From a virus, in IMG/VR virus record IMGVR_UViG_3300032249_000925, positions 1 through 64,000 of that record: a stretch of 64,000 nucleotides of DNA. One strand, written 5' to 3'. Numbering within the stretch: the stretch's first letter is position 1; each line of letters opens with the position of its first letter. The translations under genes were made by a program, and so were the position numbers. Under the pieces are notes generated by a model, which worked only from the letters and a program-made list of their open reading frames with translations, did not search any database and was not told where the DNA came from. Shown here piece after piece: positions 1 through 64,000 of this stretch.

Positions 1-1064
1 CCACCAGTAAAATCAATACCTGTATAACCAAAAACAGGTCCTGCAAAAGTAATATTTTCATTACTATTAGTAATACTAATAGCACTGCTTGAGTCTATTA
101 GTAGCGGAATAGTTATTTGATCAACTAATGTTTGATTAACAGTATTATTTATTTTACCAGTTACTTCACATTTATATGTGTTTGTAACCGTTGTACTATT
201 ATAGTCAGTATTAGCTACTGTATAACTACTAGCAGTAGCACCACTAATTAGATCAAAAGTACCTGTACTATTAGTTTGTTTATACCACTTATATGTAGGA
301 CCTACTATATTTTGAGCAGTAGTAGTTAATATAATATTTGTAGGAGTTATAGTAGTATCTACAGCTCTTTTAAATGTAACAGCACTATTATCTATACTAA
401 AAAATGCTGCGCTATAACCTTGCGTACTTTTACTTACCATTAGTGTTCTTTCAACAGTAAGTGTTGCCCAAGAATTTGTATAACTAGCGGTAAAAGTAAC
501 ACTACCAGTATCGCTAGTTAAACCAGTAACCGCATATATACCAGTAGCACTATTTATAGTTACAACTATACCACCAGTTTGACTACCAGATTTTATACCA
601 TAAGTTGGACCCTTACCAGTAATATCTTCGCTAAAACTATACATTTTAAACACGCCGGTAGCATTAGTAAAATCGGGATTAACCCCTAATACTTCACTTG
701 GCACATTAATAGGATCATTAGTTAAAAAACCATAAATACTGGTATTTTCATCATATACTGTTCCTGAATATTCTCTGGAATAGGTATAAGTTGTAAGATC
801 AATATTTGATATGTAAGCATATCTTACATAATAAGTTTTAAAAATATCTAAGTTAGGTATAATTATCGAGGCAGTAACTGGCCCATTATATACTAAATTA
901 GTAGAATCATTAGGAGTAAATCCAAGAGTAGTACTGCACCAAACTTTAATACCTATAAGATCAGATCTTGGTGTAGTATTATTCCAATCGGTGGGGGTAC
1001 CTACTTTTAGTATTAAACTTCTAAATCCACTTATTAACAAAGCAGTTGTTGGACTTCCTGCCAT
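1..1064 (-). CDS. tail protein with Ig-like domain, partial (runs off the left edge)
   Basis: The minus-strand frame stays open without a stop from an ATG at 1062-1064 to base 1, so at least 354 residues are present and the C-terminus lies outside. The protein is rich in Thr, Ser, Asn, Gly and beta-forming residues. A stretch with a WY core and a later Tyr-x-Cys (YKWYK ... TYKCEV) resembles a bacterial Ig-like fold, as used in phage tail appendages for adhesion. The start directly abuts the stop of the tail-tip gene (TAAATG), so it is co-translated as the next leftward tail gene. Tail-fibre or tip accessory protein is inferred; the exact role is unknown. Confidence 0.75.
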   Translation of the reverse strand, partial: MAGSPTTALLISGFRSLILKVGTPTDWNNTTPRSDLIGIKVWCSTTLGFTPNDSTNLVYNGPVTASIIIPNLDIFKTYYVRYAYISNIDLTTYTYSREYSGTVYDENTSIYGFLTNDPINVPSEVLGVNPDFTNATGVFKMYSFSEDITGKGPTYGIKSGSQTGGIVVTINSATGIYAVTGLTSDTGSVTFTASYTNSWATLTVERTLMVSKSTQGYSAAFFSIDNSAVTFKRAVDTTITPTNIILTTTAQNIVGPTYKWYKQTNSTGTFDLISGATASSYTVANTDYNSTTVTNTYKCEVTGKINNTVNQTLVDQITIPLLIDSSSAISITNSNENITFAGPVFGYTGIDFTG

Positions 1065-4000
1065 TTATTCTTCTCCTGTATCTATACCACTTAGTGGCTC
1101 TTCAAAAATTGTTTTTAGTATAAAGCTACTAAGAATACTAGTATTACTTACATTATTATTATTGTCTACTGTTCTACAAGCTACTCTATACTGTACACCT
1201 ACATCAGAAAGTCTTGGCGTAGGAAAACTTAATAAATCTATTCTACCTACTCCACGACTTTCAATAGACTTAATAAGAGTTGGATTTACAATATCCCAAA
1301 AATCCCCTGTACCGGCATTTTTATATACTCTATATTCATAAGTTTTAAAATTAGGAGTATTATTAGTAGTAAAATTTTGAGGAGTAATTACTAAGTAGTG
1401 ACTTTCTAATGTAACTACTATATTAGGGGTGTTTAAAGTATTAATAACTTTTCCTTCAACTGTTCCAAATTTTGTATCGGACCAAGGTCCACAAATTGTA
1501 CCCTCTGCATTTGTATACCTAACTCTAAATTTATATCCACTAAGACTTTTTAATCCGTTAACCCGAAAACCGCCTTCTGATTTATCTACAGTAATTAAAT
1601 TTAAACTGCTATCTGAAAAATCAGAATTACTATCTATTAATTGTAGCTGTATTTTTTGAATAATAGATACTGTGGTATTATCACCATTACTAATTGCAAT
1701 TAATAATGTATTGGTATATACTCCACTTGAAATTTCGTCAGCTATTCTACTATCGCTTGTAACACTAATAACTACTGGTATTGTTGTAATTGTTTGTAAA
1801 GTTACAGGATTATTTGTTATGGTTATGTTTGGATTAAATACTGCGTTAGTAAAACCTTCACTATAAATATCTGGTGAGTAGTCAACTAATGTTAATTTAG
1901 CACTAGTATTATTAGTAGGCTCTACTGCAAGCACTATTAATTCCTGTGACTCTGTACCTTTACCACCTACAAGCTCACCTAGCATAAATAAATTATCTGT
2001 TTCAATACTAGTAGGTAGTGTTCCAGATACTAAAACACTTGTATAATAATCAGAAGTAGTAACAGCTAATAGGTTATACGTAAGAGAAGCATTACTATTT
2101 GTTCTAATTCTAATTATATAACTTTTAGCAGTTTCTAAATATAATTCTTCTGTTAATACAATAGTAGTATTTGTAGTTCCTGCTACTATTGATTTAATTC
2201 TACCAGTACCAGTACCCCATAGTGGTACATCGTGTGAAACTCTAACTAAATCACCACGAGTACACACTAAGTATTCAAAGTCTACATTAATTGTATATAT
2301 TTCAGGACGTAGTTTAAGTTGTGCATAATGCCATTTAGCTAAGTACTCTGCTTGAGCTTGATTAGTTACACCAGGTAGTGGTAATTCTTCATAGATTTTA
2401 GCAGTTGCAGCAGTTTTTGTTGAATTATAAACTAATAATTCATACGGCTGATATGCCTGAGTTTCGTTATTAATTGTAACTCTAAATGCATCAGGAAGTT
2501 TTGCTAATATTTTTGTAGATTCAAATCCCCAACTATTGTGTGGAGTAAAATGTTGTGTAACAACAGTTCTTGGTTTATCTACTACTACAGTCCATTTACC
2601 ATTTACCATACTAGGACTAGCTAAACCTGCTGCACAAATTTCTCGCAGTACATCCATAACACTTCTAACATTAGTTAGAACATTATTATAGGTTAAATTT
2701 TTAGTTTTACAAAAAGTATGCCAGGTTTGTAGCGCTGGCAAGTCTATATATGTGTTAACATCACTTTGAGCAATAGCGTACATATTAGCAGGATGTGTTA
2801 ATACATGCCTAAATAAACTAGCAGGATTGTTAATTTGTTGATCTGCTAACCATGCGCTACCTGTCCAGTCATATCCAAGTGTGCATACTAAGGCATTTAC
2901 TCCATCAACATTACCATTTACTCTATTAGTACTTTGCAATCTAATAGCAGTTTTTGCTAAACGGCAATCTTTTGGATTAACAGTAGGCGGGTTATTTGCA
3001 TTACTATATCCTGTAACAGTATATAAGTAAACTTTATTGTATTGAATCCAATCAGTTTCTTTATCGTCATTGCTGTCATCTAATCTACGTACTCTAACAT
3101 CGTAGTAGTCTAGTGGAAGATTTTCTATAGTATAACTAGTATTAAAAGCATTTTTACGATTTTGAAAAACGTCGTTGCCCCACTCAAGAGTAAGAGCAGT
3201 AGCTGGAATAGTATTAACAGATTTTGAGCCAATAATTCTAAAAACAACACTTGCTATTCCATCTGCAGAACTTGTGAAATTTGATGCTGTTATAGTTACA
3301 CTACTTGTACCCTTATTAAGGTATATTGTTTCACTAAATTCATTATAATAATTAAACTCACCACTAATTATATCCATTAAAGTTTTTCCATCTATAGATA
3401 TACTACCTTTAAAGGTTGTGCTAAAATATACTGTATGAATTCCTGATTCAGGAACAGTAAAATTTTGAGTATGAGTCCAATCTTGTAGGAGTGTTCCACT
3501 AGAATTAGTAACTGTGATTCCTGTAACAGTAAAACTATCGTCCCTACGATCATACGTAGTAGTTGAAGGTACTATATTTTGACCAGGATTAGCAACTAAT
3601 CCTCCAGGTGTATCACTACTTAAAAGAACAGTCTTTGTATTTGAGTAGGTACTACTTGTTCCTGTTAAATTACCCGTACTTATACTAAGAGTATAATTAG
3701 TAGCGCGAACATTTTTAACAAGTGCTTTTGTAGAACTTGGACGATTATCAAAAAGTATGCCTGAACTACCACCAGTTATTGTTAAATTTAATCCAGAATA
3801 AAGTGTTGGTCTTCTATCGTCTACTTCTTCTATTCCTACATAGCTTTGAATACAGATTCTGTATAAAGTTTCAAAACCTTGAGGTATTATAGGTAGTAGG
3901 GCATAATTGCTATTAAAATATGTTGCGCTGTTTAACGCATCAACTACAGTGCTGCTTGGAGGATTAAATTTATTTTCTGTTGGTGTTCCTTCAAAAACTC

Positions 4001-5549
4001 CAATAACATTACCAGTACCTATTGCAACTATATACCATTTAAACAAAGGTGTACCATCTATATCCGGTTCTAGTATTGTAGTATTAGTTGTAGCAGGTAC
4101 ACTATATCCATTAGTTACCCAAGTAGAACTGCTGGTTGCTTTATACTGTATTTCAACTTTAGCACTACTATTAGCTGAATTGCCGTCTTTTTTATTTATT
4201 TTACGTAAACCGCCAGGAAAGCTAAATGCTAATTCAATTTTTTCACACTTATCGGTAAGTGATACAGTTGTCCATGTAGTAACGGTGCCGCCAGGGTTAT
4301 CTAGTTCGCGTTGTTGTACAGATTGTGTTACATCACGACCATACATATTATTTAGTAAAGTTTCGTCTTCGCCAGGAAAACCATATACTGTAGTAGGTAA
4401 TTGTTGATTTACGTTTATACCACTACTTGTAGTACTATTAGCATAATATTCACTAATAGGTATTAAACCTACTTGATATTCACTAATAGCAAGTGGACCA
4501 AATCCCCAAGTTAGTAATAAATTAATAATACTAGTATCTTCTTTGCTTTCAATATATGGTTGAGCAGCTAACATTGCTGCCATTCGTACTCTACCTAATA
4601 CTACAGGTATTGATCCAAATCTGTTAGCTTGATTACTACTGCCGTTAAATAAACTTAATGACGTGCCTGACCCAGGATCATTAAGTTTAGGTTGTGTAAT
4701 TGGAGCAATTGCATTTATTAACAATGCTCCAGCAACTTGTACACCTGCTGTAATTACTGCGGTAGCTGTAGCTACCGCAGCTGCAGTAGGAGGTCCGCCG
4801 CCAGCAATCATTGATGCTGCAAGCTGACCACCATATGCTTGACCAAGTTGAACTGCAATATAAATAATTGCAATTGCTACAACTACACGAACAACATCTT
4901 TGCCAGCTACTATCCTATAGTTTATGACTTGACCTTTACTAACTGTAGTAGTTGTCCACAGGTCTCTAGGCACAGGAACACCATCTATAGTAATAACCAC
5001 TCTTTCCATTAGTCTGGTAGTAATATTATACTTTTTACTAATATATTCAACAATGTTTTGAATAGTGCTGCCAGGTATTTGCCATTCAGTCGATACTAGC
5101 TGTGTTTGTAGTGGATGTGGAGCACCAGTTAACTGCACAGATTTTTCTACATATCTGTAAGTACCTTCCAGTCTTCGATTCCATTTATAGCTATCTAGGG
5201 ATTCAATAACACTGTATTCGCCTTCGCGTATGTGTAAAAATTTTTGCTCGCCAATATAAATACCTACATGTACAGGTTCGCCTAAAATATTAAATACGCA
5301 AACATCTCCTAATTTAGGATCTGTTACTTGTTCCCAAGATTCTTTAAGCAAGGCATCTTTGGTTTGTGCAACTAAATCAATAATAGTAGAATTGTCTGGA
5401 TCGGTTCCCACATACTCTGTTGCAAGACTAGGTAATTGAATACCTAGTTCTTCACAATATACAAGTACAACTAAGCCCCAGCAATCTAGGCCTGATATAG
5501 TTCTACCATTAGCTAAATAGGGTAATCCAACGTATTTATTATGCCACAT
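1065..5549 (-). CDS. tail tip attachment protein: NlpC/P60 peptidase + I-like + J-like fusion
   Basis: A 1,494-residue protein joins functions that lambda splits among genes K, I and J. Residues about 1-130 form an NlpC/P60 cysteine peptidase, with Cys23 in DCWGLV, His94 in PVHVGIY and His106. This domain cuts peptidoglycan peptides during DNA entry. Residues about 140-290 resemble the lambda I region, with a long hydrophobic Ala/Val/Ile stretch at about 215-290. The remainder is a J-like baseplate hub/host-specificity protein with Thr/Asn-rich beta domains and fibronectin-like C-terminal repeats. It overlaps the upstream DUF1833 gene by one base. The peptidase assignment is strong; domain borders are approximate. 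Confidence 0.85.
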   Translation of the reverse strand: MWHNKYVGLPYLANGRTISGLDCWGLVVLVYCEELGIQLPSLATEYVGTDPDNSTIIDLVAQTKDALLKESWEQVTDPKLGDVCVFNILGEPVHVGIYIGEQKFLHIREGEYSVIESLDSYKWNRRLEGTYRYVEKSVQLTGAPHPLQTQLVSTEWQIPGSTIQNIVEYISKKYNITTRLMERVVITIDGVPVPRDLWTTTTVSKGQVINYRIVAGKDVVRVVVAIAIIYIAVQLGQAYGGQLAASMIAGGGPPTAAAVATATAVITAGVQVAGALLINAIAPITQPKLNDPGSGTSLSLFNGSSNQANRFGSIPVVLGRVRMAAMLAAQPYIESKEDTSIINLLLTWGFGPLAISEYQVGLIPISEYYANSTTSSGINVNQQLPTTVYGFPGEDETLLNNMYGRDVTQSVQQRELDNPGGTVTTWTTVSLTDKCEKIELAFSFPGGLRKINKKDGNSANSSAKVEIQYKATSSSTWVTNGYSVPATTNTTILEPDIDGTPLFKWYIVAIGTGNVIGVFEGTPTENKFNPPSSTVVDALNSATYFNSNYALLPIIPQGFETLYRICIQSYVGIEEVDDRRPTLYSGLNLTITGGSSGILFDNRPSSTKALVKNVRATNYTLSISTGNLTGTSSTYSNTKTVLLSSDTPGGLVANPGQNIVPSTTTYDRRDDSFTVTGITVTNSSGTLLQDWTHTQNFTVPESGIHTVYFSTTFKGSISIDGKTLMDIISGEFNYYNEFSETIYLNKGTSSVTITASNFTSSADGIASVVFRIIGSKSVNTIPATALTLEWGNDVFQNRKNAFNTSYTIENLPLDYYDVRVRRLDDSNDDKETDWIQYNKVYLYTVTGYSNANNPPTVNPKDCRLAKTAIRLQSTNRVNGNVDGVNALVCTLGYDWTGSAWLADQQINNPASLFRHVLTHPANMYAIAQSDVNTYIDLPALQTWHTFCKTKNLTYNNVLTNVRSVMDVLREICAAGLASPSMVNGKWTVVVDKPRTVVTQHFTPHNSWGFESTKILAKLPDAFRVTINNETQAYQPYELLVYNSTKTAATAKIYEELPLPGVTNQAQAEYLAKWHYAQLKLRPEIYTINVDFEYLVCTRGDLVRVSHDVPLWGTGTGRIKSIVAGTTNTTIVLTEELYLETAKSYIIRIRTNSNASLTYNLLAVTTSDYYTSVLVSGTLPTSIETDNLFMLGELVGGKGTESQELIVLAVEPTNNTSAKLTLVDYSPDIYSEGFTNAVFNPNITITNNPVTLQTITTIPVVISVTSDSRIADEISSGVYTNTLLIAISNGDNTTVSIIQKIQLQLIDSNSDFSDSSLNLITVDKSEGGFRVNGLKSLSGYKFRVRYTNAEGTICGPWSDTKFGTVEGKVINTLNTPNIVVTLESHYLVITPQNFTTNNTPNFKTYEYRVYKNAGTGDFWDIVNPTLIKSIESRGVGRIDLLSFPTPRLSDVGVQYRVACRTVDNNNNVSNTSILSSFILKTIFEEPLSGIDTGEE

Positions 5550-6076
5550 TAAAATAATCCTGGAAAATATCTTGGAGTAAATCCATAAGCTGGAAAAGGT
5601 TCAGTATTGTAATTAATCATGCCCAGCTGAATTTGAATACTATCACTATTATATGTTGCGCTAGTAATGTAGAACCCTGGAAAACTAGCTTCTACTACAC
5701 TTGGGGTACTACTTAATACTAGTTCTATTAATATTTTTGTAGGTTCAGTTAAGTCACTGCGAATAATTTCAATAGCTTCTGGGGTAACAAAGTTAAATCT
5801 AATACTGCAACCACTAGTGCCGTCTTGAGCTTCGCTAGGCAATAAAACTTCCATAGGTAAAAATAAGTATTCGGCGCTGCCAGGGCCTATAACGCCGTAT
5901 ACTTTTTCTGCGTCTGTGGTTAAACTACTGATTTCTTGTGTAAAAGTATCACATAATCTTAATAAGGGTGTAGTGCCACCAGCAGGATTATAAATAGTTA
6001 CTAAGGTAATTAACGTTTCTTCTGTTTCTGAAGAATACATTGCTTTAATAGCATTTGAACTTAATACTCTGCTCAT
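5549..6076 (-). CDS. DUF1833-family minor tail protein
   Basis: 175 residues. The pattern of an N-terminal helix followed by alternating beta strands (LITLVTIYNP, FLPMEVLLPS, IRFNFVTPEAIEII) and the position just before the NlpC/P60 tip protein fit the DUF1833 tail family, which occupies the lambda L-like distal tail position. Its start overlaps the stop of the preceding tail gene by 4 bases and its stop overlaps the next ATG, so translation is coupled. It probably helps build the distal tail ring that connects the tube to the tip. Confidence 0.7.
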   Translation of the reverse strand: MSRVLSSNAIKAMYSSETEETLITLVTIYNPAGGTTPLLRLCDTFTQEISSLTTDAEKVYGVIGPGSAEYLFLPMEVLLPSEAQDGTSGCSIRFNFVTPEAIEIIRSDLTEPTKILIELVLSSTPSVVEASFPGFYITSATYNSDSIQIQLGMINYNTEPFPAYGFTPRYFPGLF

Positions 6077-6441
6077 GGTAATACTTCTAAAACTAAGTCA
6101 ATGTTCCAAAAACCTGGCGCTAAGTAAGTTAATTTGTAAAACTCACTTTCACTTTGTGGCACAATGCGTACCTCTACATAAGTATTAGTACGCGGATGCA
6201 TAAACTTAAATCTAAAAACACCTTTAATAGTATCCTTAATAAAGGTGTTTATATGATCTACTTGTTTAGTAGTTAGTATAAAACTAACATCCATAGTATT
6301 AACACGTGCGCCACGACGCCGTTGTTTAGCAGGGCCTTTATCCATTGGCGAACGCAAAACATTAATACCAACAGATTCAGTAAAACCTTTTTGAGGATAC
6401 TGTGGAAAATTATCAGCAGTAGGCCAATTAGGTACAGCCAT
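6073..6441 (-). CDS. distal minor tail protein (lambda M-like position)
   Basis: 122 residues, lying between the tape measure and DUF1833 genes as lambda M does. It starts MAVPNWPT, has a basic patch (AKQRRRGAR), and ends in beta strands typical of tail-hub adaptors (FMHPRTNTYVEVRIV). It begins one base after the tape measure stop. The distal-tail role rests mainly on position. Confidence 0.65.
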   Translation of the reverse strand: MAVPNWPTADNFPQYPQKGFTESVGINVLRSPMDKGPAKQRRRGARVNTMDVSFILTTKQVDHINTFIKDTIKGVFRFKFMHPRTNTYVEVRIVPQSESEFYKLTYLAPGFWNIDLVLEVLP

Positions 6442-6442
6442 A

Positions 6443-9400
6443 TTATCTCCTTGAAATTGCGGGTTTTGTGCCGTATGTAGCAGCTAAGGTTTGTTGTACA
6501 GAACTGCCTTTAGTGGCTAATTGTTGTGCGACCATATCGCCTACTGTTACCTCAATAGTACGATTACCGCGACTGTCTACATTTTCACGTGTTTGTGCTT
6601 GCTGTCCGCTATGGTTATTGACTATTACATTAACATTGCTGCCACTAGGTTCTGCACGAACACCTAGGTTACCATTTTGATCCCGCTTTAGGGGCATAAT
6701 AGCTTCAGGTCCTGCTTCGCCCATTAAGCCTATACCTTTTGCAAATTTAAACATTGTAGGTTGATTTACTATACTATTAGTAAACATACCGCCTTTGGCA
6801 AATTCATGAACTGGATAACCTTCGTCAAATGCGCCGCCTGCGGCAAATTTATTGCCGTAACCATCAAAAGCTGCTCCTTTAGCTGCTCGGCTATAAGTAT
6901 TCATACCGTATGTACCGCTAGAACCGGTAATAGTAGCTTCTGGACCACCAATAAAACTAGATACAAAAGCAGATCCTAAAGTAGATAAAAGATTACCTCC
7001 TCCACCAGATCTTACACCTTGATACATTGCTAAAGTTGCCTGCTTTACTTCCCAGCGTAAAATATCCATTAACATTGAGTCAATTAAACTCTTAAAGTCT
7101 AGCTTACCTGTTTTTACAAAGTTAGCAATTGCGTCACCTAGTGAGTCAAAGCCTCTTTCTAGCGCACCTAAGTAAGCTTCTGTTCTTGCACTGTATTGAT
7201 AGGTAGATTGAGTAATCTCGTCAGTACTATCTTTTGATCTCTTAGCTAGTCTTATTCTTGCTTCACCTTCAGTAGTAAAGCGTTTAACTCTTTCAGCACT
7301 TTGAGCATTTTCAGCAGCATCAGGTTTAGTGCCAGTAATTTCACGATAAGTATTAAGCTGACTTTTAAGTGTAGCTAATTTAGCTTGTGCATCAGCTAAT
7401 TCTTGGCCTTCTAATCCAGCTATGCTGTAGTTAAGAGTTTCTATTTGAGAAGTTAAATTAGTTTGTGTTTCTAGATTATCAGTCACAGCAATAACTGTAA
7501 CTAATCTTTCTTCTAGCCTTTGTTTGTCTTCTTTTAAGCGCAACATTGCTTGAGGATCTGCAGTTTTACTGTTTAAGGTATCTTGTATACTATTAAGTTC
7601 TGTTTGAAGCGCTGCTTGTTCTTCTAGTAAAGCTTTTTTCTTTCTATCAGGATCTAATACTATCTTACGTTTTTCTTGTGTGTCAGTTTCTTCTTTTACT
7701 TTTTTAGCAATTTCTTCTTGTATGGATTTAATTTGAGTTCTGTACCTAAGATCAGTTTCTGCAAATTGTTGTGATTTTTCAAAATCACGAACTTGTTGCT
7801 GACTTACTAATCCTTGATCTTGTAACACTTTAAATTTATTTCGGTTAAACTGTAGTGTTTCGCTTTCTAACTCTAAGCCTATGCTGCCTAGGGTATTTCT
7901 ATATTCTATTTTTGCATTTTCTTGTGCTGCTCTATTTGTAACTTCTTCTTGTGCTTGACGAATTTTTAATAAATATTTTTCTTGTAGTTGATTTTTATCA
8001 ATTATTTCTTTATTGATTAGTAATTCTTGTTTTCGTTTAATTAAACTAGCTTCTAAATCTTTATCTTTTGCTTTTGCAGCTTGTTGAATTGCAAATTCTT
8101 GATTTGAAATCTCTTGACTAAGTTTGCGTTGTTCGCGATTTAGTGCAACTTCTAAAGTTAATGTATCGTATCTTTGTTTTTCCGCTAATGTAGTTTTATC
8201 TAGATAATTTAAACCTTGTATGCTTAATGCAAGTTGATCCGCTTGTAAGCTTATCATTCTTTCTCTTAATGCTATAGTAGCTTCTTCTGTAGCAGCTAGT
8301 CTTTCACGTTTAGTTAGTTCTTTTTCAATAGGCTCTAGTATATCTTTTTGAGCTTTAGTTAGTTCTGCTAATGCTAATTTTGAATTTCTGGTGGCTAGAG
8401 CAGTAGCTTTTTGAGCATCTAATACTGAATTTGATACTTGTGCTTGTTGTTGCATTTGTTGAGTATCTTCTTGTAAATTAGTATTTTGAACAGTTTCAAA
8501 TGTTATACTCTGTGTATTTGATGCAGCTTTAGTAAGTGCAAATTCTTGTTCTTTTTCAGCCACAGCAACTACTTTTTTACGTTCAATTAATTCTTTTTGA
8601 ACAGCCGCAATAGTAGCATTTTGAGCTTGAGTTAATTCTACTTGTGCTGATTTTGAGTCTTCAATAGTTGCATTGATAGCATTTTTACCTTGTAATATTT
8701 GTGATTGTAGCTTTGTTTCTTGAATAACTGTAGGCTCAGGTTCTTTTTTAACTACACGTTTATTAGACTCATTTGCCTGTCTTTTAAATTTAGCAGTTTC
8801 TCTATCGGCATCTAAATCTGGATCTTTAAAAGCTATTTTATTAAGCTCACCTATTGCTTTAAATTGAGTAGCCATTTTTTCTAGCTTTTCATTAATGCCA
8901 CTAATAACATCTGAATACTCTTTATTAGCAGCGGCAATAGTTTTAGTATAATCAAGTTCGTTTTGTTTTTCTCTGTTTAAGCTTTCTTGATTTGTAAGAT
9001 ATTCTGCATCTAGCATATTTCTCTTACTAAAAAATGATAGTAAGTTACTATTTAAATTAATTCTTGCTTGCTCTTTTTCAAAAGCTGCTGTTTGTAATTT
9101 ATAATTGTTATTTAGTAATTCACGTTGTTCAAAATATTTATTAGTTATATTTTTAAGTGATTGATTAGTACCTACAAGTATTGTGTCTTCTTGTTGTCTT
9201 AGTTTAATTGCAGCTTGTTGTTTTTCAAGTTTTTCAACTTCTTTTTTTGCACTAACACCTTTGGCGACACTAATCTTATTTTCAATATCTAAGTCTTCTA
9301 TTTTTCGCTCTTTTGATTTGATTTCTTGCTCTGTTTGATTAATAGATTGTTGTGTTCGTTGGGTAGTATAGCCTAGAATACTACTTTCTATACTCGCTAT

Positions 9401-12400
9401 TTTTTGTTTTGTGTCTAAAACATCTTTGTCTAATTTTAATTGTTTACTTAAATCTTCTACTCTGCCGGCAGCTTGAGCAATATTACCACGAATTCCTTCT
9501 GCAGTAAAAGCTCCTTGTAATTGTATTCTATTTGCTTCTTGTGCTGCTACTCTTTGCTGTGCAGCTAAGGTTCTTGCATCTGCTCTAGCCTTTTCATCTT
9601 CGCTAAGTTGTTGAACTTCTGTTTTAGCAGGAACTAATAGTCTGCCGCCTTCTCGTTGTTCATTTGTAACTGTTATTGTAACTTTTTCAGGTGCACTAAC
9701 AATAGTTGATTTGTTTTTGCTAGCGTCTTTAGGTTCGCTGGCTTTAAGTTCGCTAACTTTAGATTCGCTGGCTTTAAGTTCGCTAACTTTAGGTTCGCTG
9801 GCTTTAGCTTTAGGTTGTGAAATGTTATCTAAAGTATCTCTAACCGCTTGAGCTATTCTAACTTCTGATCGTGCTGCATCACGTTCTGCTTGAGTACTGT
9901 CTTTTTTCTGTTCAACAATTAATGCTTGTGTTTTTGCACTGCTTAAATCAATGCTAGCTTTTAAACGTTCCTGACTTAAAATGAGTTGTATATTGGTATC
10001 AATAGCCCTCATCTGAATTTTAATTTCTTGCTGATTAAGTCCAGTTTCTTTTTTTGCACGCTCTTCACCACTTAGTGCACCTAGAGTGGCTTTGCCAATA
10101 GTAATAGCTGCCCTTTCACTGGCATTACCTAGAGCTTGATCAATTAATCTAGAACCTTCTGCAAATGCTGATTTTAAACCTTCTGTAAAAATACTTTTGG
10201 CTTGTTCTACTTTATCTCTAGGCAATAGCTCTAAATTTTGTTGTAATTTTTGTTTTGTACTTTGATTTTTTTCTAGTTCACCTTCAATTTCTCCAAGTCG
10301 TCTACTACGCTGAGGATTAAATCCTGGGCTACTTTTTTGTTGCTGTTTTAGTTCTAATTTTTCAGTATTTAAAGACTCTGCTGCTTTATCTAAATCTCTA
10401 ATACCTCGTTCTACACTATTAATGGCTGTTACTTGTTCTAAAAAACCCTCTTTAATATCTAAAAGTTTATTAGTAAAGTTTTCGCCAAAAAATATTCCTT
10501 TTTCAGGTGATTTTGCTAAATCAATCATGGCCGCAGTAGCCATATCAATACCATCTGTTTTAAAATCCATTATGGTTTGAGCATTTAACTGAATAGCTTT
10601 AGCTAAGCTAAATAGCGGATCTGTGTTAGCCGTACCTTGAATAAAGATTTCATATGCTTTAGTTACACCTTCACTGGTAGTCTTAAAAGCCTCAAGTTTA
10701 CTACTAGCATTACCTATATTTGCAGTTAATTTTTCTAAGGCTTCTTTGCCAAGTTCTTGACCTGATTCTGTTTTAAATAATTTTTCTAGGCTGCTTTTTG
10801 ATAGTGAATCAATGCCTAATTTTGCTTTTAATTCAATTTCTGCTTTATCGCTTGTGCTTACTCTTTTAAATAATTCTAAGGCTTTTAAGGTTTCTTCAGT
10901 TAATTTTTTTGCTAGTTTAGTACTTGCATCTTGACCTATAAACCCAGCAATAAAATCAATTGGTTTATCCCAATAAAAGTTCATTTTTTCTCTGGATTCT
11001 TTAGCAGTATCTACTAGCGTATTAAAGCTATCTTTTAGCTCTGTTATAGCATTTGAAGTTGCCTTAATTCCAGCACTAGTACTACTAAATATTGCAGGTT
11101 GTTTATTAATATAGTCTATTGTACGTGTAGCACTATTAATAACTTCATCTGCATTTTCTAAAGCATCAGTAAAAGCTTGAGCTTGTTTTGTATTGCTACT
11201 AAGAATTGGATCTAATACAGCAAAAGCTATTCCAATACCAGCTACCCAACCAATTATAGGTGATACAAAAGCTTCAAATAGTATACCTGCTTCAGTTACA
11301 AAGCTTATTATTCTTGCTAAAGTTTTAGTAACGAAACCATCAACTTTGCCTAAACTTTTACCTGCTGCTGCAACTGCCGCATCTGCTGCTTCTACAGCGG
11401 CACCTATGCCCTCTTTTTGCGTTTTTCCAGAAACCTGTGATAAAATATCTAGTTTTGTAGCCTTGCTACCTGCTTTTTCACTAAGTTTTTCTCTAGCGGT
11501 AGCACCTATATTAGTTTTTTCAATTGTTTCTATACTTTGTTGTTCTGCAGCCTTTAATTGTTCAACTTTTTTAATACGTAATTCTTCTTGTTTAATTAGA
11601 TTACTTAATATTACTTCTTCTTTTTCTAGTAGTAACATTCTGTCACGTTCTGCTTTAGTTATAGCCTGTGCACGTTTAGGATCTTTTGCTATATCGTCTA
11701 AAGCAATATACTCTCTGGTAATTCTATTTAAATCTTGTTTTGCTTTTTTAAGTTGCTCATCGCCTAAAGCTTGGTCAGGCTGTTTAGTAACTGCGGTATA
11801 AGTAGTAGTTCTAGTACGTTTACTAGTTTGTGAAAATTCTTCTCTGGCTTTTTGTGTTATTTTTTCTTGTAGTTCTAGTTCTTGTTTAAGAGCATCTACA
11901 TTAGAGCTTTTGTTAACACGAGACACTAAACTTTCACTAAATAGTGTATTAATATCTGCTGCTGCAGCTTTGGCTTTAGCTGCAGAATCTACTAAACCTT
12001 TTTGCCAGTCACCTAATGCAGGTAATGCCATACCAGTTAATTTTGCACCTATACCTACAATAGCTGCTGTAAGTAAGGTACTATTATTAGCAAATAGATT
12101 AGCAAAAGGAACAATAAACTTATTAGTAATTTCTAAAAAAGTTTGACCTAAATTTTTAAGTGAAGCTTCTAATTCTTTATAAGGATTTGCTGGCAGATTA
12201 ATATCGCCAAATTTATCTGAACCTTCTTTTAAAACAGCATTAGCAAATGCTTGGCGTCTTTCAAAATCAGTTAGTTGACTAGCAGCTTTACCTATTTTAC
12301 GAGCATATTCATCAGTAGCTGGACCAATTTTAGTAAATAAACCTAGTTCGTCTAGTAATTCAGGCTCTAGTTTAGTAATACCGCGACTTAATCTGCTTAG

Positions 12401-12964
12401 TGCATCGGTCATGTCAACGCCTAGAGCTTGTGATGCGTTTTTAGCTACCTTAGTTAACTCCATCATTTGTTTACTAGACAATCCTGCAGCTGTACCTTTT
12501 GTAGTAGCTTCCATAGCTTCACGTAAAGATATTGCTCCGCCAGCAGCTTTTACCATATTTTGTGATAGTGCACCTAGTGCAATACCACTTCTTGCTCCAA
12601 GCTGATTCATACCTTCTACCATGGTAGTAGTATCCATGGCACTTTTTAAAGCATTAAATGCAACCATAGCAGCATAAGTATTAGCTGCTACAGTTGCATA
12701 CAGTTTAACTAAACCGCCTAAACCTTGCTGTTCATTAGCAAAATCTCTTGCACTAGCACCAGTTAAACCACTAGCGCCACGAGCACGACCATACTGTGTG
12801 CTTTCAGCAACTAATCCAGAAGCAGGTTTTTTTGATGCTAGCATATCTGCAGCTTTACTGGCGCGCTGCATATTATCCGCTACTTTGGCAGATCCATCAA
12901 TAACTTTTTCTAAGCTACCATCGCTATTAAATTTAAGAGTAAAATTAACTGTTTGACCGGCCAT
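6443..12964 (-). CDS. tape measure protein
   Basis: About 2,173 residues, largely predicted coiled coil rich in Gln, Lys, Glu and Ala. A hydrophobic central part lies around residues 560-600. The C-terminus carries the usual tape-measure signature GLMGEAGPEAIMPLKR and a lambda H-like stretch (FKSLIDSMLMDILRWEVKQ). The protein sets tail length; at roughly 0.15 nm per helical residue the tail would be about 320-330 nm, unusually long. I chose the ATG at 12962-12964 because GGAG lies 7 bases upstream; an in-frame TTG four codons earlier is less likely. It follows a dedicated consensus leftward promoter (13022-13050). A short K-A-S-E-P-K-V-S-E-L repeat is encoded at 9732-9806. Confidence 0.95.
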   Translation of the reverse strand: MAGQTVNFTLKFNSDGSLEKVIDGSAKVADNMQRASKAADMLASKKPASGLVAESTQYGRARGASGLTGASARDFANEQQGLGGLVKLYATVAANTYAAMVAFNALKSAMDTTTMVEGMNQLGARSGIALGALSQNMVKAAGGAISLREAMEATTKGTAAGLSSKQMMELTKVAKNASQALGVDMTDALSRLSRGITKLEPELLDELGLFTKIGPATDEYARKIGKAASQLTDFERRQAFANAVLKEGSDKFGDINLPANPYKELEASLKNLGQTFLEITNKFIVPFANLFANNSTLLTAAIVGIGAKLTGMALPALGDWQKGLVDSAAKAKAAAADINTLFSESLVSRVNKSSNVDALKQELELQEKITQKAREEFSQTSKRTRTTTYTAVTKQPDQALGDEQLKKAKQDLNRITREYIALDDIAKDPKRAQAITKAERDRMLLLEKEEVILSNLIKQEELRIKKVEQLKAAEQQSIETIEKTNIGATAREKLSEKAGSKATKLDILSQVSGKTQKEGIGAAVEAADAAVAAAGKSLGKVDGFVTKTLARIISFVTEAGILFEAFVSPIIGWVAGIGIAFAVLDPILSSNTKQAQAFTDALENADEVINSATRTIDYINKQPAIFSSTSAGIKATSNAITELKDSFNTLVDTAKESREKMNFYWDKPIDFIAGFIGQDASTKLAKKLTEETLKALELFKRVSTSDKAEIELKAKLGIDSLSKSSLEKLFKTESGQELGKEALEKLTANIGNASSKLEAFKTTSEGVTKAYEIFIQGTANTDPLFSLAKAIQLNAQTIMDFKTDGIDMATAAMIDLAKSPEKGIFFGENFTNKLLDIKEGFLEQVTAINSVERGIRDLDKAAESLNTEKLELKQQQKSSPGFNPQRSRRLGEIEGELEKNQSTKQKLQQNLELLPRDKVEQAKSIFTEGLKSAFAEGSRLIDQALGNASERAAITIGKATLGALSGEERAKKETGLNQQEIKIQMRAIDTNIQLILSQERLKASIDLSSAKTQALIVEQKKDSTQAERDAARSEVRIAQAVRDTLDNISQPKAKASEPKVSELKASESKVSELKASEPKDASKNKSTIVSAPEKVTITVTNEQREGGRLLVPAKTEVQQLSEDEKARADARTLAAQQRVAAQEANRIQLQGAFTAEGIRGNIAQAAGRVEDLSKQLKLDKDVLDTKQKIASIESSILGYTTQRTQQSINQTEQEIKSKERKIEDLDIENKISVAKGVSAKKEVEKLEKQQAAIKLRQQEDTILVGTNQSLKNITNKYFEQRELLNNNYKLQTAAFEKEQARINLNSNLLSFFSKRNMLDAEYLTNQESLNREKQNELDYTKTIAAANKEYSDVISGINEKLEKMATQFKAIGELNKIAFKDPDLDADRETAKFKRQANESNKRVVKKEPEPTVIQETKLQSQILQGKNAINATIEDSKSAQVELTQAQNATIAAVQKELIERKKVVAVAEKEQEFALTKAASNTQSITFETVQNTNLQEDTQQMQQQAQVSNSVLDAQKATALATRNSKLALAELTKAQKDILEPIEKELTKRERLAATEEATIALRERMISLQADQLALSIQGLNYLDKTTLAEKQRYDTLTLEVALNREQRKLSQEISNQEFAIQQAAKAKDKDLEASLIKRKQELLINKEIIDKNQLQEKYLLKIRQAQEEVTNRAAQENAKIEYRNTLGSIGLELESETLQFNRNKFKVLQDQGLVSQQQVRDFEKSQQFAETDLRYRTQIKSIQEEIAKKVKEETDTQEKRKIVLDPDRKKKALLEEQAALQTELNSIQDTLNSKTADPQAMLRLKEDKQRLEERLVTVIAVTDNLETQTNLTSQIETLNYSIAGLEGQELADAQAKLATLKSQLNTYREITGTKPDAAENAQSAERVKRFTTEGEARIRLAKRSKDSTDEITQSTYQYSARTEAYLGALERGFDSLGDAIANFVKTGKLDFKSLIDSMLMDILRWEVKQATLAMYQGVRSGGGGNLLSTLGSAFVSSFIGGPEATITGSSGTYGMNTYSRAAKGAAFDGYGNKFAAGGAFDEGYPVHEFAKGGMFTNSIVNQPTMFKFAKGIGLMGEAGPEAIMPLKRDQNGNLGVRAEPSGSNVNVIVNNHSGQQAQTRENVDSRGNRTIEVTVGDMVAQQLATKGSSVQQTLAATYGTKPAISRR
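9732..9806. repeat. 30-bp tandem repeat inside tape measure gene
   Basis: Two and a half copies of a 30-bp unit (9732-9761, 9762-9791, partial 9792-9806) differ by a single base. They encode alternating KASEP/KVSEL pentapeptides, probably a flexible charged spacer. Such repeats can expand or contract in frame. Confidence 0.85.
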
Positions 12965-13021
12965 TGTGCGCTCCAAGAGTTTTTAGTACACAAAAAATAA
13001 TTCAAATTTTTATGTATACCA

Positions 13022-13050
13022 ATTATAACATATAGGCAATAAGGTGTCAA
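13022..13050 (-). promoter_or_regulatory. sigma70-type leftward promoter for tape measure gene
   Basis: On the minus strand a perfect TTGACA (13045-13050), a 17-bp spacer and a perfect TATAAT (13022-13027) lie just upstream of the tape measure start. This allows extra transcription beyond the terminator at 13065-13104. Confidence 0.85.
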
Positions 13051-13064
13051 TATAAAAATTTTTT

Positions 13065-13104
13065 AACAATAAAAAACCCGCTATTAAGCGGGTTTTTTAT
13101 TGTT
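13065..13104. terminator. bidirectional hairpin terminator
   Basis: An 18-bp perfect stem (AACAATAAAAAACCCGCT / AGCGGGTTTTTTATTGTT) around a 4-base loop, with A and T tracts on the two sides. The end of the tail-chaperone extension reading frame (13084) lies inside the hairpin. Confidence 0.9.
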
Positions 13105-13425
13105 GATCTGTTCACTACGAATGCCGTCTATGGTTTTGATTAGTTGAAAAATAAATTTTTTATCTACTAAATCAGTAATCTCTAAGTACTCAAATATATC
13201 TTGAATACCTACTAAGCTTTTACCTAAATAGATGCCATTCATACCTTCCCATTGATCTTGCAGTAGTCTATAAACTAACAATGCTTGTTGCAATTCTATG
13301 GGTAAATCTTCAAATTCAATTGGAATTTCAGATTCAATAGGCTCATTACCCATTTGCTCACATATTTCAAAATATGTAGCCTTAGTTACACTAAGATTAC
13401 TATTTTGCATATAATTATTGAGCAA
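13084..13425 (-). CDS. tail assembly chaperone T-like extension (made as GT by -1 frameshift)
   Basis: An open frame of about 113 codons directly follows the G-like gene in the -1 frame. Its own apparent start is a poor TTG (13425), or an ATG at 13410, without a convincing ribosome site. The frame stays open back through the slippery heptamer at 13458-13464, so the natural product is a G-T fusion of roughly 255 residues. In lambda GT chaperones tape measure protein and recruits the tube protein. The stop lies within the terminator hairpin. Confidence 0.8.
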   Translation of the reverse strand: MLNNYMQNSNLSVTKATYFEICEQMGNEPIESEIPIEFEDLPIELQQALLVYRLLQDQWEGMNGIYLGKSLVGIQDIFEYLEITDLVDKKFIFQLIKTIDGIRSEQINNKKPA

Positions 13426-13430
13426 AGTAT

Positions 13431-13850
13431 TTATTTGTTGGAATTGCTCGTTGAAAAGTTTCCCAAGTCGCCTACTTGTTCAGTAATCCAAGCATCAAAA
13501 TTGCTAGAATTTTTCATTAAGTAGAGGGCATTTTCATTTGAAAACTGCAAGTAGTCTTCTAAGTCTTGTCCAGTAAGATCTACTGGTGCAAGTTGCTCTA
13601 GATACTTTAGTTTAAGTCCAGACCAGCCTTTAATAGCGTTTTGAACGTATAATTCTAAAAACAGCTCGTCATCAAATTCTTCTTGTGGTTGGCGGTTTTT
13701 AAAAGTAGTTTTAGTAGATTTTTTGCGAATATTAATTAGTGTTTCGCGAGATAAAAAACTAAGTTGTAGTTTAAAATCAGGCATACCAGGATATTCAATT
13801 TCTACAGATTTTGATGGTACTAGTAGTGTTTTAAGTGAAAGTGTTGTCAT
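13431..13850 (-). CDS. tail assembly chaperone G-like
   Basis: 139 residues, lying between the tail tube and tape measure genes as lambda G does. It starts MTTLSLKTLLVPSKSVEIEYPGM and is acidic towards the C-terminus. The last codons include GGA-AAC in zero frame, forming the slippery site G GGA AAC. Most ribosomes stop at 13431 and a fraction should shift -1 into the T-like frame. It prevents premature tape-measure aggregation in related phages. Confidence 0.82.
   Translation of the reverse strand: MTTLSLKTLLVPSKSVEIEYPGMPDFKLQLSFLSRETLINIRKKSTKTTFKNRQPQEEFDDELFLELYVQNAIKGWSGLKLKYLEQLAPVDLTGQDLEDYLQFSNENALYLMKNSSNFDAWITEQVGDLGNFSTSNSNK
13458..13464 (-). promoter_or_regulatory. programmed -1 frameshift slippery heptamer GGGAAAC
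   Basis: Read on the minus strand, the heptamer G GGA AAC sits in the correct zero frame near the end of the G-like gene. This is the X XXY YYZ form seen in lambda G/GT (GGGAAAG). After a -1 slip the frame reads GGG AAA CTT TTC AAC GAG and continues without a stop into the downstream T-like frame. Confidence 0.85.
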
Positions 13851-13866
13851 AGGAACCTTTGTTGGT

Positions 13867-13898
13867 AAAGAAACCAGAGCCTAAACTCTGGTTTCTTT
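13867..13898. terminator. hairpin after tail tube gene
   Basis: An 11-bp stem (AGAAACCAGAG / CTCTGGTTTCT) with a 6-base loop, flanked by short T/A tracts, lies between the tail tube gene and the G-like chaperone. It probably lowers transcription after the abundant tube protein. Confidence 0.7.
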
Positions 13899-13919
13899 TG
13901 AGTTAAATTATTAAATTAC

Positions 13920-15185
13920 TTATGGTATGATGATGTTTGTGGGGCTATAATATTTAAGTGATACTTCGTTACTTAGAGCAATATCAAAAGTATTACTAGC
14001 AGTGTAACTTTGAGCAGTAAAGTTAATTGTAGTAGACATAACCTGTTGTGTAGCAATTGTAGGAATACCTAGTACTACTGCAGGTAGGTCAATATCTACT
14101 CTAGTCTCATTACTAGCTCCGCCAATAGATAACACAATTTCAAATGCAGGACTGACGTCTGTTACTGAATTTTTAAGCATGTCTGCTAATAGCGTTGCAC
14201 TATAATTTGCACCAGTACCACTACGTAAGTAAGCATTTAAAGTACCAGTAATACTGCGTGTACCTGTAAAGTATGTGCAGGGCTGATTAACAATACCTAA
14301 GTTAGCAGGCGTTAAGTAACTAACATTATTAGCAAATACAATGCTACCACCAGTTAGTGGAACAGTATAGGTTTTGCTAGCAACAGTAGCTACAGTAGCA
14401 GCGTTAATATTTGACTTTAAAGTCATGGTACTTAATTTATTAGCAATATAAGGTGCTGCAGTAATTTTATTCCTAAAGCTACCAGCTGTTATTCCGCCAC
14501 TCATTGAATTAGTTACTGCACCAGTTGATGGACCATCAGTAATAGTTATTTTAGTTGTAGGTTGTATTAGTCGAGTAGCTTTACCAGTCCAAGCAATTGT
14601 TGCAATTGCATCTAGTCCAAAATCAATAGTAGCTGTGTCTAATGTACAGTTTTCAATAAAGAATGTGGTGTCCTCAAACACAATAATTAAACCAAATTTT
14701 TGTAGCTGGTGAACCTGTGAATTGGTTACTACTACTTCAGCGTAGCTGGGTGTAGTAATTGAAGATCCGGTACTAGCAACTACAGGAGCAGTTTCTGACC
14801 AAGCACCGCCAGCACCAGTTGCATTATCAATTTTTGTAGCACTAAACATTGCGTTCCATAATACGCGTTCTTCAGCAGTAACTCTACCTAGAGTAACTGC
14901 AGGTGTGTTATTATCAGCTGGACGAATATATGTAGTAAAGCTAAAATCAACTGGATTAAGTGCGGTATTAAACTGGCGTTGACCACGTGTTGGCTCAGGG
15001 CCAGATTCGTTTAGTGTAACTGTTTCTGAAGAAGTATTTTGACTAAAACTAAATCCATCTAGTACTTGAATTTCTTGGATAGTGTCTGCTGTATTATTAG
15101 TAGCTGCTGTAGTAATTGCGCCAGTATTTATATCTACGTTTGTAGTAAAGAACACTCTGGCGTTACGTAATAAATTATATGACAT
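13920..15185 (-). CDS. major tail tube protein
   Basis: 421 residues, rich in Thr, Ala, Asn and beta strands, directly upstream of the tail chaperone pair where siphophages encode the tube subunit. The N-terminal 200 residues (DGFSFSQNTSSETVTLNESG ... FTTYIRP) look like a phage tail-tube fold. The C-terminal half is extra, perhaps a surface domain, since many tube proteins are 150-250 residues. A strong ribosome site (AAAGGA) precedes the start, and a hairpin follows the gene. Confidence 0.82.
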   Translation of the reverse strand: MSYNLLRNARVFFTTNVDINTGAITTAATNNTADTIQEIQVLDGFSFSQNTSSETVTLNESGPEPTRGQRQFNTALNPVDFSFTTYIRPADNNTPAVTLGRVTAEERVLWNAMFSATKIDNATGAGGAWSETAPVVASTGSSITTPSYAEVVVTNSQVHQLQKFGLIIVFEDTTFFIENCTLDTATIDFGLDAIATIAWTGKATRLIQPTTKITITDGPSTGAVTNSMSGGITAGSFRNKITAAPYIANKLSTMTLKSNINAATVATVASKTYTVPLTGGSIVFANNVSYLTPANLGIVNQPCTYFTGTRSITGTLNAYLRSGTGANYSATLLADMLKNSVTDVSPAFEIVLSIGGASNETRVDIDLPAVVLGIPTIATQQVMSTTINFTAQSYTASNTFDIALSNEVSLKYYSPTNIIIP

Positions 15186-15261
15186 TTTACCATTCCTTTT
15201 TGTTAATGCTTAAAACGCATAAACTAGATCTTTATCTGTTACGGCATTTTAGCATGGTTGC

Positions 15262-15699
15262 TTATGGTACGGCGTAACGTACCTGTAAGTTTATCTCGCC
15301 TACAGCATAAGGTGCTAGTAGGCCTTCATCTGTTGTAATGGACTGAATCATTATTTCCGCAGTTTGTAGACCTGTTGTAGTATTATAAACAAGTCTATCT
15401 AAGCCATCCAAGGTATATTCAATATCTTGCAATAGTAGTTCTAGCTGACTAGCGCTGTTTTCACCATGACAGTAGATTTTAATACTAACGCCTAAAAATG
15501 CCCACTTAAAATTACTGGGATGATATTCACGTAATTCTGTACCTGGTGAAATGTACACGCTAGGAAAATCTTGTACTTCGTCCCAAAATTTTAGTTTTGG
15601 TACAACGTTGTTAAATAGGTTTACATTATAAGGAGGTGTACCGTTAATCTTTTTTAGTTCTGTAGCTAAACTATTAACAATACTTATGCGTCTGCTCAT
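15262..15699 (-). CDS. tail terminator / tail completion protein
   Basis: 145 residues, located between the neck gene and the tube gene as lambda U and Z are. Features include SRRISIVNSLATELKKI at the N-terminus and a central FPSVYISPGTEL segment, typical of tail-terminator-like proteins that cap the polymerised tube and contact the neck. Its start overlaps the upstream stop by 4 bases. Confidence 0.65.
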   Translation of the reverse strand: MSRRISIVNSLATELKKINGTPPYNVNLFNNVVPKLKFWDEVQDFPSVYISPGTELREYHPSNFKWAFLGVSIKIYCHGENSASQLELLLQDIEYTLDGLDRLVYNTTTGLQTAEIMIQSITTDEGLLAPYAVGEINLQVRYAVP

Positions 15700-17417
15700 A
15701 CTAATACGGCCCTTAATCTATTTTGTACTTTGGTTTCAGCAATTTCTCTGATTGACTTGCTTATAAGAAGTTTTGGATCTCTAGTTCTTGGATATTCTTG
15801 ACGACCGCCAGTACTAAAAGTAGCATAAGGGTTACGCATATAAGTATAAAATGCTGTAATCATGCCCTGTCTGCTTTCACTTAGTCGCTCTACTTTAACA
15901 CTTTCAGCAAATCTACCCGTACGCAAATTTAATATGTTTTTGCTATTACCAGTACCCATGTTTTGTTTTATTTGGTCTGTTAATTTTGCATTGATTAAAT
16001 TTTGTAAATTTAGTAAATTTATCTGTTGATTGCCATCAACTACTGTTGTAGCAGAACTAGAACTTCCTTTATTTTTATTAGACATGCCAGGTGATATTTT
16101 TTGATCTTTTCCTTTAACTTGAATTAAGCTATCTGTTCCTATTTTAGAACTAGTAGCTTTTGAGTTTGATCCTTTATATTTTTTATTAGTCATTGCTGAA
16201 ACAATATAATTTTCTACTGTTTCTTTAAGAGTTGGTGATAAACGCAGACCTTTAAATACAAACTCAAAATTATTTACTATTGCAGTCTTAAATTCTTTGG
16301 CTAAGTCTCTATAAGATTTATTTAATTTAGCCTTTAATGCTGCATCTATATTAGCTAATTCGCTGGTTGATAATGACCCCGAATTAATAACTGACGGCAT
16401 AGTTTGTAGATATGATATTCCTAGCGATAATCCTAATTTATTAGGATCTGCATAATCAGCATTTACTTCTAAATTCCAATTACTGTGTCCAGTATTTACT
16501 GCAAAGTCATCTAATAAACCCGGTGCATCTATGCTATTATTAAATAATATTAATGATGCCATTTGTATTAGTGGAGTATTTATACCTATTATTTTGCTAC
16601 CACTTTTTAGTCCTGTGTGTCCTGCAGCAGCAAAATTACCTGCTAAAAATTTTCCGGAATTTACATTAATTTGTATACTATATTCATTATATAACTGACT
16701 TATAAGACTTTGTGTTATTACATTATGTACATTATCTGTTATACTACTAAAACTTGGTAATGTTACAAATAGGCTTGTTGAACTATTAAAATTACTAATA
16801 ATAGTTTGTGGGTCAGATATTTTACAAACACCTATAGCCTTAAATGTCTGAGATAATTTTGCACCTATAATTCGTAGTTTATTTTCTGCTGTAGTATCTG
16901 CTATATCTATAGCTAATCCGGCTAAGGCCTTTACTACTTCGTTGCTTAAAACAGTTATTTTATTACTAATATCTACTATTTTTGTAGATTTAGTAATAGT
17001 AGTATTAAGCTTATTAAGAGTTTTAGTAATAAGGTTATTTTTGTTATTTAGAATGTAATTATATACTAAAGTATATTCTTCTAAAAACCCAAAATTTTTA
17101 TGTTTAAGTTCGCTAAAAAATACATTCTGTTCTTGTATAGAAGTACCTTCATTGCGCGTTATAGTTAAACTATTTAAATATCCGGCTATTTTTTCCTGAG
17201 AATTACTAGGATGTAATTCTTTTAACATTTCATCTATAATTATTTCTACATTAATTAGATAAAATACAGGTAAATTGTCTTCGACTATTTTTCTAAAATT
17301 ATCCCCTAGTTTAGTAGCAGTATTTTTAATTCTATCAGCTACTAATCTTTGATTGTCAGCATCTAATTTTTCTCTGCTGCCTAATAATATTTGTAAAAAG
17401 GCCCCGGCATTATTCAT
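15696..17417 (-). CDS. neck / head-tail joining protein, large
   Basis: 573 residues between the gp6-like connector and the tail terminator. Most of it is Asn/Lys/Ser-rich and unrecognised. The C-terminal 80 residues (LNLRTGRFAESVKVERL ... MRNPYATFSTGG) resemble the HK97 gp10-type neck or tail-completion fold. It is far longer than the usual 120-150 residues, so the N-terminal part is an added domain. It overlaps both neighbours by 4 bases. Confidence 0.55.
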   Translation of the reverse strand: MNNAGAFLQILLGSREKLDADNQRLVADRIKNTATKLGDNFRKIVEDNLPVFYLINVEIIIDEMLKELHPSNSQEKIAGYLNSLTITRNEGTSIQEQNVFFSELKHKNFGFLEEYTLVYNYILNNKNNLITKTLNKLNTTITKSTKIVDISNKITVLSNEVVKALAGLAIDIADTTAENKLRIIGAKLSQTFKAIGVCKISDPQTIISNFNSSTSLFVTLPSFSSITDNVHNVITQSLISQLYNEYSIQINVNSGKFLAGNFAAAGHTGLKSGSKIIGINTPLIQMASLILFNNSIDAPGLLDDFAVNTGHSNWNLEVNADYADPNKLGLSLGISYLQTMPSVINSGSLSTSELANIDAALKAKLNKSYRDLAKEFKTAIVNNFEFVFKGLRLSPTLKETVENYIVSAMTNKKYKGSNSKATSSKIGTDSLIQVKGKDQKISPGMSNKNKGSSSSATTVVDGNQQINLLNLQNLINAKLTDQIKQNMGTGNSKNILNLRTGRFAESVKVERLSESRQGMITAFYTYMRNPYATFSTGGRQEYPRTRDPKLLISKSIREIAETKVQNRLRAVLV

Positions 17418-17989
17418 GTATAATCTACTCTATACTGATCTAACACTCTGCGAATATGTGCAGGCAGTGTAGTTGTTGATATATACTCAATTTGTATATT
17501 ATTAGTACCAGGCGCTTTACTGCTGTGTATACTCATATCGTTTTTACGATAGTAGGTTACCATATCCATTATAGCTAAACCTAAATCTGGTGGCACATCG
17601 TCCCAACCGCCGTAATAGGTAACACGATAGCCCCTAACCTGTGGTCTAAAAACAGGAGTTGCTATGCTAACTAAATTGTCGCCATCTTGAACCCAGTCTA
17701 CGTATTGTACTAGTGGAACATAATTTTGTCCATAATTTTCACTATAAGCAAAATCAACAATACTAACTAATGGTGTTTCTGTAAGTAGTATAGTATTGAA
17801 TCCGCCTGAAAATACTTCTACTTTAGGTACATCAGGTAATGCAAAGTAATCTACAAATGTTCTGCCACAGTAATTTTTTACAAACTGACTTATTCTAGTA
17901 ATAAGTGCATCAATTTCAGCATCATAGTTTGTGCTTTTAATTCCTGCATAAGTTTTATACTCTGTGCGAGTAATTAAGTTATAAGCCAT
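17414..17989 (-). CDS. head-tail connector protein (gp6-like)
   Basis: 191 residues. The N-terminal helical pattern (TRTEYKTYAGIKSTNYDAEIDALITRISQFVKNYCGRTF) and the later YYGGWDDVPPDLGLAIMDMV stretch are typical of HK97 gp6 / lambda gpW-side connectors that extend the portal ring. It follows the capsid gene after a terminator and has a clear AAGGAG ribosome site. Confidence 0.8.
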   Translation of the reverse strand: MAYNLITRTEYKTYAGIKSTNYDAEIDALITRISQFVKNYCGRTFVDYFALPDVPKVEVFSGGFNTILLTETPLVSIVDFAYSENYGQNYVPLVQYVDWVQDGDNLVSIATPVFRPQVRGYRVTYYGGWDDVPPDLGLAIMDMVTYYRKNDMSIHSSKAPGTNNIQIEYISTTTLPAHIRRVLDQYRVDYT

Positions 17990-18004
17990 TATTACTCCTT
18001 ATGT

Positions 18005-18060
18005 CTTTTAAATAGCTTCCGTAAAAGCTATTTAAAAGACAGGGCTTTTCAGCCCTGTCT
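18005..18060 (-). terminator. double hairpin terminator after capsid gene
   Basis: Leftward transcription meets a GC-rich stem AGACAGGGCT / AGCCCTGTCT (18037-18060) followed by a T-rich run. A second 14-bp AT-rich stem follows (18005-18018 with 25-38). It probably attenuates transcription downstream of the abundant capsid protein. Confidence 0.8.
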
Positions 18061-18077
18061 AATGGTTTAACTAAATA

Positions 18078-19475
18078 TCAAGCAAAGATTAGTCTAGAAA
18101 CACCTGGACCATAGTTACTTGTAACTTGCGCAAAACCAGTACGTAAGCTAGCAACCATAACACGGCGCTGTGTTTCAACTAGTTCTTGTGTATCAATACG
18201 TAGACCACGTTGATTACCAATTACGAAGTTGCCTGGAGCAATACAGAAAGCACCAATGTTATTAAATGTTGTGCCTGCTGTAGTTGTAGTACCATCTAGC
18301 TCGCCACTAACTAGTACTGGGCTGTTACCAATTTGGCCGATTTGACCTGTTAGTAATGTAGCTGAAGGACCAACTTGGTTCATAGTCTGGAATACTGTGT
18401 CTTCTAGTAGATTGTAGTAGATATTGGTATTAACAACATAAACTACATCTGCTGGATCAAGACCCCAAACTCCAAGTTGTCTACGTAGTGAACGTAAATT
18501 AGCAACTGTAACTGCTGTAGTGGCACCAGTAATTGAAGTAGTATTAGCGGTTGCACTACCACCTACACCACCAATTGCCCAAGTACCTAAACCAACAACT
18601 GGGTCGCCACTAGTAGCACCAGGTGCTGTGTTACCACCACCACGTAGGATTGCTTTATCAACTGCACGAGCAACGCGACGAATCATGCCATCACGAATTA
18701 CAGGCATAATAGCAAGAAGGCTATCTTCCTCTTCTTCGTAAGCTGTGTACTCGTTGGTAGCAACTTTGTACGCGCTTAATGTGACTTCTTTAATTGCATG
18801 TATTTGACTAGTACCAGCACTAGCACTAGCACCAAAACTTGTGTTATCAACCCAAGTAGCGCTACCTGCTTCTGGATTAACTGGAATCTTCATTACGTTA
18901 GTTTGCATAGCAATCTGACGGAATAGTGGTGCAACTACTAGTCTACGACGAACTTCAGCTTCCATTGATAGTGAAACTTCTTGTTCCCAAGTAGCATTAG
19001 GTAAGTGTGGGCCTTGGCCACTACCAGCATATTTTTGAACTAAGTCATAACCAAATTTGGTAGACTCAATTGGCTTGTTAGCCATTTTAGCTAGTAGAAC
19101 TGCTTTTTCTTTGTCTGCGTAGCTTAGTTCATTCTTGTCACTAGCAAAATGCATACGTGACTTTTGAACAGCTTCTAGTTCTTGAGCTTTTTCTTTTAGT
19201 GCAGCTTCTAGACCAGCAATTGCGCTTTTTTGTGTTTCTTGTTCAGCAGCAAAGCGCTTTTCAACTTCTGCTAGTAAACGCTCAGCACCTGTATCAACTG
19301 TTTGTACAGTTGCAACAGCTGCTTTAATTTTAGCGTCAAAATCAGCTGCAGCTTTTTCAGCAGCTGCTTTTTCAACAGCAGCTTTTTCTTGTGCGTCTGT
19401 AATGTGTTTTGCTGCTAGTTGAGCAGCTTTTTCAGCAGCCTCAGCTACTAACTGTTCGATCTGTTTTGAATCCAT
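18078..19475 (-). CDS. major capsid protein from internal in-frame start
   Basis: Within the protease-capsid frame, Met198 (ATG 19473-19475) is preceded by a strong ribosome site (AAAGGA, about 7 bases upstream). It falls exactly between the protease and the delta-like helix. Translation from here gives 465 residues: scaffold helix plus HK97 capsid domain. The arrangement resembles the in-frame nested C/Nu3 genes of lambda. It would solve the stoichiometry problem of a fused protease, since only a few protease copies are wanted per head. Nested initiation is an inference from the sequence. Confidence 0.75.
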   Translation of the reverse strand: MDSKQIEQLVAEAAEKAAQLAAKHITDAQEKAAVEKAAAEKAAADFDAKIKAAVATVQTVDTGAERLLAEVEKRFAAEQETQKSAIAGLEAALKEKAQELEAVQKSRMHFASDKNELSYADKEKAVLLAKMANKPIESTKFGYDLVQKYAGSGQGPHLPNATWEQEVSLSMEAEVRRRLVVAPLFRQIAMQTNVMKIPVNPEAGSATWVDNTSFGASASAGTSQIHAIKEVTLSAYKVATNEYTAYEEEEDSLLAIMPVIRDGMIRRVARAVDKAILRGGGNTAPGATSGDPVVGLGTWAIGGVGGSATANTTSITGATTAVTVANLRSLRRQLGVWGLDPADVVYVVNTNIYYNLLEDTVFQTMNQVGPSATLLTGQIGQIGNSPVLVSGELDGTTTTAGTTFNNIGAFCIAPGNFVIGNQRGLRIDTQELVETQRRVMVASLRTGFAQVTSNYGPGVSRLIFA

Positions 19476-20066
19476 GTTCAATTCCTTTATAGTTTCGCCA
19501 TTTGCTACTGTAGAGGAGTCTAGCTCTTTAGCTGATTCCGATTTAAGTGCAAATTGCAGTTTGAAAGACCTTAGTTCTTCACTTGTATCAAAAGATTTAG
19601 ATAAACTAAAAATGGTGTTTTGGTTTGCGGGTACAGAAACTACAGAAATTTCGTGTAGTTCTAGTTCTTTAACAACAAACAGCTCAGTAGCTGAATCATA
19701 TTGTGCGTCTATAATGCGAAAGCCGATACTAAAAGCAGTTAATACGCCGTCTTTTATTAAATTAAAGACGTCTTCTGCAGCTGCAGAAATTCTTGCCTTA
19801 ATCCATAAACCTTTATCATCTACTCTATGTTCTATCATTCTACCAACTGGTTGGCAATGCTCATGGTAAGCTAAAATTACTGGATTTTTTAAGTAATTTT
19901 CCATGCCTTTTTGCCAAACTTTAGCTGAAACAACGTCGCCTTGCCTATCCATGTCTATGGTACTTGCGTAACCTTCGACCATAATTGAGTCAATTGTTTC
20001 ACTAGCTGTTGGTAGATCCATGCTTTTAGTAAAAGCACTAGTTAAGTGTAATACTTTATCTACCAT
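18078..20066 (-). CDS. HK97-type prohead protease - major capsid protein fusion
   Basis: 662 residues in one frame. Residues about 25-155 are a prohead serine protease (peptidase family U35), with a catalytic-type His68/His70 in LAYHEH, Ser113 in AFSIGF and the EISVVSVPANQN strand. Residues about 200-310 are an Ala/Lys/Glu-rich helix resembling the HK97 delta/scaffold domain. Residues about 340-662 are the HK97-fold capsid protein. The protease should mature the shell by removing the scaffold. An internal start at 19475 (separate entry) probably supplies excess capsid subunits. The start ATG follows a GGAGA ribosome site. Confidence 0.9.
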   Translation of the reverse strand: MVDKVLHLTSAFTKSMDLPTASETIDSIMVEGYASTIDMDRQGDVVSAKVWQKGMENYLKNPVILAYHEHCQPVGRMIEHRVDDKGLWIKARISAAAEDVFNLIKDGVLTAFSIGFRIIDAQYDSATELFVVKELELHEISVVSVPANQNTIFSLSKSFDTSEELRSFKLQFALKSESAKELDSSTVANGETIKELNMDSKQIEQLVAEAAEKAAQLAAKHITDAQEKAAVEKAAAEKAAADFDAKIKAAVATVQTVDTGAERLLAEVEKRFAAEQETQKSAIAGLEAALKEKAQELEAVQKSRMHFASDKNELSYADKEKAVLLAKMANKPIESTKFGYDLVQKYAGSGQGPHLPNATWEQEVSLSMEAEVRRRLVVAPLFRQIAMQTNVMKIPVNPEAGSATWVDNTSFGASASAGTSQIHAIKEVTLSAYKVATNEYTAYEEEEDSLLAIMPVIRDGMIRRVARAVDKAILRGGGNTAPGATSGDPVVGLGTWAIGGVGGSATANTTSITGATTAVTVANLRSLRRQLGVWGLDPADVVYVVNTNIYYNLLEDTVFQTMNQVGPSATLLTGQIGQIGNSPVLVSGELDGTTTTAGTTFNNIGAFCIAPGNFVIGNQRGLRIDTQELVETQRRVMVASLRTGFAQVTSNYGPGVSRLIFA

Positions 20067-20075
20067 ATTCTCTCC

Positions 20076-21263
20076 TTAGTCTGTATTAGTCGTACTAGGC
20101 CTGCCACCTTGTGCTGGATTAACAGCACTGCCAGCAATATTTGCAGGAATCCTTAGTTCGTCTTGACCCTCAATTGTTGCATAGCGTAATTCTTGTCTGG
20201 CTTCATTTGGTGTAATAATACCGCCATTTACTAGTGAAACGTGATAGCTAGCAATGTCTTTAACATCTGGTTGTAGTGCACTTACACTAGCCGTAATTGC
20301 GTCAATATCATAACCAAAAAATCTTTCTAGCGCACTAGTATATTTTCTGATAATTGGTAGTACAGTTTCTAAGTAGAACAATCTTAAATTGGGTGAAATA
20401 TTAGCGTTATTGCCGCCGTCTACTAGTAGTGGTGGTACGCCAATACACTGCATAACTAGCTTGTTGTGTGTTTGTATAGCTTGATCAAAATCCATGTCTT
20501 TGAAATTTTGATTGCTAATCTGATGTGGTTTTAATCCGCTGTCTAGGATTACTGGGCGCTTACCACCAGTTCTGCTATTGTATCGTTGCAGCCAGTGCTG
20601 TATAGTTTTTTCTTTAGCTACTTGCGATAGTGTATTATCACTGGTAAGCACTAAGCCAAATACTGCACCATTATCAAAAAATTGTTGTTGAAATTGATGC
20701 ATGCTTTGTAGTACACTAATGCTATTTTGCGCTGCTTCTAGCCTACTAGCGCCACGATAAATACTGCGTGAACTTAAATCTCTAAAGTGAAATACCTCAG
20801 TTTCAGGAAACTCTATCCAGCCGCTGTAGCGGTAGCCGCGAATAAATGTTTTTTGATCTGTAAGTATTTCTACATGATCTGCTGGCAAGTGGTACATAAA
20901 CGTACCATCAAAATGTATGAATACATTGCCTTCTAAAATAAGATCAGTAAAAATTGCTTGACGAAATTCTTGTGCGCTTTGATAAGGATTAGGTCTATAG
21001 TTAAGTAAGGTATTTAGTTGTTTTTGTCTAACACCACTTACTATGCCATCATACATTTTATCTTTAATATCGTAGTCTAGTGAGCTGCACGCACTAACTA
21101 CTAGATTAATACTACGATTAACAGACTGCAGTTCTTGGAAGGCTTGCTTATACAACAGTTTACTGGTTGTATTTACATGCGTGCCTTCTTGTTGTGCAAT
21201 TCTAACTTGTGCTGGATTTAGTTTTTCACGAATCCAGCCCACACTATTTGTAATCCAACCCAT
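20076..21263 (-). CDS. portal protein, HK97 family
   Basis: About 395 residues. Diagnostic segments are RQKQLNTLLNYRPNPYQSAQEFRQAI, GASRLEAAQNSI, QQFFDNGAVFGLVL and GVPPLLVDGGNNANI, all typical of HK97-type portals. It forms the dodecameric DNA gate and terminase docking site. I chose the ATG at 21261-21263 (AGGA 8 bases upstream) over an upstream TTG at 21278. The gene follows the HNH gene. Confidence 0.92.
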   Translation of the reverse strand: MGWITNSVGWIREKLNPAQVRIAQQEGTHVNTTSKLLYKQAFQELQSVNRSINLVVSACSSLDYDIKDKMYDGIVSGVRQKQLNTLLNYRPNPYQSAQEFRQAIFTDLILEGNVFIHFDGTFMYHLPADHVEILTDQKTFIRGYRYSGWIEFPETEVFHFRDLSSRSIYRGASRLEAAQNSISVLQSMHQFQQQFFDNGAVFGLVLTSDNTLSQVAKEKTIQHWLQRYNSRTGGKRPVILDSGLKPHQISNQNFKDMDFDQAIQTHNKLVMQCIGVPPLLVDGGNNANISPNLRLFYLETVLPIIRKYTSALERFFGYDIDAITASVSALQPDVKDIASYHVSLVNGGIITPNEARQELRYATIEGQDELRIPANIAGSAVNPAQGGRPSTTNTD

Positions 21264-21271
21264 AGTTTTTC

Positions 21272-21703
21272 CTAACAAAATTCGCTAAAGAAACTTCCAT
21301 AGCTTTGCTTAGGAACAGCACTACCACCACCAGCAATTTTTTCACGCTGAATTTCAATCCAACGCGCTTGTTTACTTTCACTGCCAGGTTTGGGAGTTTT
21401 ACCGTACACACCATGAAGCGCTATATGATGAGGATTACATAGGGTGTAAACTTGTTCATATAACTCACTACGATGCTCACTAATAAACTCGTCTCTAACA
21501 GCTAAAATTCCTTCATCAGTTGAAATATCATAACTTTTACGGCGTGCCCAGTTTTCTAGCAACAAGGTTACGCTGTGCAGGTGATGTAATTCCAAGTCCT
21601 GACTTGTGTTGCAAATGTAGCAATGATCTTGCTTTTCATAAGCCGACTTGGCTTTATCTCTAACGTGTTTAACGGGTATACGTTTGTTTGTATTTTTTGC
21701 CAT
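21272..21703 (-). CDS. HNH endonuclease-like protein of the packaging region
   Basis: 143 residues with a zinc-type HNH core: Cys-Tyr-Ile-Cys, then LELHHLHSV, then LCNPHHIALHG. HNH proteins next to terminase and portal (as HK97 gp74) assist terminase cleavage at cos sites. The position between Dps and portal suggests that role rather than a homing endonuclease. Its start lies one base from the Dps stop. Confidence 0.8.
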   Translation of the reverse strand: MAKNTNKRIPVKHVRDKAKSAYEKQDHCYICNTSQDLELHHLHSVTLLLENWARRKSYDISTDEGILAVRDEFISEHRSELYEQVYTLCNPHHIALHGVYGKTPKPGSESKQARWIEIQREKIAGGGSAVPKQSYGSFFSEFC

Positions 21704-22144
21704 TTACTTTAGTGAACTGCGAAGCATCCACGAATGTTTTTTGTGTGCGTCCTGACGATCTGCTAAAAAGTTTGACAAGCCATGATCGCCAAAAGTTTCT
21801 GCTACCGCAAACAATTGCTGAAATTTCATTGCCATCATGTCGCTGTCCATAAGCAGTTCTTGCAACATACTACGCCAATCACCAGGCATATTTTCGTCCA
21901 TAATATAACTAAGGCGACTAAAGTTGCTTAAACTAGCAGGTGTAGTAATTTGTAGCGCGCGAAGTTCTTCAGCATAAGTATCAATTGACCCATACACTTC
22001 TGTATAGATATGCTCAAATAACTCGTGCAGTTGACCAAATAACATTCCTTCTACATTCCAGTGAAAGTTAGCTGCTTTTAAGTAAAAGCTAAATTCGCTG
22101 GCAAAAGCGCGTTGCAGTTCTAGGTAGTACTCTGACTTTTCCAT
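21704..22144 (-). CDS. dps: Dps/ferritin-like DNA-protection protein
   Basis: 146 residues with the Dps signature NFHWNVEGMLFGQLHELFEHIYTEVY. The ferroxidase ligands keep canonical spacing: His28, His40 (+12), Asp55 (+27) and Glu59 (+31). Dps oxidises ferrous iron with peroxide and coats DNA. At 146 residues it lacks a long N-terminal DNA-binding tail. It has its own leftward promoter (22178-22206) and sits inside the packaging/structural block between terminase and HNH genes, so it is probably expressed late. It may protect packaged or replicating DNA. Confidence 0.88.
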   Translation of the reverse strand: MEKSEYYLELQRAFASEFSFYLKAANFHWNVEGMLFGQLHELFEHIYTEVYGSIDTYAEELRALQITTPASLSNFSRLSYIMDENMPGDWRSMLQELLMDSDMMAMKFQQLFAVAETFGDHGLSNFLADRQDAHKKHSWMLRSSLK

Positions 22145-22177
22145 TTTTAGGACTCAGTAATTTTTTATAATACTGGT

Positions 22178-22206
22178 ATTGTACACCCAAAGCACCAACA
22201 AGTCAA
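22178..22206 (-). promoter_or_regulatory. leftward promoter upstream of dps
   Basis: Minus-strand TTGACT (22201-22206), a 17-bp spacer and TACAAT (22178-22183) lie 34 bases upstream of the Dps start. Confidence 0.7.
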
Positions 22207-22223
22207 CGTAAATTTTTTATGAC

Positions 22224-23513
22224 CTAGATAGTATAGGTGTATAGTGCATAACGGATTGCATCAGCCATATGTGAGTATTTATCGTGCACTGGCCGCTCGC
22301 GCTGCAAGTTTTCACGATTATCCCAGCGGTACTGATCCATAACGTCTAAGACATTTTGGCAATGTGGAGCTACTTTAAGTTTGTTAGTTTCTACTAGTGT
22401 TTGCACATAGGCAATACCAGGTAAAATATCTTTTTTAGCCTTGGTAGTACTAATATTATAAGTATAAGCAAGGTCGCCGGCAAATTGTGCTGCTGCCGAA
22501 TCAATAAATACTACTTCTACTTGCCACTTGTCTAAGTATTCGCGAAATGCTACAGCATGCTTGTCAGTGGTAGCTTCACTTTTTAAGTACTCGTCTACAA
22601 TATGAAAGCAATCACTAACAGGATTATAGCTGATAACCACGAAAGCAGTAGCATCGCGGTAGCCAGGATCGCAGCCAGCAATGTACTCGCAGCCGTCTTG
22701 GTGTTGGTATTCACAAACGCTTGCCTCACGATTAAAATTATAAATCTGACCCTCAAACACATTAAAGCTAGCCAAGTACTCCTGCTCAAATTCAGCTTTT
22801 GACATCGATCGTTTGGCTTCCTGCACATCCGACTCAGCCATACGCGAATTTTCAGTATAGTCAGCGGTTATACTACACCACTCTGGGTAGTCTGGACTAA
22901 AACCGCGTTGATAAAATTTACTAAACCAGTTTTGTTGACCGCGGGGTGTGCTGATAAAGATTGCTTTTGAATTAGGTCGGTCTAGTGTAGGGCGCAACTG
23001 CACATTAAATGCTGATTCGCCGTCGCTGCCTAGCGCGGCCTCGTCAAATAAGATAATTTGATAGCTGCGTCCAACGGTGGAGTCCACTGTGCTTAACGAG
23101 CCCATGCGAATTGTACTACCATTTGACAATTCTACCACTTTGTCTTTTAAGTTATCGCGCTCTACTTCCAAGTCAAAGTGTCTGATAAACTTACGTTGCA
23201 GTTCAAAAGAAATCGAACTCAAGTTATAATTTGGCGAAATAATAAGCACATTGCATTTGGGAACTAATGAGACTAGCTGCGCAATAATATTAGCAATGTA
23301 AGTTTTGCCAAGTCGTCTGGCAAGTGCAGCGCAAACAAACCTGTACTTAGGATTATTGATTGCGTTTATTAGTGCAATCTGTGGGCGATTCATGGTGTCC
23401 CAAGCACCCAATAATTTTAAGTAATTTTCAATTGGTAATTTAATAAAACGGGATTCTAGTGCAAACTCTGTGATTTCATCGCAGTCTACATCGTCACGGG
23501 AGACTTTAAGCAT
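22224..23513 (-). CDS. terminase large subunit
   Basis: 429 residues. The ATPase motor has a Walker A-like ALARRLGKTY (about residue 65) and Walker B IILFDEAAL. The C-terminal RNase H-like nuclease shows GCDPGYRDATAFVVI, VVFIDSAAAQF and a terminal DAIRYALY. It pumps DNA into the prohead and cuts concatemers. Its start overlaps the stop of the small subunit by one base. Confidence 0.95.
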   Translation of the reverse strand: MLKVSRDDVDCDEITEFALESRFIKLPIENYLKLLGAWDTMNRPQIALINAINNPKYRFVCAALARRLGKTYIANIIAQLVSLVPKCNVLIISPNYNLSSISFELQRKFIRHFDLEVERDNLKDKVVELSNGSTIRMGSLSTVDSTVGRSYQIILFDEAALGSDGESAFNVQLRPTLDRPNSKAIFISTPRGQQNWFSKFYQRGFSPDYPEWCSITADYTENSRMAESDVQEAKRSMSKAEFEQEYLASFNVFEGQIYNFNREASVCEYQHQDGCEYIAGCDPGYRDATAFVVISYNPVSDCFHIVDEYLKSEATTDKHAVAFREYLDKWQVEVVFIDSAAAQFAGDLAYTYNISTTKAKKDILPGIAYVQTLVETNKLKVAPHCQNVLDVMDQYRWDNRENLQRERPVHDKYSHMADAIRYALYTYTI

Positions 23514-23995
23514 TATAGTTTGTCTCCTAATAGTTTAGAAATAAGTGCTCCGTACTTGGTACCGTCGCCGCCTTCGTTGATTTGCACGTTTACTTGCGAT
23601 TTAGGTCCGGCTCGTTCTTGGCGCAGTTTTTCTAACTGAATTTCACGGTCTAGCAATTCCATTGACATTTTATGTGATAGTGCTAATAGCTCAGCAATGT
23701 CTTTGTTCGACCCTACGTCTGCCTCCTCCATTTCCTGAAACTTGCGCTTTAGGACCGCGTCCATTGCCGATCGCATTTTAAAACGATTGTTAAAGCCCAA
23801 GTCAAAGAATACTTGGTTGATATAAGCTTTGACCTCTCGGCGGGCTAAAATTCCCGATACGCTTTCTACAGGCAAGCACAAGTTATCAGCCACAGCACGT
23901 GCATCTTGGCATTGAAGGTAGCAATTTGCCACTTCTAACGCTTCAGGCGAAATGGCTAGCACCTCGGCAGGTGCTGTGGTTGGGCTCAGGTTCAT
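23513..23995 (-). CDS. terminase small subunit
   Basis: 160 residues directly upstream of the large subunit. The N-terminal part looks like a helix-turn-helix (AVADNLCLPVESVSGILARREVKAYI). It is followed by a helical oligomerisation segment rich in Glu, Arg and Leu. It would bind the packaging site and activate the motor. It overlaps the downstream start by one base and the upstream stop by 4. Confidence 0.82.
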   Translation of the reverse strand: MNLSPTTAPAEVLAISPEALEVANCYLQCQDARAVADNLCLPVESVSGILARREVKAYINQVFFDLGFNNRFKMRSAMDAVLKRKFQEMEEADVGSNKDIAELLALSHKMSMELLDREIQLEKLRQERAGPKSQVNVQINEGGDGTKYGALISKLLGDKL

Positions 23996-24312
23996 TTTCG
24001 TAACTTTTCTTCTAAGATAACAATACGTTCACGATTTTGGTGGATTAGCTCACGATTGGCTAAGATTTCTTTTTCCAAGTCCTGGCGTAGCTTTTCACGT
24101 GCTAATTCAGCACCTGAATTATTAGCTTGTTTATTATCACTGGTAACTACTAGTGAAATTTTGCCGTTTAAAATAGTAACGTCGTGTTGTAGGTTTTGCA
24201 GTGCACTCATCAAGTACACTACACAGGTAAATAACAGTGGTAACAGTGCAAAAGTAATTTTTTCAATTAGCTGACCTTTGGCATGTGCTTCTTGTAGTTT
24301 TTCATCACTCAT
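23992..24312 (-). CDS. small membrane protein with C-terminal coiled coil
   Basis: 106 residues: a short N-terminal amphipathic part, one transmembrane helix (about residues 18-42, KITFALLPLLFTCVVYLMSAL), then a charged coiled coil to the end. It overlaps the glycosyltransferase stop and the terminase small-subunit start. The layout would fit a holin- or spanin-like lysis factor, or a membrane partner of the lipid genes upstream. No family is recognised. Confidence 0.6.
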   Translation of the reverse strand: MSDEKLQEAHAKGQLIEKITFALLPLLFTCVVYLMSALQNLQHDVTILNGKISLVVTSDNKQANNSGAELAREKLRQDLEKEILANRELIHQNRERIVILEEKLRK

Positions 24313-25310
24313 TACAGTCTCCTGATAAGGTTATATTTAAATATTTGCCAGCACTTTTCCCACGACCAGCGATAGCTAGCTACTAAAACTACATGACGTG
24401 GAATTGACAGCGCACGCACTACTGCCAGCTTAAGATCTGGGCTAGTATAGCCAGTTCTGTCTAATTCAATAACGTCTTGTGGACCACAAACTGGATAAGC
24501 TGCCACTGGTGTGCCGCAAGCCATTGCCTCCAACATTACAATACCAAAAGTATCCCAACGGCTGGTAAATACTAAACAATCTGCTTGTTGATAGTATTGG
24601 GCCAAAGCCTTGCCGGTTTTTACGCCCACAAATTCCACCTCAGGATACTTTTGCTGCAAGTAGTCTAGCTGCGGCCCATCGCCTACTACAATCTTTTTAG
24701 CACCTAAATAGTCCAGTTTACAAAAATCTTCGCAACTTTTCTCCACACTCACCCTGCCAACCCACAGTAATGTAGGATAAGGTGTTTGGCGAGGTTCTTC
24801 CAACGGATAAAACTGTTGACGATCCACACCACGAGTCCAAGGCACAATGTCACCACAAAAACCTTGTTGCTTAAGTTCGTTAACCATGCTGACTGTAGTA
24901 GTCAACACTTTGCCCGAATGCTTGTGAAACCAGCGCAAGTACCTGTAGGTCCACGATTGGGGAATGCCATAGTAACGTTTAAGTGCTTCTGGAATTTTGG
25001 TGTGGTAGCTGGTATTGTATCGCCAACCATGCCGGTCCATCCAGCATCTAGCAGCTAAACCTAGTGGGCCTTCAGTGGCAATATGCACATATTGAGGATT
25101 TATCTGCTCCAGTTTCTTGCCAATTTGACGAGGCCACGATAACCTAATATCACTGTAGCCAGGAGCACCAACATTAGGGAACTGCCGGGGATCACAATAT
25201 ACAATATCGTAGCCAGCGCGATTTGCCTCGCGTTCCAAGTTGTGGAACGTTGTAACCACTCCGTTAACTTGCTGGGGTACATTATCCGTTACTACTAGTA
25301 TTGTTTTCAT
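24312..25310 (-). CDS. agt: GT4 glycosyltransferase, Agt-like (glycolipid synthase)
   Basis: 332 residues with the GT-B layout of family GT4. The N-terminal domain has TDNVPQQVNGVV and the marker HIATEGPLGLAAR. The C-terminal nucleotide-sugar domain has WVGRVSVEKS, VVGDGP, TFGIVMLEAMACGTPVAAYPV and CGPQDVI. This pattern matches Agt, which adds sugars to diacylglycerol and is encoded beside PlcP in proteobacteria that swap phospholipids for glycolipids under phosphate limitation. The first 29 bases overlap the plcP-like gene, so the two are translationally coupled. It would act at the inner face of the host membrane. The substrate is inferred. Confidence 0.82.
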   Translation of the reverse strand: MKTILVVTDNVPQQVNGVVTTFHNLEREANRAGYDIVYCDPRQFPNVGAPGYSDIRLSWPRQIGKKLEQINPQYVHIATEGPLGLAARCWMDRHGWRYNTSYHTKIPEALKRYYGIPQSWTYRYLRWFHKHSGKVLTTTVSMVNELKQQGFCGDIVPWTRGVDRQQFYPLEEPRQTPYPTLLWVGRVSVEKSCEDFCKLDYLGAKKIVVGDGPQLDYLQQKYPEVEFVGVKTGKALAQYYQQADCLVFTSRWDTFGIVMLEAMACGTPVAAYPVCGPQDVIELDRTGYTSPDLKLAVVRALSIPRHVVLVASYRWSWEKCWQIFKYNLIRRL

Positions 25311-26043
25311 GTTTAATAATCTTCCAGTTGCCGTCGACAGTTTCTACTAGTGCAGTACACGACTCTACCCAATCGCCCGAATTCATATAACCTACAGTAC
25401 CTACTACTTTAATCTCAGCTTGGTGAATATGACCGCAAATAACGCCGCTAAAGTTGCGTTTGTGGGCATATTTAGTAATAGTTTCTTCAAACTGCCAAAT
25501 AAAGTTGGTGGCACGTTTTACCCTAGACTTTAACCACTGTGATAAACTCCAGTAGCCAAAGCCTAAGCGATGTCGCCACTGGTTAAAGTGGGTATTTAGA
25601 CCTAAAACAAAATCATAAGCACTGTCGCCTAGCCAAGCTAACCAAGGTGCTAAGCGGGTAATACCATCAAACATATCGCCGTGTGTAACTAACCAGCGGC
25701 GACCTTGTAGGTCGAGGTACTCACACTGGTTTACTACTTCAATTCTGCCAAATTTTAAGCCGTAGCTGATTAGTGGACGAAGAAACTCATCGTGATTGCC
25801 GGCTACGTAGATTACACGGGTTTTTTCACGATTGGCTTTTGCTAAAACATGACGCACTACATTAGTGTGTTGGTTGGCCCAGCGTAGCTTGTTTTGCTTG
25901 ACTTTCCAACCGTCAATAATGTCGCCGACTAAATAAAGTTGGTCGCAAGTGTTGGACTTTAAAAATTGACTTAAGTACTCAGCTTTGCAGGCACGGGTAC
26001 CTAAGTGCACGTCGCTGATAAAAATAGCCTTGTAGTGTGCCAC
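25282..26043 (-). CDS. plcP: PlcP-like metallophosphoesterase (phospholipase C type)
   Basis: 253 residues with all calcineurin-like metal motifs: DVHLG (Asp/His), GDIIDGW, GNHDEFLR, THGDMFD and CGHIHQAE, ending in NSGDWVESCTALVE. The inserts AYDFVLGLN and GYWSLSQWLK are typical of the PlcP branch, which databases often label UDP-2,3-diacylglucosamine hydrolase. PlcP cleaves phosphatidylglycerol/ethanolamine to diacylglycerol plus phosphoalcohol. Together with the overlapping agt-like gene it forms the bacterial lipid-renovation cassette. It sits second in the leftward operon after a 50-residue membrane protein. An LpxH-like role in lipid A is the main alternative. Confidence 0.85.
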   Translation of the reverse strand: MAHYKAIFISDVHLGTRACKAEYLSQFLKSNTCDQLYLVGDIIDGWKVKQNKLRWANQHTNVVRHVLAKANREKTRVIYVAGNHDEFLRPLISYGLKFGRIEVVNQCEYLDLQGRRWLVTHGDMFDGITRLAPWLAWLGDSAYDFVLGLNTHFNQWRHRLGFGYWSLSQWLKSRVKRATNFIWQFEETITKYAHKRNFSGVICGHIHQAEIKVVGTVGYMNSGDWVESCTALVETVDGNWKIIKHENNTSSNG

Positions 26044-26045
26044 GG

Positions 26046-26198
26046 TTATTTGCCGGACTTGTTGTAGAGATCAAATAAGGTTTTTACCTTTTCCTCTAAA
26101 ACACCTAGACGCATATCTGCTTTGGCAAAAAGCACCACAATCATAATAAACGCCACAAATACTGGCCAAGCTTTTAGCATTAGTTCGATAATTTCCAT
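26046..26198 (-). CDS. 50-residue single-pass membrane protein
   Basis: MEIIELML start (ATG 26196-26198) chosen for the GGAGG site 5 bases upstream; an upstream in-frame ATG is less likely. One transmembrane helix (about residues 9-26), then a short charged helix (EEKVKTLFDLYN). First gene after the strong leftward promoter and two bases from plcP. Possible small holin or membrane anchor for the lipid enzymes; no family recognised. Confidence 0.65.
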   Translation of the reverse strand: MEIIELMLKAWPVFVAFIMIVVLFAKADMRLGVLEEKVKTLFDLYNKSGK

Positions 26199-26218
26199 GG
26201 TAACCTCCAGTTTACTAG

Positions 26219-26247
26219 AGTATAACACTTTAGGACTAGTATGTCAA
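26219..26247 (-). promoter_or_regulatory. main leftward late-operon promoter
   Basis: Minus-strand TTGACA (26242-26247), a 17-bp spacer and TATACT (26219-26224) lie about 20 bases before the first gene of the leftward structural operon. Confidence 0.8.
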
Positions 26248-26282
26248 CTACAAAAAATTTTGTGCTACTCCAAAAAATTTTC

Positions 26283-26311
26283 TTGAATTTATTTGCCAAT
26301 CAGTGTATAAT
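26283..26311 (+). promoter_or_regulatory. rightward promoter
   Basis: TTGAAT (26283-26288), 17-bp spacer, TATAAT (26306-26311). It would transcribe the 16-codon leader frame at 26332 and possibly the early genes. Confidence 0.75.
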
Positions 26312-26331
26312 ATTATTTTTGGGAGAAAGTT

Positions 26332-26382
26332 ATGTGGCGGCTGTGGGCTAAGGCACCGAAAGTTTTGTGGAAATTTTCTTAA
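26332..26382 (+). CDS. possible 16-residue Trp-rich leader peptide
   Basis: ATG preceded by GGGAGAAAG encodes MWRLWAKAPKVLWKFS and a stop; 3 of 16 residues are Trp. It starts about 20 bases after a consensus promoter. It could be a regulatory leader peptide or a chance frame. No attenuator-terminator pair is obvious directly after it. Confidence 0.35.
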   Translation: MWRLWAKAPKVLWKFS

Positions 26383-26409
26383 AGTTGGCCGTGAGGGAGG
26401 GCCCATATA

Positions 26410-26426
26410 GTTATAACAATTATAAC
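26410..26426. repeat. 7-bp inverted repeat GTTATAA-CAA-TTATAAC
   Basis: Perfect 7+3+7 palindrome in the divergent control region; candidate operator. Confidence 0.6.
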
Positions 26427-26462
26427 GTCTAATAACCCCCCTATTTTATAACTATTATTAAA

Positions 26463-26498
26463 TCTATAATTGTTATAAAATCTATAATGGTCATAAAA
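26463..26498. repeat. tandem 18-bp repeat upstream of early promoter
   Basis: Two adjacent 18-base copies (TCTATAATTGTTATAAAA and TCTATAATGGTCATAAAA) with 2 differences. They lie about 30 bases upstream of the early promoter -35; candidate regulator- or initiator-binding iterons. Confidence 0.65.
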
Positions 26499-26529
26499 TC
26501 CCTGCGACAATATGTCGCACCCTTTGGGC

Positions 26530-26558
26530 TTGCATTTCTGAATTGACTGGCCTATAAT
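26530..26558 (+). promoter_or_regulatory. early rightward promoter with operator palindromes
   Basis: TTGCAT (26530-26535), 17-bp spacer, TATAAT (26553-26558). Immediately upstream are TGCGAC-N5-GTCGCA and CCCTTTGGG palindromes. A near copy of this whole block recurs at 27617-27672, so the two promoters probably share a regulator. Confidence 0.8.
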
Positions 26559-26593
26559 TACTACATCGAAACAGCACTCAAAGGGAGAGCAAA

Positions 26594-26920
26594 ATGGCAG
26601 AAAAAGCCGTAAACTATAGCCCTGAGCAAACCGCTCAGGTAATCGCGGATTATACCGCTGGTGTTAGCGTGGAGAGCATTGCATTGGCAATGGGTAAATC
26701 CGTTCGCTCAATCGTTGCTAAACTGTCACGCGAAGGTGTGTATCAGAAAAAAGCATACAAAACCAAAACGGGTGAACCCGTTGTGAAAAAAGATGCTCAT
26801 GCTGATGCAATCGGCGCAATCTTGCGCTTGCCTGAGAATGACATTGAGTCATTGACTAAGGCTAACAAGAGCGCGCTTAAGGCGATCTTTGAAGCATTGG
26901 CTAATTCCAAGCCAATCTAA
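26594..26920 (+). CDS. small helix-turn-helix DNA-binding protein (paralogue 1)
   Basis: 108 residues. The N-terminal half is helix-turn-helix-like (SPEQTAQVIADYTAGVSVESIALAMGKSVRSIVAKLSREGVY), resembling resolvase/homeodomain-type DNA readers. A basic linker and a compact C-terminal helical motif (ESLTKANKSALKAIF) follow. Nearly identical to the protein at 31005-31331 and related to those at 31980, 33106(-) and 53329. First gene of the early block, behind a promoter with palindromic operators, so a transcriptional regulator is likely. Confidence 0.7.
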   Translation: MAEKAVNYSPEQTAQVIADYTAGVSVESIALAMGKSVRSIVAKLSREGVYQKKAYKTKTGEPVVKKDAHADAIGAILRLPENDIESLTKANKSALKAIFEALANSKPI

Positions 26921-26942
26921 TCTAAACTAGGATAACGAACCC

Positions 26943-27305
26943 ATGACCGTCGCAACACTAAATGCCACAATTCAGGCTCAGGCGACTAAGATATGGGTTC
27001 GTTATACTAACATTTACACTAGGCTTGCATTGTTTCCGATGCCCGTTATTAAACTTAATAACAGACTGACTAAGACTGCTGGCCGTTGTTTTATGGAAGC
27101 TAACGTAATAGATCTTGGTACTAAATTCTTTAACAATAACTATGAGCGTATGCTTGCCGAAATTATGGTACATGAAATAGCACATCAGGTTGACTATAAT
27201 CTTAATGGTGTACCAGCAGGCAATCGTTGGCATGGTAAAACCTGGCAGGATATTATGCTAAACTATGGCGTAGAGCCTAACACTTATCACGACATGGAAT
27301 TATAA
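26943..27305 (+). CDS. SprT-like zinc metalloprotease
   Basis: 120 residues with HEIAHQVDYN (the HExxH zinc site) and a third His in RWHGKTWQDIM, the SprT/Spartan order. SprT-domain proteases cleave DNA-bound or crosslinked proteins. Here it is just the catalytic domain. It overlaps the next gene by one base. A second, diverged SprT-like gene lies at 30603. Confidence 0.8.
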   Translation: MTVATLNATIQAQATKIWVRYTNIYTRLALFPMPVIKLNNRLTKTAGRCFMEANVIDLGTKFFNNNYERMLAEIMVHEIAHQVDYNLNGVPAGNRWHGKTWQDIMLNYGVEPNTYHDMEL

Positions 27306-27511
27306 TGTTAGCATGGATTGGCACAATTGCCAGCATAGCGGGATCTTTTCTGGTTGCAATGGGCGTAATGAATTGGGGTTATATATGCTTTGCGACTGGA
27401 TCAATAAGCTGGCTAATAATTGCACTAATGCGACGAGATAAAGCATTGGGCACACTTAATGGGGCCTTTTTAATAGCTAATACGATCGGCATTGTTAATT
27501 ATGTAATTTAA
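27305..27511 (+). CDS. small polytopic membrane protein
   Basis: 68 residues with two to three hydrophobic helices (LAWIGTIASIAGSFLVAMGV; GYICFATGSISWLIIALM; AFLIANTIGIVNYVI) and basic residues between them. The shape resembles small PQ-loop/SemiSWEET or PnuC-like transporters, but no motif decides. Coupled to the SprT-like gene by a one-base overlap. Confidence 0.65.
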   Translation: MLAWIGTIASIAGSFLVAMGVMNWGYICFATGSISWLIIALMRRDKALGTLNGAFLIANTIGIVNYVI

Positions 27512-27517
27512 AACGAC

Positions 27518-27583
27518 CGGGTGTTGCAAAAAAACAACACCGCTGGCGCCAAATTATAACATATAATTTGGGAGCGTGTCAAG
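27518..27583 (-). promoter_or_regulatory. leftward promoter-hairpin module A
   Basis: Minus strand: TTGACA (27577-27582), 18-bp spacer, TATAAT (27553-27558), GGCGCC (27545-27550). Then a 7-bp hairpin GGTGTTG...CAACACC (27520-27541). First of seven similar modules; see 28248, 28333, 29647, 29731, 31378, 31506 and 32946. Confidence 0.75.
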
Positions 27584-27644
27584 AGGGTGGGCAAAAATAC
27601 CACACTAGGGAAAACCCTGCGTCAATGTGTCGCACCCCTAGGGC

Positions 27645-27672
27645 TTGCATTCTCTGAAAATCGGCGTATAAT
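27645..27672 (+). promoter_or_regulatory. rightward promoter, duplicate of the 26530 promoter block
   Basis: TTGCAT (27645-27650), 16-bp spacer, TATAAT (27667-27672), with upstream TGCGTC-N5-GTCGCA and CCCCTAGGG as in the first copy. Confidence 0.75.
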
Positions 27673-27698
27673 AGTCTACATGGATCGGAGACAAAACG

Positions 27699-27866
27699 AT
27701 GGCAACTAAACTACACTTGGCGCTGGCAATGAAAAAAGCCAGCAAACCAGATAATCGGGCGCATAAGCCACTATTTGTGAATAGCCCATTTAAGCCAAAG
27801 GTTATTCCCAATAAAAAACAAAGCAAATTGGCTAAACTGTTTAATGGTTGGGGTTTTGATGACTAA
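27699..27866 (+). CDS. small basic protein
   Basis: 55 residues, starting MATKLHLALAMKKASK and strongly basic, with Lys-rich stretches and a C-terminal LFNGWGFDD. GGAG ribosome site 8 bases before the ATG and a promoter directly upstream. Its stop overlaps the next start. Function unknown; basic charge suggests nucleic acid binding. Confidence 0.6.
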   Translation: MATKLHLALAMKKASKPDNRAHKPLFVNSPFKPKVIPNKKQSKLAKLFNGWGFDD

Positions 27867-28056
27867 ATTCAAATTGATTGAGGAAGCCGCAAGGTTTGAA
27901 ACGTCGCAATTAAAACGCGATGAATTGATTTATTTTGTAGAATCTGTTAAAATGCACGAGATGATGGAATTAGATTATCCGGCTTTAGTAAAACGCATTG
28001 AGCGTACTGCTAAACACTTGGTTGACGTTGCACAATTTTTTGATAAAGGAGAGTAA
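27859..28056 (+). CDS. hypothetical protein, 65 residues
   Basis: Start placed at the second Met (ATG 27859, overlapping the previous stop) rather than 27844, to limit overlap. Helical, charged (EEAARFETSQLKRDELIYFVESV). No family recognised. Followed immediately by the next gene. Confidence 0.55.
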   Translation: MTKFKLIEEAARFETSQLKRDELIYFVESVKMHEMMELDYPALVKRIERTAKHLVDVAQFFDKGE

Positions 28057-28057
28057 T

Positions 28058-28240
28058 ATGATGTACATGGCAAAAAGCATTAACGACGATAATATCACTT
28101 CAATGGGTAATAGCATTGAGGAAATTTGGCAAGACTTGCAATTTGCCTTTGAATTGTCAGACGAAGAATTTGATGATTTAGAATGGTTTGAGATTGAACC
28201 AATTAAGGTAACCCGTAAATTGGAATTCGTTATTGAATAA
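28058..28240 (+). CDS. acidic hypothetical protein, 60 residues
   Basis: Start chosen at ATG 28058 behind GGAGAG; upstream frame lies in the previous gene. Very acidic middle (ELSDEEFDDLEWFEIEP). Small acidic early proteins often bind host enzymes, but nothing specific is recognised. Confidence 0.6.
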   Translation: MMYMAKSINDDNITSMGNSIEEIWQDLQFAFELSDEEFDDLEWFEIEPIKVTRKLEFVIE

Positions 28241-28247
28241 ATAACGA

Positions 28248-28315
28248 GCAGGTGTTGTAAAAATACAACACCTGCGGCGCCAAAATTATAACATATAATT
28301 TTGGGACGTGTCAAG
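28248..28315 (-). promoter_or_regulatory. leftward promoter-hairpin module B1
   Basis: Minus strand: TTGACA (28309-28314), 18-bp spacer, TATAAT (28285-28290), GGCGCC (28276-28281), then a perfect 12-bp hairpin (28248-28259 with 28264-28275). The palindrome AAAATTATA..TATAATTTT spans the -10 and spacer. Confidence 0.8.
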
Positions 28316-28332
28316 CAAAATTTGAAAAATTT

Positions 28333-28393
28333 GTGTTGTATTTATACAACGCTTGGCGCCAAAATTATACCACGGCAAAAATTTTTTGTCAAT
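28333..28393 (-). promoter_or_regulatory. leftward promoter-hairpin module B2
   Basis: Minus strand: TTGACA (28387-28392), 17-bp spacer, TATAAT (28364-28369), GGCGCC (28355-28360), hairpin GTTGTA-TTTA-TACAAC (28335-28350). Confidence 0.78.
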
Positions 28394-28427
28394 AGGGGTT
28401 TCCCCTACTGTTGTATTTTTGCACTTC

Positions 28428-28456
28428 TTGGCACAACCCGATTTTTCGTGTATAAT
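28428..28456 (+). promoter_or_regulatory. rightward promoter for HAD phosphatase gene
   Basis: TTGGCA (28428-28433), 17-bp spacer, TATAAT (28451-28456). Separated from the divergent module B2 promoter by the small palindrome AGGGG-TTT-CCCCT. Confidence 0.72.
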
Positions 28457-28487
28457 TCTCTACATGGACACAACGCAAGGCGACAAG

Positions 28488-28967
28488 ATGATTAAGCGTA
28501 TCGCAATTTATGACATGGACGGAACAATCGTAGACTCGTCGCATCGTTACCGGACCATTTTAACCGATCAAGGTGAGCGAATTGATATTGGCTATTGGCG
28601 AGATAATCAGCACTTGGCAATGTTGGATGGCCTATTGCCATTGGCTAATAAATTCTGGGATGACCTGGACGATCCAGAGTGTTATACAATTATTGCGACT
28701 GCGCGTGTAATGAATGAACCCGATTGGGAATTTTTAAATACTAAATTGGGAATGCCTGATTATGTTATTTCGCGTACTCGCGATGACCAGCAATCAGGTT
28801 CCACGCTAAAGATTAACGGTTTGATCGAATGCTTTAAAACTGCTAATATCAATTTAGCTAATATGCAAGATGTTGTTTTCTATGAGGACAATGTGCAGTA
28901 TTTAAAAGCGGTATGCGATTATTTTAATATTCGTGGCGAGTATATTCCAAGTAAACAAGGACATTAA
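28488..28967 (+). CDS. HAD-superfamily phosphatase
   Basis: 159 residues from ATG 28488 (AAGGCG site; upstream in-frame Mets lie in the promoter). N-terminal IYDMDGTIVDSS is the catalytic DxDGT motif of haloacid dehalogenase phosphatases. IIATAR fits motif II, and VVFYEDN near the C-terminus is the acidic metal motif. Size and motifs resemble phage 3'-phosphatase or nucleotidase domains, so DNA/RNA end repair or nucleotide scavenging is plausible. Confidence 0.78.
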   Translation: MIKRIAIYDMDGTIVDSSHRYRTILTDQGERIDIGYWRDNQHLAMLDGLLPLANKFWDDLDDPECYTIIATARVMNEPDWEFLNTKLGMPDYVISRTRDDQQSGSTLKINGLIECFKTANINLANMQDVVFYEDNVQYLKAVCDYFNIRGEYIPSKQGH

Positions 28968-28968
28968 A

Positions 28969-29064
28969 ATGACTAACGGAAACGATCCTGATAAAATTGT
29001 TTTTTATGCACTAATTGCCAGCACATTGGCAGTTGCTTATCTTGTTTTTACCGGAGCGGTATAA
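28969..29064 (+). CDS. 31-residue membrane peptide
   Basis: ATG 28969 one base after the previous stop; the stop overlaps the next ATG (TAATG). One hydrophobic helix (IVFYALIASTLAVAYLVF). Coupled spacing supports a real gene. Function unknown. Confidence 0.5.
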   Translation: MTNGNDPDKIVFYALIASTLAVAYLVFTGAV

Positions 29065-29429
29065 TGAAAGCATGGAATGAATTAAACCGATTGGAACAAT
29101 TGGCAATAACCCATTGGGATCTTTATAAAGACGCGCATGGGGTGCGTCCGCGTTGGCTTGATACTAGCCAATGGGATGAATCAGATTTTGAATTGGCGGT
29201 TACTGAATTGTATACTATTTGCGATCGCAATGAGCGTATGCGAATTGCTGATGAATCGGCCGCATTTGAAGTTGTCAAAACGCGCATTGCTGCATTGCAA
29301 GAAATGCATGGTTTTGATTGGAATGAAGCCGTTAATTGGTTACACGCTGAATACGAAACTAATGGCGATCAGGGTTATTTAGAGTTTCAATTGGGCATTG
29401 CATACGGTGCTCTTACCTTAAAGGATTGA
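29064..29429 (+). CDS. hypothetical protein with YKDAHGVRPRW motif
   Basis: 121 residues. Contains LYKDAHGVRPRW, a motif recurring in small phage proteins of unknown function, and a helical C-terminus (WNEAVNWLHAEYET). Overlaps both neighbours by 1 and 4 bases. Confidence 0.65.
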   Translation: MKAWNELNRLEQLAITHWDLYKDAHGVRPRWLDTSQWDESDFELAVTELYTICDRNERMRIADESAAFEVVKTRIAALQEMHGFDWNEAVNWLHAEYETNGDQGYLEFQLGIAYGALTLKD

Positions 29430-29638
29430 TCATGGATTTTTTAAATTATGACATTCTAGACTGTTGTGGTGCTTATGGTCGCAAGGCCAATTGGGACGAT
29501 TGGGTTAATGGCCTAGACTTTAAAATTATTGATGGTCCGTATTTTAGCATTAAAGATTGCAAGGAATTAAGCAAGGAATATGACGAATTGCATTTTCGTT
29601 CTGCAATGGGAATTGAATTCCGGGTGTATTTAAAATAA
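29426..29638 (+). CDS. hypothetical protein, 70 residues
   Basis: Starts within the previous stop (ATGA overlap); a second Met two codons on is possible. Contains DCCGAYGRKANWDDWVNGLDF. No family recognised. Confidence 0.6.
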   Translation: MIMDFLNYDILDCCGAYGRKANWDDWVNGLDFKIIDGPYFSIKDCKELSKEYDELHFRSAMGIEFRVYLK

Positions 29639-29646
29639 ATAACGAA

Positions 29647-29710
29647 ATGTGTTGCAAAAAAACAACACATGGCGCCAAAATTATACCATATAATTTTGGG
29701 ACGTGTCAAG
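29647..29710 (-). promoter_or_regulatory. leftward promoter-hairpin module C1
   Basis: Minus strand: TTGACA (29704-29709), 18-bp spacer, TATAAT (29680-29685), GGCGCC (29671-29676), hairpin ATGTGTTG/CAACACAT (29647-29670). About 37 of its bases match module B1. Confidence 0.8.
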
Positions 29711-29730
29711 AAAAATTTTGTAAATTTTTC

Positions 29731-29797
29731 GTGCTGTTGTATTTATACAACAGCTGACGCGCCAAAATTATACCACCAAAAAATTTTTTTGTCAATA
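29731..29797 (-). promoter_or_regulatory. leftward promoter-hairpin module C2
   Basis: Minus strand: TTGACA (29790-29795), 17-bp spacer, TATAAT (29767-29772), CGCGCC (variant), then a 9-bp hairpin GCTGTTGTA/TACAACAGC (29733-29754). Confidence 0.78.
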
Positions 29798-29899
29798 GGG
29801 GAAAACCCCTATGTTGTATTTTTGCACTTCCTGGCACTTGGCGAATTTTCGTGGTATTATCTTAACTCGGCGTCGTGCCGTGGCTAACCCTTATCTATC

Positions 29900-30601
29900 G
29901 TGGCTAAAAAACAGTTTTTTGCAATTCTCGACACTGAAACCACTTGCAACGATACCGTTGCAGATTTTGCAATTGTTATTTGTGATCGTAATGGTCGCAT
30001 TTACAATAAATGCGCGGTTTTGGTTCGCAATCATTTTGATGCAATGGATCTTTTTTATGACAAAACAAAAAGCAATCAAGAAATGTGGTCGCGTGAATAT
30101 GCAAGCAAAAAGCAAACCCAATACTTTGCAATGCTTGATTCAGGTTCGCGGCAATTGGCGTCTGTTGCCGCAATCAATGGTTGGATTCAAAAAGCCATTG
30201 GCAAATACAACCCTACATTAACCGCCTACAATCTGGCTTTTGATAAACAGAAATGCCAAAATACTGGCATTGATCTTTCGGGTTTTGCTGAATCGTTTTG
30301 TTTATGGCAAGCGGCTATTGGCAATATTTGCAAAAAACAATATCGTCAATTTGCACTTGACAATCATTTGTTTAATGCTCCGACTAAGCACGGCAATATG
30401 TCGATTAAATCGACTGCTGAATCTGTTTTTGCGTTTTTAAATGGTCAATTTGTTGAAGAGCCACATACTGCATTAGAAGATGCACAAGACTTTGAGTTGC
30501 CAATTCTGGTAAACATTCTCAAAAAACGCAATTGGCGTGACAATATCATTGCACATGACTGGAAAAAATTTCAAGTCAAAGATTTTTACAAGGCAATCTA
30601 A
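29900..30601 (+). CDS. DEDDh 3'-5' exonuclease (DnaQ-like)
   Basis: 233 residues with Exo I ILDTETT, Exo II AYNLAFD and Exo III PHTALEDAQ (His and Asp), the DEDDh order used for proofreading or RNA/DNA trimming. GTG start at 29900. No polymerase domain; the family A polymerase at 60505 carries its own exonuclease, so this one probably degrades nucleic acid or repairs ends. Confidence 0.82.
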   Translation: MAKKQFFAILDTETTCNDTVADFAIVICDRNGRIYNKCAVLVRNHFDAMDLFYDKTKSNQEMWSREYASKKQTQYFAMLDSGSRQLASVAAINGWIQKAIGKYNPTLTAYNLAFDKQKCQNTGIDLSGFAESFCLWQAAIGNICKKQYRQFALDNHLFNAPTKHGNMSIKSTAESVFAFLNGQFVEEPHTALEDAQDFELPILVNILKKRNWRDNIIAHDWKKFQVKDFYKAI

Positions 30602-30602
30602 A

Positions 30603-30944
30603 ATGGAAAATTTAGCATATTACACTAAATTTCTGGGGTTGAAAAGCCCTGTTGAATTGACGCTTAAAACCGAGCACAATAAACATTCGGATGCAGTTTA
30701 TTGGCCTAAATTTTCCAACAAAGGCAATTTAAAAGCGCATAAAATTGTAGTATACCTGGGCAATCAAACCCCTAATTCTCGACGTACCCTAGACGAATTG
30801 ATCGCGCACGAATTGATTCACGCTTGGCAACAAGAAAACAATATAGCCGAATTTCACGGGCTTAATTTTCGTATGCTTGCAATTCAAATGAGCGACGAAT
30901 TTAATTTGCCTAATATTTACCTTGCTGATTTAGACCTCGAATAA
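30603..30944 (+). CDS. second SprT-like metalloprotease
   Basis: 113 residues from ATG 30603. Contains ELIAHELIHAWQQ (HExxH) and a downstream His in AEFHGLNFRML, the same zinc layout as the gene at 26943 but with low overall similarity. Follows the exonuclease by one base. Confidence 0.78.
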   Translation: MENLAYYTKFLGLKSPVELTLKTEHNKHSDAVYWPKFSNKGNLKAHKIVVYLGNQTPNSRRTLDELIAHELIHAWQQENNIAEFHGLNFRMLAIQMSDEFNLPNIYLADLDLE

Positions 30945-30951
30945 TTCACAC

Positions 30952-30980
30952 TTGATTAACCCATCCCAACCCTGTATAAT
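30952..30980 (+). promoter_or_regulatory. rightward promoter for HTH paralogue 2
   Basis: TTGATT (30952-30957), 17-bp spacer, TATAAT (30975-30980); gene starts at 31005. Confidence 0.8.
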
Positions 30981-31004
30981 ATTAACTTAACTGGAGAAAA
31001 CGCA

Positions 31005-31331
31005 ATGGCTGAAAAAACTGTAAACTATACCCCTGAGCAAACCCTGAATCTGATTGCTGATTACAAAAACGGATTTACCGTTGAGGAATTGGCTTTGCAA
31101 TTCGGCAAATCGGTTCGCTCAATTGTTGCTAAACTCTCGCGTGAGGGCGTTTACGAAAAGAAAACCTATAAAACAAAAACCGGCGAAGCAGTTGTTAAAA
31201 AAGACGCGCACGCTGATGCAATTGGTGCAATTCTCCGATTGCCAGAAAATGACATTGAATCCTTGACCAAGGCTAATAAATCGGCATTAAAAGCCATTTT
31301 TGACGCATTGGCTAATTCAAAACCCATTTAA
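31005..31331 (+). CDS. small helix-turn-helix DNA-binding protein (paralogue 2)
   Basis: 108 residues, the same length as paralogue 1 (26594) and nearly identical from SVRSIVAKLSREGVY to the C-terminus. Most differences lie in the first helices (TLNLIADYKNGFTVEELALQF). A DNA duplication that keeps two active regulators is likely. Own promoter and terminator. Confidence 0.72.
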   Translation: MAEKTVNYTPEQTLNLIADYKNGFTVEELALQFGKSVRSIVAKLSREGVYEKKTYKTKTGEAVVKKDAHADAIGAILRLPENDIESLTKANKSALKAIFDALANSKPI

Positions 31332-31342
31332 TCGGGTATTTA

Positions 31343-31370
31343 ATAAAACCGGCAATTGCCGGTTTTATTT
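31343..31370 (+). terminator. terminator after HTH paralogue 2
   Basis: AAAACCGGC-AATT-GCCGGTTTT hairpin followed by ATTTT. Confidence 0.8.
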
Positions 31371-31377
31371 TATCTAT

Positions 31378-31441
31378 ATCGTTTTAAAATTTATAACGAT
31401 CGCGGCGCCGATTATACTTGTATAATCGGGGACGTGTCAAG
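31378..31441 (-). promoter_or_regulatory. leftward promoter-hairpin module D1
   Basis: Minus strand: TTGACA (31435-31440), 18-bp spacer, TATAAT (31411-31416), GGCGCC (31404-31409), hairpin ATCGTT...AACGAT (31378-31400). The spacer palindrome is changed to CGATTATA..TATAATCG, so symmetry is kept while sequence differs. Confidence 0.72.
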
Positions 31442-31505
31442 AGGTTTTGCAAAAATACAACATAGGGACTTACCCTAATAGTCGTCTTAAATTTTGGAAC
31501 GATGT

Positions 31506-31545
31506 GGCGCCAAAATTATACCATAATTTTGGCGGACGTGTCAAG
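31506..31545 (-). promoter_or_regulatory. leftward promoter module D2
   Basis: Minus strand: TTGACA (31539-31544), 18-bp spacer, TATAAT (31515-31520), GGCGCC (31506-31511). The hairpin downstream is weak or absent here. Confidence 0.7.
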
Positions 31546-31820
31546 GGCTGGTGCAAAAATACAACATAGGGACAAACCCTAATAGGGTAAACCCTGAGGG
31601 CAAAATTTGCCGTTGTTTTTTTACCACACTGCACTTTTTGCCGTTGTTTTTTTACCACGGTAAAATATACCTGCTAAATTTTGCTACGATTGTGCACCGC
31701 AGCAAAAGGGCAAAATGCCCCTGCGCCAGTGCAAAAACTAGTGCAAATTCTTGTGGGTGCCCGGCGCCAGTGGCGAGTCAAGTGCAAATTCTTGAGGGTT
31801 ACAAGTGCAAAAACTTGCAG
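31546..31820. repeat. repeat-rich intergenic stretch
   Basis: No gene seen. It holds a perfect 22-bp direct repeat (31606-31627 and 31637-31658, beginning TTTGCCGTTG), four GTGCAAA-type words around 31729-31810 and recurrent TAGGG...CCCTA mini-palindromes. Probably regulator-binding sites. Confidence 0.6.
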
Positions 31821-31849
31821 TTGAATGTGTGGGTCAATCACTGTATAAT
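31821..31849 (+). promoter_or_regulatory. rightward promoter with TAGACAGTTAGGAA leader
   Basis: TTGAAT (31821-31826), 17-bp spacer, TATAAT (31844-31849). The transcript would start near 31856 with AGACAGTTAGGAA, the same leader as the large RNA at 32349. Confidence 0.75.
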
Positions 31850-31907
31850 AATATCTTAGACAGTTAGGAACCGATACAAACTTAGCCAGACCCTAGTAAT
31901 TTTGATC

Positions 31908-31936
31908 TTGATATCGACAACTGAACAGCGTATAAT
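31908..31936 (+). promoter_or_regulatory. rightward promoter for HTH paralogue 3
   Basis: TTGATA (31908-31913), 17-bp spacer, TATAAT (31931-31936). Confidence 0.78.
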
Positions 31937-31979
31937 AGAATCTTCAACAGCGCAGAAACCAAAACACAAAGGACATATG

Positions 31980-32288
31980 ATGACTGACAAAACTGTAAAC
32001 TACACCCCAGAGCAGACCGCTACCGTTATCGGACTTTACACCACAGGCAGCTCTGTGGAGATAATCGCCGAGCAGATGGGCAAAAGCGTGCGGTCGATTG
32101 TGGCAAAACTCTCCCGTGAGGGAGTGTACATCCCTAAGACCGCGGCTAAGGGTCAGGGCCGAGTTACTAAGGCCGACCTGATCGGTCGCCTTGCCAACAA
32201 GTTTGAGATTGATGCCACCGAAATCTCCAGCCTTGAAAAGGCTGGCATGGGTGCTCTAGAGCTCCTGGTGCAAAAAGCCGGGGCATGA
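31980..32288 (+). CDS. small helix-turn-helix DNA-binding protein (paralogue 3)
   Basis: 102 residues. Shares TVNYTPEQT and MGKSVRSIVAKLSREGVY with paralogues 1 and 2, but the linker is shorter and the C-terminal helix reads SSLEKAGMGALELL. Codons are more GC-rich than in its paralogues, hinting at separate history. The second of two adjacent ATGs has better spacing from AAAGGA. Directly upstream of the large RNA. Confidence 0.7.
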   Translation: MTDKTVNYTPEQTATVIGLYTTGSSVEIIAEQMGKSVRSIVAKLSREGVYIPKTAAKGQGRVTKADLIGRLANKFEIDATEISSLEKAGMGALELLVQKAGA

Positions 32289-32294
32289 CATACC

Positions 32295-32328
32295 GGGGAG
32301 AAGAAATTTAATCTTGATTCTTCTCCCC
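32295..32328 (+). terminator. hairpin after HTH paralogue 3
   Basis: 11-bp stem GGGGAGAAGAA / TTCTTCTCCCC with a 12-base loop. The -35 element of the next promoter lies inside it, so termination and initiation may interact. Confidence 0.65.
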
Positions 32329-32342
32329 AAACCCTGTATAAT
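32314..32342 (+). promoter_or_regulatory. promoter of the large non-coding RNA
   Basis: TTGATT (32314-32319), 17-bp spacer, TATAAT (32337-32342); expected start near 32349. Confidence 0.85.
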
Positions 32343-32348
32343 ATTATT

Positions 32349-32923
32349 ATAGACAGTTAGGAAAGCGCGAGTCAACGACTAAGGCGCAGATACCAGTAAA
32401 CGTACCACTACCCCGCCTAGAAGCCAATGTATAGCTAGCAATTTGTAGTGCCAAGTACAAGTACTGACGACTGTTTTATCTCAATGGGTGACAGCGGCGC
32501 AGATTTGCTGCAGCGTCTTAATTGTGGAGAACTTATGTTAAGGCCGAGCCACAGCCCTGAGCAAAGAATTAAAATCCTGGACTGCTAAGACTCGCTATCT
32601 AAGGGAGGTCAGGTGGTTGTAAATACCTAAACTTACCAAGTTGTCTAGAACTTGTAAATAATTTAGACGGTATCCAAGCAACCTCAATCTGGTGTGCAAC
32701 TAGAGCAGTACTGTCCAGCGGTTAGGCCCGCTGGTTAAAATATAGGCCCAGGGTCAATGACGCAGTGTGCTAGTGCTTGCGCTAGTTGCTCTGCTAGACC
32801 CAACGCGGAATGACAGGCTACCGTAGCAAAGCGCTTTGCGAAAACCATGTCGGACCAGCATTAAAAACTGTTTACAGTTCAAAACCCCGCAAGGCGACGG
32901 CCTTAGCGGGGTTTTGTTTTTTT
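32349..32923 (+). ncRNA. large structured non-coding RNA, about 575 nt
   Basis: No credible reading frame occupies this stretch, yet it has a consensus promoter and a strong terminator. Nested helices are visible. GCGC(AGTC-GACT)GCGC lies at 32365-32387. A pseudoknot at 32637-32668 (CAAGTT with AACTTG; GTCTA with TAGAC) is closed by GGTTG/CAACC and ATACC/GGTAT. CCAGCGG/CCGCTGG lies at 32715-32734. A long composite arm at 32751-32801 has GGGTC/GACCC, GCAG/CTGC and CTAG/CTAG. Size and ornate folding recall the GOLLD and ROOL classes of phage RNAs, but membership is not shown. It is flanked by HTH genes. Confidence 0.8.
32881..32923 (+). terminator. intrinsic terminator of the large RNA
   Basis: AAAACCCCGC ... 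GCGGGGTTTT stem with inner AAGGC/GCCTT pairing, followed by a run of T. Confidence 0.92.
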
Positions 32924-32945
32924 GCTCAGCTTTTCATTTTTTAAG

Positions 32946-33010
32946 GTAGTCTGTTTTTGGAGGCAGACTACGGCGCCAATATTATACAGTGCAAAACCTA
33001 TTTGTGTCAA
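32946..33010 (-). promoter_or_regulatory. leftward promoter-hairpin module E
   Basis: Minus strand: TTGACA (33005-33010), 18-bp spacer, TATAAT (32981-32986), GGCGCC (32972-32977), then hairpin GTAGTCTG/CAGACTAC (32946-32971) and an A-rich run. It fires towards the 3' end of the large RNA, so its transcript is antisense to the RNA terminator region. Confidence 0.75.
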
Positions 33011-33025
33011 GTAAAAATTTTTTGT

Positions 33026-33104
33026 CTGACCCTAAAGCGTGGCAAATCGTCACCCAACAAAAAGCCCCAAGCAACTTTCGCTGTATGGGGCGCTTTAGGG
33101 TCAG
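33026..33104 (-). terminator. terminator region with 14-bp inverted repeat
   Basis: Arms CTGACCCTAAAGCG (33026-33039) and CGCTTTAGGGTCAG (33091-33104) enclose a GCCCCA/TGGGGC hairpin. Read leftward, the hairpin is followed by TTTTTG and ends transcription of HTH paralogue 4. Confidence 0.72.
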
Positions 33105-33105
33105 A

Positions 33106-33429
33106 TTACGCTTTTTGGCAGTTATTTTCACTTAAACGGGTTTCTAGGACTTGTAGGATGCCTTTATTGACCTTTTCTAGACTTTCTAGGAGTTCGGGAT
33201 CCATTTTAAGCAGTTTAGCGATGTTTTCTATGTGTTCTGCCTTTTTGGTAGGTACTTCACCGCGTTTGTTTAAGTAGGTTTTCTTTTGGTAAACACCTAA
33301 ACTGCTGAGCTTGGCAATAATGCTGCGCTCCGGCACCTCGAGCTCCTGCGCGATTTTTTGGACGTGAATGCCAGTTTTGTACTGTTCAACCAGACGGTCA
33401 GTAATTTCTTTAGTATATTTCAAGTACAT
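33106..33429 (-). CDS. helix-turn-helix DNA-binding protein (paralogue 4)
   Basis: 107 residues on the opposite strand. The same plan as the rightward paralogues: YTKEITDRLVEQYKTGIHVQKIAQELEV, then PERSIIAKLSSLGVYQKK, a basic linker and LLESLEKVNKGILQVL. More diverged than paralogues 1-3. Six bases after the preceding gene, with an inverted-repeat terminator after it. Confidence 0.7.
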   Translation of the reverse strand: MYLKYTKEITDRLVEQYKTGIHVQKIAQELEVPERSIIAKLSSLGVYQKKTYLNKRGEVPTKKAEHIENIAKLLKMDPELLESLEKVNKGILQVLETRLSENNCQKA

Positions 33430-33435
33430 CTCCTA

Positions 33436-34227
33436 TTAATCTTCCCAAGGCAATTTAAGCTTACCCTGGGGCATTTTAACATTAGTTTTTTCTGTGGACC
33501 CTAAAGCGTCAAAGACTTCGCCAGTTACCAGTGGCTTGGGCATCACATCCCAATTTTGTGGGTCTAGGATCATCAACTCAGTTCTAAGGCTAGGATGTGC
33601 AACCCAGATTTGGCACATAACGGTGCTCAACAATACCGGAGCTCCAGCAAATTGTGTGGCCGCCAAGCCATGCAGCTTCCATTGACTAGTAGGTTTGTTT
33701 TGCTCACCAGCTTTAGGTCCGGTTCTGGCGGTTAAGCCAAAATTTCGGATCTGGATTAGCTCTTCTGACCCTAAACCTAAACAATCTCCCCGATACTGCA
33801 TAACTTCCAACAATTCCTTATGCACTAAGCTGTCCAACCCTTCAAGCTCCCAACAATGATAGGGAATTCCTTGGTGTCGTTTCATGCCTGCTAGGACTAG
33901 TGGGACCAATTGGCTATAATTTCTACCCCACTCCGAACTCTGCGTTTTGACTAGGGCTCCACGCTTTAACTGAGTACAAACTCTCCACAAGCCTAAGTCC
34001 CAGTTGCTGGTAATGTTTTTGCGTGCTGTAGCTCGGGGGTCTAGGCGATTGTCGTCAAGTGGGACTGCCTGCCAGGTTCCAAAGTAGGCGCAAATTTGGG
34101 GCAGCATCCACAGCCCGTAAAGTTGGAGTTGGTGCTCTTCAGCTTGCTTTAGCAAATCTTCTTGATTTAAGTTGTAATAAGCGTCAAAAGGTATTAGCTT
34201 AATGTCATTTGATTTTAATTTTAGCAT
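33436..34227 (-). CDS. hypothetical protein, 263 residues
   Basis: A substantial protein (MLKLKSNDIKLIPFDAYYNL...) with many aromatic and Trp residues and a proline-rich C-terminus (MPQGKLKLPWED). No catalytic motif is recognisable. Co-transcribed with HTH paralogue 4, so it may act in the same regulatory circuit. Confidence 0.65.
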   Translation of the reverse strand: MLKLKSNDIKLIPFDAYYNLNQEDLLKQAEEHQLQLYGLWMLPQICAYFGTWQAVPLDDNRLDPRATARKNITSNWDLGLWRVCTQLKRGALVKTQSSEWGRNYSQLVPLVLAGMKRHQGIPYHCWELEGLDSLVHKELLEVMQYRGDCLGLGSEELIQIRNFGLTARTGPKAGEQNKPTSQWKLHGLAATQFAGAPVLLSTVMCQIWVAHPSLRTELMILDPQNWDVMPKPLVTGEVFDALGSTEKTNVKMPQGKLKLPWED

Positions 34228-34467
34228 ATATTATAAGAAACAATTTGCCTTAGTTGTAGGAAATTTTTTAACTGTGTAAACTGCGAAAACTTGCACATTA
34301 CAAAAGCTGAATTTTATTAACGCTCTCCCCGTGGGGCTCAGGCGAGAGCTATAAAATTTGCTTTTTTATGTTTTCTAGTTTACTTGTAAAAAATTTCTTT
34401 GTTTACATCTCACTAGATTTAACAATATTATAGCATAGATTTTGTTATTAGTAAAGGTGTATTTTTA
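34228..34467. other. AT-rich non-coding gap
   Basis: 240 bases between two leftward operons. It contains a GCTCTC...GAGAGC hairpin with an inner CCCC-GGGG (34324-34352) and several TATAAT-like words on the minus strand without good -35 partners. It probably holds a terminator for the upstream operon and a weak promoter for 34227. Confidence 0.4.
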
Positions 34468-34767
34468 TCAATGCTCCTCATTTTGATATGAGCTAATATG
34501 GCTGTCGAAATATTCTGGGAAATCTAAGTCAATGTTGTTGCCGTGGTCGTGTTCGTAGATCCAGTTTAAGGTATACTCAAATAGTTCTGGGCCTAGTAGT
34601 TGTTCGACCAGATCATCATATGCCCTATGCACAGGGCCGTAGTAGTTGACCTCGTTGTCTTGGTCTAAGAGCTTAAATGCCCTAGTAAGTTCTTGGTCTA
34701 CTAGTTGCGCTTGCTTGACAGTTTCGACGTATTGTTTGGCAACTTGAAATTTAGTAAGTTTACTCAT
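34468..34767 (-). CDS. hypothetical protein, 99 residues
   Basis: Acidic, helical N-terminus (MSKLTKFQVAKQYVETVKQAQ), aromatic C-terminus. Start overlaps the upstream stop by 8 bases. Last gene of the long leftward small-gene operon. No family recognised. Confidence 0.6.
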   Translation of the reverse strand: MSKLTKFQVAKQYVETVKQAQLVDQELTRAFKLLDQDNEVNYYGPVHRAYDDLVEQLLGPELFEYTLNWIYEHDHGNNIDLDFPEYFDSHISSYQNEEH

Positions 34768-34918
34768 AGTGATCTTTTAGGGTCCAGTGTTTGTAGGTTT
34801 CAGGTTCTGTAACGAGTTGGCGACTCCAGTTGAGAAGTTGCCAGCGCAAGTCGGCTTCTGTATGCGGCAGCTTGGCTGCTGCTAGTCGGATAAGTTCTGC
34901 TTGTTCAAATTTAGTCAT
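34760..34918 (-). CDS. hypothetical protein, 52 residues
   Basis: ATG 34916-34918 overlaps the lipoprotein gene stop (ATGACTAA) and its stop overlaps the next start. MTKFEQAELIRLAAAKLPHT start, Trp-containing helical protein. Tight overlaps support it; function unknown. Confidence 0.55.
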   Translation of the reverse strand: MTKFEQAELIRLAAAKLPHTEADLRWQLLNWSRQLVTEPETYKHWTLKDHYE

Positions 34919-35316
34919 TGTTTAGCTTTAGTAGGTTTGTTGCGAATAGGTGTATTTTTGTACACTACGTAGCCTGCAGCCAGGGTAAGTGGTAGTGCAA
35001 CACTAAGCGGAACGCACATTAACACTCCTAGATTATTAACAGCAGCAGCAGTCCATAGAGTAGCGTTTACTCTGTTAATATAATCCTGAGTTTGTGGTTC
35101 AAACCTGTGGATATTGGCAAGAATCAACATTTTGCTTACCGTAGCACCTACAAAACCAAGTGGATTTAATTCATATCCTGCTCCTGACTCAATTACAGCA
35201 ACTGTAGTAAGGGTATCAAGTATAGCAGCTTCTTTTGCATTAGGTACTGTAATAGTGCTGCAACCGGCGGTAAGCATGGATAAAATAACTAGTAGCGCGA
35301 TAATTTTACTACGCAT
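34915..35316 (-). CDS. small lipoprotein with C-terminal membrane helix
   Basis: 133 residues from ATG 35316 (AGGTGG site). Signal sequence MRSKIIALLVILSMLTAGC ends in a lipobox LTAGC, so Cys19 should be lipidated after export. A hydrophobic stretch near the C-terminus (GVLMCVPLSVALPLTLAAGYVVY) suggests a second membrane contact. Phage lipoproteins act in superinfection exclusion or as outer spanins; the extra helix argues against a plain o-spanin. Confidence 0.65.
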   Translation of the reverse strand: MRSKIIALLVILSMLTAGCSTITVPNAKEAAILDTLTTVAVIESGAGYELNPLGFVGATVSKMLILANIHRFEPQTQDYINRVNATLWTAAAVNNLGVLMCVPLSVALPLTLAAGYVVYKNTPIRNKPTKAKQ

Positions 35317-35323
35317 ATACCAC

Positions 35324-35503
35324 CTATTGCCGAAAGTGCTCACGAATACGTTCTGCAGCTAGCGGCGCGGTTTGGCTATGCAGTGTAATCTTAACGCACT
35401 GTTCAACCACTAAGTTGCCAAACTTTTGAAGCGTGTCGTCATTAACACCTTGGGTAGTAAAACCCGCTTGCTGGTGCAACAGCTTCCACTGCTCACTAAA
35501 CAT
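35324..35503 (-). CDS. hypothetical protein, 59 residues
   Basis: Start at ATG 35503. Contains FGNLVVEQCVKITLHSQ and ERIREHF, a conserved small phage protein pattern of unknown role. Overlaps the ribbon-helix-helix-like gene upstream. Confidence 0.62.
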   Translation of the reverse strand: MFSEQWKLLHQQAGFTTQGVNDDTLQKFGNLVVEQCVKITLHSQTAPLAAERIREHFRQ

Positions 35504-35645
35504 TGTTGTCACTTTCTTCGTGCATATCAACCACGCTTTGTAACACGTTGTTGATTAGCTGGTTTAAGGTAATGTCCTGCTCATGTGCTAGCCGCATTAA
35601 CCTAAAAAGTTCGTTATCGTCAAGATCTAGTTCAATGGTTTCCAT
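35496..35645 (-). CDS. ribbon-helix-helix-like protein, 49 residues
   Basis: METIELDLDDNELFRLMRLA then HEQDITLNQLINNVL: a beta strand and two helices like Arc/CopG DNA-binding proteins. Start at ATG 35645; longer upstream frame belongs to the previous gene. May be a small repressor. Confidence 0.6.
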   Translation of the reverse strand: METIELDLDDNELFRLMRLAHEQDITLNQLINNVLQSVVDMHEESDNNV

Positions 35646-35833
35646 TAGTGATAGTCTCCCATACAGTGTTGGATTAGGTAATTGTATACTGGTGTGTGGT
35701 CTAAGATCCATTGACCCTCAGGCGTTAAACCTCCAAAAGCTTTGTTTGGTGAGTGCCACCAAGCCCTAACAAAGTCCGGGCCTAATAGTCCCTCTAGCAT
35801 TAAGTCACAGCGTTGTTTTAAAATTTCTTGCAT
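35645..35833 (-). CDS. Xre/MbcA/ParS toxin-binding-like small protein
   Basis: 62 residues. The core WWHSPNKAFGGLTPEGQW resembles the antitoxin C-terminal domain that binds RES-type toxins. No toxin gene is adjacent, so the likeness may reflect a phage decoy of host toxin systems or just fold reuse. Confidence 0.55.
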   Translation of the reverse strand: MQEILKQRCDLMLEGLLGPDFVRAWWHSPNKAFGGLTPEGQWILDHTPVYNYLIQHCMGDYH

Positions 35834-36207
35834 TAAGAGTGTTCCACATAAGTATCCCAAGTAATCTTAGGGTTGTCACGTTCGTATAGTTCTACTAGCT
35901 GGTCTAGTGTCCAAACGTCGTCAGTTTCAAAGGTATCCAGCCAGCGACCAAACCTGCACCAGTCTAGACTAAGCATAGGCGGCACACCAAGTTCCTCGCC
36001 GCGTGGGTCACTAGTGCCCATCACATCAATTCTACCACAACTATAGTTGTCAGTAATTAATTCCATTTTGTAGTGCTCACCAGCTTTGCGTCCAGTATAT
36101 GGATTGTCCTGTTCTTGTACGTGATGTTCTAGTGTGGTCAAACCGCGCTTACGATACCAGTCTAGGCTGACTGGCCCCATCCAGTTTGTAGAGTACTTAA
36201 CCTTCAT
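35833..36207 (-). CDS. conserved phage protein, unknown function
   Basis: 124 residues with NWMGPVSLDWYRKRGL, YSCGRIDVMGTSDPRGEELGVPPML and WCRFGRWLDTF, a pattern common in large myo- and siphophages without known role. One-base overlap downstream, 4-base overlap upstream. Confidence 0.7.
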   Translation of the reverse strand: MKVKYSTNWMGPVSLDWYRKRGLTTLEHHVQEQDNPYTGRKAGEHYKMELITDNYSCGRIDVMGTSDPRGEELGVPPMLSLDWCRFGRWLDTFETDDVWTLDQLVELYERDNPKITWDTYVEHS

Positions 36208-36539
36208 GCTATTAACCAGTTAATTTTGTCTTTGAGCATTATAGTTTCAATACCATCATACTCCTTGATAATAAACTCCTGCCCCTGTTTAATCCAGGTC
36301 AACTTAAGGCCATCAAATCCGCGAAAGGCAACTTCTGGATGTGCGTGCTCAAGGTATAAACGGGCAGCATACTCAGCCTCGTGCTCTTGTTCGCTACCAC
36401 AATCAGTGCCCAACCAGCGCAAGTAGTGACCAATAAGTTCACGATCAAACATAGTTTCAGGATACCAAGTAGCCCAAGCCGTGCCCCAATCGTCGCTGTG
36501 GATAATGGCTACTTCACCGTTTAACACATATTTTTGCAT
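36204..36539 (-). CDS. hypothetical protein, 111 residues
   Basis: Contains VAIIHSDDWGTAWATWYPE and a beta-rich C-terminus. Often paired in phages with the preceding small-gene families. One-base overlap with its upstream neighbour. No function. Confidence 0.62.
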   Translation of the reverse strand: MQKYVLNGEVAIIHSDDWGTAWATWYPETMFDRELIGHYLRWLGTDCGSEQEHEAEYAARLYLEHAHPEVAFRGFDGLKLTWIKQGQEFIIKEYDGIETIMLKDKINWLIA

Positions 36540-36814
36540 TAGTTTAGGTTCCTGTTAGGTGGTTCGTTGTCTAAAAAGTCTATAAGCTTTTGTTGCATTT
36601 CGGGAGACAGTTCTTGGAAACTATCCTCAGTAACTGGGCGACTTTGCTTAGCAAATTCGCCCGACTTAAACATACGCTGAAGTTCTGCAATAAATTCGTC
36701 TAGCTCGGCCTGCGTACCGTCAAATTCGTCAAAACAACCCGGCGCAAATTCTAGTTGCATTTGTTCAGGATTAGAGTCTTCAGGCTCAGTAATATCATCA
36801 AACTTTCGCATCAT
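36539..36814 (-). CDS. acidic hypothetical protein, 91 residues
   Basis: Pro/Glu-rich N-terminus, then APGCFDEFDGTQAELDEFIAEL and a helical QRMFKSGEF segment, a recurring phage pattern. Two adjacent Met codons could start it. Function unknown. Confidence 0.62.
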   Translation of the reverse strand: MMRKFDDITEPEDSNPEQMQLEFAPGCFDEFDGTQAELDEFIAELQRMFKSGEFAKQSRPVTEDSFQELSPEMQQKLIDFLDNEPPNRNLN

Positions 36815-36938
36815 CAGACTCCTGTTTTTTATCCAACAACCACGTCATATGCTCGATTTCATCCCAGTAAAGCTGCAGTGCAGTGATGCGGTCTACTTGG
36901 TACAATTCCATTACTGCTTCTAGTGCTTGTTTGTTCAT
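36798..36938 (-). CDS. hypothetical protein, 46 residues
   Basis: MNKQALEAVMELYQVDRITA..., helical. Its ATG overlaps the previous stop (TGATG) and it runs 17 bases into the next gene. Likely real from the packing. Confidence 0.5.
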   Translation of the reverse strand: MNKQALEAVMELYQVDRITALQLYWDEIEHMTWLLDKKQESDDAKV

Positions 36939-37099
36939 CAGTCTAATTCTCCAGTAGGTACACCGGTGCACACAAGAATATCTGCAAGCATATACAGTGC
37001 TTCAAGAATCTCGGCATCAGTTAAAAAATCTTTAAGTGGACTACCACATTGTTCCTGCCATACAGCATGGACAACTTTTTCTGCTAAATGTTTATTCAC
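36938..37099 (-). CDS. hypothetical protein, 53 residues, GTG start
   Basis: Begins with GTG at 37099 (NKHLAEKVVHAVWQEQ), helical, two Cys. Overlaps both neighbours by a few bases as other genes in this block do. Confidence 0.5.
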   Translation of the reverse strand: MNKHLAEKVVHAVWQEQCGSPLKDFLTDAEILEALYMLADILVCTGVPTGELD

Positions 37100-37271
37100 C
37101 GCGCAACTCCTTATCCTGTTTGCCTACTTCGTAGGCAGCTTTAAGCCACGGCAGCATTTTGTCATACAACTCTTCGTTGTTGCCAAGATCCTCCAGCAGT
37201 CGCTCAGCACGAAAACCAAAGCCTTCTAGCTCATAAAACCAGGCGTAAAACGCCTCTAAATTATTCGGCAT
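37092..37271 (-). CDS. hypothetical protein, 59 residues
   Basis: MPNNLEAFYAWFYELEGFGF..., acidic and helical, with many aromatic residues. Overlaps the upstream gene by 11 bases. Function unknown. Confidence 0.52.
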   Translation of the reverse strand: MPNNLEAFYAWFYELEGFGFRAERLLEDLGNNEELYDKMLPWLKAAYEVGKQDKELRGE

Positions 37272-37455
37272 TGTTATCCTCCACTACTTCCCACATACGC
37301 ATATAAAAATGATTACCGTAGCTTTCACGTACTTCGTCAGGATAACCTGCCCAGTACAGCCAGTTGTCTACATCCGGATCTTTAGTGCTATCCCAGATCT
37401 GCGGAAATCCATACCGCCAACCGCCCGGCGGGTCAATCCATAGTTTTTTAGTCAT
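37261..37455 (-). CDS. hypothetical Trp-rich protein, 64 residues
   Basis: Starts MTKKLWIDPPGGWRYGFPQIWD; five Trp. The WIDPPxGWxYGFP pattern occurs in small phage proteins of unknown role. Overlaps the zinc-ribbon-like gene by 4 bases. Confidence 0.62.
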   Translation of the reverse strand: MTKKLWIDPPGGWRYGFPQIWDSTKDPDVDNWLYWAGYPDEVRESYGNHFYMRMWEVVEDNNAE

Positions 37456-37610
37456 ATAGTTTTACCGTCCTTAAGTTTACATTCGCCAACAGCTTTACTA
37501 GCACAACGACTAAACTTTACACACCAATCGTTATATGTTTTAGCCAGGTTAGAACCTGGTGGATGGCCCGCATTATGATGATGTTTACAGTCCTTACAAT
37601 GTTTGTTCAC
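37452..37610 (-). CDS. small Cys/His-rich protein, GTG start
   Basis: 52 residues from GTG 37610 (AAGGG site). CKDCKHHHNAGH plus WCVKFSRC and ECKL give six Cys and several His, suggesting one or two zinc sites. Own promoter at 37638-37666. Confidence 0.6.
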   Translation of the reverse strand: MNKHCKDCKHHHNAGHPPGSNLAKTYNDWCVKFSRCASKAVGECKLKDGKTI

Positions 37611-37637
37611 TGCTATGCCCTTTTCAAAGTATAATAT

Positions 37638-37666
37638 ATTATAGCACAAACACAAAGGGCATTCAA
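37638..37666 (-). promoter_or_regulatory. leftward promoter inside small-gene operon
   Basis: Minus-strand TTGAAT (37661-37666), 17-bp spacer, TATAAT (37638-37643). The -35 lies in a GGGCATTCA/TGAATGCCC hairpin (37657-37694) that probably terminates the gene upstream. Confidence 0.78.
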
Positions 37667-37694
37667 CTGCAAAATATTGCCGCTGAATGCCCCC
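37657..37694 (-). terminator. hairpin after gene 37701-37889
   Basis: GGGCATTCA ... TGAATGCCC, 9-bp stem with a 20-base loop; read leftward it is followed by TTTGTG. Confidence 0.55.
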
Positions 37695-37700
37695 AAGGTG

Positions 37701-37889
37701 TTACTGATACTTATCTTCTGGTGGTTCAAACTCAAACCATTCGTGCACTTCATTCATTACATTATGTAGTACTTGCTCAACAATTTGATCTCTACTAGGT
37801 TGTTCTGTGTACTTAAAGCTGCGGTAAACGCCGGTTTGTACGCCGTCTTCAATGCAACGCTCTAGTAGTTTTAATATGTTAGCTTTCAT
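37701..37889 (-). CDS. hypothetical protein, 62 residues
   Basis: MKANILKLLERCIEDGVQTGVYR... NVMNEVHEWFEFE: a helical acidic phage family of unknown function. Separate from its downstream neighbour by a terminator-like hairpin and promoter. Confidence 0.62.
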   Translation of the reverse strand: MKANILKLLERCIEDGVQTGVYRSFKYTEQPSRDQIVEQVLHNVMNEVHEWFEFEPPEDKYQ

Positions 37890-37900
37890 ACATACCTCAA

Positions 37901-37975
37901 TTATTTTCTAGCAGGACAATTCCGGCCCTCTTTACAGTTATGATTACAGGGCGGGCAAGTTTTAGTGTAGTCCAT
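37901..37975 (-). CDS. 24-residue Cys-rich peptide
   Basis: MDYTKTCPPCNHNCKEGRNC...: four Cys in CxxC-x3-C-x5-C spacing, possibly a metal-binding microprotein. Overlaps the end of the preceding gene by 14 bases. Too short to be certain. Confidence 0.4.
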   Translation of the reverse strand: MDYTKTCPPCNHNCKEGRNCPARK

Positions 37976-38231
37976 AGTGTTTAAGAATTGCTTGATCAAC
38001 TTTTTCCTCGTCTAATAGTGCTAATTTAGCTTGTAGTGCACATTGCCTAATAATGTTTTCACCAAACAACATTAACATTAGTTCAATTTTTTGTTCTTCT
38101 GAAAACTTTGCCAGTTGCGGATTGTTTAGCTGCATATGTGCACTGTAGGCAGCTTCCTGCATAGGCTTAGGCATTTGAGGAATTTGTGGCTTTTGTTGTG
38201 GCAATAGTTGTTGTAATACTTGATCAATCAT
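37962..38231 (-). CDS. hypothetical protein, 89 residues
   Basis: Pro/Gln-rich N-terminus (LLPQQKPQIPQMPKP) followed by a helical half (KIELMLMLFGENIIRQC). Overlaps neighbours. Function unknown. Confidence 0.58.
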   Translation of the reverse strand: MIDQVLQQLLPQQKPQIPQMPKPMQEAAYSAHMQLNNPQLAKFSEEQKIELMLMLFGENIIRQCALQAKLALLDEEKVDQAILKHYGLH

Positions 38232-38434
38232 CGGACTAGGCCGCCTTTGTTGTTAATACCCTTAAGGTCATTGAGGTTAAATACAGGAAAATAGTGTCCT
38301 TTATGCATTGGTACAATAGTACGAGTAACCTGCTTGCTAGCAGCTTCACCACAAGGCATACACAATTTTTTAGTGTGTTTAAGTGCCCAACGGCGCGGAT
38401 CTACTGGTTCATCACAACGGCGACAATTATGCAT
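38228..38434 (-). CDS. zinc-ribbon protein, 68 residues
   Basis: CRRCDEPVDPRRW ... KLCMPCGEAA forms a CxxC-CxxC zinc ribbon in the first 35 residues. The rest is basic. DksA/TraR-like or DNA-binding role possible; no clear family. Confidence 0.6.
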   Translation of the reverse strand: MHNCRRCDEPVDPRRWALKHTKKLCMPCGEAASKQVTRTIVPMHKGHYFPVFNLNDLKGINNKGGLVR

Positions 38435-38606
38435 TTGTTTTATCTTTAGTGTGGTTTTTAATCTGTTCGTATTGCTCTGGAGTTAGTGGCCCATCGTCTT
38501 CAGGATAATGCGGCTGCTGTTGTTGCATCATACGGTATACACGATTACGGCTAGTTCGTTGACTTGCAACACTCATCATTTGTTGCAGTATTTGACGTTT
38601 ACGCAT
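38427..38606 (-). CDS. basic/Gln-rich hypothetical protein, 59 residues
   Basis: MRKRQILQQMMSVASQRTSR..., very basic start, then Gln-rich and acidic. Overlaps both neighbours by 8 bases, supporting real coding. Confidence 0.52.
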   Translation of the reverse strand: MRKRQILQQMMSVASQRTSRNRVYRMMQQQQPHYPEDDGPLTPEQYEQIKNHTKDKTNA

Positions 38607-38943
38607 TATTATCTCTGTTTATTAACTGCTTAGTAAGTTTTTTAATATGATTGTATAGTAGATTATATACTCCACGCTGCCCCGGCAGCCAATCTGGTTT
38701 TAGCATTAGTGTAGTTTCTTCGTCTTTGGTAACTAGAATTGGTTTATCTTCGCCGTTAAACCAACGTATTTTGCACATAACAAGTGTACATATTGGAGGA
38801 TTTGCTGGATTACCTTCATCGTCTTTTTCCGGACCTAAAGCTAAGCGAATCCCACCAGTTTGTTCTACTTTATCAAGTACAGTTCTTGGTAAGTCAACTA
38901 CCGTAATCGGTTCAAAATCTTTAGTATAAATAACAACATTCAC
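38599..38943 (-). CDS. hypothetical protein, 114 residues
   Basis: MNVVIYTKDFEPITVVDLP then beta-rich segments and CKIRWFNGEDKPILVTKDEETTLMLKPDWLPGQ. A common phage protein type of unknown role. First gene after a consensus promoter. Confidence 0.68.
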   Translation of the reverse strand: MNVVIYTKDFEPITVVDLPRTVLDKVEQTGGIRLALGPEKDDEGNPANPPICTLVMCKIRWFNGEDKPILVTKDEETTLMLKPDWLPGQRGVYNLLYNHIKKLTKQLINRDNNA

Positions 38944-38967
38944 GGTAAGTCCTCACTAACAAATAAT

Positions 38968-38996
38968 ATTATAGCAGGATTAGCTATAAAAATCAA
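38968..38996 (-). promoter_or_regulatory. leftward promoter after thyX
   Basis: Minus-strand TTGATT (38991-38996), 17-bp spacer, TATAAT (38968-38973). Confidence 0.8.
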
Positions 38997-38998
38997 GA

Positions 38999-39679
38999 TT
39001 AAATACTAAAAGTTTCTTCTGAAATGGTTTCTGGAAAAAACGCATTTACAGTAACGGGCGCAACTAACCTAAGTTGTTGTAGCACTAGCTTGGCAATTTC
39101 ACGATGTTCTTTTTGTGTAGTAATATCCAGGCGTTGCTGTAGGTAAAAAATCCAACTGCGCAGTGTACCATTCATGTACATTTTACTAGGCGTTAAGCCC
39201 TCAGGTAATATGGCTCTGGCCTGCTCTTTGGCTATACCATGATCTAATGCCCACTCATAGACTTCAGTAGTTTTTCTAATAAGTGTATCTTGCAGAATTT
39301 CCCATTGATATGCTGTTTGTCTTTGCTTATCATTGTTGTAGTCAGTATCAATTGATGCTTGACGATTTTTTAAATCTTGAAACCTACACTCGCGTTGCTG
39401 TAATTTGCCTAGGCTATTTACATCTGCATAGCGCTGCGAAAACTCTTGAAAACTAAAACTACGATGGCGCAAAATCTGTCGGGCAATATCACGGGTAGTA
39501 GTAATTTCCAAACACACATTAGCCATTTCAAATGGTGACACATGTCCGTGTTTGATCATGTACTGCAATAATCCAGTAATATTTTTATTGTCTTGATTTT
39601 TAGGATTACTGACTCTAGCAATGTAAGCAATTTGCTCGTCAATATCCGGTGTTGCCCATTTAATTTTAACTTCTTGCAT
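38999..39679 (-). CDS. thyX: flavin-dependent thymidylate synthase
   Basis: 226 residues from ATG 39679 (AGGAC site). The hallmark ThyX motif RHRSFSFQEFSQRY (RHRxxSxxxxSxRY) binds FAD and dUMP. It makes dTMP using methylene-folate and NAD(P)H. With the deaminase at 44379 and the dNTP hydrolase at 40524 it helps supply thymidine for an AT-rich genome. Follows the SleB-like gene by 7 bases. Confidence 0.95.
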   Translation of the reverse strand: MQEVKIKWATPDIDEQIAYIARVSNPKNQDNKNITGLLQYMIKHGHVSPFEMANVCLEITTTRDIARQILRHRSFSFQEFSQRYADVNSLGKLQQRECRFQDLKNRQASIDTDYNNDKQRQTAYQWEILQDTLIRKTTEVYEWALDHGIAKEQARAILPEGLTPSKMYMNGTLRSWIFYLQQRLDITTQKEHREIAKLVLQQLRLVAPVTVNAFFPETISEETFSI

Positions 39680-39686
39680 TTGCGTC

Positions 39687-40124
39687 CTATGTATAAAATA
39701 CGTGATTACCAATTTTATCTGTGCGTTCTAGCCTGCGCCAATTGGGCTTGACTTTTGTGTTGTGATAGTACATAGCAGGTGTTGTTGACACTTCTGGATT
39801 TAACATTACTAGTTTAGCTAAGTGTAGGCTTTCTGTCCAAGCCTGTTTATCTAAAATAGGCTTGTATTTACTTTTAGTCCAACTAAACTGCCCACGTTGA
39901 TAAACTACACCACAAATACTGTCGCGAAATTTACCGCTAGCAACTCTATTAAGCGTAACTTTAGCTACTGCTAGTTTTCCACGAAGTGATTCTCCACGAG
40001 CTTCGTGATAAATATTTTTAGCCAAACAAACAGTTTCGTCATTATAAACCCAAGACTTAGGTATAGGTGCTGAATCAATTAATTGTGGAAATGCTAACAA
40101 GCTTAATATTAGGAATTTTATCAT
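39687..40124 (-). CDS. SleB/CwlJ-type cell wall hydrolase with signal peptide
   Basis: 145 residues: N-terminal hydrophobic signal (MIKFLILSLLAFPQLIDSAP), then the hydrolase core CLAKNIYHEARGES, where the Glu is the likely catalytic residue, and the typical FSWTKSKYKP and MYYHNT motifs. This family cleaves peptidoglycan glycan strands. An exported endolysin is the likely role, needing no classical holin for exit. Confidence 0.85.
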   Translation of the reverse strand: MIKFLILSLLAFPQLIDSAPIPKSWVYNDETVCLAKNIYHEARGESLRGKLAVAKVTLNRVASGKFRDSICGVVYQRGQFSWTKSKYKPILDKQAWTESLHLAKLVMLNPEVSTTPAMYYHNTKVKPNWRRLERTDKIGNHVFYT

Positions 40125-40162
40125 TGTTATACCCTAAATTTTTGTTAAATTTAACACTATTA

Positions 40163-40191
40163 ATTATAGCATAGGCAATAAACAAAATCAA
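40163..40191 (-). promoter_or_regulatory. leftward promoter for SleB-thyX operon
   Basis: Minus-strand TTGATT (40186-40191), 17-bp spacer, TATAAT (40163-40168). Divergent from the rightward transcription of 40283. Confidence 0.8.
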
Positions 40192-40282
40192 GTTAATTTT
40201 GTTAAACCCAGTGTTAAAAAAATTTACATATTGTTTTTTGTTTATTGGTTATGTTATAATTTACAAAATCAGGAGAATTATA

Positions 40283-40459
40283 ATGGACAATTATGTTGAA
40301 CAACTAGAAAGGTTAATTGTTAAAGAGCTGCTGCCAGTATATGAAAAATATAATTGCGAACATGGATTAACTAATAGTAATAATATACCTGAAAATTTAT
40401 TGCAAAACATAAAACGCAAACAACAAATACCTGCGTTGCTAAAACCAAAACAAATTTAA
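40283..40459 (+). CDS. hypothetical protein, 58 residues
   Basis: Start at ATG 40283 behind AGGAGAA. MDNYVEQLERLIVKELLPVYEKY then a basic tail. A TATAAT at about 40255 precedes it. Helical; function unknown. Confidence 0.6.
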   Translation: MDNYVEQLERLIVKELLPVYEKYNCEHGLTNSNNIPENLLQNIKRKQQIPALLKPKQI

Positions 40460-40461
40460 AG

Positions 40462-40490
40462 TTGACAACAAAAACAAAGTGTTGTATAAT
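40462..40490 (+). promoter_or_regulatory. rightward promoter
   Basis: Perfect TTGACA (40462-40467), 17-bp spacer, perfect TATAAT (40485-40490); drives 40524 onward. Confidence 0.88.
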
Positions 40491-40523
40491 ATTAAAACTA
40501 TCCACTTATTTATTTAAATTATA

Positions 40524-40973
40524 ATGACTACCACTTTTACCACAAAGCTTCCAGAAATTAATACTACATTTAACACAATGGACGGCCCTGTTACTATTCC
40601 GGCTTTTAAAGCCGAAGACCTTAAACAACAAAAGTTTCAATTTACTAATGTTAGCTTTACAACAAACGCATTAAAATATGACGAAGACAAGCCGCCAATG
40701 AATTTACTAAGCCGAGAAGCCTTAGAGCAAACCGCAAAAGTAATGGCATTTGGCAAAGAAAAGTATGATGCACACAATTGGCGCAAAGGCTTTGCCTGGA
40801 GCCGACCCTTAAGCGCAGCAATGCGGCATATTATGGCATTTAACGATGGCGAAAACAAAGACCCCGAATCGGGCTTATCGCATCTAGCACATGCTGCTTG
40901 CTGTATTATGTTCCTTTTAGAATTTGAGAAAACTCACCAAGAACTAGATGATCGTTTCAAACCAATTAAATAA
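40524..40973 (+). CDS. MazG-like dNTP diphosphohydrolase (DUF5664 type)
   Basis: 149 residues. The block LKYDEDKPPMNLLSREAL, KVMAFGKEKYDAHNWRKG and HIMAFNDGENKDPESGLSHLAHAACC is typical of DUF5664 dATP/dGTP diphosphohydrolases, an all-alpha NTP pyrophosphatase fold. It would cut dNTPs to dNMPs, balancing pools. No PurZ or DpoZ partner of the Z-genome pathway is visible. Confidence 0.78.
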   Translation: MTTTFTTKLPEINTTFNTMDGPVTIPAFKAEDLKQQKFQFTNVSFTTNALKYDEDKPPMNLLSREALEQTAKVMAFGKEKYDAHNWRKGFAWSRPLSAAMRHIMAFNDGENKDPESGLSHLAHAACCIMFLLEFEKTHQELDDRFKPIK

Positions 40974-41178
40974 TAAACTTGTTCGTGAACTTGTAGGCAC
41001 TAGAAAAGACTTAGCTGCCGCTTGTGAAGATTTAGGCCTTAGCTTTGAACAAGTAACAAAACAAGGCGGGCCCGGTGTACCACAGTGTACACACTGCGGC
41101 CGCTGGGAATTTAAACTAATCCCAGACTTAGACAATAATCCAATCTGCAAGTACTGCAGAGACATAGAAGGTATGTAA
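40948..41178 (+). CDS. zinc-ribbon protein, 76 residues
   Basis: Overlaps the previous gene by 26 bases. C-terminal CTHCGRWEFKLIPDLDNNPICKYC gives two CxxC pairs. The N-terminal part is helical (RKDLAAACEDLGLSF). Possibly nucleic acid binding. Confidence 0.6.
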   Translation: MIVSNQLNNKLVRELVGTRKDLAAACEDLGLSFEQVTKQGGPGVPQCTHCGRWEFKLIPDLDNNPICKYCRDIEGM

Positions 41179-41260
41179 TTATTTTTGCAATAGCCTATTT
41201 AGGTATTGCACAACCCCGGGCTATGTGCCCATAACACAATCTTGCTTTTAGGAGATTTCG

Positions 41261-41677
41261 ATGACTTTTGATGTTAGACTATTAAATCGTGCCCTGGTTG
41301 GGTTTGATGACTTTTTTAATGCTTTTGAAACACGCCATGCAAATCAGCTAAACACTAACTATCCTCCATATAATGTAATTAAATTTGGTGAAAATGACTA
41401 CATTATTGAAATGGCGGTCGCTGGTTTTAAACGTGATGAAATTACTATTGAACTAGAAAATGATGTGCTTAGTATTCGTGGTGTTAAACGCGATCAGAAA
41501 CCGGATACTGCACAGTATATATACCATGGACTAGGCAGTCGTGGATTTCAACGACAGTTTACACTGCATAATAACTTAGTAATAAAAGATGCCATCTTAG
41601 AAGATGGTATTCTTAAAGTACTAATCTTACACGTAATTCCAGAGGATAAAAAACCAAAACTAATTAAGATTAACTAA
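41261..41677 (+). CDS. Hsp20/IbpA small heat-shock protein
   Basis: 138 residues with an alpha-crystallin domain. YPPYNVIKFGENDYIIEMAVAGFKRDEITIELENDVLSIRG is the start, and the LEDGILKVLI strand plus the KPKLIKI end match IbpA-type proteins. An ATP-independent chaperone that holds aggregating proteins; phage copies are thought to aid capsid assembly. GGAG ribosome site. Confidence 0.9.
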   Translation: MTFDVRLLNRALVGFDDFFNAFETRHANQLNTNYPPYNVIKFGENDYIIEMAVAGFKRDEITIELENDVLSIRGVKRDQKPDTAQYIYHGLGSRGFQRQFTLHNNLVIKDAILEDGILKVLILHVIPEDKKPKLIKIN

Positions 41678-41686
41678 AAACTAATC

Positions 41687-41715
41687 TTGACAGGGCGGGT
41701 ATAATTTGTTATAAT
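41687..41715 (+). promoter_or_regulatory. rightward promoter
   Basis: TTGACA (41687-41692), 17-bp spacer, TATAAT (41710-41715); drives genes from 41737. Confidence 0.88.
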
Positions 41716-41736
41716 ATATCTTTATCGGAGAATATT

Positions 41737-41922
41737 ATGGCTGGTTATACCCGCGATTTTTTGATTCAAGCATATGTTAGTCGTTATGAACCACTAGGAT
41801 TGGAAGCAGTAGAATCGCTATATAAACTTGCTGAAGCAGCTTATACTAAGTACGGCAAAGATAAATTTCGTGCTTATGCAAGCCTTGACGCAGAAACCCT
41901 ACGAAAATACAAAGGAAAATAA
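41737..41922 (+). CDS. hypothetical protein, 61 residues
   Basis: Helical protein with a SRYEPLGLEAVESLYKLAEAAY segment and the ending KDKFRAYASLDAETLRKYKGK, a conserved phage family without known role. Confidence 0.65.
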   Translation: MAGYTRDFLIQAYVSRYEPLGLEAVESLYKLAEAAYTKYGKDKFRAYASLDAETLRKYKGK

Positions 41923-41923
41923 A

Positions 41924-42220
41924 ATGACTTATACACCTCAAGGTTGGATTGTTGTTGAAATTACAAGTGTTACAGGCGAAAAAATTGAAAAAGTTTTAGC
42001 TACTTGGGGCATTGATCAATGGAAGCTAAACAGCGGCAATAAGTACGCAGAAGAATTGCCAGACCGCTGGAAATTCCATGGCTATAGTGGTAGTATCTAT
42101 GTGTGCTATAAAGATAGCTATGGCACATCAGCATTTATACAAGATATTTACGACGACTTTGAACGTCAACTAAACCTAAGTGGAGGCAGTATTAAAATTG
42201 TAGACAAGTATAATGTTTGA
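41924..42220 (+). CDS. hypothetical protein, 98 residues
   Basis: Start at ATG 41924 (AAAGGA site), one base after the previous stop. Beta-rich with YTPQGWIVVEI and SGSIYVCYKDSYG. Function unknown. Overlaps the UV endonuclease start by 8 bases. Confidence 0.62.
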   Translation: MTYTPQGWIVVEITSVTGEKIEKVLATWGIDQWKLNSGNKYAEELPDRWKFHGYSGSIYVCYKDSYGTSAFIQDIYDDFERQLNLSGGSIKIVDKYNV

Positions 42221-43226
42221 TCAAACTGTGCAACGCATTGGTTTTGCCTGCAAAATTCAAGAATCGCAAGGCAAAGCTAATCCTAGCCTAAATACTAAAA
42301 CTACTACACTTACTTGGCTTAACAAACAAACACGCGATGTAGCAGTTGAGCGACTGTATGAAATTGCTGAACAAAATATTCAAGCACTACAACGTCAGCT
42401 TGTGTGGGTTGCTGCTCAACCAAAACACCTGCGTATGTTTAGATTGAGCAGCGATTTGCTGCCTGCGTATACTCATGAGGACTGGATGTGGGCCTACTTT
42501 GAACCTAGTATGGTTAAACTACTAGAAACTGGATTTGCAAAAGTAGGTGACTTAGCACGCAAACACGACATTAAAATCAGCTTTCACCCAGGTCAATTTT
42601 GTGTGTTAGCTAGTGAAAATCCCAATGTAGTAGAGAACTCAATTCAAGAATTCGAATATCACTGTGACATAATTCGTTACATGGGATATGGTCAACAATT
42701 TCAAGACTTTAAGTGCAATGTGCATATTGGCGGCAAGCTAGGTCCTGAAGGTATTAAACAAGCTGTGCGTAAACTTAGTCGCGAAGCACGCAACACACTA
42801 ACTATTGAAAATGCAGAATTTACGTGGGGCCTTGATGCCAGTCTTGAACTTGTGGATACTTGTGCTCTTGTTGTGGACATTCATCACCACTGGATTAACA
42901 CTGGTGAGTATTTGGATTGCAATGACCCTAAGCTAGAGCAAGTTTTAGAAAGCTGGCGCGGAGTCAGACCTACGCTACACTACAGTGTTAGCCGAGAAGA
43001 TCTACTCATTGATCATGATCCAAATGTCCTGCCCAATCTCAAAGAACTAAAGCTACAAGGATTTACTAGTGCTAAACTTAGAGCACATAGTGACTACTAC
43101 TGGAATAGTGCTGTTAATACCTGGGCTATGAGTTTTTTACCACGTTTTGACATTATGTGCGAGTCTAAAGAAAAGAATTTAGCCAGCCATGAATTTGCAA
43201 AATTTGCACTTGATTTTGCTTGCTAA
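42213..43226 (+). CDS. uvdE: UV damage endonuclease UvdE
   Basis: 337 residues. TIM-barrel motifs of UvdE/UvsE: FRLSSDLLP, SFHPGQFCVLAS, VHIGG, TIENAEFTWG, DIHHHWINTGE and RPTLHYSVSRE, giving the metal-binding His and Glu residues. It nicks 5' to pyrimidine dimers, a photolyase-independent repair. Fits a phage exposed to sunlight in surface water. Confidence 0.93.
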   Translation: MFDQTVQRIGFACKIQESQGKANPSLNTKTTTLTWLNKQTRDVAVERLYEIAEQNIQALQRQLVWVAAQPKHLRMFRLSSDLLPAYTHEDWMWAYFEPSMVKLLETGFAKVGDLARKHDIKISFHPGQFCVLASENPNVVENSIQEFEYHCDIIRYMGYGQQFQDFKCNVHIGGKLGPEGIKQAVRKLSREARNTLTIENAEFTWGLDASLELVDTCALVVDIHHHWINTGEYLDCNDPKLEQVLESWRGVRPTLHYSVSREDLLIDHDPNVLPNLKELKLQGFTSAKLRAHSDYYWNSAVNTWAMSFLPRFDIMCESKEKNLASHEFAKFALDFAC

Positions 43227-43238
43227 TTGTAGTATAAT
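43210..43238 (+). promoter_or_regulatory. rightward promoter at end of uvdE
   Basis: TTGATT (43210-43215), 17-bp spacer, TATAAT (43233-43238), overlapping the uvdE stop. Confidence 0.8.
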
Positions 43239-43244
43239 TTAAAT

Positions 43245-43342
43245 ATGCCCCTTGATCAAGGGAAAATCTGGTCGAGCAATTAGTTCGCGGCACATCCAGA
43301 CACGGCGGCTAAACCCTTAGGCCGCTACTAACAAAGCATTTT
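43245..43342 (+). promoter_or_regulatory. structured 5' leader
   Basis: About 100 bases between promoter and gene 43343. Contains the palindrome CCTTGATCAAGG, TCTGG/CCAGA closing pairs and a GCGGC...GCCGC hairpin whose 5' arm could alternatively pair with an earlier GCGGC-flanking segment. Could be a regulated leader; no known riboswitch consensus seen. Confidence 0.4.
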
Positions 43343-43942
43343 ATGGAACTAATTAACGATAGCGATGTTTGGATTAACTGTCCCACAGAGCACTTATGGG
43401 TATATGATAAACTTATTTTAGCAAAAAAGCTAGGATATAGTGCTGGTCCTGCTGGTATTTGTGTACCTAAAGCAGACTGGTATGTAGTAAGACCAATTAC
43501 TAATTGTCGTATGATGGGACTAGGCGCATATAGGGCTTGGTTAGTGCCGGACAAGGACACTATTCCAGATGGATATTTTTGGTGTGAATGGTTTAGTGGT
43601 AGACATATTACCATAGACTATAATTTTGGTCAACAAGGTTTAACAGCAGAAGGTATAAAATTTACTGGTTCCTTAAACAGATTTTCTAGTTGGGAAAAGA
43701 TTAAATACATTTACAAATTGCCAGATTGTTTGCAACAAGTAGCCAATGCTAGTAAGTGGTTAAACATTGAGTTAATTGATGGTAAGATTATTGAAGTACA
43801 CCTAAGATACAACGATGATTTTTCTGGACATAATGGTAGCATAATATGGCCTGTATGGGCGGACAAAAAAATTAGTCAGCCATCTAACACTAAATTTATA
43901 GAAAATGCCTGCGGCGCTAGACAGGGATTTTGGTATAAATAA
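43343..43942 (+). CDS. conserved hypothetical protein, 199 residues
   Basis: Contains KKLGYSAGPAGICVPKADWYVVRPITNCRMMGLGA, a block recurring in aquatic phage proteins and loosely ATP-grasp-like. The C-terminus has a DGKIIEVHLRYNDDF segment also reminiscent of ATP-grasp metal sites. Function not established. Confidence 0.62.
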   Translation: MELINDSDVWINCPTEHLWVYDKLILAKKLGYSAGPAGICVPKADWYVVRPITNCRMMGLGAYRAWLVPDKDTIPDGYFWCEWFSGRHITIDYNFGQQGLTAEGIKFTGSLNRFSSWEKIKYIYKLPDCLQQVANASKWLNIELIDGKIIEVHLRYNDDFSGHNGSIIWPVWADKKISQPSNTKFIENACGARQGFWYK

Positions 43943-43952
43943 AGGACATAAC

Positions 43953-44276
43953 ATGAGTCGTACACTAAAAGACAAAAAATGGAAACTTAAATTTCCTGAA
44001 TTAGACTATAGATTTGATAGCATTAAAATTACTAGCGATAATAGTTATAGTATTAGGTATATTCAACTACCTGGTGTAAAGCCCAAAAAGAAACGAGAAT
44101 TAGATACTGATTGGCACTGGCTTAATACAACGCCTAGTTGGTGGACTCGCCTAACCATGAATCGTCCACAGCGTCGTGCAGGACATATGTGGGAACAAAA
44201 AGTTTTACTAGAAACTGATTTAGAAATAACTGATCCTCCTGGTGTGGGACATAAACCGCACGTATATTATTATTAA
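43953..44276 (+). CDS. conserved hypothetical protein, 107 residues
   Basis: Start at ATG 43953 (AAAGGA). WHWLNTTPSWWTRLTMNRPQRRAGHMWEQ is a widespread phage motif of unknown function; basic and Trp-rich, perhaps RNA/DNA-binding. Stop lies 2 bases before tRNA-Ser. Confidence 0.68.
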   Translation: MSRTLKDKKWKLKFPELDYRFDSIKITSDNSYSIRYIQLPGVKPKKKRELDTDWHWLNTTPSWWTRLTMNRPQRRAGHMWEQKVLLETDLEITDPPGVGHKPHVYYY

Positions 44277-44278
44277 TT

Positions 44279-44370
44279 AGAGAGTTGGCTGAGCGGCCGA
44301 AGGCAGCGGTTTGCTAAACCGTCGTATGCAGCGATGTGTACCGTGGGTTCGAATCCCACACTCTCTGCCA
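44279..44370 (+). tRNA. tRNA-Ser(GCT)
   Basis: 92 nt, encoded CCA. Acceptor AGAGAGT pairs with ACTCTCT; anticodon loop TTGCTAA on a GCGGT/ACCGT stem gives anticodon GCU; long variable arm as in serine tRNAs; T arm GTGGG-TTCGAAT-CCCAC. Confidence 0.95.
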
Positions 44371-44378
44371 CAAATACT

Positions 44379-44690
44379 ATGAGCAGTAAAAGACAACAAG
44401 TAACAGCAATTATATACGACAAACGTGGGCGCGTGCTTAGCGTTGGACAGAATAGCTACATAAAGTCGCATCCTGTTCAAGCTCGGCACGCTAAACGCGT
44501 TGGTAAAGAACACCATATTTATCTACACGCAGAAATTGCAGCTATTACCCGTTGCCAAGACATTAGTCGTGCACACAAAATATTCGTTACTAGATATGAT
44601 GCTAATGGCAATCCTACCCTAGCCAAGCCCTGTGAAATATGTTGCAGCGCTATTAGTGTTACACCAATTAAAATTATAGAACATACTTAG
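44379..44690 (+). CDS. cytidine/dCMP deaminase-like protein
   Basis: 103 residues from ATG 44379. Zinc deaminase motifs: HAEIAAI (His-Ala-Glu) and PCEICCSAI (PCxxC). Shorter than typical dCMP deaminases, closer to a bare CDA core. With ThyX it would channel deoxycytidine nucleotides to dTMP; an editing role is less likely. Confidence 0.8.
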   Translation: MSSKRQQVTAIIYDKRGRVLSVGQNSYIKSHPVQARHAKRVGKEHHIYLHAEIAAITRCQDISRAHKIFVTRYDANGNPTLAKPCEICCSAISVTPIKIIEHT

Positions 44691-44699
44691 GAGAGCACT

Positions 44700-44951
44700 A
44701 TGCCATGTATGCGATGCAGCAATGGTAAATATAAATACGGCGAACATGGCGACTGTATGTTTGATACACTAGCTAAATGTAAAGCGGCCGCGGCCGCTAT
44801 TCATATTAGTGAACCAGGACCACATGGTCCAATACCAGCAGGAAAAGATATGACACCAGTTCAACCTGTACAGCCCACAAACCCTATGCATGACCCAATG
44901 TGTCAATGTGCTGGGTGTAAGGGTATGTATCCTAAATATCCCACAAAATAA
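44700..44951 (+). CDS. Cys- and Pro-rich small protein, 83 residues
   Basis: MPCMRCSNGKYKYGEHGDC resembles a short motif in aquatic phage proteins; the middle is Pro-rich and the end has CQCAGCKG. Likely metal-binding; function unknown. Confidence 0.6.
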   Translation: MPCMRCSNGKYKYGEHGDCMFDTLAKCKAAAAAIHISEPGPHGPIPAGKDMTPVQPVQPTNPMHDPMCQCAGCKGMYPKYPTK

Positions 44952-44953
44952 TC

Positions 44954-45268
44954 ATGGACGCGTATACACAAAAAATTAGTGAGTACAATACTGCACTAGA
45001 TAAGATTATTGAAAAAGCTCAAAACCTAAAACGCGGCGATAGTGTAAGCTGGAACAGCAGCGGCGGCACAGCACGCGGAAAGATTACTAAAATAATTACT
45101 AGTGGCAGCGAGCAAGTACCAAATAGTAGTTTTAAAATTACTGGCACTGAGGAAGATCCCGGCGCTCTTATCAGAGTTTACGCTAAAGATGGTGATGTAT
45201 ACAAACCTACAGATACAATTGTAGGACATAAAGTAAAAACTTTAACAAAAATACCTAATCTAGATTAA
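44954..45268 (+). CDS. HVA1/TUDOR-like (DUF2945) protein
   Basis: 104 residues. LKRGDSVSWNSSGGTARGKITKI and KPTDTIVGHKVKTLTKI are characteristic of the hypervirulence-associated TUDOR domain family found in bacteria and phages. Helical N-terminal extension. Role unknown. Confidence 0.78.
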   Translation: MDAYTQKISEYNTALDKIIEKAQNLKRGDSVSWNSSGGTARGKITKIITSGSEQVPNSSFKITGTEEDPGALIRVYAKDGDVYKPTDTIVGHKVKTLTKIPNLD

Positions 45269-45278
45269 AGGAACTAAC

Positions 45279-45464
45279 ATGATCAGATATGAACAAGTAG
45301 AAAGTTATGTAGATGAAATGCCAGAAAAACCGCCTAATCCTAAAACAGGGCGAGATGAAGACGACATGCCACAAGGCGGTGCAGAAACCATGCAAATCAA
45401 CATTGTTGACCGCGGTGGAGTTACACACGAAGGCGATATGGGTCGCCTAGGCAAAAGCGAATAA
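45279..45464 (+). CDS. hypothetical acidic protein, 61 residues
   Basis: Pro/Glu/Gly-rich, probably disordered (EMPEKPPNPKTGRDEDDMPQ). Follows the HVA1 gene by 10 bases with an AAAGGAA ribosome site. No family. Confidence 0.55.
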   Translation: MIRYEQVESYVDEMPEKPPNPKTGRDEDDMPQGGAETMQINIVDRGGVTHEGDMGRLGKSE

Positions 45465-45504
45465 GCCTTAATTATTTGCAACACACAACACACAAGGATA
45501 TAAT

Positions 45505-45732
45505 ATGAATCCCTTTGAATTACGAACAAAATTACTAGAGATGGCCACAGACCATCTTAAACGTCAACATGAAATTAACTGCGACTTTGCCAAAGAAAGT
45601 TTTTCGCAGATGATTAAAACTGGTCAAGCTATTCAACAAGACTATCAAAAGTATATGCCTAAAATGTATACTTTTGAAGATGTGGTTAGCGAAGCACAAA
45701 AGCTATACGGGTTTGTCAATAATGCTAAGTAA
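45505..45732 (+). CDS. hypothetical protein, 75 residues
   Basis: Helical, starting MNPFELRTKLLEMATDHLKRQ and ending EDVVSEAQKLYGFV; resembles a family seen in T4-like aquatic phages. Overlaps the next gene by 11 bases. Confidence 0.62.
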   Translation: MNPFELRTKLLEMATDHLKRQHEINCDFAKESFSQMIKTGQAIQQDYQKYMPKMYTFEDVVSEAQKLYGFVNNAK

Positions 45733-45883
45733 ATTGTGGCATAACCTACAGCAGCTATTTAAACCTTATGATCTTGACGATTATATCCGTGATTGTGACC
45801 CTAAAGACATTATGGAGCTAGAAGCTCGTATGCGTAACTGGGAACGCTACCAGCACGGCATGGATTTTCGTAACAGCTATTGA
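45722..45883 (+). CDS. DUF3563-like small protein
   Basis: 53 residues from ATG 45722. YDLDDYIRDCDPKDIMELEARMRNWE is close to the DUF3563 pattern of short helical proteobacterial proteins. Function unknown. Confidence 0.55.
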   Translation: MLSKLWHNLQQLFKPYDLDDYIRDCDPKDIMELEARMRNWERYQHGMDFRNSY

Positions 45884-45892
45884 GATAATACA

Positions 45893-46027
45893 ATGAATAA
45901 ATATGAATGTGAAGTTTGTGGCAATGTGCATGACGAAGCAGTAGACGGCAAGTGGGACGAGTTACCACAGTTCTACTTGTGCCCTGAATGTGGATGCCAC
46001 AAAGACGAATACTTTTTAGTAGAGTAA
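45893..46027 (+). CDS. rubredoxin-like iron protein, 44 residues
   Basis: YECEVCGNVHDE ... LPQFYLCPECGCHKDEYFLVE has both rubredoxin knuckles (Cys6-Cys9 and Cys30-Cys33) in the usual Y-x-C-x2-C-G and C-P-x-C-G setting. It lacks about 8-10 central residues of a standard 52-54-residue rubredoxin. It should bind one iron and carry single electrons, perhaps for ThyX, desaturase or stress enzymes. Followed by a terminator. Confidence 0.75.
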   Translation: MNKYECEVCGNVHDEAVDGKWDELPQFYLCPECGCHKDEYFLVE

Positions 46028-46028
46028 T

Positions 46029-46063
46029 AAAAGCCGCAAGTTAACCGCTTGCGGCTTTTATTT
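46029..46063 (+). terminator. intrinsic terminator
   Basis: AAAAGCCGCAAG ... CTTGCGGCTTTT stem and TATTTT tail. Confidence 0.9.
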
Positions 46064-46181
46064 TGACTATTTAATTTATAACTAGTAATGTGACAAGTTT
46101 TGTCGTATAGAAATAAAATTATAATTTTTAAGAAAATATTCGCACAAAAACACGTATAATTTTGGTAAAAAAATTAAGACA

Positions 46182-46210
46182 TTGACTTTTAATGCTCAAC
46201 ACTGTATAAT
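46182..46210 (+). promoter_or_regulatory. rightward promoter for virion-like genes
   Basis: TTGACT (46182-46187), 17-bp spacer, TATAAT (46205-46210). Followed by a roughly 110-base leader with a hairpin AGATAATA/TATTATCT. Confidence 0.85.
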
Positions 46211-46326
46211 ATTAAAAGTTACAAAAATAATAACTAACTAGCATAGTTGGTTAAACACCAGATAATACTTGTTAGTATTATCTATTATTATAAACCCTAA
46301 AAAATAATAATAACAAGGGGAATATT

Positions 46327-47091
46327 ATGGCAGAAGTTTTAAGCCCAGGTGGCATGATGATGGCTGGCGGAGACGGCGGTCTTGGTTTTGGTAGTGGTGG
46401 TGGTTTAATTGGTGGTCTTATTCTTGGCAGCCTACTACGTAACAATGGCAATCTACTTGGCAACGACGGCGCAGCTGCAGGTGGTGCAGTATTACGTAGC
46501 CCTCCAGAACAAGTAACAGCAAATATGTCACTAATGCAAAGCATTGGTCAAGTTGACAAAGCAGTAGCTGTTAGTACAGCTGCAATGGAAGCTAGTCAAG
46601 CTAATCAAAGTATTGGCCTTACTAATCAATTTAATAGCGTAACAGGTTCATTAGCAACTCGTGTTGAAGGTGTTAAAGATACAGTTAACAGTAATAGTGT
46701 TGCACTAATGCAGCAACTTAACACAGTTAACACAAATCTGTTAACTGGTTTTAATCAAACACAACAAGTTGTTCAAAATGATGGTGATAAAACTCGTGCA
46801 CTAATTACTGCACAGTACGAAGCTACACTTAATCGTCAGCTTTCAGACGCTAATGCAGCAGTTATTGCGCTACAAAATCGTTTTGAAAATGCTGAACGTG
46901 CACGCGGTATTGAAGTTAATACAACTACTACCGTTAATCAAATGCAGCAACAAACTCAACAGCAACAACAATATGGCCATTTAGCAAATCTAATTTACGG
47001 ATTAGGTCAAAACATTACTAACGGCGCAATTAACGTTGGTAGCGGAACACTTACCGCCAACCCAACTAACACAAATACAAGCATTCGGTAA
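46327..47091 (+). CDS. Gly-rich, coiled-coil protein (putative virion-associated)
   Basis: 254 residues: Gly/Met-rich N-terminus (residues 1-60), hydrophobic GGGLIGGLILGSLL segment, then a long helical region rich in Asn, Gln, Thr and Val, with a Q-rich patch near residue 215. Codon use and leader suggest high expression. Followed by a terminator and three fibre-like genes. No family recognised; internal virion or appendage protein is a guess. Confidence 0.6.
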   Translation: MAEVLSPGGMMMAGGDGGLGFGSGGGLIGGLILGSLLRNNGNLLGNDGAAAGGAVLRSPPEQVTANMSLMQSIGQVDKAVAVSTAAMEASQANQSIGLTNQFNSVTGSLATRVEGVKDTVNSNSVALMQQLNTVNTNLLTGFNQTQQVVQNDGDKTRALITAQYEATLNRQLSDANAAVIALQNRFENAERARGIEVNTTTTVNQMQQQTQQQQQYGHLANLIYGLGQNITNGAINVGSGTLTANPTNTNTSIR

Positions 47092-47107
47092 TCCTGAAGC
47101 AAGTAAA

Positions 47108-47142
47108 CAGCCCCTTCAGTCAAAAGCTTTAGGGGCTTTTTT
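47108..47142 (+). terminator. intrinsic terminator
   Basis: AGCCCCT ... AGGGGCT stem followed by TTTTT. Confidence 0.88.
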
Positions 47143-47156
47143 ATAAGGATTACAAA

Positions 47157-47654
47157 ATGGCTCAACAGCAACAACAACGACAAGGAATGCCTTTTGGTTT
47201 TCCTATGACTCCTTATATAGCACCAGGAGCCCCAATTATACCGCCTTGGTGCCCTCCGCCTTTTCCAGATCATGATCTATTTATTAGATATAATCCACCT
47301 GGACCTCCCGGCCCGCCCGGACCCGAAGGCCCGCCAGGCCCGCCTGGACCACAGGGTCCCCCTGGTTCGCTGGCAAACTTGCCGGTTACCTTAGTAGATT
47401 CGGCAACTTATGCTGCTAGTAATGATGACTACTTTATTGGAGTAATTTTTGATGGCAGCACTACAATTACTTTGCCCGTTGGTACTCTTGGTAAAATATT
47501 TATTATCAAGGATAGCACGGGCGATGCACTGGCTAATCCAATTACGGTGGTTGCGCTTGCTAGTACCATTGATGGTGCGGCAAACTACATAATTGATTCG
47601 CCTTGGGGCTCCATTGGCCTTATATACAATGGAATTGAATGGAACGTAACTTAA
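47157..47654 (+). CDS. collagen-like fibre protein
   Basis: 165 residues. A Pro-rich head, then about eight Gly-X-Y collagen triplets (GPPGPPGPEGPPGPPGPQGP; residues about 46-66), which form a trimeric stalk. A C-terminal beta domain ending GLIYNGIEWNVT follows. The same C-terminal fold recurs in the next two genes (NDDYFIG, ITLPVGTLGKIFIIK, TIDG). Probably a trimeric head or tail fibre. Confidence 0.82.
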   Translation: MAQQQQQRQGMPFGFPMTPYIAPGAPIIPPWCPPPFPDHDLFIRYNPPGPPGPPGPEGPPGPPGPQGPPGSLANLPVTLVDSATYAASNDDYFIGVIFDGSTTITLPVGTLGKIFIIKDSTGDALANPITVVALASTIDGAANYIIDSPWGSIGLIYNGIEWNVT

Positions 47655-47679
47655 CAGCCTGATAAAAAGGAATAATAAA

Positions 47680-48084
47680 ATGGCTTTTAATTCTCCCTTA
47701 GCTTCACCCACCAGTTATGGTGTGGTTGAAATCGGTACCGGTATTTCAGTAACCAACGGTGTGATCTCGGTCGCGCCAAATGGTCAAGTAAATACTTTTC
47801 TTGTCAACAACGCAGCTAGTCCATATACACTAGACAGTGCAGGCACTACACCTAACTACTATCTTGGAGTTGTAGGAACTGGTGCTGCTATTACTATCAA
47901 CCTTACAGCCGGAGTAGATGGCCGTGAAGTTGTAATTAAATCTGAAGCTACTAATACTAGTGACATTACAATTGTGCCTAACGGTGCAGAAACAATTGAA
48001 AATGCTGCTACATACCCAATCTTAGCTGTTACCGATGGTAGTGTAACGCTAGTTTTCCGTGGATCAAACTGGAACGCAGTTTAA
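47680..48084 (+). CDS. fibre-like protein, paralogue 2
   Basis: 134 residues. N-terminal SYGVVEIGTGISVTNGVISV is a phage fibre-type repeat. The C-terminal beta domain (NYYLGVVGTG, ITINLTAGVDGREVVIK, TLVFRGSNWNAV) matches that of the collagen-like gene. Likely trimeric decoration or fibre head. Confidence 0.72.
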   Translation: MAFNSPLASPTSYGVVEIGTGISVTNGVISVAPNGQVNTFLVNNAASPYTLDSAGTTPNYYLGVVGTGAAITINLTAGVDGREVVIKSEATNTSDITIVPNGAETIENAATYPILAVTDGSVTLVFRGSNWNAV

Positions 48085-48100
48085 TTAACCGGGGGTTAGT

Positions 48101-48574
48101 ATGAGTTATACCAGACCCCCAGCATCTACCCTTGCAGGTGTTGCCTTAAAGCAGACACCTGCTCCCAGTACTCAGGCCTTAGTTCCTGTAGTATTAGATG
48201 CTGAAATTGCTACTGCTGGGCAACTTGGTGTTGTACAAGTAGGCAGTGGTTTATCAATTACTCCGCAAGGAGTATTAAGTGCTACGACTAGTAGCAGCTT
48301 ATTTGCAGTAAAAATAGTTTCTGCAAATTACATGGTAGTTGCTAATGACTATTATATTGGCGCTATTAAAAAAGATATTACCATAACACTTCCCCTAGGT
48401 GTAACTGGTAAAGTATATGTAGTAAAAAACGAAGAAAATGGCGAAATTACCGTAACTGGTAGTGCTGGCCAAAAAATAGACGGCAGTGTTTCTGAAAAAT
48501 TAAGTACCAATAAATCACTAATGGTTATATTTAATGGTACTGAGTGGCAATCTATTGCCAAAAATAATAGTTAA
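48101..48574 (+). CDS. fibre-like protein, paralogue 3
   Basis: 157 residues. GQLGVVQVGSGLSITPQGVL parallels paralogue 2, and NDYYIGAIKKDITITLPLGVTGKVYVVK plus MVIFNGTEWQS parallel both. Tandem duplication and divergence of one fibre module; perhaps heterotrimers or alternative receptor binders. Confidence 0.72.
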   Translation: MSYTRPPASTLAGVALKQTPAPSTQALVPVVLDAEIATAGQLGVVQVGSGLSITPQGVLSATTSSSLFAVKIVSANYMVVANDYYIGAIKKDITITLPLGVTGKVYVVKNEENGEITVTGSAGQKIDGSVSEKLSTNKSLMVIFNGTEWQSIAKNNS

Positions 48575-48594
48575 CCCTTTAACCTTAAATTAAA

Positions 48595-48786
48595 ATGTTT
48601 ACCAACGATATTTCTAGCCTAACAGTTAATCAAATTAGCGCAGTTGAAAGCGCAGTTGAATCCCTAGACGACTTAATTGAATCTACTACCACTTTTGTTA
48701 AACAAGGTGGTCAAAGTTACAGAACTTTTTTAGAAGATCGCAAACAAGTAATTGCAAAAATCTTTAATTTACCAAACTGCAAATAG
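48595..48786 (+). CDS. hypothetical helical protein, 63 residues
   Basis: Starts MFTNDISSLTVNQISAVESAV; amphipathic helix, then FVKQGGQSYRTFLEDRK. Last gene before a promoter. Function unknown. Confidence 0.58.
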   Translation: MFTNDISSLTVNQISAVESAVESLDDLIESTTTFVKQGGQSYRTFLEDRKQVIAKIFNLPNCK

Positions 48787-48801
48787 ACAAAAATTTTCAA
48801 C

Positions 48802-48830
48802 TTGAAATTTGCTAATGATTAGGGTATAAT
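48802..48830 (+). promoter_or_regulatory. rightward promoter for 48866 and tmRNA
   Basis: TTGAAA (48802-48807), 17-bp spacer, TATAAT (48825-48830). Confidence 0.82.
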
Positions 48831-48865
48831 ACTTATTCTATGGGAAATTTTAACACAGCAAAACT

Positions 48866-49081
48866 ATGCAAAAACCAAACCGCTTTGATTTTGAGCAACA
48901 AATGATGGATTGCTGGGGTGTAGTAGATGACATTAAAACCATCTACTATCTCCAAGACTTGCGAGATAGTACAGAAGACGAAATGCAGAATTTACTGCTA
49001 GGTTTGTTTACAATGTATCAGGTCAAGTTTGAAATTTTGCAAAAAATGTTTGAGGACTTGGTTCACAGCAAACAGTTGTAA
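48866..49081 (+). CDS. conserved hypothetical protein, 71 residues
   Basis: Acidic helical protein, FDFEQQMMDCWGVVDDIKTIYY... then MQNLLLGLFTMYQVKFEILQKMFEDL. This family occurs in many large phages. Directly upstream of the tmRNA locus, so co-transcribed with it. Confidence 0.65.
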   Translation: MQKPNRFDFEQQMMDCWGVVDDIKTIYYLQDLRDSTEDEMQNLLLGLFTMYQVKFEILQKMFEDLVHSKQL

Positions 49082-49087
49082 ACGGGT

Positions 49088-49113
49088 AGCTACTTGGCAA
49101 TACTGTCAAGTAG
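49088..49113 (+). other. hairpin upstream of tmRNA
   Basis: GCTACTTG/CAAGTAGC stem with a 10-base loop; may terminate the upstream gene or belong to the pre-tmRNA. Confidence 0.6.
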
Positions 49114-49115
49114 CA

Positions 49116-49152
49116 CCATACCAAAGCCTAGTTTATCTGGGCTTTGGTATGG
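49116..49152 (+). other. 13-bp perfect hairpin at 5' border of tmRNA
   Basis: Arms CCATACCAAAGCC (49116-49128) and GGCTTTGGTATGG (49140-49152). No T tract follows, so it looks more like a processing signal or tmRNA helix than a terminator. Confidence 0.7.
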
Positions 49153-49212
49153 TTGTATGAAACAAGCCGAAAGGCGCGCTGGACGTGGGTTCGACTCCCA
49201 CCTGGTCCACCA

Positions 49213-49284
49213 AAAGCACATATAGTTGTCCTAGATGAAAGAAACCTCTGAGGGCTCTAGCGGGGATTATTGTGTGCTTCTGAT
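49213..49284 (+). other. intervening segment of permuted pre-tmRNA
   Basis: About 72 bases joining the 3' CCA piece to the 5' coding piece. AAGCACA (49214-49220) and TGTGCTT (49273-49279) pair. Expected to be trimmed away, leaving a two-chain tmRNA. Confidence 0.75.
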
Positions 49285-49371
49285 GGGCCAGTCATGGTTT
49301 CGACAGTGTGATAAGTATGCAAGTGGACAACTCGGTAGGCGATCTCCGCAAAAGAAGCAAACTATATAAAT

Positions 49372-49404
49372 GCCAACGATGAGGTATTTGCTCTAGCCGC
49401 TTAA
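49372..49404 (+). other. tmRNA tag-peptide reading frame
   Basis: GCC AAC GAT GAG GTA TTT GCT CTA GCC GCT TAA: ANDEVFALAA, ten residues ending in the ALAA degron recognised by ClpX/ClpA. Compare ANDENYALAA in E. coli. Confidence 0.93.
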
Positions 49405-49420
49405 GCTAGTGCCGAGGTAT

Positions 49421-49451
49421 GCCCCCGCCTTGTAACCAAGGGGGGCTTTTT
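49421..49451 (+). terminator. terminator of tmRNA transcript
   Basis: GCCCCC-(GC)-CTTG-TAAC-CAAG-GGGGGC stem followed by TTTTT. Confidence 0.85.
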
Positions 49452-49465
49452 ATCGGATAAATCTT

Positions 49466-50098
49466 ATGGCTAACAAAAAACTTGATAGTGATGATTTTAT
49501 GCTGGACACAGGTCTTAGCCGAGGATTTCGTAAATCTGGTTCTGCTATCTACGAGTTCTACCTAAGTGGAACTATTACAGGACCTGAAGACTATATTGAG
49601 TGGTTTAACACTATTCGTAGTGCAGGACCACAAGACGAAGTAAAAATTTATATTAACAGCAGCGGCGGCGATTTAAATTGTGCACTACAATTTATGCGTG
49701 TACTTAGTGAAACACAGGCCACTGTTATTTGTAGTGTTGAAGGCAGTTGCATGAGTGCTGCTACAATGATCTTTTTATGTGCTGATGTATTTGAGGTTAC
49801 TCCACACAGTTTATTTATGTTTCATAACTACAGCGGCGGCATTTTTGGCAAAGGCGGCGAGATCTATGATCAAGCTGTTTTTGAACGTGAGTGGTCTAAG
49901 CAGTTTTTACAGCATATTTACAAAAATTTCTTAACCAGCAAAGAAATTGATAGTTTACTAGAAAACAAAGACTTGTGGCTACACAGCGAAGAAGTAAGTA
50001 ATCGTGTAGAAAAATTGTGTGAAGCTAGAACTAAGGAACAAGAAGATGCTCGTAACGCCCTGTCAGGGGATTTGCAAGATGAATCCAACAACGAATAA
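49466..50098 (+). CDS. clpP: ClpP-like serine protease
   Basis: 210 residues with the ClpP fold. YINSSGGDLNCALQFMRVL gives the head region. EGSCMSAATMIFL carries the catalytic Ser97, LFMFHNYSGG the His120 and NKDLWLHSEE the Asp169, all at positions equivalent to the bacterial triad. It starts 15 bases after the tmRNA terminator. No ClpX or ClpA gene is in the window, so it would use the host unfoldase or replace/poison host ClpP. Not adjacent to the capsid genes, so a prohead protease role is unlikely. Confidence 0.88.
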   Translation: MANKKLDSDDFMLDTGLSRGFRKSGSAIYEFYLSGTITGPEDYIEWFNTIRSAGPQDEVKIYINSSGGDLNCALQFMRVLSETQATVICSVEGSCMSAATMIFLCADVFEVTPHSLFMFHNYSGGIFGKGGEIYDQAVFEREWSKQFLQHIYKNFLTSKEIDSLLENKDLWLHSEEVSNRVEKLCEARTKEQEDARNALSGDLQDESNNE

Positions 50099-50228
50099 GT
50101 GTATTGGGTGTTTTAGAACACTAGAAGAAATTACTGACTGGACTAGTTATACAGAACAACAAAGATTGGATGTAATGCAAAGGTTGTATTATGAAAACGA
50201 TTTTGTCTTTGTTCGACTACAGCGGTAA
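50046..50228 (+). CDS. DUF1289 protein
   Basis: 60 residues from ATG 50046 (AGGA site inside clpP). CQGICKMNPTTNKCIGCFRTLEEITDWTSYTEQQRLDVMQRL is a full DUF1289 match in pattern, with four Cys in a small metal site. The first 53 bases overlap clpP and the last 38 the next gene, an unusually tight nest. Role unknown in bacteria. Confidence 0.82.
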   Translation: MLVTPCQGICKMNPTTNKCIGCFRTLEEITDWTSYTEQQRLDVMQRLYYENDFVFVRLQR

Positions 50229-50754
50229 TTGGCCTAAGTACTACCGCGAAGCTGGTTACAATGTACTACAAGTAGATATTAAACATGATATTGATATTCT
50301 AGAGCTACAACCCGAGGATTTGCCTAAAGAAATTTATGGTATTTTAGCAGCTCCGCCTTGCACAGACTTTGCTGGCAGTGGCGCACAATATTGGAAACAA
50401 AAAGATCTAGACGGCAGAACTGATCAAAGCTTAAAGCTAGTAGACAAAGTTTTGCGAATGGTAGACTACTATAATCCACAATTCTGGGCACTAGAAAATC
50501 CAGTTGGCAGACTACAAAAACTGCGTCCTGAATTGGGCGATCCCTGGTATTTTCAGCCACACTGGTTTGGAGATGCCTATACCAAGAAAACTGGATTATG
50601 GGGCAAGTTTAACCGTGACTTGCCTAAGTCTCCGGTAGAGCCTGACCCTAATTCGTGGATAATGAAACTGGGGGGCAAATCGGAACGAACTAAAGAATTA
50701 CGATCAATGACACCGCTGGGATTTGCTTTTGCATTTTTCCTAGCTAATCCATAG
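50191..50754 (+). CDS. cytosine methyltransferase-like protein
   Basis: 187 residues with a Rossmann-like start LSLFDYSGNWPKYYREAGYNVLQVDI, the catalytic-type AAPPCTDFAGSG (PPC) and WALENPVGRL (ENP motif) of C5 cytosine methyltransferases. No target-recognition domain is present and the total is about half normal length. It may be a minimal methyltransferase or a repurposed SAM-binding protein. Confidence 0.7.
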   Translation: MKTILSLFDYSGNWPKYYREAGYNVLQVDIKHDIDILELQPEDLPKEIYGILAAPPCTDFAGSGAQYWKQKDLDGRTDQSLKLVDKVLRMVDYYNPQFWALENPVGRLQKLRPELGDPWYFQPHWFGDAYTKKTGLWGKFNRDLPKSPVEPDPNSWIMKLGGKSERTKELRSMTPLGFAFAFFLANP

Positions 50755-50762
50755 AGGTTAAT

Positions 50763-51356
50763 ATGGCGGAAACTTATACGCCCACAACGGGCATGGCAAC
50801 AGCAGCTAAGCGTGCGCTTAAATGGCGTGAAGAAGGCTATCCTGGTGGCACACTAGTAGGCCTAGCCAGAGCTAATCAACTTAAAAATCGTGAACCACTA
50901 AGCGCTAGTGTTGTGCTTAGAATGCATAGTTTTTTTAGCAGACACGAAGTAGATAAGCGCGCAACTGGTTTTAATAGCGGCGAAGAGGGCTTTCCTAGCA
51001 AAGGTAGAGTAGCTTGGGATTTATGGGGCGGCGATGGCGGCCAGACCTGGGCAGAGGCTAAACGCAATCAGATTATGCGTGATCGTGAAGGCAAAGCAAT
51101 AAAATTAGTTAAGATTAGTACAAAATCTACTATGCCACAGTATATGTTAGATGTAGTAGCACAGTATTTAGAAGACTATGCAAATGAAAATATTAGTGAA
51201 AGCCTAGAAGCATTTGGTCAATTTATGTATCATGCTGAATTACTTAGAAATTGTCACTTAGATATTTACTTACTAGACCTACACATGGTTGAACAACCAT
51301 ATCGTGATATATTAGTAAATGTATTTATGGAACTAGAAAGCAAATACGACGATTAA
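50763..51356 (+). CDS. phage protein with SGM/WGGDxG domain
   Basis: 197 residues. TPTTGMATAAKRALKWREEGYPGGTLVGLARANQL, MHSFFSRHEVDKRATGF and FPSKGRVAWDLWGGDGG form a domain usually linked to portal or prohead proteins in other phages. Here it stands alone with an added helical C-terminal half. Possibly a capsid-associated protein encoded away from the head genes. Confidence 0.65.
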   Translation: MAETYTPTTGMATAAKRALKWREEGYPGGTLVGLARANQLKNREPLSASVVLRMHSFFSRHEVDKRATGFNSGEEGFPSKGRVAWDLWGGDGGQTWAEAKRNQIMRDREGKAIKLVKISTKSTMPQYMLDVVAQYLEDYANENISESLEAFGQFMYHAELLRNCHLDIYLLDLHMVEQPYRDILVNVFMELESKYDD

Positions 51357-51362
51357 GTTTGT

Positions 51363-51400
51363 GTCCCCGTGTGTGCTTGTAGCACTATCGGGGACTTTTT
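51363..51400 (+). terminator. intrinsic terminator before tRNA cluster
   Basis: GTCCCCG ... CGGGGAC stem followed by TTTTT. Confidence 0.85.
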
Positions 51401-51405
51401 ATTTA

Positions 51406-51482
<77 letters not shown>

Positions 51483-51486
51483 GAAA

Positions 51487-51562
51487 CTGCCCATAGCTCA
51501 GTGGATAGAGCAACAGCCTTCTAAGCTGTTGGTCGAAGGTTCGATTCCTTCTGGGCAGGCCA
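51487..51562 (+). tRNA. tRNA-Arg(TCT)
   Basis: 76 nt. Acceptor CTGCCCA/TGGGCAG, anticodon loop CTTCTAA on ACAGC/GCTGT, T arm GAAGG-TTCGATT-CCTTC, CCA encoded. Reads AGA/AGG codons. Confidence 0.95.
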
Positions 51563-51568
51563 AACAAT

Positions 51569-51643
51569 TCCTTAGTAGCTCAGCGGTAGAGCAGCAGACT
51601 GTTAATCTGTTGGTCCGTGGTTCGATCCCACGCTGGGGAGCCA
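51569..51643 (+). tRNA. tRNA-Asn(GTT)
   Basis: 75 nt. Acceptor TCCTTAG/CTGGGGA (two G-U pairs), anticodon loop CTGTTAA on GCAGA/TCTGT, T arm CGTGG-TTCGATC-CCACG, CCA encoded. Matches the Asn-rich structural proteins. Confidence 0.95.
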
Positions 51644-51650
51644 AATTTAT

Positions 51651-51724
51651 GCCGGTGTAGTATAATGGCAGTGCGGCGGTCTCCAAAACCGCTAGTGGTG
51701 GTTCGATTCCATCCACCGGTGCCA
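51651..51724 (+). tRNA. tRNA-Trp(CCA)
   Basis: 74 nt. Acceptor GCCGGTG/CACCGGT, anticodon loop CTCCAAA on GCGGT/ACCGC, T arm GGTGG-TTCGATT-CCATC, CCA encoded. Confidence 0.94.
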
Positions 51725-51753
51725 ATTGCCTTGCCACCACAAAAATTATTTTC

Positions 51754-51782
51754 TTGAAAATAATAGTTAACTTTGCTATAAT
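51754..51782 (+). promoter_or_regulatory. rightward promoter
   Basis: TTGAAA (51754-51759), 17-bp spacer, TATAAT (51777-51782); drives 51822 onward. Confidence 0.82.
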
Positions 51783-51821
51783 ATTTGTTCTCGGAAATTA
51801 TTTTTAAAAAGGACCAAGCAC

Positions 51822-52136
51822 ATGAAAATTTATTTTGGATCGCAAGAAAAAGATGTAGTACTTGATACTGATGGTATGTTTTACACTGAAGCTGAACCAG
51901 ACTTCTACTTTTACTACGGCCTAGAATTTGGAACTAATCCTGGCGGTACTAATGAAGTAATGATTTTTGATGGTTGTGAGCGTGCCGTTCCTGTAGACAT
52001 TGAGTCTGTTCCTGCATTAATTGAAGCTCTTCAGCGCTGTTATGATATGCATCAACAGATTGAGCATGCTGAACAGCTAAAACTTAATATAGAAGACGAC
52101 AACTACGAAACCGCTATCGTTTTTGATGACGAATAA
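51822..52136 (+). CDS. hypothetical acidic protein, 104 residues
   Basis: Beta-rich, aromatic (FYFYYGLEFGTNPGGTNEVMIFDG) and strongly acidic at the end. AAAGGA site before ATG. Overlaps the next gene. Function unknown. Confidence 0.62.
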   Translation: MKIYFGSQEKDVVLDTDGMFYTEAEPDFYFYYGLEFGTNPGGTNEVMIFDGCERAVPVDIESVPALIEALQRCYDMHQQIEHAEQLKLNIEDDNYETAIVFDDE

Positions 52137-52371
52137 TCCTATTAAAGAATTGTTATTTGAATTAGGTACTAGTAGTCAAGAAATTACTCTTGACTACTTA
52201 CACAAAGTTAATAAGCTGTTGCTAAACCACGGTGTTGATCTTAAAACTTATGGTCATATATTTAACTTTTTAGAGTACTTAGAAGAAAATAATTGTGTTA
52301 AAATACACAAAGATAATAACAAAGACGTTTTTGTATTAACAGGACTACATAACTATGGCAAAAACATCTAG
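52126..52371 (+). CDS. hypothetical protein, 81 residues
   Basis: Start at ATG 52126, overlapping the previous stop. Helical, with ELLFELGTSSQEITLDYLHKVNKLL. Overlaps the next start by 17 bases. Function unknown. Confidence 0.58.
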   Translation: MTNNPIKELLFELGTSSQEITLDYLHKVNKLLLNHGVDLKTYGHIFNFLEYLEENNCVKIHKDNNKDVFVLTGLHNYGKNI

Positions 52372-52735
52372 TAAAGGCAAACAAGCCTGCTACGACCTTT
52401 ATAAAAGTAAACAAACTTGGAAACACAATCGTGAACGCAAACTACTGCGTGCACTACAAAAAAATCCTGGTAATAGCAAACAAATTGAAGCTGCTATAAA
52501 AAACATTACATATAGGCGTAAAACACCCAACTCCACAATCTGGAATAAAACTAGAATTCGTGAAGCACAACTAATACGACAAGTATGCGGCAGTTGTCCA
52601 CATGATATATTTAGTAGTAATTCTAAAATTGCAGATTCTACACTAGCAAGTTTAAGAACTAACTTTAACCCTAAAGCGTTGCAAGCGCAAACAGTTAGTT
52701 TTAAGCTAGGGGATAGAGCCATATGGAAACTGTAA
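52355..52735 (+). CDS. basic hypothetical protein, 126 residues
   Basis: Very Lys/Arg-rich (KSKQTWKHNRERKLLRAL, YRRKTPNSTIWNKTRIREAQLIR), probably nucleic acid binding. Overlaps a membrane protein gene by 13 bases. Confidence 0.6.
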   Translation: MAKTSSKGKQACYDLYKSKQTWKHNRERKLLRALQKNPGNSKQIEAAIKNITYRRKTPNSTIWNKTRIREAQLIRQVCGSCPHDIFSSNSKIADSTLASLRTNFNPKALQAQTVSFKLGDRAIWKL

Positions 52736-52983
52736 CCCTATACCTAATCTTTTGTATAACCACTTCGATTTGTTGTTTATATGAAATAATTTGGCCCGCT
52801 ATGCGGGGCGCTAAACAAGAAGGCATTGTAAATCCATTTACTGAACAACCACTACTAAGTTCAATAGTATTTTTTATAATTAATGCGTTGTTTGCACCTA
52901 TAATTATTTTTGTACTATTTGTTCCTAAAATGTTTGAACAAGCCAGCTTAGGAATCAACAAAGCAATTAGAGAAGCCAAATAA
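52723..52983 (+). CDS. two-helix membrane protein, 86 residues
   Basis: Helix 1 about residues 3-24 (VTLYLIFCITTSICCLYEII), a polar loop, helix 2 about residues 45-70 (IVFFIINALFAPIIIFVLFV), basic tail. Could be a holin by shape; it is far from the lysis-type gene at 39687. No family. Confidence 0.6.
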   Translation: METVTLYLIFCITTSICCLYEIIWPAMRGAKQEGIVNPFTEQPLLSSIVFFIINALFAPIIIFVLFVPKMFEQASLGINKAIREAK

Positions 52984-52988
52984 CACAC

Positions 52989-53017
52989 TTGAATTTGCAA
53001 TCAATTGTTGATATAAT
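52989..53017 (+). promoter_or_regulatory. rightward promoter
   Basis: TTGAAT (52989-52994), 17-bp spacer, TATAAT (53012-53017); drives 53047. Confidence 0.8.
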
Positions 53018-53046
53018 ATTATTTCTGTTGCAATAAAGGATTTAAG

Positions 53047-53319
53047 ATGAAACTTATGCAATTTATGTACACAAAAACCAATGGTGATAAAAGTGATCGC
53101 GCTATTGTTGTTACACAAGAGCCTACTCACCTAATTGCTGGCTTTGATGTTAGTGAGTTGCCTGAAATAGAATTTGAAGTATTTACTCGTGAAATGCGCG
53201 AACTAAAAAATCGTCAACATGAAGAAATGCTAGAACTTGTAGCAAAGCACGATCTAAAGCACAACTATCGTCAGTTTACTCCAAGTAAAATGACTAATGT
53301 AACTACTGAACTTATTTAA
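53047..53319 (+). CDS. hypothetical protein, 90 residues
   Basis: N-terminal beta strands (KLMQFMYTKTNGDKSDRAIVV), then a charged helix (EVFTREMRELKNRQHEEMLELV). AAAGGA site. Function unknown. Confidence 0.6.
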   Translation: MKLMQFMYTKTNGDKSDRAIVVTQEPTHLIAGFDVSELPEIEFEVFTREMRELKNRQHEEMLELVAKHDLKHNYRQFTPSKMTNVTTELI

Positions 53320-53328
53320 GGAAATATT

Positions 53329-53691
53329 ATGACACAATGGAATGACGAACTCAAAGCTAATGTAATTAAAATGTATCAAGACGCAGAGCCAACGCCTGAG
53401 TCTAGTACTGAAATTATCAAAGACATTGCCGAAGAAATTGAAGCCTCGCCTAACGGCGTTCGTATGGTACTAGTTCAAGCCGGTGTTTATGTTAAAAAAG
53501 ATGCAACAGCCGCTAAGCCTAGTGGTGATAAAAAAGCTGCTGGTGATGCACCTAAACGTGTAAGCAAAGAATCCTCAATTGCTGATCTCAAAGCTGCAAT
53601 TGAAGCTAAAGGTGCTCCGGTTGATGACGACATTCTTGGCAAACTGACTGGCAAAGCAGCAGTGTACTTTTTGAGTGTGCTTAAAGCATAA
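53329..53691 (+). CDS. HTH-family protein (distant paralogue 5)
   Basis: 120 residues. The plan of the 26.6-33 kb family is kept: a helical N-terminus, then NGVRMVLVQAGVYVKKDA in place of RSIVAKLSREGVY, a Lys/Ala-rich linker and a C-terminal helix ending TGKAAVYFLSVL. Probable DNA-binding regulator or nucleoid-type protein at the head of the replication block. Confidence 0.62.
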   Translation: MTQWNDELKANVIKMYQDAEPTPESSTEIIKDIAEEIEASPNGVRMVLVQAGVYVKKDATAAKPSGDKKAAGDAPKRVSKESSIADLKAAIEAKGAPVDDDILGKLTGKAAVYFLSVLKA

Positions 53692-53694
53692 AAA

Positions 53695-53718
53695 TAGGCA
53701 GCCTAGTGCTGCCTTTTG
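53695..53718 (+). terminator. intrinsic terminator
   Basis: GGCAGC-CTAGT-GCTGCC stem followed by TTTTGTTATTT. Confidence 0.8.
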
Positions 53719-53735
53719 TTATTTAAGGATGTATT

Positions 53736-54359
53736 ATGGCTCGTAAACGCACTGAACTTGAACAAGAACGCATGACTGACGCTAATATTGAGCGCGTTAT
53801 TGGCTTGCTTGAACCTAAAGAGCAAGGCGTTAAACCTATTACTAAAAAAGATGCTTGCCAAATCTTAGGCATGAGCTATAATACTACCAGGCTTGATCAA
53901 ATTATTCAAACACACAAGGACCGCAAGGAGAAGACTGCTAAACGCAGAGCTGAAAAACGCGGCAAACCTATTACACTAGACGAAGTACAGTTTATAATTC
54001 AAAGCTATCTTGCTGGCGAGCCTGTAAGTGAAATCAGCAATAATACCTATCGCGGCACTCAGCTTATTAAGCAAGTTCTAGATACACACAATGTGCCTGT
54101 TCGTAAAAGTAGCCCAGACTATTTTAAGCCTGAGTTAATTCCTGAAGGTGCTATGCAAGACAAATTTGTTATAGGCGAAGTAGTGTACAGTGCTCGTTAT
54201 GATTCTATGTGCAAAATACAAGCAGAACAAACACATCCAGAATATGGTTGGATTTATCGAGTATGGCTGCTTAGCGAGCGCTGGTTACAAAGCGCATATC
54301 AACCAGCTTGTGAATTAGCTAGTCTTAAACATTTGCGTGAACTAGGAATTAAAGTTTAA
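53736..54359 (+). CDS. HTH-containing protein, 207 residues
   Basis: Basic N-terminal half with two helix-turn-helix-like stretches (KKDACQILGMSYNTTRLDQII; LDEVQFIIQSYLAGEPVSEI). A beta-rich C-terminal domain follows (GEVVYSARYDSMCKIQAEQ ... YRVWLLSERWLQ). Likely a DNA-binding protein of the replication/regulation module. Overlaps the next start by one base. Confidence 0.62.
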   Translation: MARKRTELEQERMTDANIERVIGLLEPKEQGVKPITKKDACQILGMSYNTTRLDQIIQTHKDRKEKTAKRRAEKRGKPITLDEVQFIIQSYLAGEPVSEISNNTYRGTQLIKQVLDTHNVPVRKSSPDYFKPELIPEGAMQDKFVIGEVVYSARYDSMCKIQAEQTHPEYGWIYRVWLLSERWLQSAYQPACELASLKHLRELGIKV

Positions 54360-54646
54360 TGGATTCAAATATTCTATATGAAAAATTAATTGAGGAAAAC
54401 TTAGATAAAGGTTTTCAGGTTAGGCTAGTAGTCAATGACTTTAAAGACGTTACTTACCTACAGCTTAGAAAATATTTTTTAAGCTATGAAGGTGACTGGA
54501 TTCCTAGTCGCGAAGGTGTAAGTATTCCCGCCTCACTACAAAATATCTATAGTTTGCTAGACGGATTATTTGATATTTGTAGTCAAGCAGAAGGTGAAGA
54601 AATTATTAAAAGCTATGCTCGTCAGTTACTAGAAAAACCTACTTGA
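54359..54646 (+). CDS. hypothetical acidic protein, 95 residues
   Basis: MDSNILYEKLIEENLDKGFQ..., beta-hairpin like segment RLVVNDFKDVTYLQLRKYF then acidic helices. Resembles transcriptional coactivator PC4-type length but no clear match. Coupled to the HTH gene. Confidence 0.58.
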   Translation: MDSNILYEKLIEENLDKGFQVRLVVNDFKDVTYLQLRKYFLSYEGDWIPSREGVSIPASLQNIYSLLDGLFDICSQAEGEEIIKSYARQLLEKPT

Positions 54647-54671
54647 TTTTAGCCCATTAAACTGGTATAAT
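54643..54671 (+). promoter_or_regulatory. rightward promoter
   Basis: TTGATT (54643-54648), 17-bp spacer, TATAAT (54666-54671). Confidence 0.8.
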
Positions 54672-54698
54672 ATATTATATTTTGAATAAGGAAATATC

Positions 54699-55331
54699 TT
54701 GAAACAAACCGTTGCAATTTTTGTTCATGATCCTGTGTGTGAAGTAGAGTGTGCACTTGCTATGGAAGCCGCACTTGAAGATAAATTTGAAGTAAAACTA
54801 TTTGGCATTGAAGATCTTAACAGTAAATTTTTGCTTAATGTAAATATTTTGGCTTTTCCTGGCGGTATTGGTGAAAGTGATCAGTTTGATGAAATTTTTG
54901 AGCCAGATCATGTTGACGCAGTTCGTGACTTTGTTAGTGATGGTGGCAAATATTTAGGTATTTGTATGGGCGCTTACTGGGCTGGCAGCTATTACTTTGA
55001 TATTCTTCACGGTATTGAGCCTGTGCGATATATTTCTCAAACAGATGCAGACATTATAACCGAAGGCCCTACCCTTGCTTGTGTAGAGTGGAATGGCAAA
55101 CAAGAAGATATGTATTTTTATGATGGCTGCGCTTTTGTTGGTAACTTAAGTTTTATTGATGTTATTGCTACTTATGCCAACGGCGATGCAATGGCAGTTT
55201 ATCAAAACACAGTAGGTTTGATTGGTTGTCATCCAGAAAGCGAACAGTGGTGGTATGAGCTAGATGACTTTGTTGGTTGGCACGAAGGGTATCATAATCA
55301 ACTTTTTTGTGAGTTTGTGGAAGGTCTATGA
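54699..55331 (+). CDS. class I glutamine amidotransferase-like protein (BPL_N type)
   Basis: 210 residues, TTG start with AAGGAAA site. ILAFPGGIGESDQF, DGGKYLGICMGAYWAG (nucleophile-elbow Cys) and GLIGCHPESEQWW (His-Pro-Glu) match the biotin-protein-ligase N-terminal/GATase I-like fold. It could act as an amidase or peptidase-like enzyme; the real reaction in phages is unknown. Overlaps the ligase start by 4 bases. Confidence 0.75.
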   Translation: MKQTVAIFVHDPVCEVECALAMEAALEDKFEVKLFGIEDLNSKFLLNVNILAFPGGIGESDQFDEIFEPDHVDAVRDFVSDGGKYLGICMGAYWAGSYYFDILHGIEPVRYISQTDADIITEGPTLACVEWNGKQEDMYFYDGCAFVGNLSFIDVIATYANGDAMAVYQNTVGLIGCHPESEQWWYELDDFVGWHEGYHNQLFCEFVEGL

Positions 55332-56281
55332 CAATTAAACAGTATCTAGATAGTGCAAGTCAGGCTTATTATGCAGGCTCGCCTATTATTAGTGATGTGC
55401 AATTTGATCGCCTAGCCGAAATTGCAAAATATTCGGCTGTAGGCGCTCAAGCTACAGGCGCTAAGGCTAAACATTACTATCCTATGTACTCGCTACAAAA
55501 GCACTATGAGGATGAAGGCAAGGCCAATCCACTAGCAGGCATGGGCGATATTAGCATGAGTGTTAAACTAGACGGCGCTGCTATTAGCTTGCTTTATGTA
55601 GACGGTCAACTAGTACAAGCGCTTACTCGCGGTGATGGAGTAGAAGGTCAACTAATTACTGACAAGCTGCTTAGTAGCACTAGTCTAGTTCCGCATACTA
55701 TTTTATCTAAAAAAATAGTACAAATTACTGGCGAGATTGTAGCACCTAATCATATTCCTAATGCTAGAAACTATGCTGCTGGTAGTCTTAATCTAAAAGA
55801 TGCGGACGAGTTTGCTACTCGTGCAATTAGTTTCTTTGCCTATAATGTATCACCTAATTTTCATGATACATATGACAAAGATATGGTTCACCTAAAAATG
55901 TTAGGATTTAATACAGTTCAGGAAACTGATCTAGAAAAAATCTATCCTACTGACGGCGTGGTATTTAGACTTAACAATAATAAAAAATTTGAAGAACTTG
56001 GCTATACTAGTAAACATCCTCGCGGTGCTTATGCTCGTAAAGAACGTGCTGATCATGTAGAGACTAAATTGCTAGATGTTGAATGGCAAGTTGGCAAGTC
56101 TGGTAAGGTAACACCAGTAGCAATCTTAGAACCTGTGTTAATAGGTGATGCTATGGTTAGCAGAGCTACATTAAATAATCCAGGCTTTATTGAAGCACTA
56201 GGCCTAGAAATTGGTGATACTGTAGCGGTAGTACGCAGCGGAGAAATAATTCCCTGCATTTTACACAAGGTAGAGGCATAG
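55328..56281 (+). CDS. ligA: NAD-dependent DNA ligase, N-terminal subunit (adenylation + OB)
   Basis: 317 residues. The adenylation Lys80 lies in SVKLDGAA (KxDG). TRGDGVEGQ, the TGEIVAP motif, YPTDGVVF and VEWQVGKSGKVTPVA match LigA. The Ia region is shortened. The OB fold ends at GDTVAVVRSGEIIPCILHKVEA. The zinc, HhH and BRCT parts are a separate gene (56348), as in T5-type split ligases. Confidence 0.9.
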   Translation: MTIKQYLDSASQAYYAGSPIISDVQFDRLAEIAKYSAVGAQATGAKAKHYYPMYSLQKHYEDEGKANPLAGMGDISMSVKLDGAAISLLYVDGQLVQALTRGDGVEGQLITDKLLSSTSLVPHTILSKKIVQITGEIVAPNHIPNARNYAAGSLNLKDADEFATRAISFFAYNVSPNFHDTYDKDMVHLKMLGFNTVQETDLEKIYPTDGVVFRLNNNKKFEELGYTSKHPRGAYARKERADHVETKLLDVEWQVGKSGKVTPVAILEPVLIGDAMVSRATLNNPGFIEALGLEIGDTVAVVRSGEIIPCILHKVEA

Positions 56282-56292
56282 AAAATTTTCAC

Positions 56293-56321
56293 TTGCAAAA
56301 CCTAGCCTAATACTGTATAAT
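56293..56321 (+). promoter_or_regulatory. rightward promoter between ligase halves
   Basis: TTGCAA (56293-56298), 17-bp spacer, TATAAT (56316-56321). Confidence 0.78.
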
Positions 56322-56347
56322 ACATTATTAAATTTAAAAAACGCACA

Positions 56348-57109
56348 ATGAAGATCAAAATTCCCACTAATTGTCCGTGTTGTGAATATACCCTAGAGCT
56401 TGTTAACGATCAACTTTTTTGTCGTAACCAAGCCTGTGGTGCACAGTTAGGTAAAAAATTAGAGCATTTTTGTAAAACATTGGGCATCAAAGGCATGGGT
56501 GCTAAAACCCTAGAAAAACTTCAACTAAGTGATATTACTGAAATTTACTATCTTGAGCTTGACGAAATTATCAAAGCACTAGGCAGTGAAAAAATTGCAG
56601 TAAAACTATTAGATGAGATTAATCGTTCTCGTAACAGTGATTTAGCAACCATACTGCCTGCTTTTAGTATTCCGCTTGTAGGTAACACAGCAGCACAAAA
56701 AATTAGCAAAGTAGTGCATAGCATTGATGAGATTACCCAAGAACAGTGTAAACAAGCAGGTCTAGGAGAAAAAGTTACTAATAATCTAATCTCTTGGCTA
56801 GAGACAGATTTTCAAGAAATGAAAGAGTTCTTGCCATTCTCTTTTACAGTAGATAATAAACCAGTAGCCAATGCAATCGGCGAAGTTGTTTGCATAACTG
56901 GTAAGTTAACTTCATTTAAAACCAAATCAGAAGCCACAAAAGCACTAGAAAATGCAGGTTTTAAAGTTACTGATTCAGTAACTAAACAAACTAATTATCT
57001 AGTAGATGAAGATAATAAAGGCAGTTCAAAACGTATTAAAGCCGATCAGCTCGGTATTACAATCATCAAAAACTTATTACACTTCTTAAACGAGAAAAAA
57101 TATGACTGA
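56348..57109 (+). CDS. ligB: NAD-dependent DNA ligase, C-terminal subunit (Zn finger, HhH, BRCT)
   Basis: 253 residues. Cys4 zinc finger (CPCCEYTLELVNDQLFCRNQAC), helix-hairpin-helix repeats (GIKGMGAKTLEKL, IPLVGNTAAQKISKV, AGLGEKVTNNLI) and a BRCT domain from about residue 180 (VVCITGKLTSFKTKSEATKAL). The break from the N-terminal subunit falls exactly at a domain border with a promoter between, so it is an ordered split, not a frameshift. Confidence 0.88.
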   Translation: MKIKIPTNCPCCEYTLELVNDQLFCRNQACGAQLGKKLEHFCKTLGIKGMGAKTLEKLQLSDITEIYYLELDEIIKALGSEKIAVKLLDEINRSRNSDLATILPAFSIPLVGNTAAQKISKVVHSIDEITQEQCKQAGLGEKVTNNLISWLETDFQEMKEFLPFSFTVDNKPVANAIGEVVCITGKLTSFKTKSEATKALENAGFKVTDSVTKQTNYLVDEDNKGSSKRIKADQLGITIIKNLLHFLNEKKYD

Positions 57110-57848
57110 AAAACTTAAAAAATGGTCCGACGAAGCCGTTGCTCAACTTCTACAAATTGTAGGACATGAGTCTCCTGTATCGGTTTCTAAAGTTGAACAA
57201 GCCGCCGAAGCACTTGACGTTAGCACACGTAGTGTAGCTGCAAAACTACGTCAACTAGACCATGAAGTAGTTAGCATGGCAAAAGAAAAAGTTAGCGCAT
57301 TTACCGAAGACGAAGGTAATGCACTTGCTAATTTTGTTAATAGCAATGCCAATGTATTTACCTACAAACAAATTGCAGAAAAATTTGCTGATGGCAAATT
57401 TACAGCTAAACAAATTCAGGGCAAACTACTTGCTCTAGAAATGACTGGCAGCGTTAAAGCTGCTGAAAAAGTTGAAGTAGCACGTAGCTATACAGAAGCC
57501 GAAGAAAACAAGTTTGTTCAGATGGCTGAGCGCGGTAGCTTTATTGAAGATATTGCACAAGCTCTTGGTAAAACTGTTGCTTCAGTTCGTGGTAAAGCAC
57601 TTAGCCTTACTCGTAAAGGCCAAATTGCAAAAATTCCAGTACAACGCGAATCACACGCTAAAGACCAAGTAGATCCAATCGTTGCACTTGGTGAGCGTAT
57701 TACAACTATGACTGTTGCAGAAATTGCAGCTAAAGTTGATAAAACTGAGCGAGGTCTACGCACCCTGCTTACACGTCGCGGCATTAATGTTGCTGACTAC
57801 AAAGGAGCCGATAAAAAGGCTAAAGCAGAAGCTAAACTAGCTGCTTAA
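57102..57848 (+). CDS. protein with several tandem helix-turn-helix repeats
   Basis: 248 residues. Related HTH-like units are visible: ALDVSTRSVAAKLRQL (about residue 35), KFTAKQIQGKLLAL (about 100), ALGKTVASVRGKALSLTRKG (about 155) and KVDKTERGLRTLLTRRG (about 215). The motif T-x-x-S-V-R/A-x-K-L echoes the small HTH paralogues, as if their unit had been multiplied. Lys/Ala-rich tail. Likely a DNA-binding, perhaps nucleoid-shaping or origin-binding, protein. Strong terminator follows. Confidence 0.68.
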   Translation: MTEKLKKWSDEAVAQLLQIVGHESPVSVSKVEQAAEALDVSTRSVAAKLRQLDHEVVSMAKEKVSAFTEDEGNALANFVNSNANVFTYKQIAEKFADGKFTAKQIQGKLLALEMTGSVKAAEKVEVARSYTEAEENKFVQMAERGSFIEDIAQALGKTVASVRGKALSLTRKGQIAKIPVQRESHAKDQVDPIVALGERITTMTVAEIAAKVDKTERGLRTLLTRRGINVADYKGADKKAKAEAKLAA

Positions 57849-57865
57849 ATCCCTTTAAACAGCAG

Positions 57866-57899
57866 GGCCGGGAGTTTTTATAGGCTCCCGGCCTTTTTT
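57866..57899 (+). terminator. intrinsic terminator
   Basis: GGCCGGGAG ... CTCCCGGCC stem followed by TTTTTT. Confidence 0.92.
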
Positions 57900-57916
57900 A
57901 CTTTGGAAACCAGTAA

Positions 57917-58216
57917 ATGAAAGTTACAATTACATATCACGATTCAGAATCGTTTACTGTTGAAGAAGTAGTAAAACAAGCAGTTCATAATTATGGCCGT
58001 TTAGCTCAGGTAGACGTAATGCCTGATTCTACAATGGCCTATGATCATATCTATTTTGGTTTGCAACAATTAGTTACTCATGAACAGCTAAGTATGTTGT
58101 TTGATAAAGGTTCTAGTTATCAGCAAGATATTAAACGTCTGCGTAATCAAATTATTTACAAAGTAACAGAAATTATAGACCAAGTAATAGTAGATAATGA
58201 ATCTAAGGTAGGTTAA
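57917..58216 (+). CDS. hypothetical protein, 99 residues
   Basis: Starts MKVTITYHDSESFTVEEVVKQ; beta strand then helices (HNYGRLAQVDVM; KRLRNQIIYKVTEIID). One base before the helicase gene, so probably a replication accessory. No family recognised. Confidence 0.6.
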   Translation: MKVTITYHDSESFTVEEVVKQAVHNYGRLAQVDVMPDSTMAYDHIYFGLQQLVTHEQLSMLFDKGSSYQQDIKRLRNQIIYKVTEIIDQVIVDNESKVG

Positions 58217-58217
58217 T

Positions 58218-59600
58218 ATGGATGTTTCAGCCGTAGTCTTAAACAAACTGCTTCAAGAGCAGAGCCTAGATATTTGGGCTAAGCTAAAGCTAGTGTTTTT
58301 AGATCCGGCTTACTCGTCCTTGTATAGTGTTATCAATAAGCATTATGAAAAGTATAATGCACTTCCAAATTTTGATGACCTAGAACTTACATTGCGAGAA
58401 GGTCCTGCATCAAAAATATTAGCTACGCTAAAATTAACAGAAATTCCGGACGTAACAGCAGAAATAGCACTTGATGCACTTATAGATCAATATACGCAAA
58501 ATGAAACTGTAAAACTACTAGATAAATTTGTGGATAAGCTTCCACTATACGATTCAAATGAAATAAAAGAAAACTTAGCATCAATTGCACTAGTAATTGA
58601 AGAAAAAACGCATACTAGTGAAAAAGTGTTTACTATGGCTGATATAATGCTTTTTCAACATCCTGAAGATTTAGAAAAAGAACGCGTTTATCTTGGCCTT
58701 AATAATACTTTTGATAGTGTGCTTGGTGGTGTTGCTAGACAAGAACTTATCTTAATTGGCGGTAAACGAGGCAGCGGTAAAAGTATTACTTGTAGTAATA
58801 TTTTTATTAATCAATACGAAGCTGGAAACAGCAGTATTTATTTTAGTATTGAAATGACTGCCTACGAAACTATGCAACGAAACTTAGCAATCTTAGCTAA
58901 TGTAAATTTGCAAAATTTAAAGCAAAACAAACTAACTGATCAAGAAATATTACAAGTAGTACAAGCTAGAGCTTCAATGTTTGAAGGCGCGGAGTCTGTA
59001 GCCGATGAGTTTTTACGTCACAGAGACAGATTTAAATTTGAAGAAACTTTAGTTAGAAACTTTAAACTAAAACCCGATAATCAAATGATTATTGTTGATG
59101 ACAGAGATTTGACCCTAGGCGCTATTGATTTGCACATTGGTAAAACTAAAGCTAAATTTGGTGATAAACTATCAGTTGTAGTTGTAGATTATTTAAATCA
59201 AATTGTTATAGAGGGCAATAGTCAATACGATTGGCAACCACAAATCGAAGTCTCAAAGAAATTAAAAAACTTAGCTAGAAAATACGAAGTAGTTATTGTA
59301 AGTCCTTATCAAATTGATGCTAGTGGTGAAGCCAGATTCGCCAAAGGCATTTTAGATGCAGCAGATATAGCATTAGTAATGGAAGCACATGAAAAAGATG
59401 CACAAGCAATTAGTTTTGAAACAACAAAGATTCGTGGGGGAAAAGAGATGGCATTTACATGCCCTATTAATTGGGACACACTTAGAATTGCCCCCCAAAG
59501 CATTGATCAACCATCTAAAAAAGAACCTGTTAAAAAAGCAAATAAAAAAACAAATAATCAAACACAAGAACTCGCAACTGATTTACCTTGGGACGCGTAG
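58218..59600 (+). CDS. replicative DNA helicase, DnaB/RecA-fold
   Basis: 460 residues. The C-terminal RecA-like motor has Walker A GGKRGSGKS (about residue 188), IYFSIEMTAYETMQR, Walker B-like LSVVVVDYLNQI and the late EVVIVSPYQIDASGEARFAKG sensor region of DnaB-type helicases. The N-terminal domain is diverged. It pairs with the primase two bases downstream, forming a helicase-primase unit at the fork. Confidence 0.9.
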   Translation: MDVSAVVLNKLLQEQSLDIWAKLKLVFLDPAYSSLYSVINKHYEKYNALPNFDDLELTLREGPASKILATLKLTEIPDVTAEIALDALIDQYTQNETVKLLDKFVDKLPLYDSNEIKENLASIALVIEEKTHTSEKVFTMADIMLFQHPEDLEKERVYLGLNNTFDSVLGGVARQELILIGGKRGSGKSITCSNIFINQYEAGNSSIYFSIEMTAYETMQRNLAILANVNLQNLKQNKLTDQEILQVVQARASMFEGAESVADEFLRHRDRFKFEETLVRNFKLKPDNQMIIVDDRDLTLGAIDLHIGKTKAKFGDKLSVVVVDYLNQIVIEGNSQYDWQPQIEVSKKLKNLARKYEVVIVSPYQIDASGEARFAKGILDAADIALVMEAHEKDAQAISFETTKIRGGKEMAFTCPINWDTLRIAPQSIDQPSKKEPVKKANKKTNNQTQELATDLPWDA

Positions 59601-59602
59601 AG

Positions 59603-60454
59603 ATGGATCCCGTTTTAGACCTGATTCAAAAAAACGGATTGCAATTCCAGGTATCCGGTCGCGACTATTTAATCAAATGTTTAAACCCAGAGCATCCGGA
59701 TACAAATCCTAGTTTTCGTGTAGACAAAATAAGTGGAATAGCACATTGTTTTAGTTGTGGATTTAAAACTAATATATTCAAATATTATGGAATTTTTAGT
59801 AACCCTATACCCATAAAAATTGCTAAACTAAAAGAAAAACTGCAAGATTTAAAAATGCAAGCACACGGTGTAGACCTTCCTGCAGGCGCTACACCGTTTA
59901 CTAAAACTTTTAGAGGCATTAGCCAACAAACTCTAAAACATTTTGAAGCTTTTTACACTAATCAAGTAGAAAAACTACAAGATAGAATTATTTTTCCTAT
60001 AAAAGATATAACTGGAAAAACTGCAGTATATGTTGCTAGACATATGCTATCAAACGGTAATCCTAGATATATTAATTATCCTAGCAAAGTTCAAATGCCT
60101 ATTTTTCCTGCACAAATACCAGGAGGGTATAAAAGTTTAGTAATTGTAGAAGGCATATTTGATATGCTAAATCTTTATGATAAAGGTTTAAAAAATGTAG
60201 CTTGTGCATTTGGCACAAATACCCTACAAGCAGACACAAAACTAAAAATGTTTCCGTATAAAGCTCAGGGCATTAGTCATATATACATATTATTTGACGG
60301 AGACGATGCAGGAAAAAAAGCAGCTGAAAGTTTAAAACTAACGCTTGAACAACTAGAATTTATAGTTGAAATTATTAAATTGCCAGACGGAACTGATCCA
60401 GGTGATTTAGATCAGATTAATGTACAAAGCATTGCAGAATATATTAAAAAATAA
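59603..60454 (+). CDS. DNA primase (zinc finger + TOPRIM)
   Basis: 283 residues from ATG 59603. Zinc-binding CLNPEHPDTNPSF ... CFSCGFK (CHCC type), then TOPRIM motifs LVIVEGIFDML and ILFDGDDAGKKAAESL (DxD). Shorter than bacterial DnaG, with no helicase-binding domain, as in many phages. Directly follows the helicase. Confidence 0.9.
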   Translation: MDPVLDLIQKNGLQFQVSGRDYLIKCLNPEHPDTNPSFRVDKISGIAHCFSCGFKTNIFKYYGIFSNPIPIKIAKLKEKLQDLKMQAHGVDLPAGATPFTKTFRGISQQTLKHFEAFYTNQVEKLQDRIIFPIKDITGKTAVYVARHMLSNGNPRYINYPSKVQMPIFPAQIPGGYKSLVIVEGIFDMLNLYDKGLKNVACAFGTNTLQADTKLKMFPYKAQGISHIYILFDGDDAGKKAAESLKLTLEQLEFIVEIIKLPDGTDPGDLDQINVQSIAEYIKK

Positions 60455-60455
60455 C

Positions 60456-60484
60456 TTGATTATTCTAGCCAAATACGCTATAAT
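60456..60484 (+). promoter_or_regulatory. rightward promoter for DNA polymerase
   Basis: TTGATT (60456-60461), 17-bp spacer, TATAAT (60479-60484). Confidence 0.8.
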
Positions 60485-60504
60485 AAAGTATTACTGGAGA
60501 AATT

Positions 60505-62787
60505 ATGAAAAAAGTTGCGCTAATAGACAAAGCACCAAATCGCACTAGATATAGTGAATATTTCAATTTTGACTTTGATCACTATCATATGAGTGATGTG
60601 CCTATTACAAAACTGTTGAAAAAAGACGTTACACTGCAGTTTGATGCAGAGCCTTATGATTTAATTATACTTGTAGGTGCTGAAGCTGCAAAAGAATATG
60701 CTAAAATTACTAGTGTAACTAATTATGCAGGCCAACTAGTTAACGAAAAATTTGTTTGTATTACAAATCCAGCAATGTTAGCTTTTAAACCTGAAGGCAA
60801 ACCTGATTTTCAACGTGCTGTAGACAAAATTCTTAAATATTATAATGATAGCATTGTTGCACCTAGTACTGGTGATTTTAGCGGTATTGATAACACAGAC
60901 CAAGCAAAAGCGTACTTAAAAGAAATCTTAGCAAATGCACAAGGATATGTTGCCTGGGATACAGAAACTACTAGTTTGTACCCTAGAGATGGATATGTAC
61001 TAGGCGTTAGTTTAACCTATAAAGCCAAACAAGGCAGATATGTTATTACAGACTGCATGGATGAGGAGTGCATAGATTTACTGCAACAAATTGCCAATAA
61101 ATTTTATACCATTTTTCATAATATGAAATTTGACTATAAAATGATTAACTATCACTTAGGCATTAATTTTCCTCGTGATAGAGTGCACGATACTATGGTT
61201 ATGCACTATGTACTAGATGAAACAGATAGTCATGGGCTAAAACAACTAGCATTAAAATACACAGACTATGGCGATTATGACAGTGCACTAGATGATTTTA
61301 AAAAGAGTTATTGCAGTCAATACAATATTTTGCAAGAAAACTTTAGCTATGACTTAATTCCTTTTGAAATTATTAGCGAATATGCCGCAATTGACACAGC
61401 CGTAACTTTTGAGTTATTTCACAAATTTTGGCCTATTGTGCAGGCTAATGAAAAATTTACTTGGGTATATAAAAATTTACTAGTAGACGGTACATTATTT
61501 TTAATGGATATGGAAGAAGTAGGTATTCCAATCTGTAAAGATCGTATGCACAGAGCTAACCTTTACCTAGACGATGAAATTCAGCGTGCTAAAGAAGTAG
61601 TATTTAGTTTTGATGCAGTTAAACAGTTTGAACAAGCTAGTGGAAAAATCTTTAATCCTAACAGCGTAATGCAATTACGTGAAGTATTATTTGACTACTT
61701 GGGCCTAGAGCCTACTGGCAAGAAAACTGGTACTGGTGCAGTTTCAACCGATGCTGAAGTATTGGCACAACTAGCCGAAGAACATGAGCTGCCAGGCGCA
61801 ATTTTAAAAGTGCGACAACTAGGCAAAATTCAAAATACTTATATTCAAAAAATCTTACCGGAGTTAGACAAAGATGGGCGAATTCGTACAAATTTTAATC
61901 TTATTTTTACCACTAGTGGCCGGTTGTCTAGTAGTGGCAAATTTAACGCTCAGCAGATTCCACGTGATAATCCAATCATCAAAGGATGTATCCGCGCACC
62001 ACAGGGATATAAAATAGTATCACAAGATTTAGCTACTGCTGAAATGTACTATGCTGCTGTACTTAGCGGCGACAAAAACCTGCAACAAGTATTTAGTAGC
62101 GGCGGAGATTTTCATAGCACAATTGCTAAAATGGTATTTAACCTGCCCTGTCCCGTAGAAGCGGTTAAAAAAGAATATACTAGTATGAGGCAAAGTGCAA
62201 AAGCAATTAGTTTTGGTATTCTTTATGGTAGTGGTGCAAATAAAGTTTCACAAACTGTAAGTAAAGCAACTGGCGAAGTATATCCAGTTGAGCAAGCTCG
62301 TGAAGATATTAAAGCGTATTTTGGTAAATTTAGCAGGCTAAAACATTGGCTAGACGAGCGCAAAAGTTTTATTGAACAAAATGGGTTTACTTATAGCTTT
62401 TTTGGCAGAAAACGCAGATTATCTAATGTGTTTAGCAGTGATAAAGGTATTGCAGCTCATGAAGTACGCAGCGGTATTAATGCAGAAGTACAGTCACTAG
62501 CCAGTGATGTTAATTTACTTGGAGCTATGCGAACTGCCAAGCATATCAAACAAGAAAAACTAGATGCAAAAATCTTTATGCTTGTACATGATTCTATTGT
62601 AGCACTGGTAAAAGACGAACACGTTGCGCAGTATTGCAAAATACTTAAATTAAATACTCAGTATGATCATGGCTGTAGTATTCCTGGTACGCCTATTGGT
62701 GTAGATCAAGATATAGGCGAAGACTATAGCTTTGGTGATTTTGAGGTACGCTATGAATTTGCTGGAGATAAGTTGGCCCGTATTTAG
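60505..62787 (+). CDS. polA: family A DNA polymerase with 3'-5' exonuclease
   Basis: 760 residues. The N-terminal 130 residues are phage-specific. Exo I is AWDTETTSLYPRDGYVLGVS; Exo II/III include FHNMKFDYKMI and YAAIDTAV. The palm has motif A SQDLATAEMYYAA, motif B RQSAKAISFGILYG (Phe at the 762-equivalent, associated with ddNTP discrimination and high fidelity) and motif C MLVHDSIVA. No 5' nuclease domain. Replicative polymerase. Confidence 0.95.
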   Translation: MKKVALIDKAPNRTRYSEYFNFDFDHYHMSDVPITKLLKKDVTLQFDAEPYDLIILVGAEAAKEYAKITSVTNYAGQLVNEKFVCITNPAMLAFKPEGKPDFQRAVDKILKYYNDSIVAPSTGDFSGIDNTDQAKAYLKEILANAQGYVAWDTETTSLYPRDGYVLGVSLTYKAKQGRYVITDCMDEECIDLLQQIANKFYTIFHNMKFDYKMINYHLGINFPRDRVHDTMVMHYVLDETDSHGLKQLALKYTDYGDYDSALDDFKKSYCSQYNILQENFSYDLIPFEIISEYAAIDTAVTFELFHKFWPIVQANEKFTWVYKNLLVDGTLFLMDMEEVGIPICKDRMHRANLYLDDEIQRAKEVVFSFDAVKQFEQASGKIFNPNSVMQLREVLFDYLGLEPTGKKTGTGAVSTDAEVLAQLAEEHELPGAILKVRQLGKIQNTYIQKILPELDKDGRIRTNFNLIFTTSGRLSSSGKFNAQQIPRDNPIIKGCIRAPQGYKIVSQDLATAEMYYAAVLSGDKNLQQVFSSGGDFHSTIAKMVFNLPCPVEAVKKEYTSMRQSAKAISFGILYGSGANKVSQTVSKATGEVYPVEQAREDIKAYFGKFSRLKHWLDERKSFIEQNGFTYSFFGRKRRLSNVFSSDKGIAAHEVRSGINAEVQSLASDVNLLGAMRTAKHIKQEKLDAKIFMLVHDSIVALVKDEHVAQYCKILKLNTQYDHGCSIPGTPIGVDQDIGEDYSFGDFEVRYEFAGDKLARI

Positions 62788-63280
62788 ACTTGGTGAACAT
62801 AAGCCTACTATAGAAAATAACCTTGTCTACTATTCAAAAGAATACGTAGACAAGGAGTCACTAGAAACTAGAATAGGTTTACGTATTGTAGATGATAAAT
62901 CTGTGCAAGGAAGTACACTAGGGCTACGTAGGCTAGTTATTACAGGCGCTAGACTTTTTCCTATACGACAAGCTATATACTTTTTAGGTGATTTGATTAA
63001 AATAGCCAAACAAACTACATGGTTTATTGATAACACCGGAAAAGTATTTCAGTATAGAAAATCTAGTCGCGCCAAGCTGACTGCATACAAGATTAAAAAA
63101 GTTTTGCCGCTTGAGGGTATGGGTGCTATTATCGAAGTGCAAGGTCTACCACAACGATTTAAATGTATGTATGCACCTAAACCAGAGCAATATTATGCAG
63201 GCATACTTCGTTGGGGTTTAAGCTATGTATTATACGGATTTTATGATGAACAATTTAAAGCAACATATAGGTTAGTATAA
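62753..63280 (+). CDS. polymerase-associated hypothetical protein, 175 residues
   Basis: Start at ATG 62753 (GAGGT site), overlapping polA by 35 bases. Begins MNLLEISWPVFRLGEHKPTIENNLVYY; a C-terminal aromatic segment (YYAGILRWGLSYVLYGFYDEQF). Such a gene follows polA in many aquatic phages; function unknown. Its stop overlaps the helicase ATG (TAATG). Confidence 0.65.
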   Translation: MNLLEISWPVFRLGEHKPTIENNLVYYSKEYVDKESLETRIGLRIVDDKSVQGSTLGLRRLVITGARLFPIRQAIYFLGDLIKIAKQTTWFIDNTGKVFQYRKSSRAKLTAYKIKKVLPLEGMGAIIEVQGLPQRFKCMYAPKPEQYYAGILRWGLSYVLYGFYDEQFKATYRLV

Positions 63281-64000
63281 TGGCTAAAGCAATTATAAGT
63301 AACAGAATTTACTTAGATAACCCTGGTGTAGAAGAAACCAAGCAAATTATAAAAACGCTTACCTATAAAATTCACAAAGACACGGGAAGTAAGCAATTTA
63401 GTACTGTAGAAACTATCAGAAACTATAAAATTTTACCTAAAAACGTATTAAGTATACCACAAGGACGATTAGATTTAGTTCCTAAAAATTACGAAATTAT
63501 AGAAAAACGCACACAAGTACCAGCACCTTTTCCTGAAACTAAATTTCCACTACGTGATACGCAACAAGTAGTTTATGATGAAGTTACAGATACGTGTTTT
63601 ATTAATGCTTTAGTTGGTTGGGGCAAAACTTTTACTGCACTGCATCTTGCTAAAAAATTTGGTCAAAAAACACTAGTAGTTACACACACTACCGCACTAC
63701 GCGATCAGTGGCGTGAAGAAGTAGAAATATTGTTTGGTATGCGTGCAGGAGTTATTGGTGGTGGTGGCCTAGATTGGGAAGATCATGCTATTACAATAGC
63801 CAATGTTCAAACACTGGTAAAACACAGCGCAAAATTAGCAAAAGAATTTGGCACAATAATCTTAGACGAAGCACATCACTGTCCTGCTAGTACATTTTCG
63901 CAACTAATAGATGATTTTCATGCCCGTTATAGAATAGCACTTAGTGGAACTATGATTCGTAAAGACGGCAAACACATAATGTTTGCAGACTTTTTTGGTC
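63280..64000 (+). CDS. SF2 DNA helicase (DEAH), partial at right edge
   Basis: At least 240 residues, open to the window end. Motif I NALVGWGKTFTAL, motif Ia TLVVTHTTALRDQW, motif II IILDEAHHC (DEAH) and motif III ALSGTMIRKDG follow the ResIII/UvsW-type helicase order. The first 85 residues are a non-helicase head. Probably drives repair, recombination or origin remodelling. Short of the usual Gly in motif I's first position (GWGKT rather than GxGxGKT). Confidence 0.88.
   Translation, partial: MAKAIISNRIYLDNPGVEETKQIIKTLTYKIHKDTGSKQFSTVETIRNYKILPKNVLSIPQGRLDLVPKNYEIIEKRTQVPAPFPETKFPLRDTQQVVYDEVTDTCFINALVGWGKTFTALHLAKKFGQKTLVVTHTTALRDQWREEVEILFGMRAGVIGGGGLDWEDHAITIANVQTLVKHSAKLAKEFGTIILDEAHHCPASTFSQLIDDFHARYRIALSGTMIRKDGKHIMFADFFG

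Follow-up and report, generated by a model that had tools for sequence, protein, structure and literature searches.

Circularly permuted, two-piece tmRNA genes have been described in phages before. Such a tmRNA was published for phage Melnitz, in which the tmRNA lineage differs from that of the host, and a survey of 18,146 phage genomes assigned the two-piece form to 53 of 133 unique tmRNA structures, with 50 of these 53 coming from marine or aquatic samples (PMC9004378). In addition, the 2025 tmRNA database contains 79 entries from phages, all forms counted (PMC11915505), and phage tmRNA and SmpB are mentioned in work on huge phages (PMC7162821). In the cited literature, the benefit that a phage-encoded tmRNA brings to the phage has been inferred rather than tested. 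Here we analyzed a window of 64,000 nucleotides (the whole stretch of DNA under study, positions 1 to 64,000 of IMG/VR virus record IMGVR_UViG_3300032249_000925, 99,362 bases), in which a reading of the sequence alone had proposed a phage-borne permuted tmRNA. The rarity implied by that reading does not hold: phage two-piece tmRNAs were already published (PMC9004378), and our IMG/VR pattern scan for permuted tmRNAs returned at least 119 viral stretches. The gene in this window adds to a kind already known from many aquatic phages.

The tmRNA gene itself was confirmed. ARAGORN reported a 'tmRNA*', i.e. a permuted tmRNA, at 49120-49495. In the covariance-model search that had been suggested as a check, RF01850 (beta_tmRNA) matched over its full model length with 139.8 bits (E 1.2e-42; curated cut-off 84 bits) and was the top scorer of its clan at the locus, and RF04321 (tmRNA_permuted) scored 135.2 bits (E 2.5e-26). 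The fold of the locus has a z-score of -6.5 versus shuffles. This signal far exceeds chance. The anatomy (Table 1) likewise agrees with the sequence-only reading: the CCA-bearing 3' acceptor piece lies upstream of the 5' coding piece, their separated ends form all seven pairs of a perfect acceptor stem (GGGCCAG/CTGGTCC) with a single G-U, which is G3-U70, and the T arm and the D-like segment are canonical and both present in the Rfam model alignment. The tag ANDEVFALAA was also read correctly, in a frame with a resume codon and a hydrophobic, Ala-rich end. G3-U70 is a known alanine identity element, and it occurs here together with A73-CCA.

Table 1. Features of the tmRNA locus and its surroundings (positions in the window)
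Feature	Position	Strand	Basis or remarks
Candidate sigma-70-like promoter, TTGAAA-17-TATAAT	48802-48830	+	11/12 match; would serve the small ORF and the tmRNA
71-aa ORF	48866-49081	+	between promoter candidate and tmRNA
Two perfect hairpins, 49089-49114 and 49115-49152	49089-49152	+	z -8.7
Complete circularly permuted tmRNA gene	49151-49404, transcript to about 49451	+	ARAGORN, Rfam models
tmRNA acceptor piece	49151-49212	+	pairing strands, T arm, acceptor 3' strand, ACCA
T arm, GTGGG-TTCGACT-CCCAC	49185-49201	+	inside acceptor piece
Acceptor 3' strand, CTGGTCC	49202-49208	+	sequence
Encoded ACCA, end of acceptor piece	49209-49212	+	sequence
Intervening segment, 72 nt	49213-49284	+	removal predicted from known permuted tmRNAs
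tmRNA coding piece	49285-49451	+	acceptor 5' strand, D-like segment, tag ORF, 3' hairpin
Acceptor 5' strand, GGGCCAG	49285-49291	+	opens coding piece
D-like segment, GGTTTCGAC	from 49296	+	coding piece
Tag frame ANDEVFALAA and stop	49372-49404	+	GCC AAC GAT GAG GTA TTT GCT CTA GCC GCT TAA
3' hairpin followed by T run	49420-49451	+	intrinsic-terminator-like; ends the tmRNA unit
ClpP-like serine protease gene, 210 aa	49466-50098	+	predicted triad S97, H120, D169

Comparison with other viruses indicates that the gene is kept by selection. Among 112 distinct viral permuted tmRNA loci, which were picked by the sequence pattern of the coding piece, a recognisable T arm was found in 91 and a full 7-pair acceptor stem in 84; in the remaining 21 the T arm was not found by a simple rule, in some cases since the contig or stretch ends. 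G3-U70 is kept in every one of the 84 with a full stem. The 67 clusters, which took in full-stem loci only and whose figures describe the consistent majority, comprise 15 distinct stem sequences, in which both sides of pairs 4, 5 and 6 change together, and shuffling of the stem partners gave just 20% full stems. Moreover, the close IMG/VR relatives, whose ClpP-like neighbour is 80-87% identical, mostly carry the tmRNA at the same position, and in their alignment the tag peptide is constant, with Ala and Leu codons varying only synonymously.

The gene is not intact in every relative, because the normal T loop is gone from one (L010:4700-4940) and the encoded CCA is missing in a second (L003:1-260, on the same contig as L118). 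In the former, GGGGAGGGCAGTTCTCCCC takes the place of the T loop, with no TTCGA loop, and the acceptor stem is intact and compensated; this tmRNA is possibly decaying. The latter, known from a single contig, has the identical tag, a spacer of only about 7 nt and a different yet fully paired acceptor stem (GGGGTCG/CGACTCC), and its processing would be unusual.

The carrier appears to be a T5-like siphovirus from its gene content. Its genes for replication and regulation include a D5-like transcriptional regulator, a two-gene NAD-dependent DNA ligase, a DnaB-like helicase, a primase and a DNA polymerase, and its structural genes encode a tail fibre J-like protein, a tape measure protein and a head protein fused to a maturation protease. 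Four tRNA genes lie downstream of the tmRNA at 51406-51724 and one before it at 44279. SmpB was not found in the carrier record or in 30 other viral records searched, a search of the phage record for an AAA_2 unfoldase gave none, and no match was obtained in a search for the tmRNA on plasmids.

Taken together, we consider it highly likely that the locus holds a two-piece tmRNA gene of the betaproteobacterial type, complete and kept by selection in a T5-like phage, and that its product acts as an ordinary tmRNA with host SmpB. For the steps that we infer, a single precursor would be transcribed from the locus, the 72-nt spacer would be cut out by host tRNA-processing enzymes, and the two chains would be held together by the acceptor and lower helices. 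The acceptor with G3-U70 could then be charged by host alanyl-tRNA synthetase. Because SmpB was not found in the phage, the phage tmRNA would depend on the host; together with host SmpB and EF-Tu, the charged tmRNA would enter ribosomes stalled on truncated mRNA and add the ANDEVFALAA tag, whereupon the ribosome would be released and the product passed to host proteases. When mRNA is damaged in infection, keeping ribosomes free and removing truncated products may benefit the phage. It is reasonable to suppose, as had been suggested from the sequence alone, that the phage tmRNA may serve to control ribosome rescue during infection.

The next gene downstream, starting 61 nt past the tag stop codon, encodes a ClpP-like protein (PF00574, 41.6 bits versus a cut-off of 20.2; phrog_1827, E 2e-62). 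A Foldseek search with its AlphaFold model, for which the pTM is only 0.48, returned ClpP2 and ClpP as the best PDB matches (E 5e-7). A role of this protein as the head-maturation protease was ruled out, the capsid protease being fused to the major head protein far away at 18078-20066. tmRNA tags feed ClpXP, and the two genes might form a tag-and-degrade module, in which stalled products tagged by the phage tmRNA would be destroyed by the phage ClpP-like protein encoded next to it, with host ClpX or another unfoldase as partner. The adjacency of the two genes and the Ser-His-Asp triad, conserved in relatives, are in keeping with this reading, as are the linkage counts, in which related phages enter repeatedly and both genes tend toward tRNA-rich regions: of 40 large records selected solely for their tmRNA, 20 have a ClpP-like gene, which in 11 of these 20 is found no more than about 3 kb downstream and on the same strand (0.7 expected from uniform placement), and among 34 records picked for their ClpP, 20 contain a permuted tmRNA that scores above the curated cut-off. 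However, a terminator-like hairpin separates the tmRNA from the ClpP-like gene, no AAA_2 unfoldase of the phage's own was found, and T5-like phages of enterobacteria also have such a protease. A check of the sequence for a hydrophobic ClpX-docking pocket was negative: the equivalents of I90 and M92, which we take to be docking-pocket positions in E. coli ClpP, are polar in the sequence alignment (S and E, respectively). The two nearest downstream ORFs of 81 tmRNA clusters also speak against the module, with ClpP found 2 times and endolysin-type hydrolases 21 times; because ClpP is so rarely found in this neighbour scan, the linkage may largely be shared synteny of related phages. A joint module is therefore possible, with weak support, and we regard it as unlikely. 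Slightly less likely still is the broader idea that, in several phage lineages, permuted tmRNA and ClpP-like protein evolved as a pair for quality control by the phage itself, in which the T5-like protease would work with some partner that is not ClpX.

The region upstream bears on whether the tmRNA is a passive passenger or an integration-site relic, acquired with the tRNA cluster and unused. Of the two hairpins there, the first looks like a relic of the 3' half of a tRNA-Thr gene, which several relatives carry upstream of the acceptor piece; the second abuts the acceptor piece and differs from its counterparts in three relatives (L006, L008 and L011) by paired C-G to A-T changes. The promoter-like site is a candidate only, since such sites overall are no more frequent than in shuffles, and Pfam and PHROG searches with the 71-aa ORF gave no match. 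Although the tRNA-rich surroundings, the seemingly decayed tRNA-Thr and the altered copies in L010 and L003 could fit a passenger, the gene is complete, its stem covaries, its tag changes are synonymous only and most relatives retain it, which makes this explanation improbable. Least probable is a decoy or inhibitor that blocks rescue through competition with the host's tmRNA or SmpB: mycobacteriophage DS6A, with its tag-less tmRNA, offers a reported precedent (PMC11915505) and a phage without SmpB would draw on that of the host, but an intact tag frame with only synonymous changes would be needless for a decoy, and G3-U70 and CCA are both present.

Several other viral loci are worth noting. 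Two permuted tmRNAs with encoded CCA (L123 and L149) have a computed spacer of only 5 nt. In another locus (L012:1711-1878), a 55-aa ORF preceded by an AAGGAG Shine-Dalgarno-like sequence starts in the spacer and extends into the coding piece; a family search with it gave no match. Synechococcus phage BUCT-ZZ01 (L202:4902-5398, ON615601.1) contains an unannotated permuted tmRNA with the tag ANDETFSMALAA; a CDS that the record labels hypothetical protein overlaps this tmRNA. The most frequent downstream neighbour was the phrog_938 endolysin family (e.g. L084:5596-6147), to which 21 of the 145 ORFs in the neighbourhood of 81 clusters of viral permuted tmRNAs (loci L084 to L192) belong, probably through synteny of one phage group. 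Across the many natural variants of this tmRNA family, tags, acceptor stems and spacers (5 to over 100 nt) differ and the alanine identity pair is kept; they are suited to studying what phages need ribosome rescue for and how small a spacer two-piece processing can tolerate.

Returning to the ordinary two-piece tmRNA as the preferred reading, its closest counterpart is the betaproteobacterial form (RF01850; RF04321), with which it shares the gene order, the acceptor with T arm, the D-like segment, the resume context UAAAUGC, the Ala-rich tag end and the 3' hairpin. It differs from that form in being phage-borne, in the tag ANDEVFALAA and in the strong upstream hairpins outside the model. The ssrA of Methylophilales phage Melnitz is likewise a phage-encoded permuted tmRNA; however, it is of the alphaproteobacterial type and was reported with a glutamine riboswitch, whereas ours is of the beta type with no riboswitch at the Rfam cut-off in the window, and Melnitz is a myophage, unlike the T5-like carrier here. 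Permuted tmRNAs of Stenotrophomonas and Synechococcus phages also score with the beta model. Since they do so, and since the Melnitz tmRNA does not match the lineage of its host, gene type is a poor guide to the host. The present gene may have been captured from a bacterium with a permuted tmRNA, as the sequence-only reading had proposed. Among the former, the tmRNA of Stenotrophomonas Menderavirus (e.g. phage Yut2, PV130723) is phage-encoded, permuted and above the beta-model cut-off, as is ours, but the Yut2 tag, VAANDDSYTVRIAA, is unlike ANDEVFALAA, and ClpP is not annotated in the 10-kb Yut2 stretch. Finally, the CDS-less tmRNA of phage DS6A is also phage-borne and has no tag (PMC11915505), whereas in the present gene the tag is intact.
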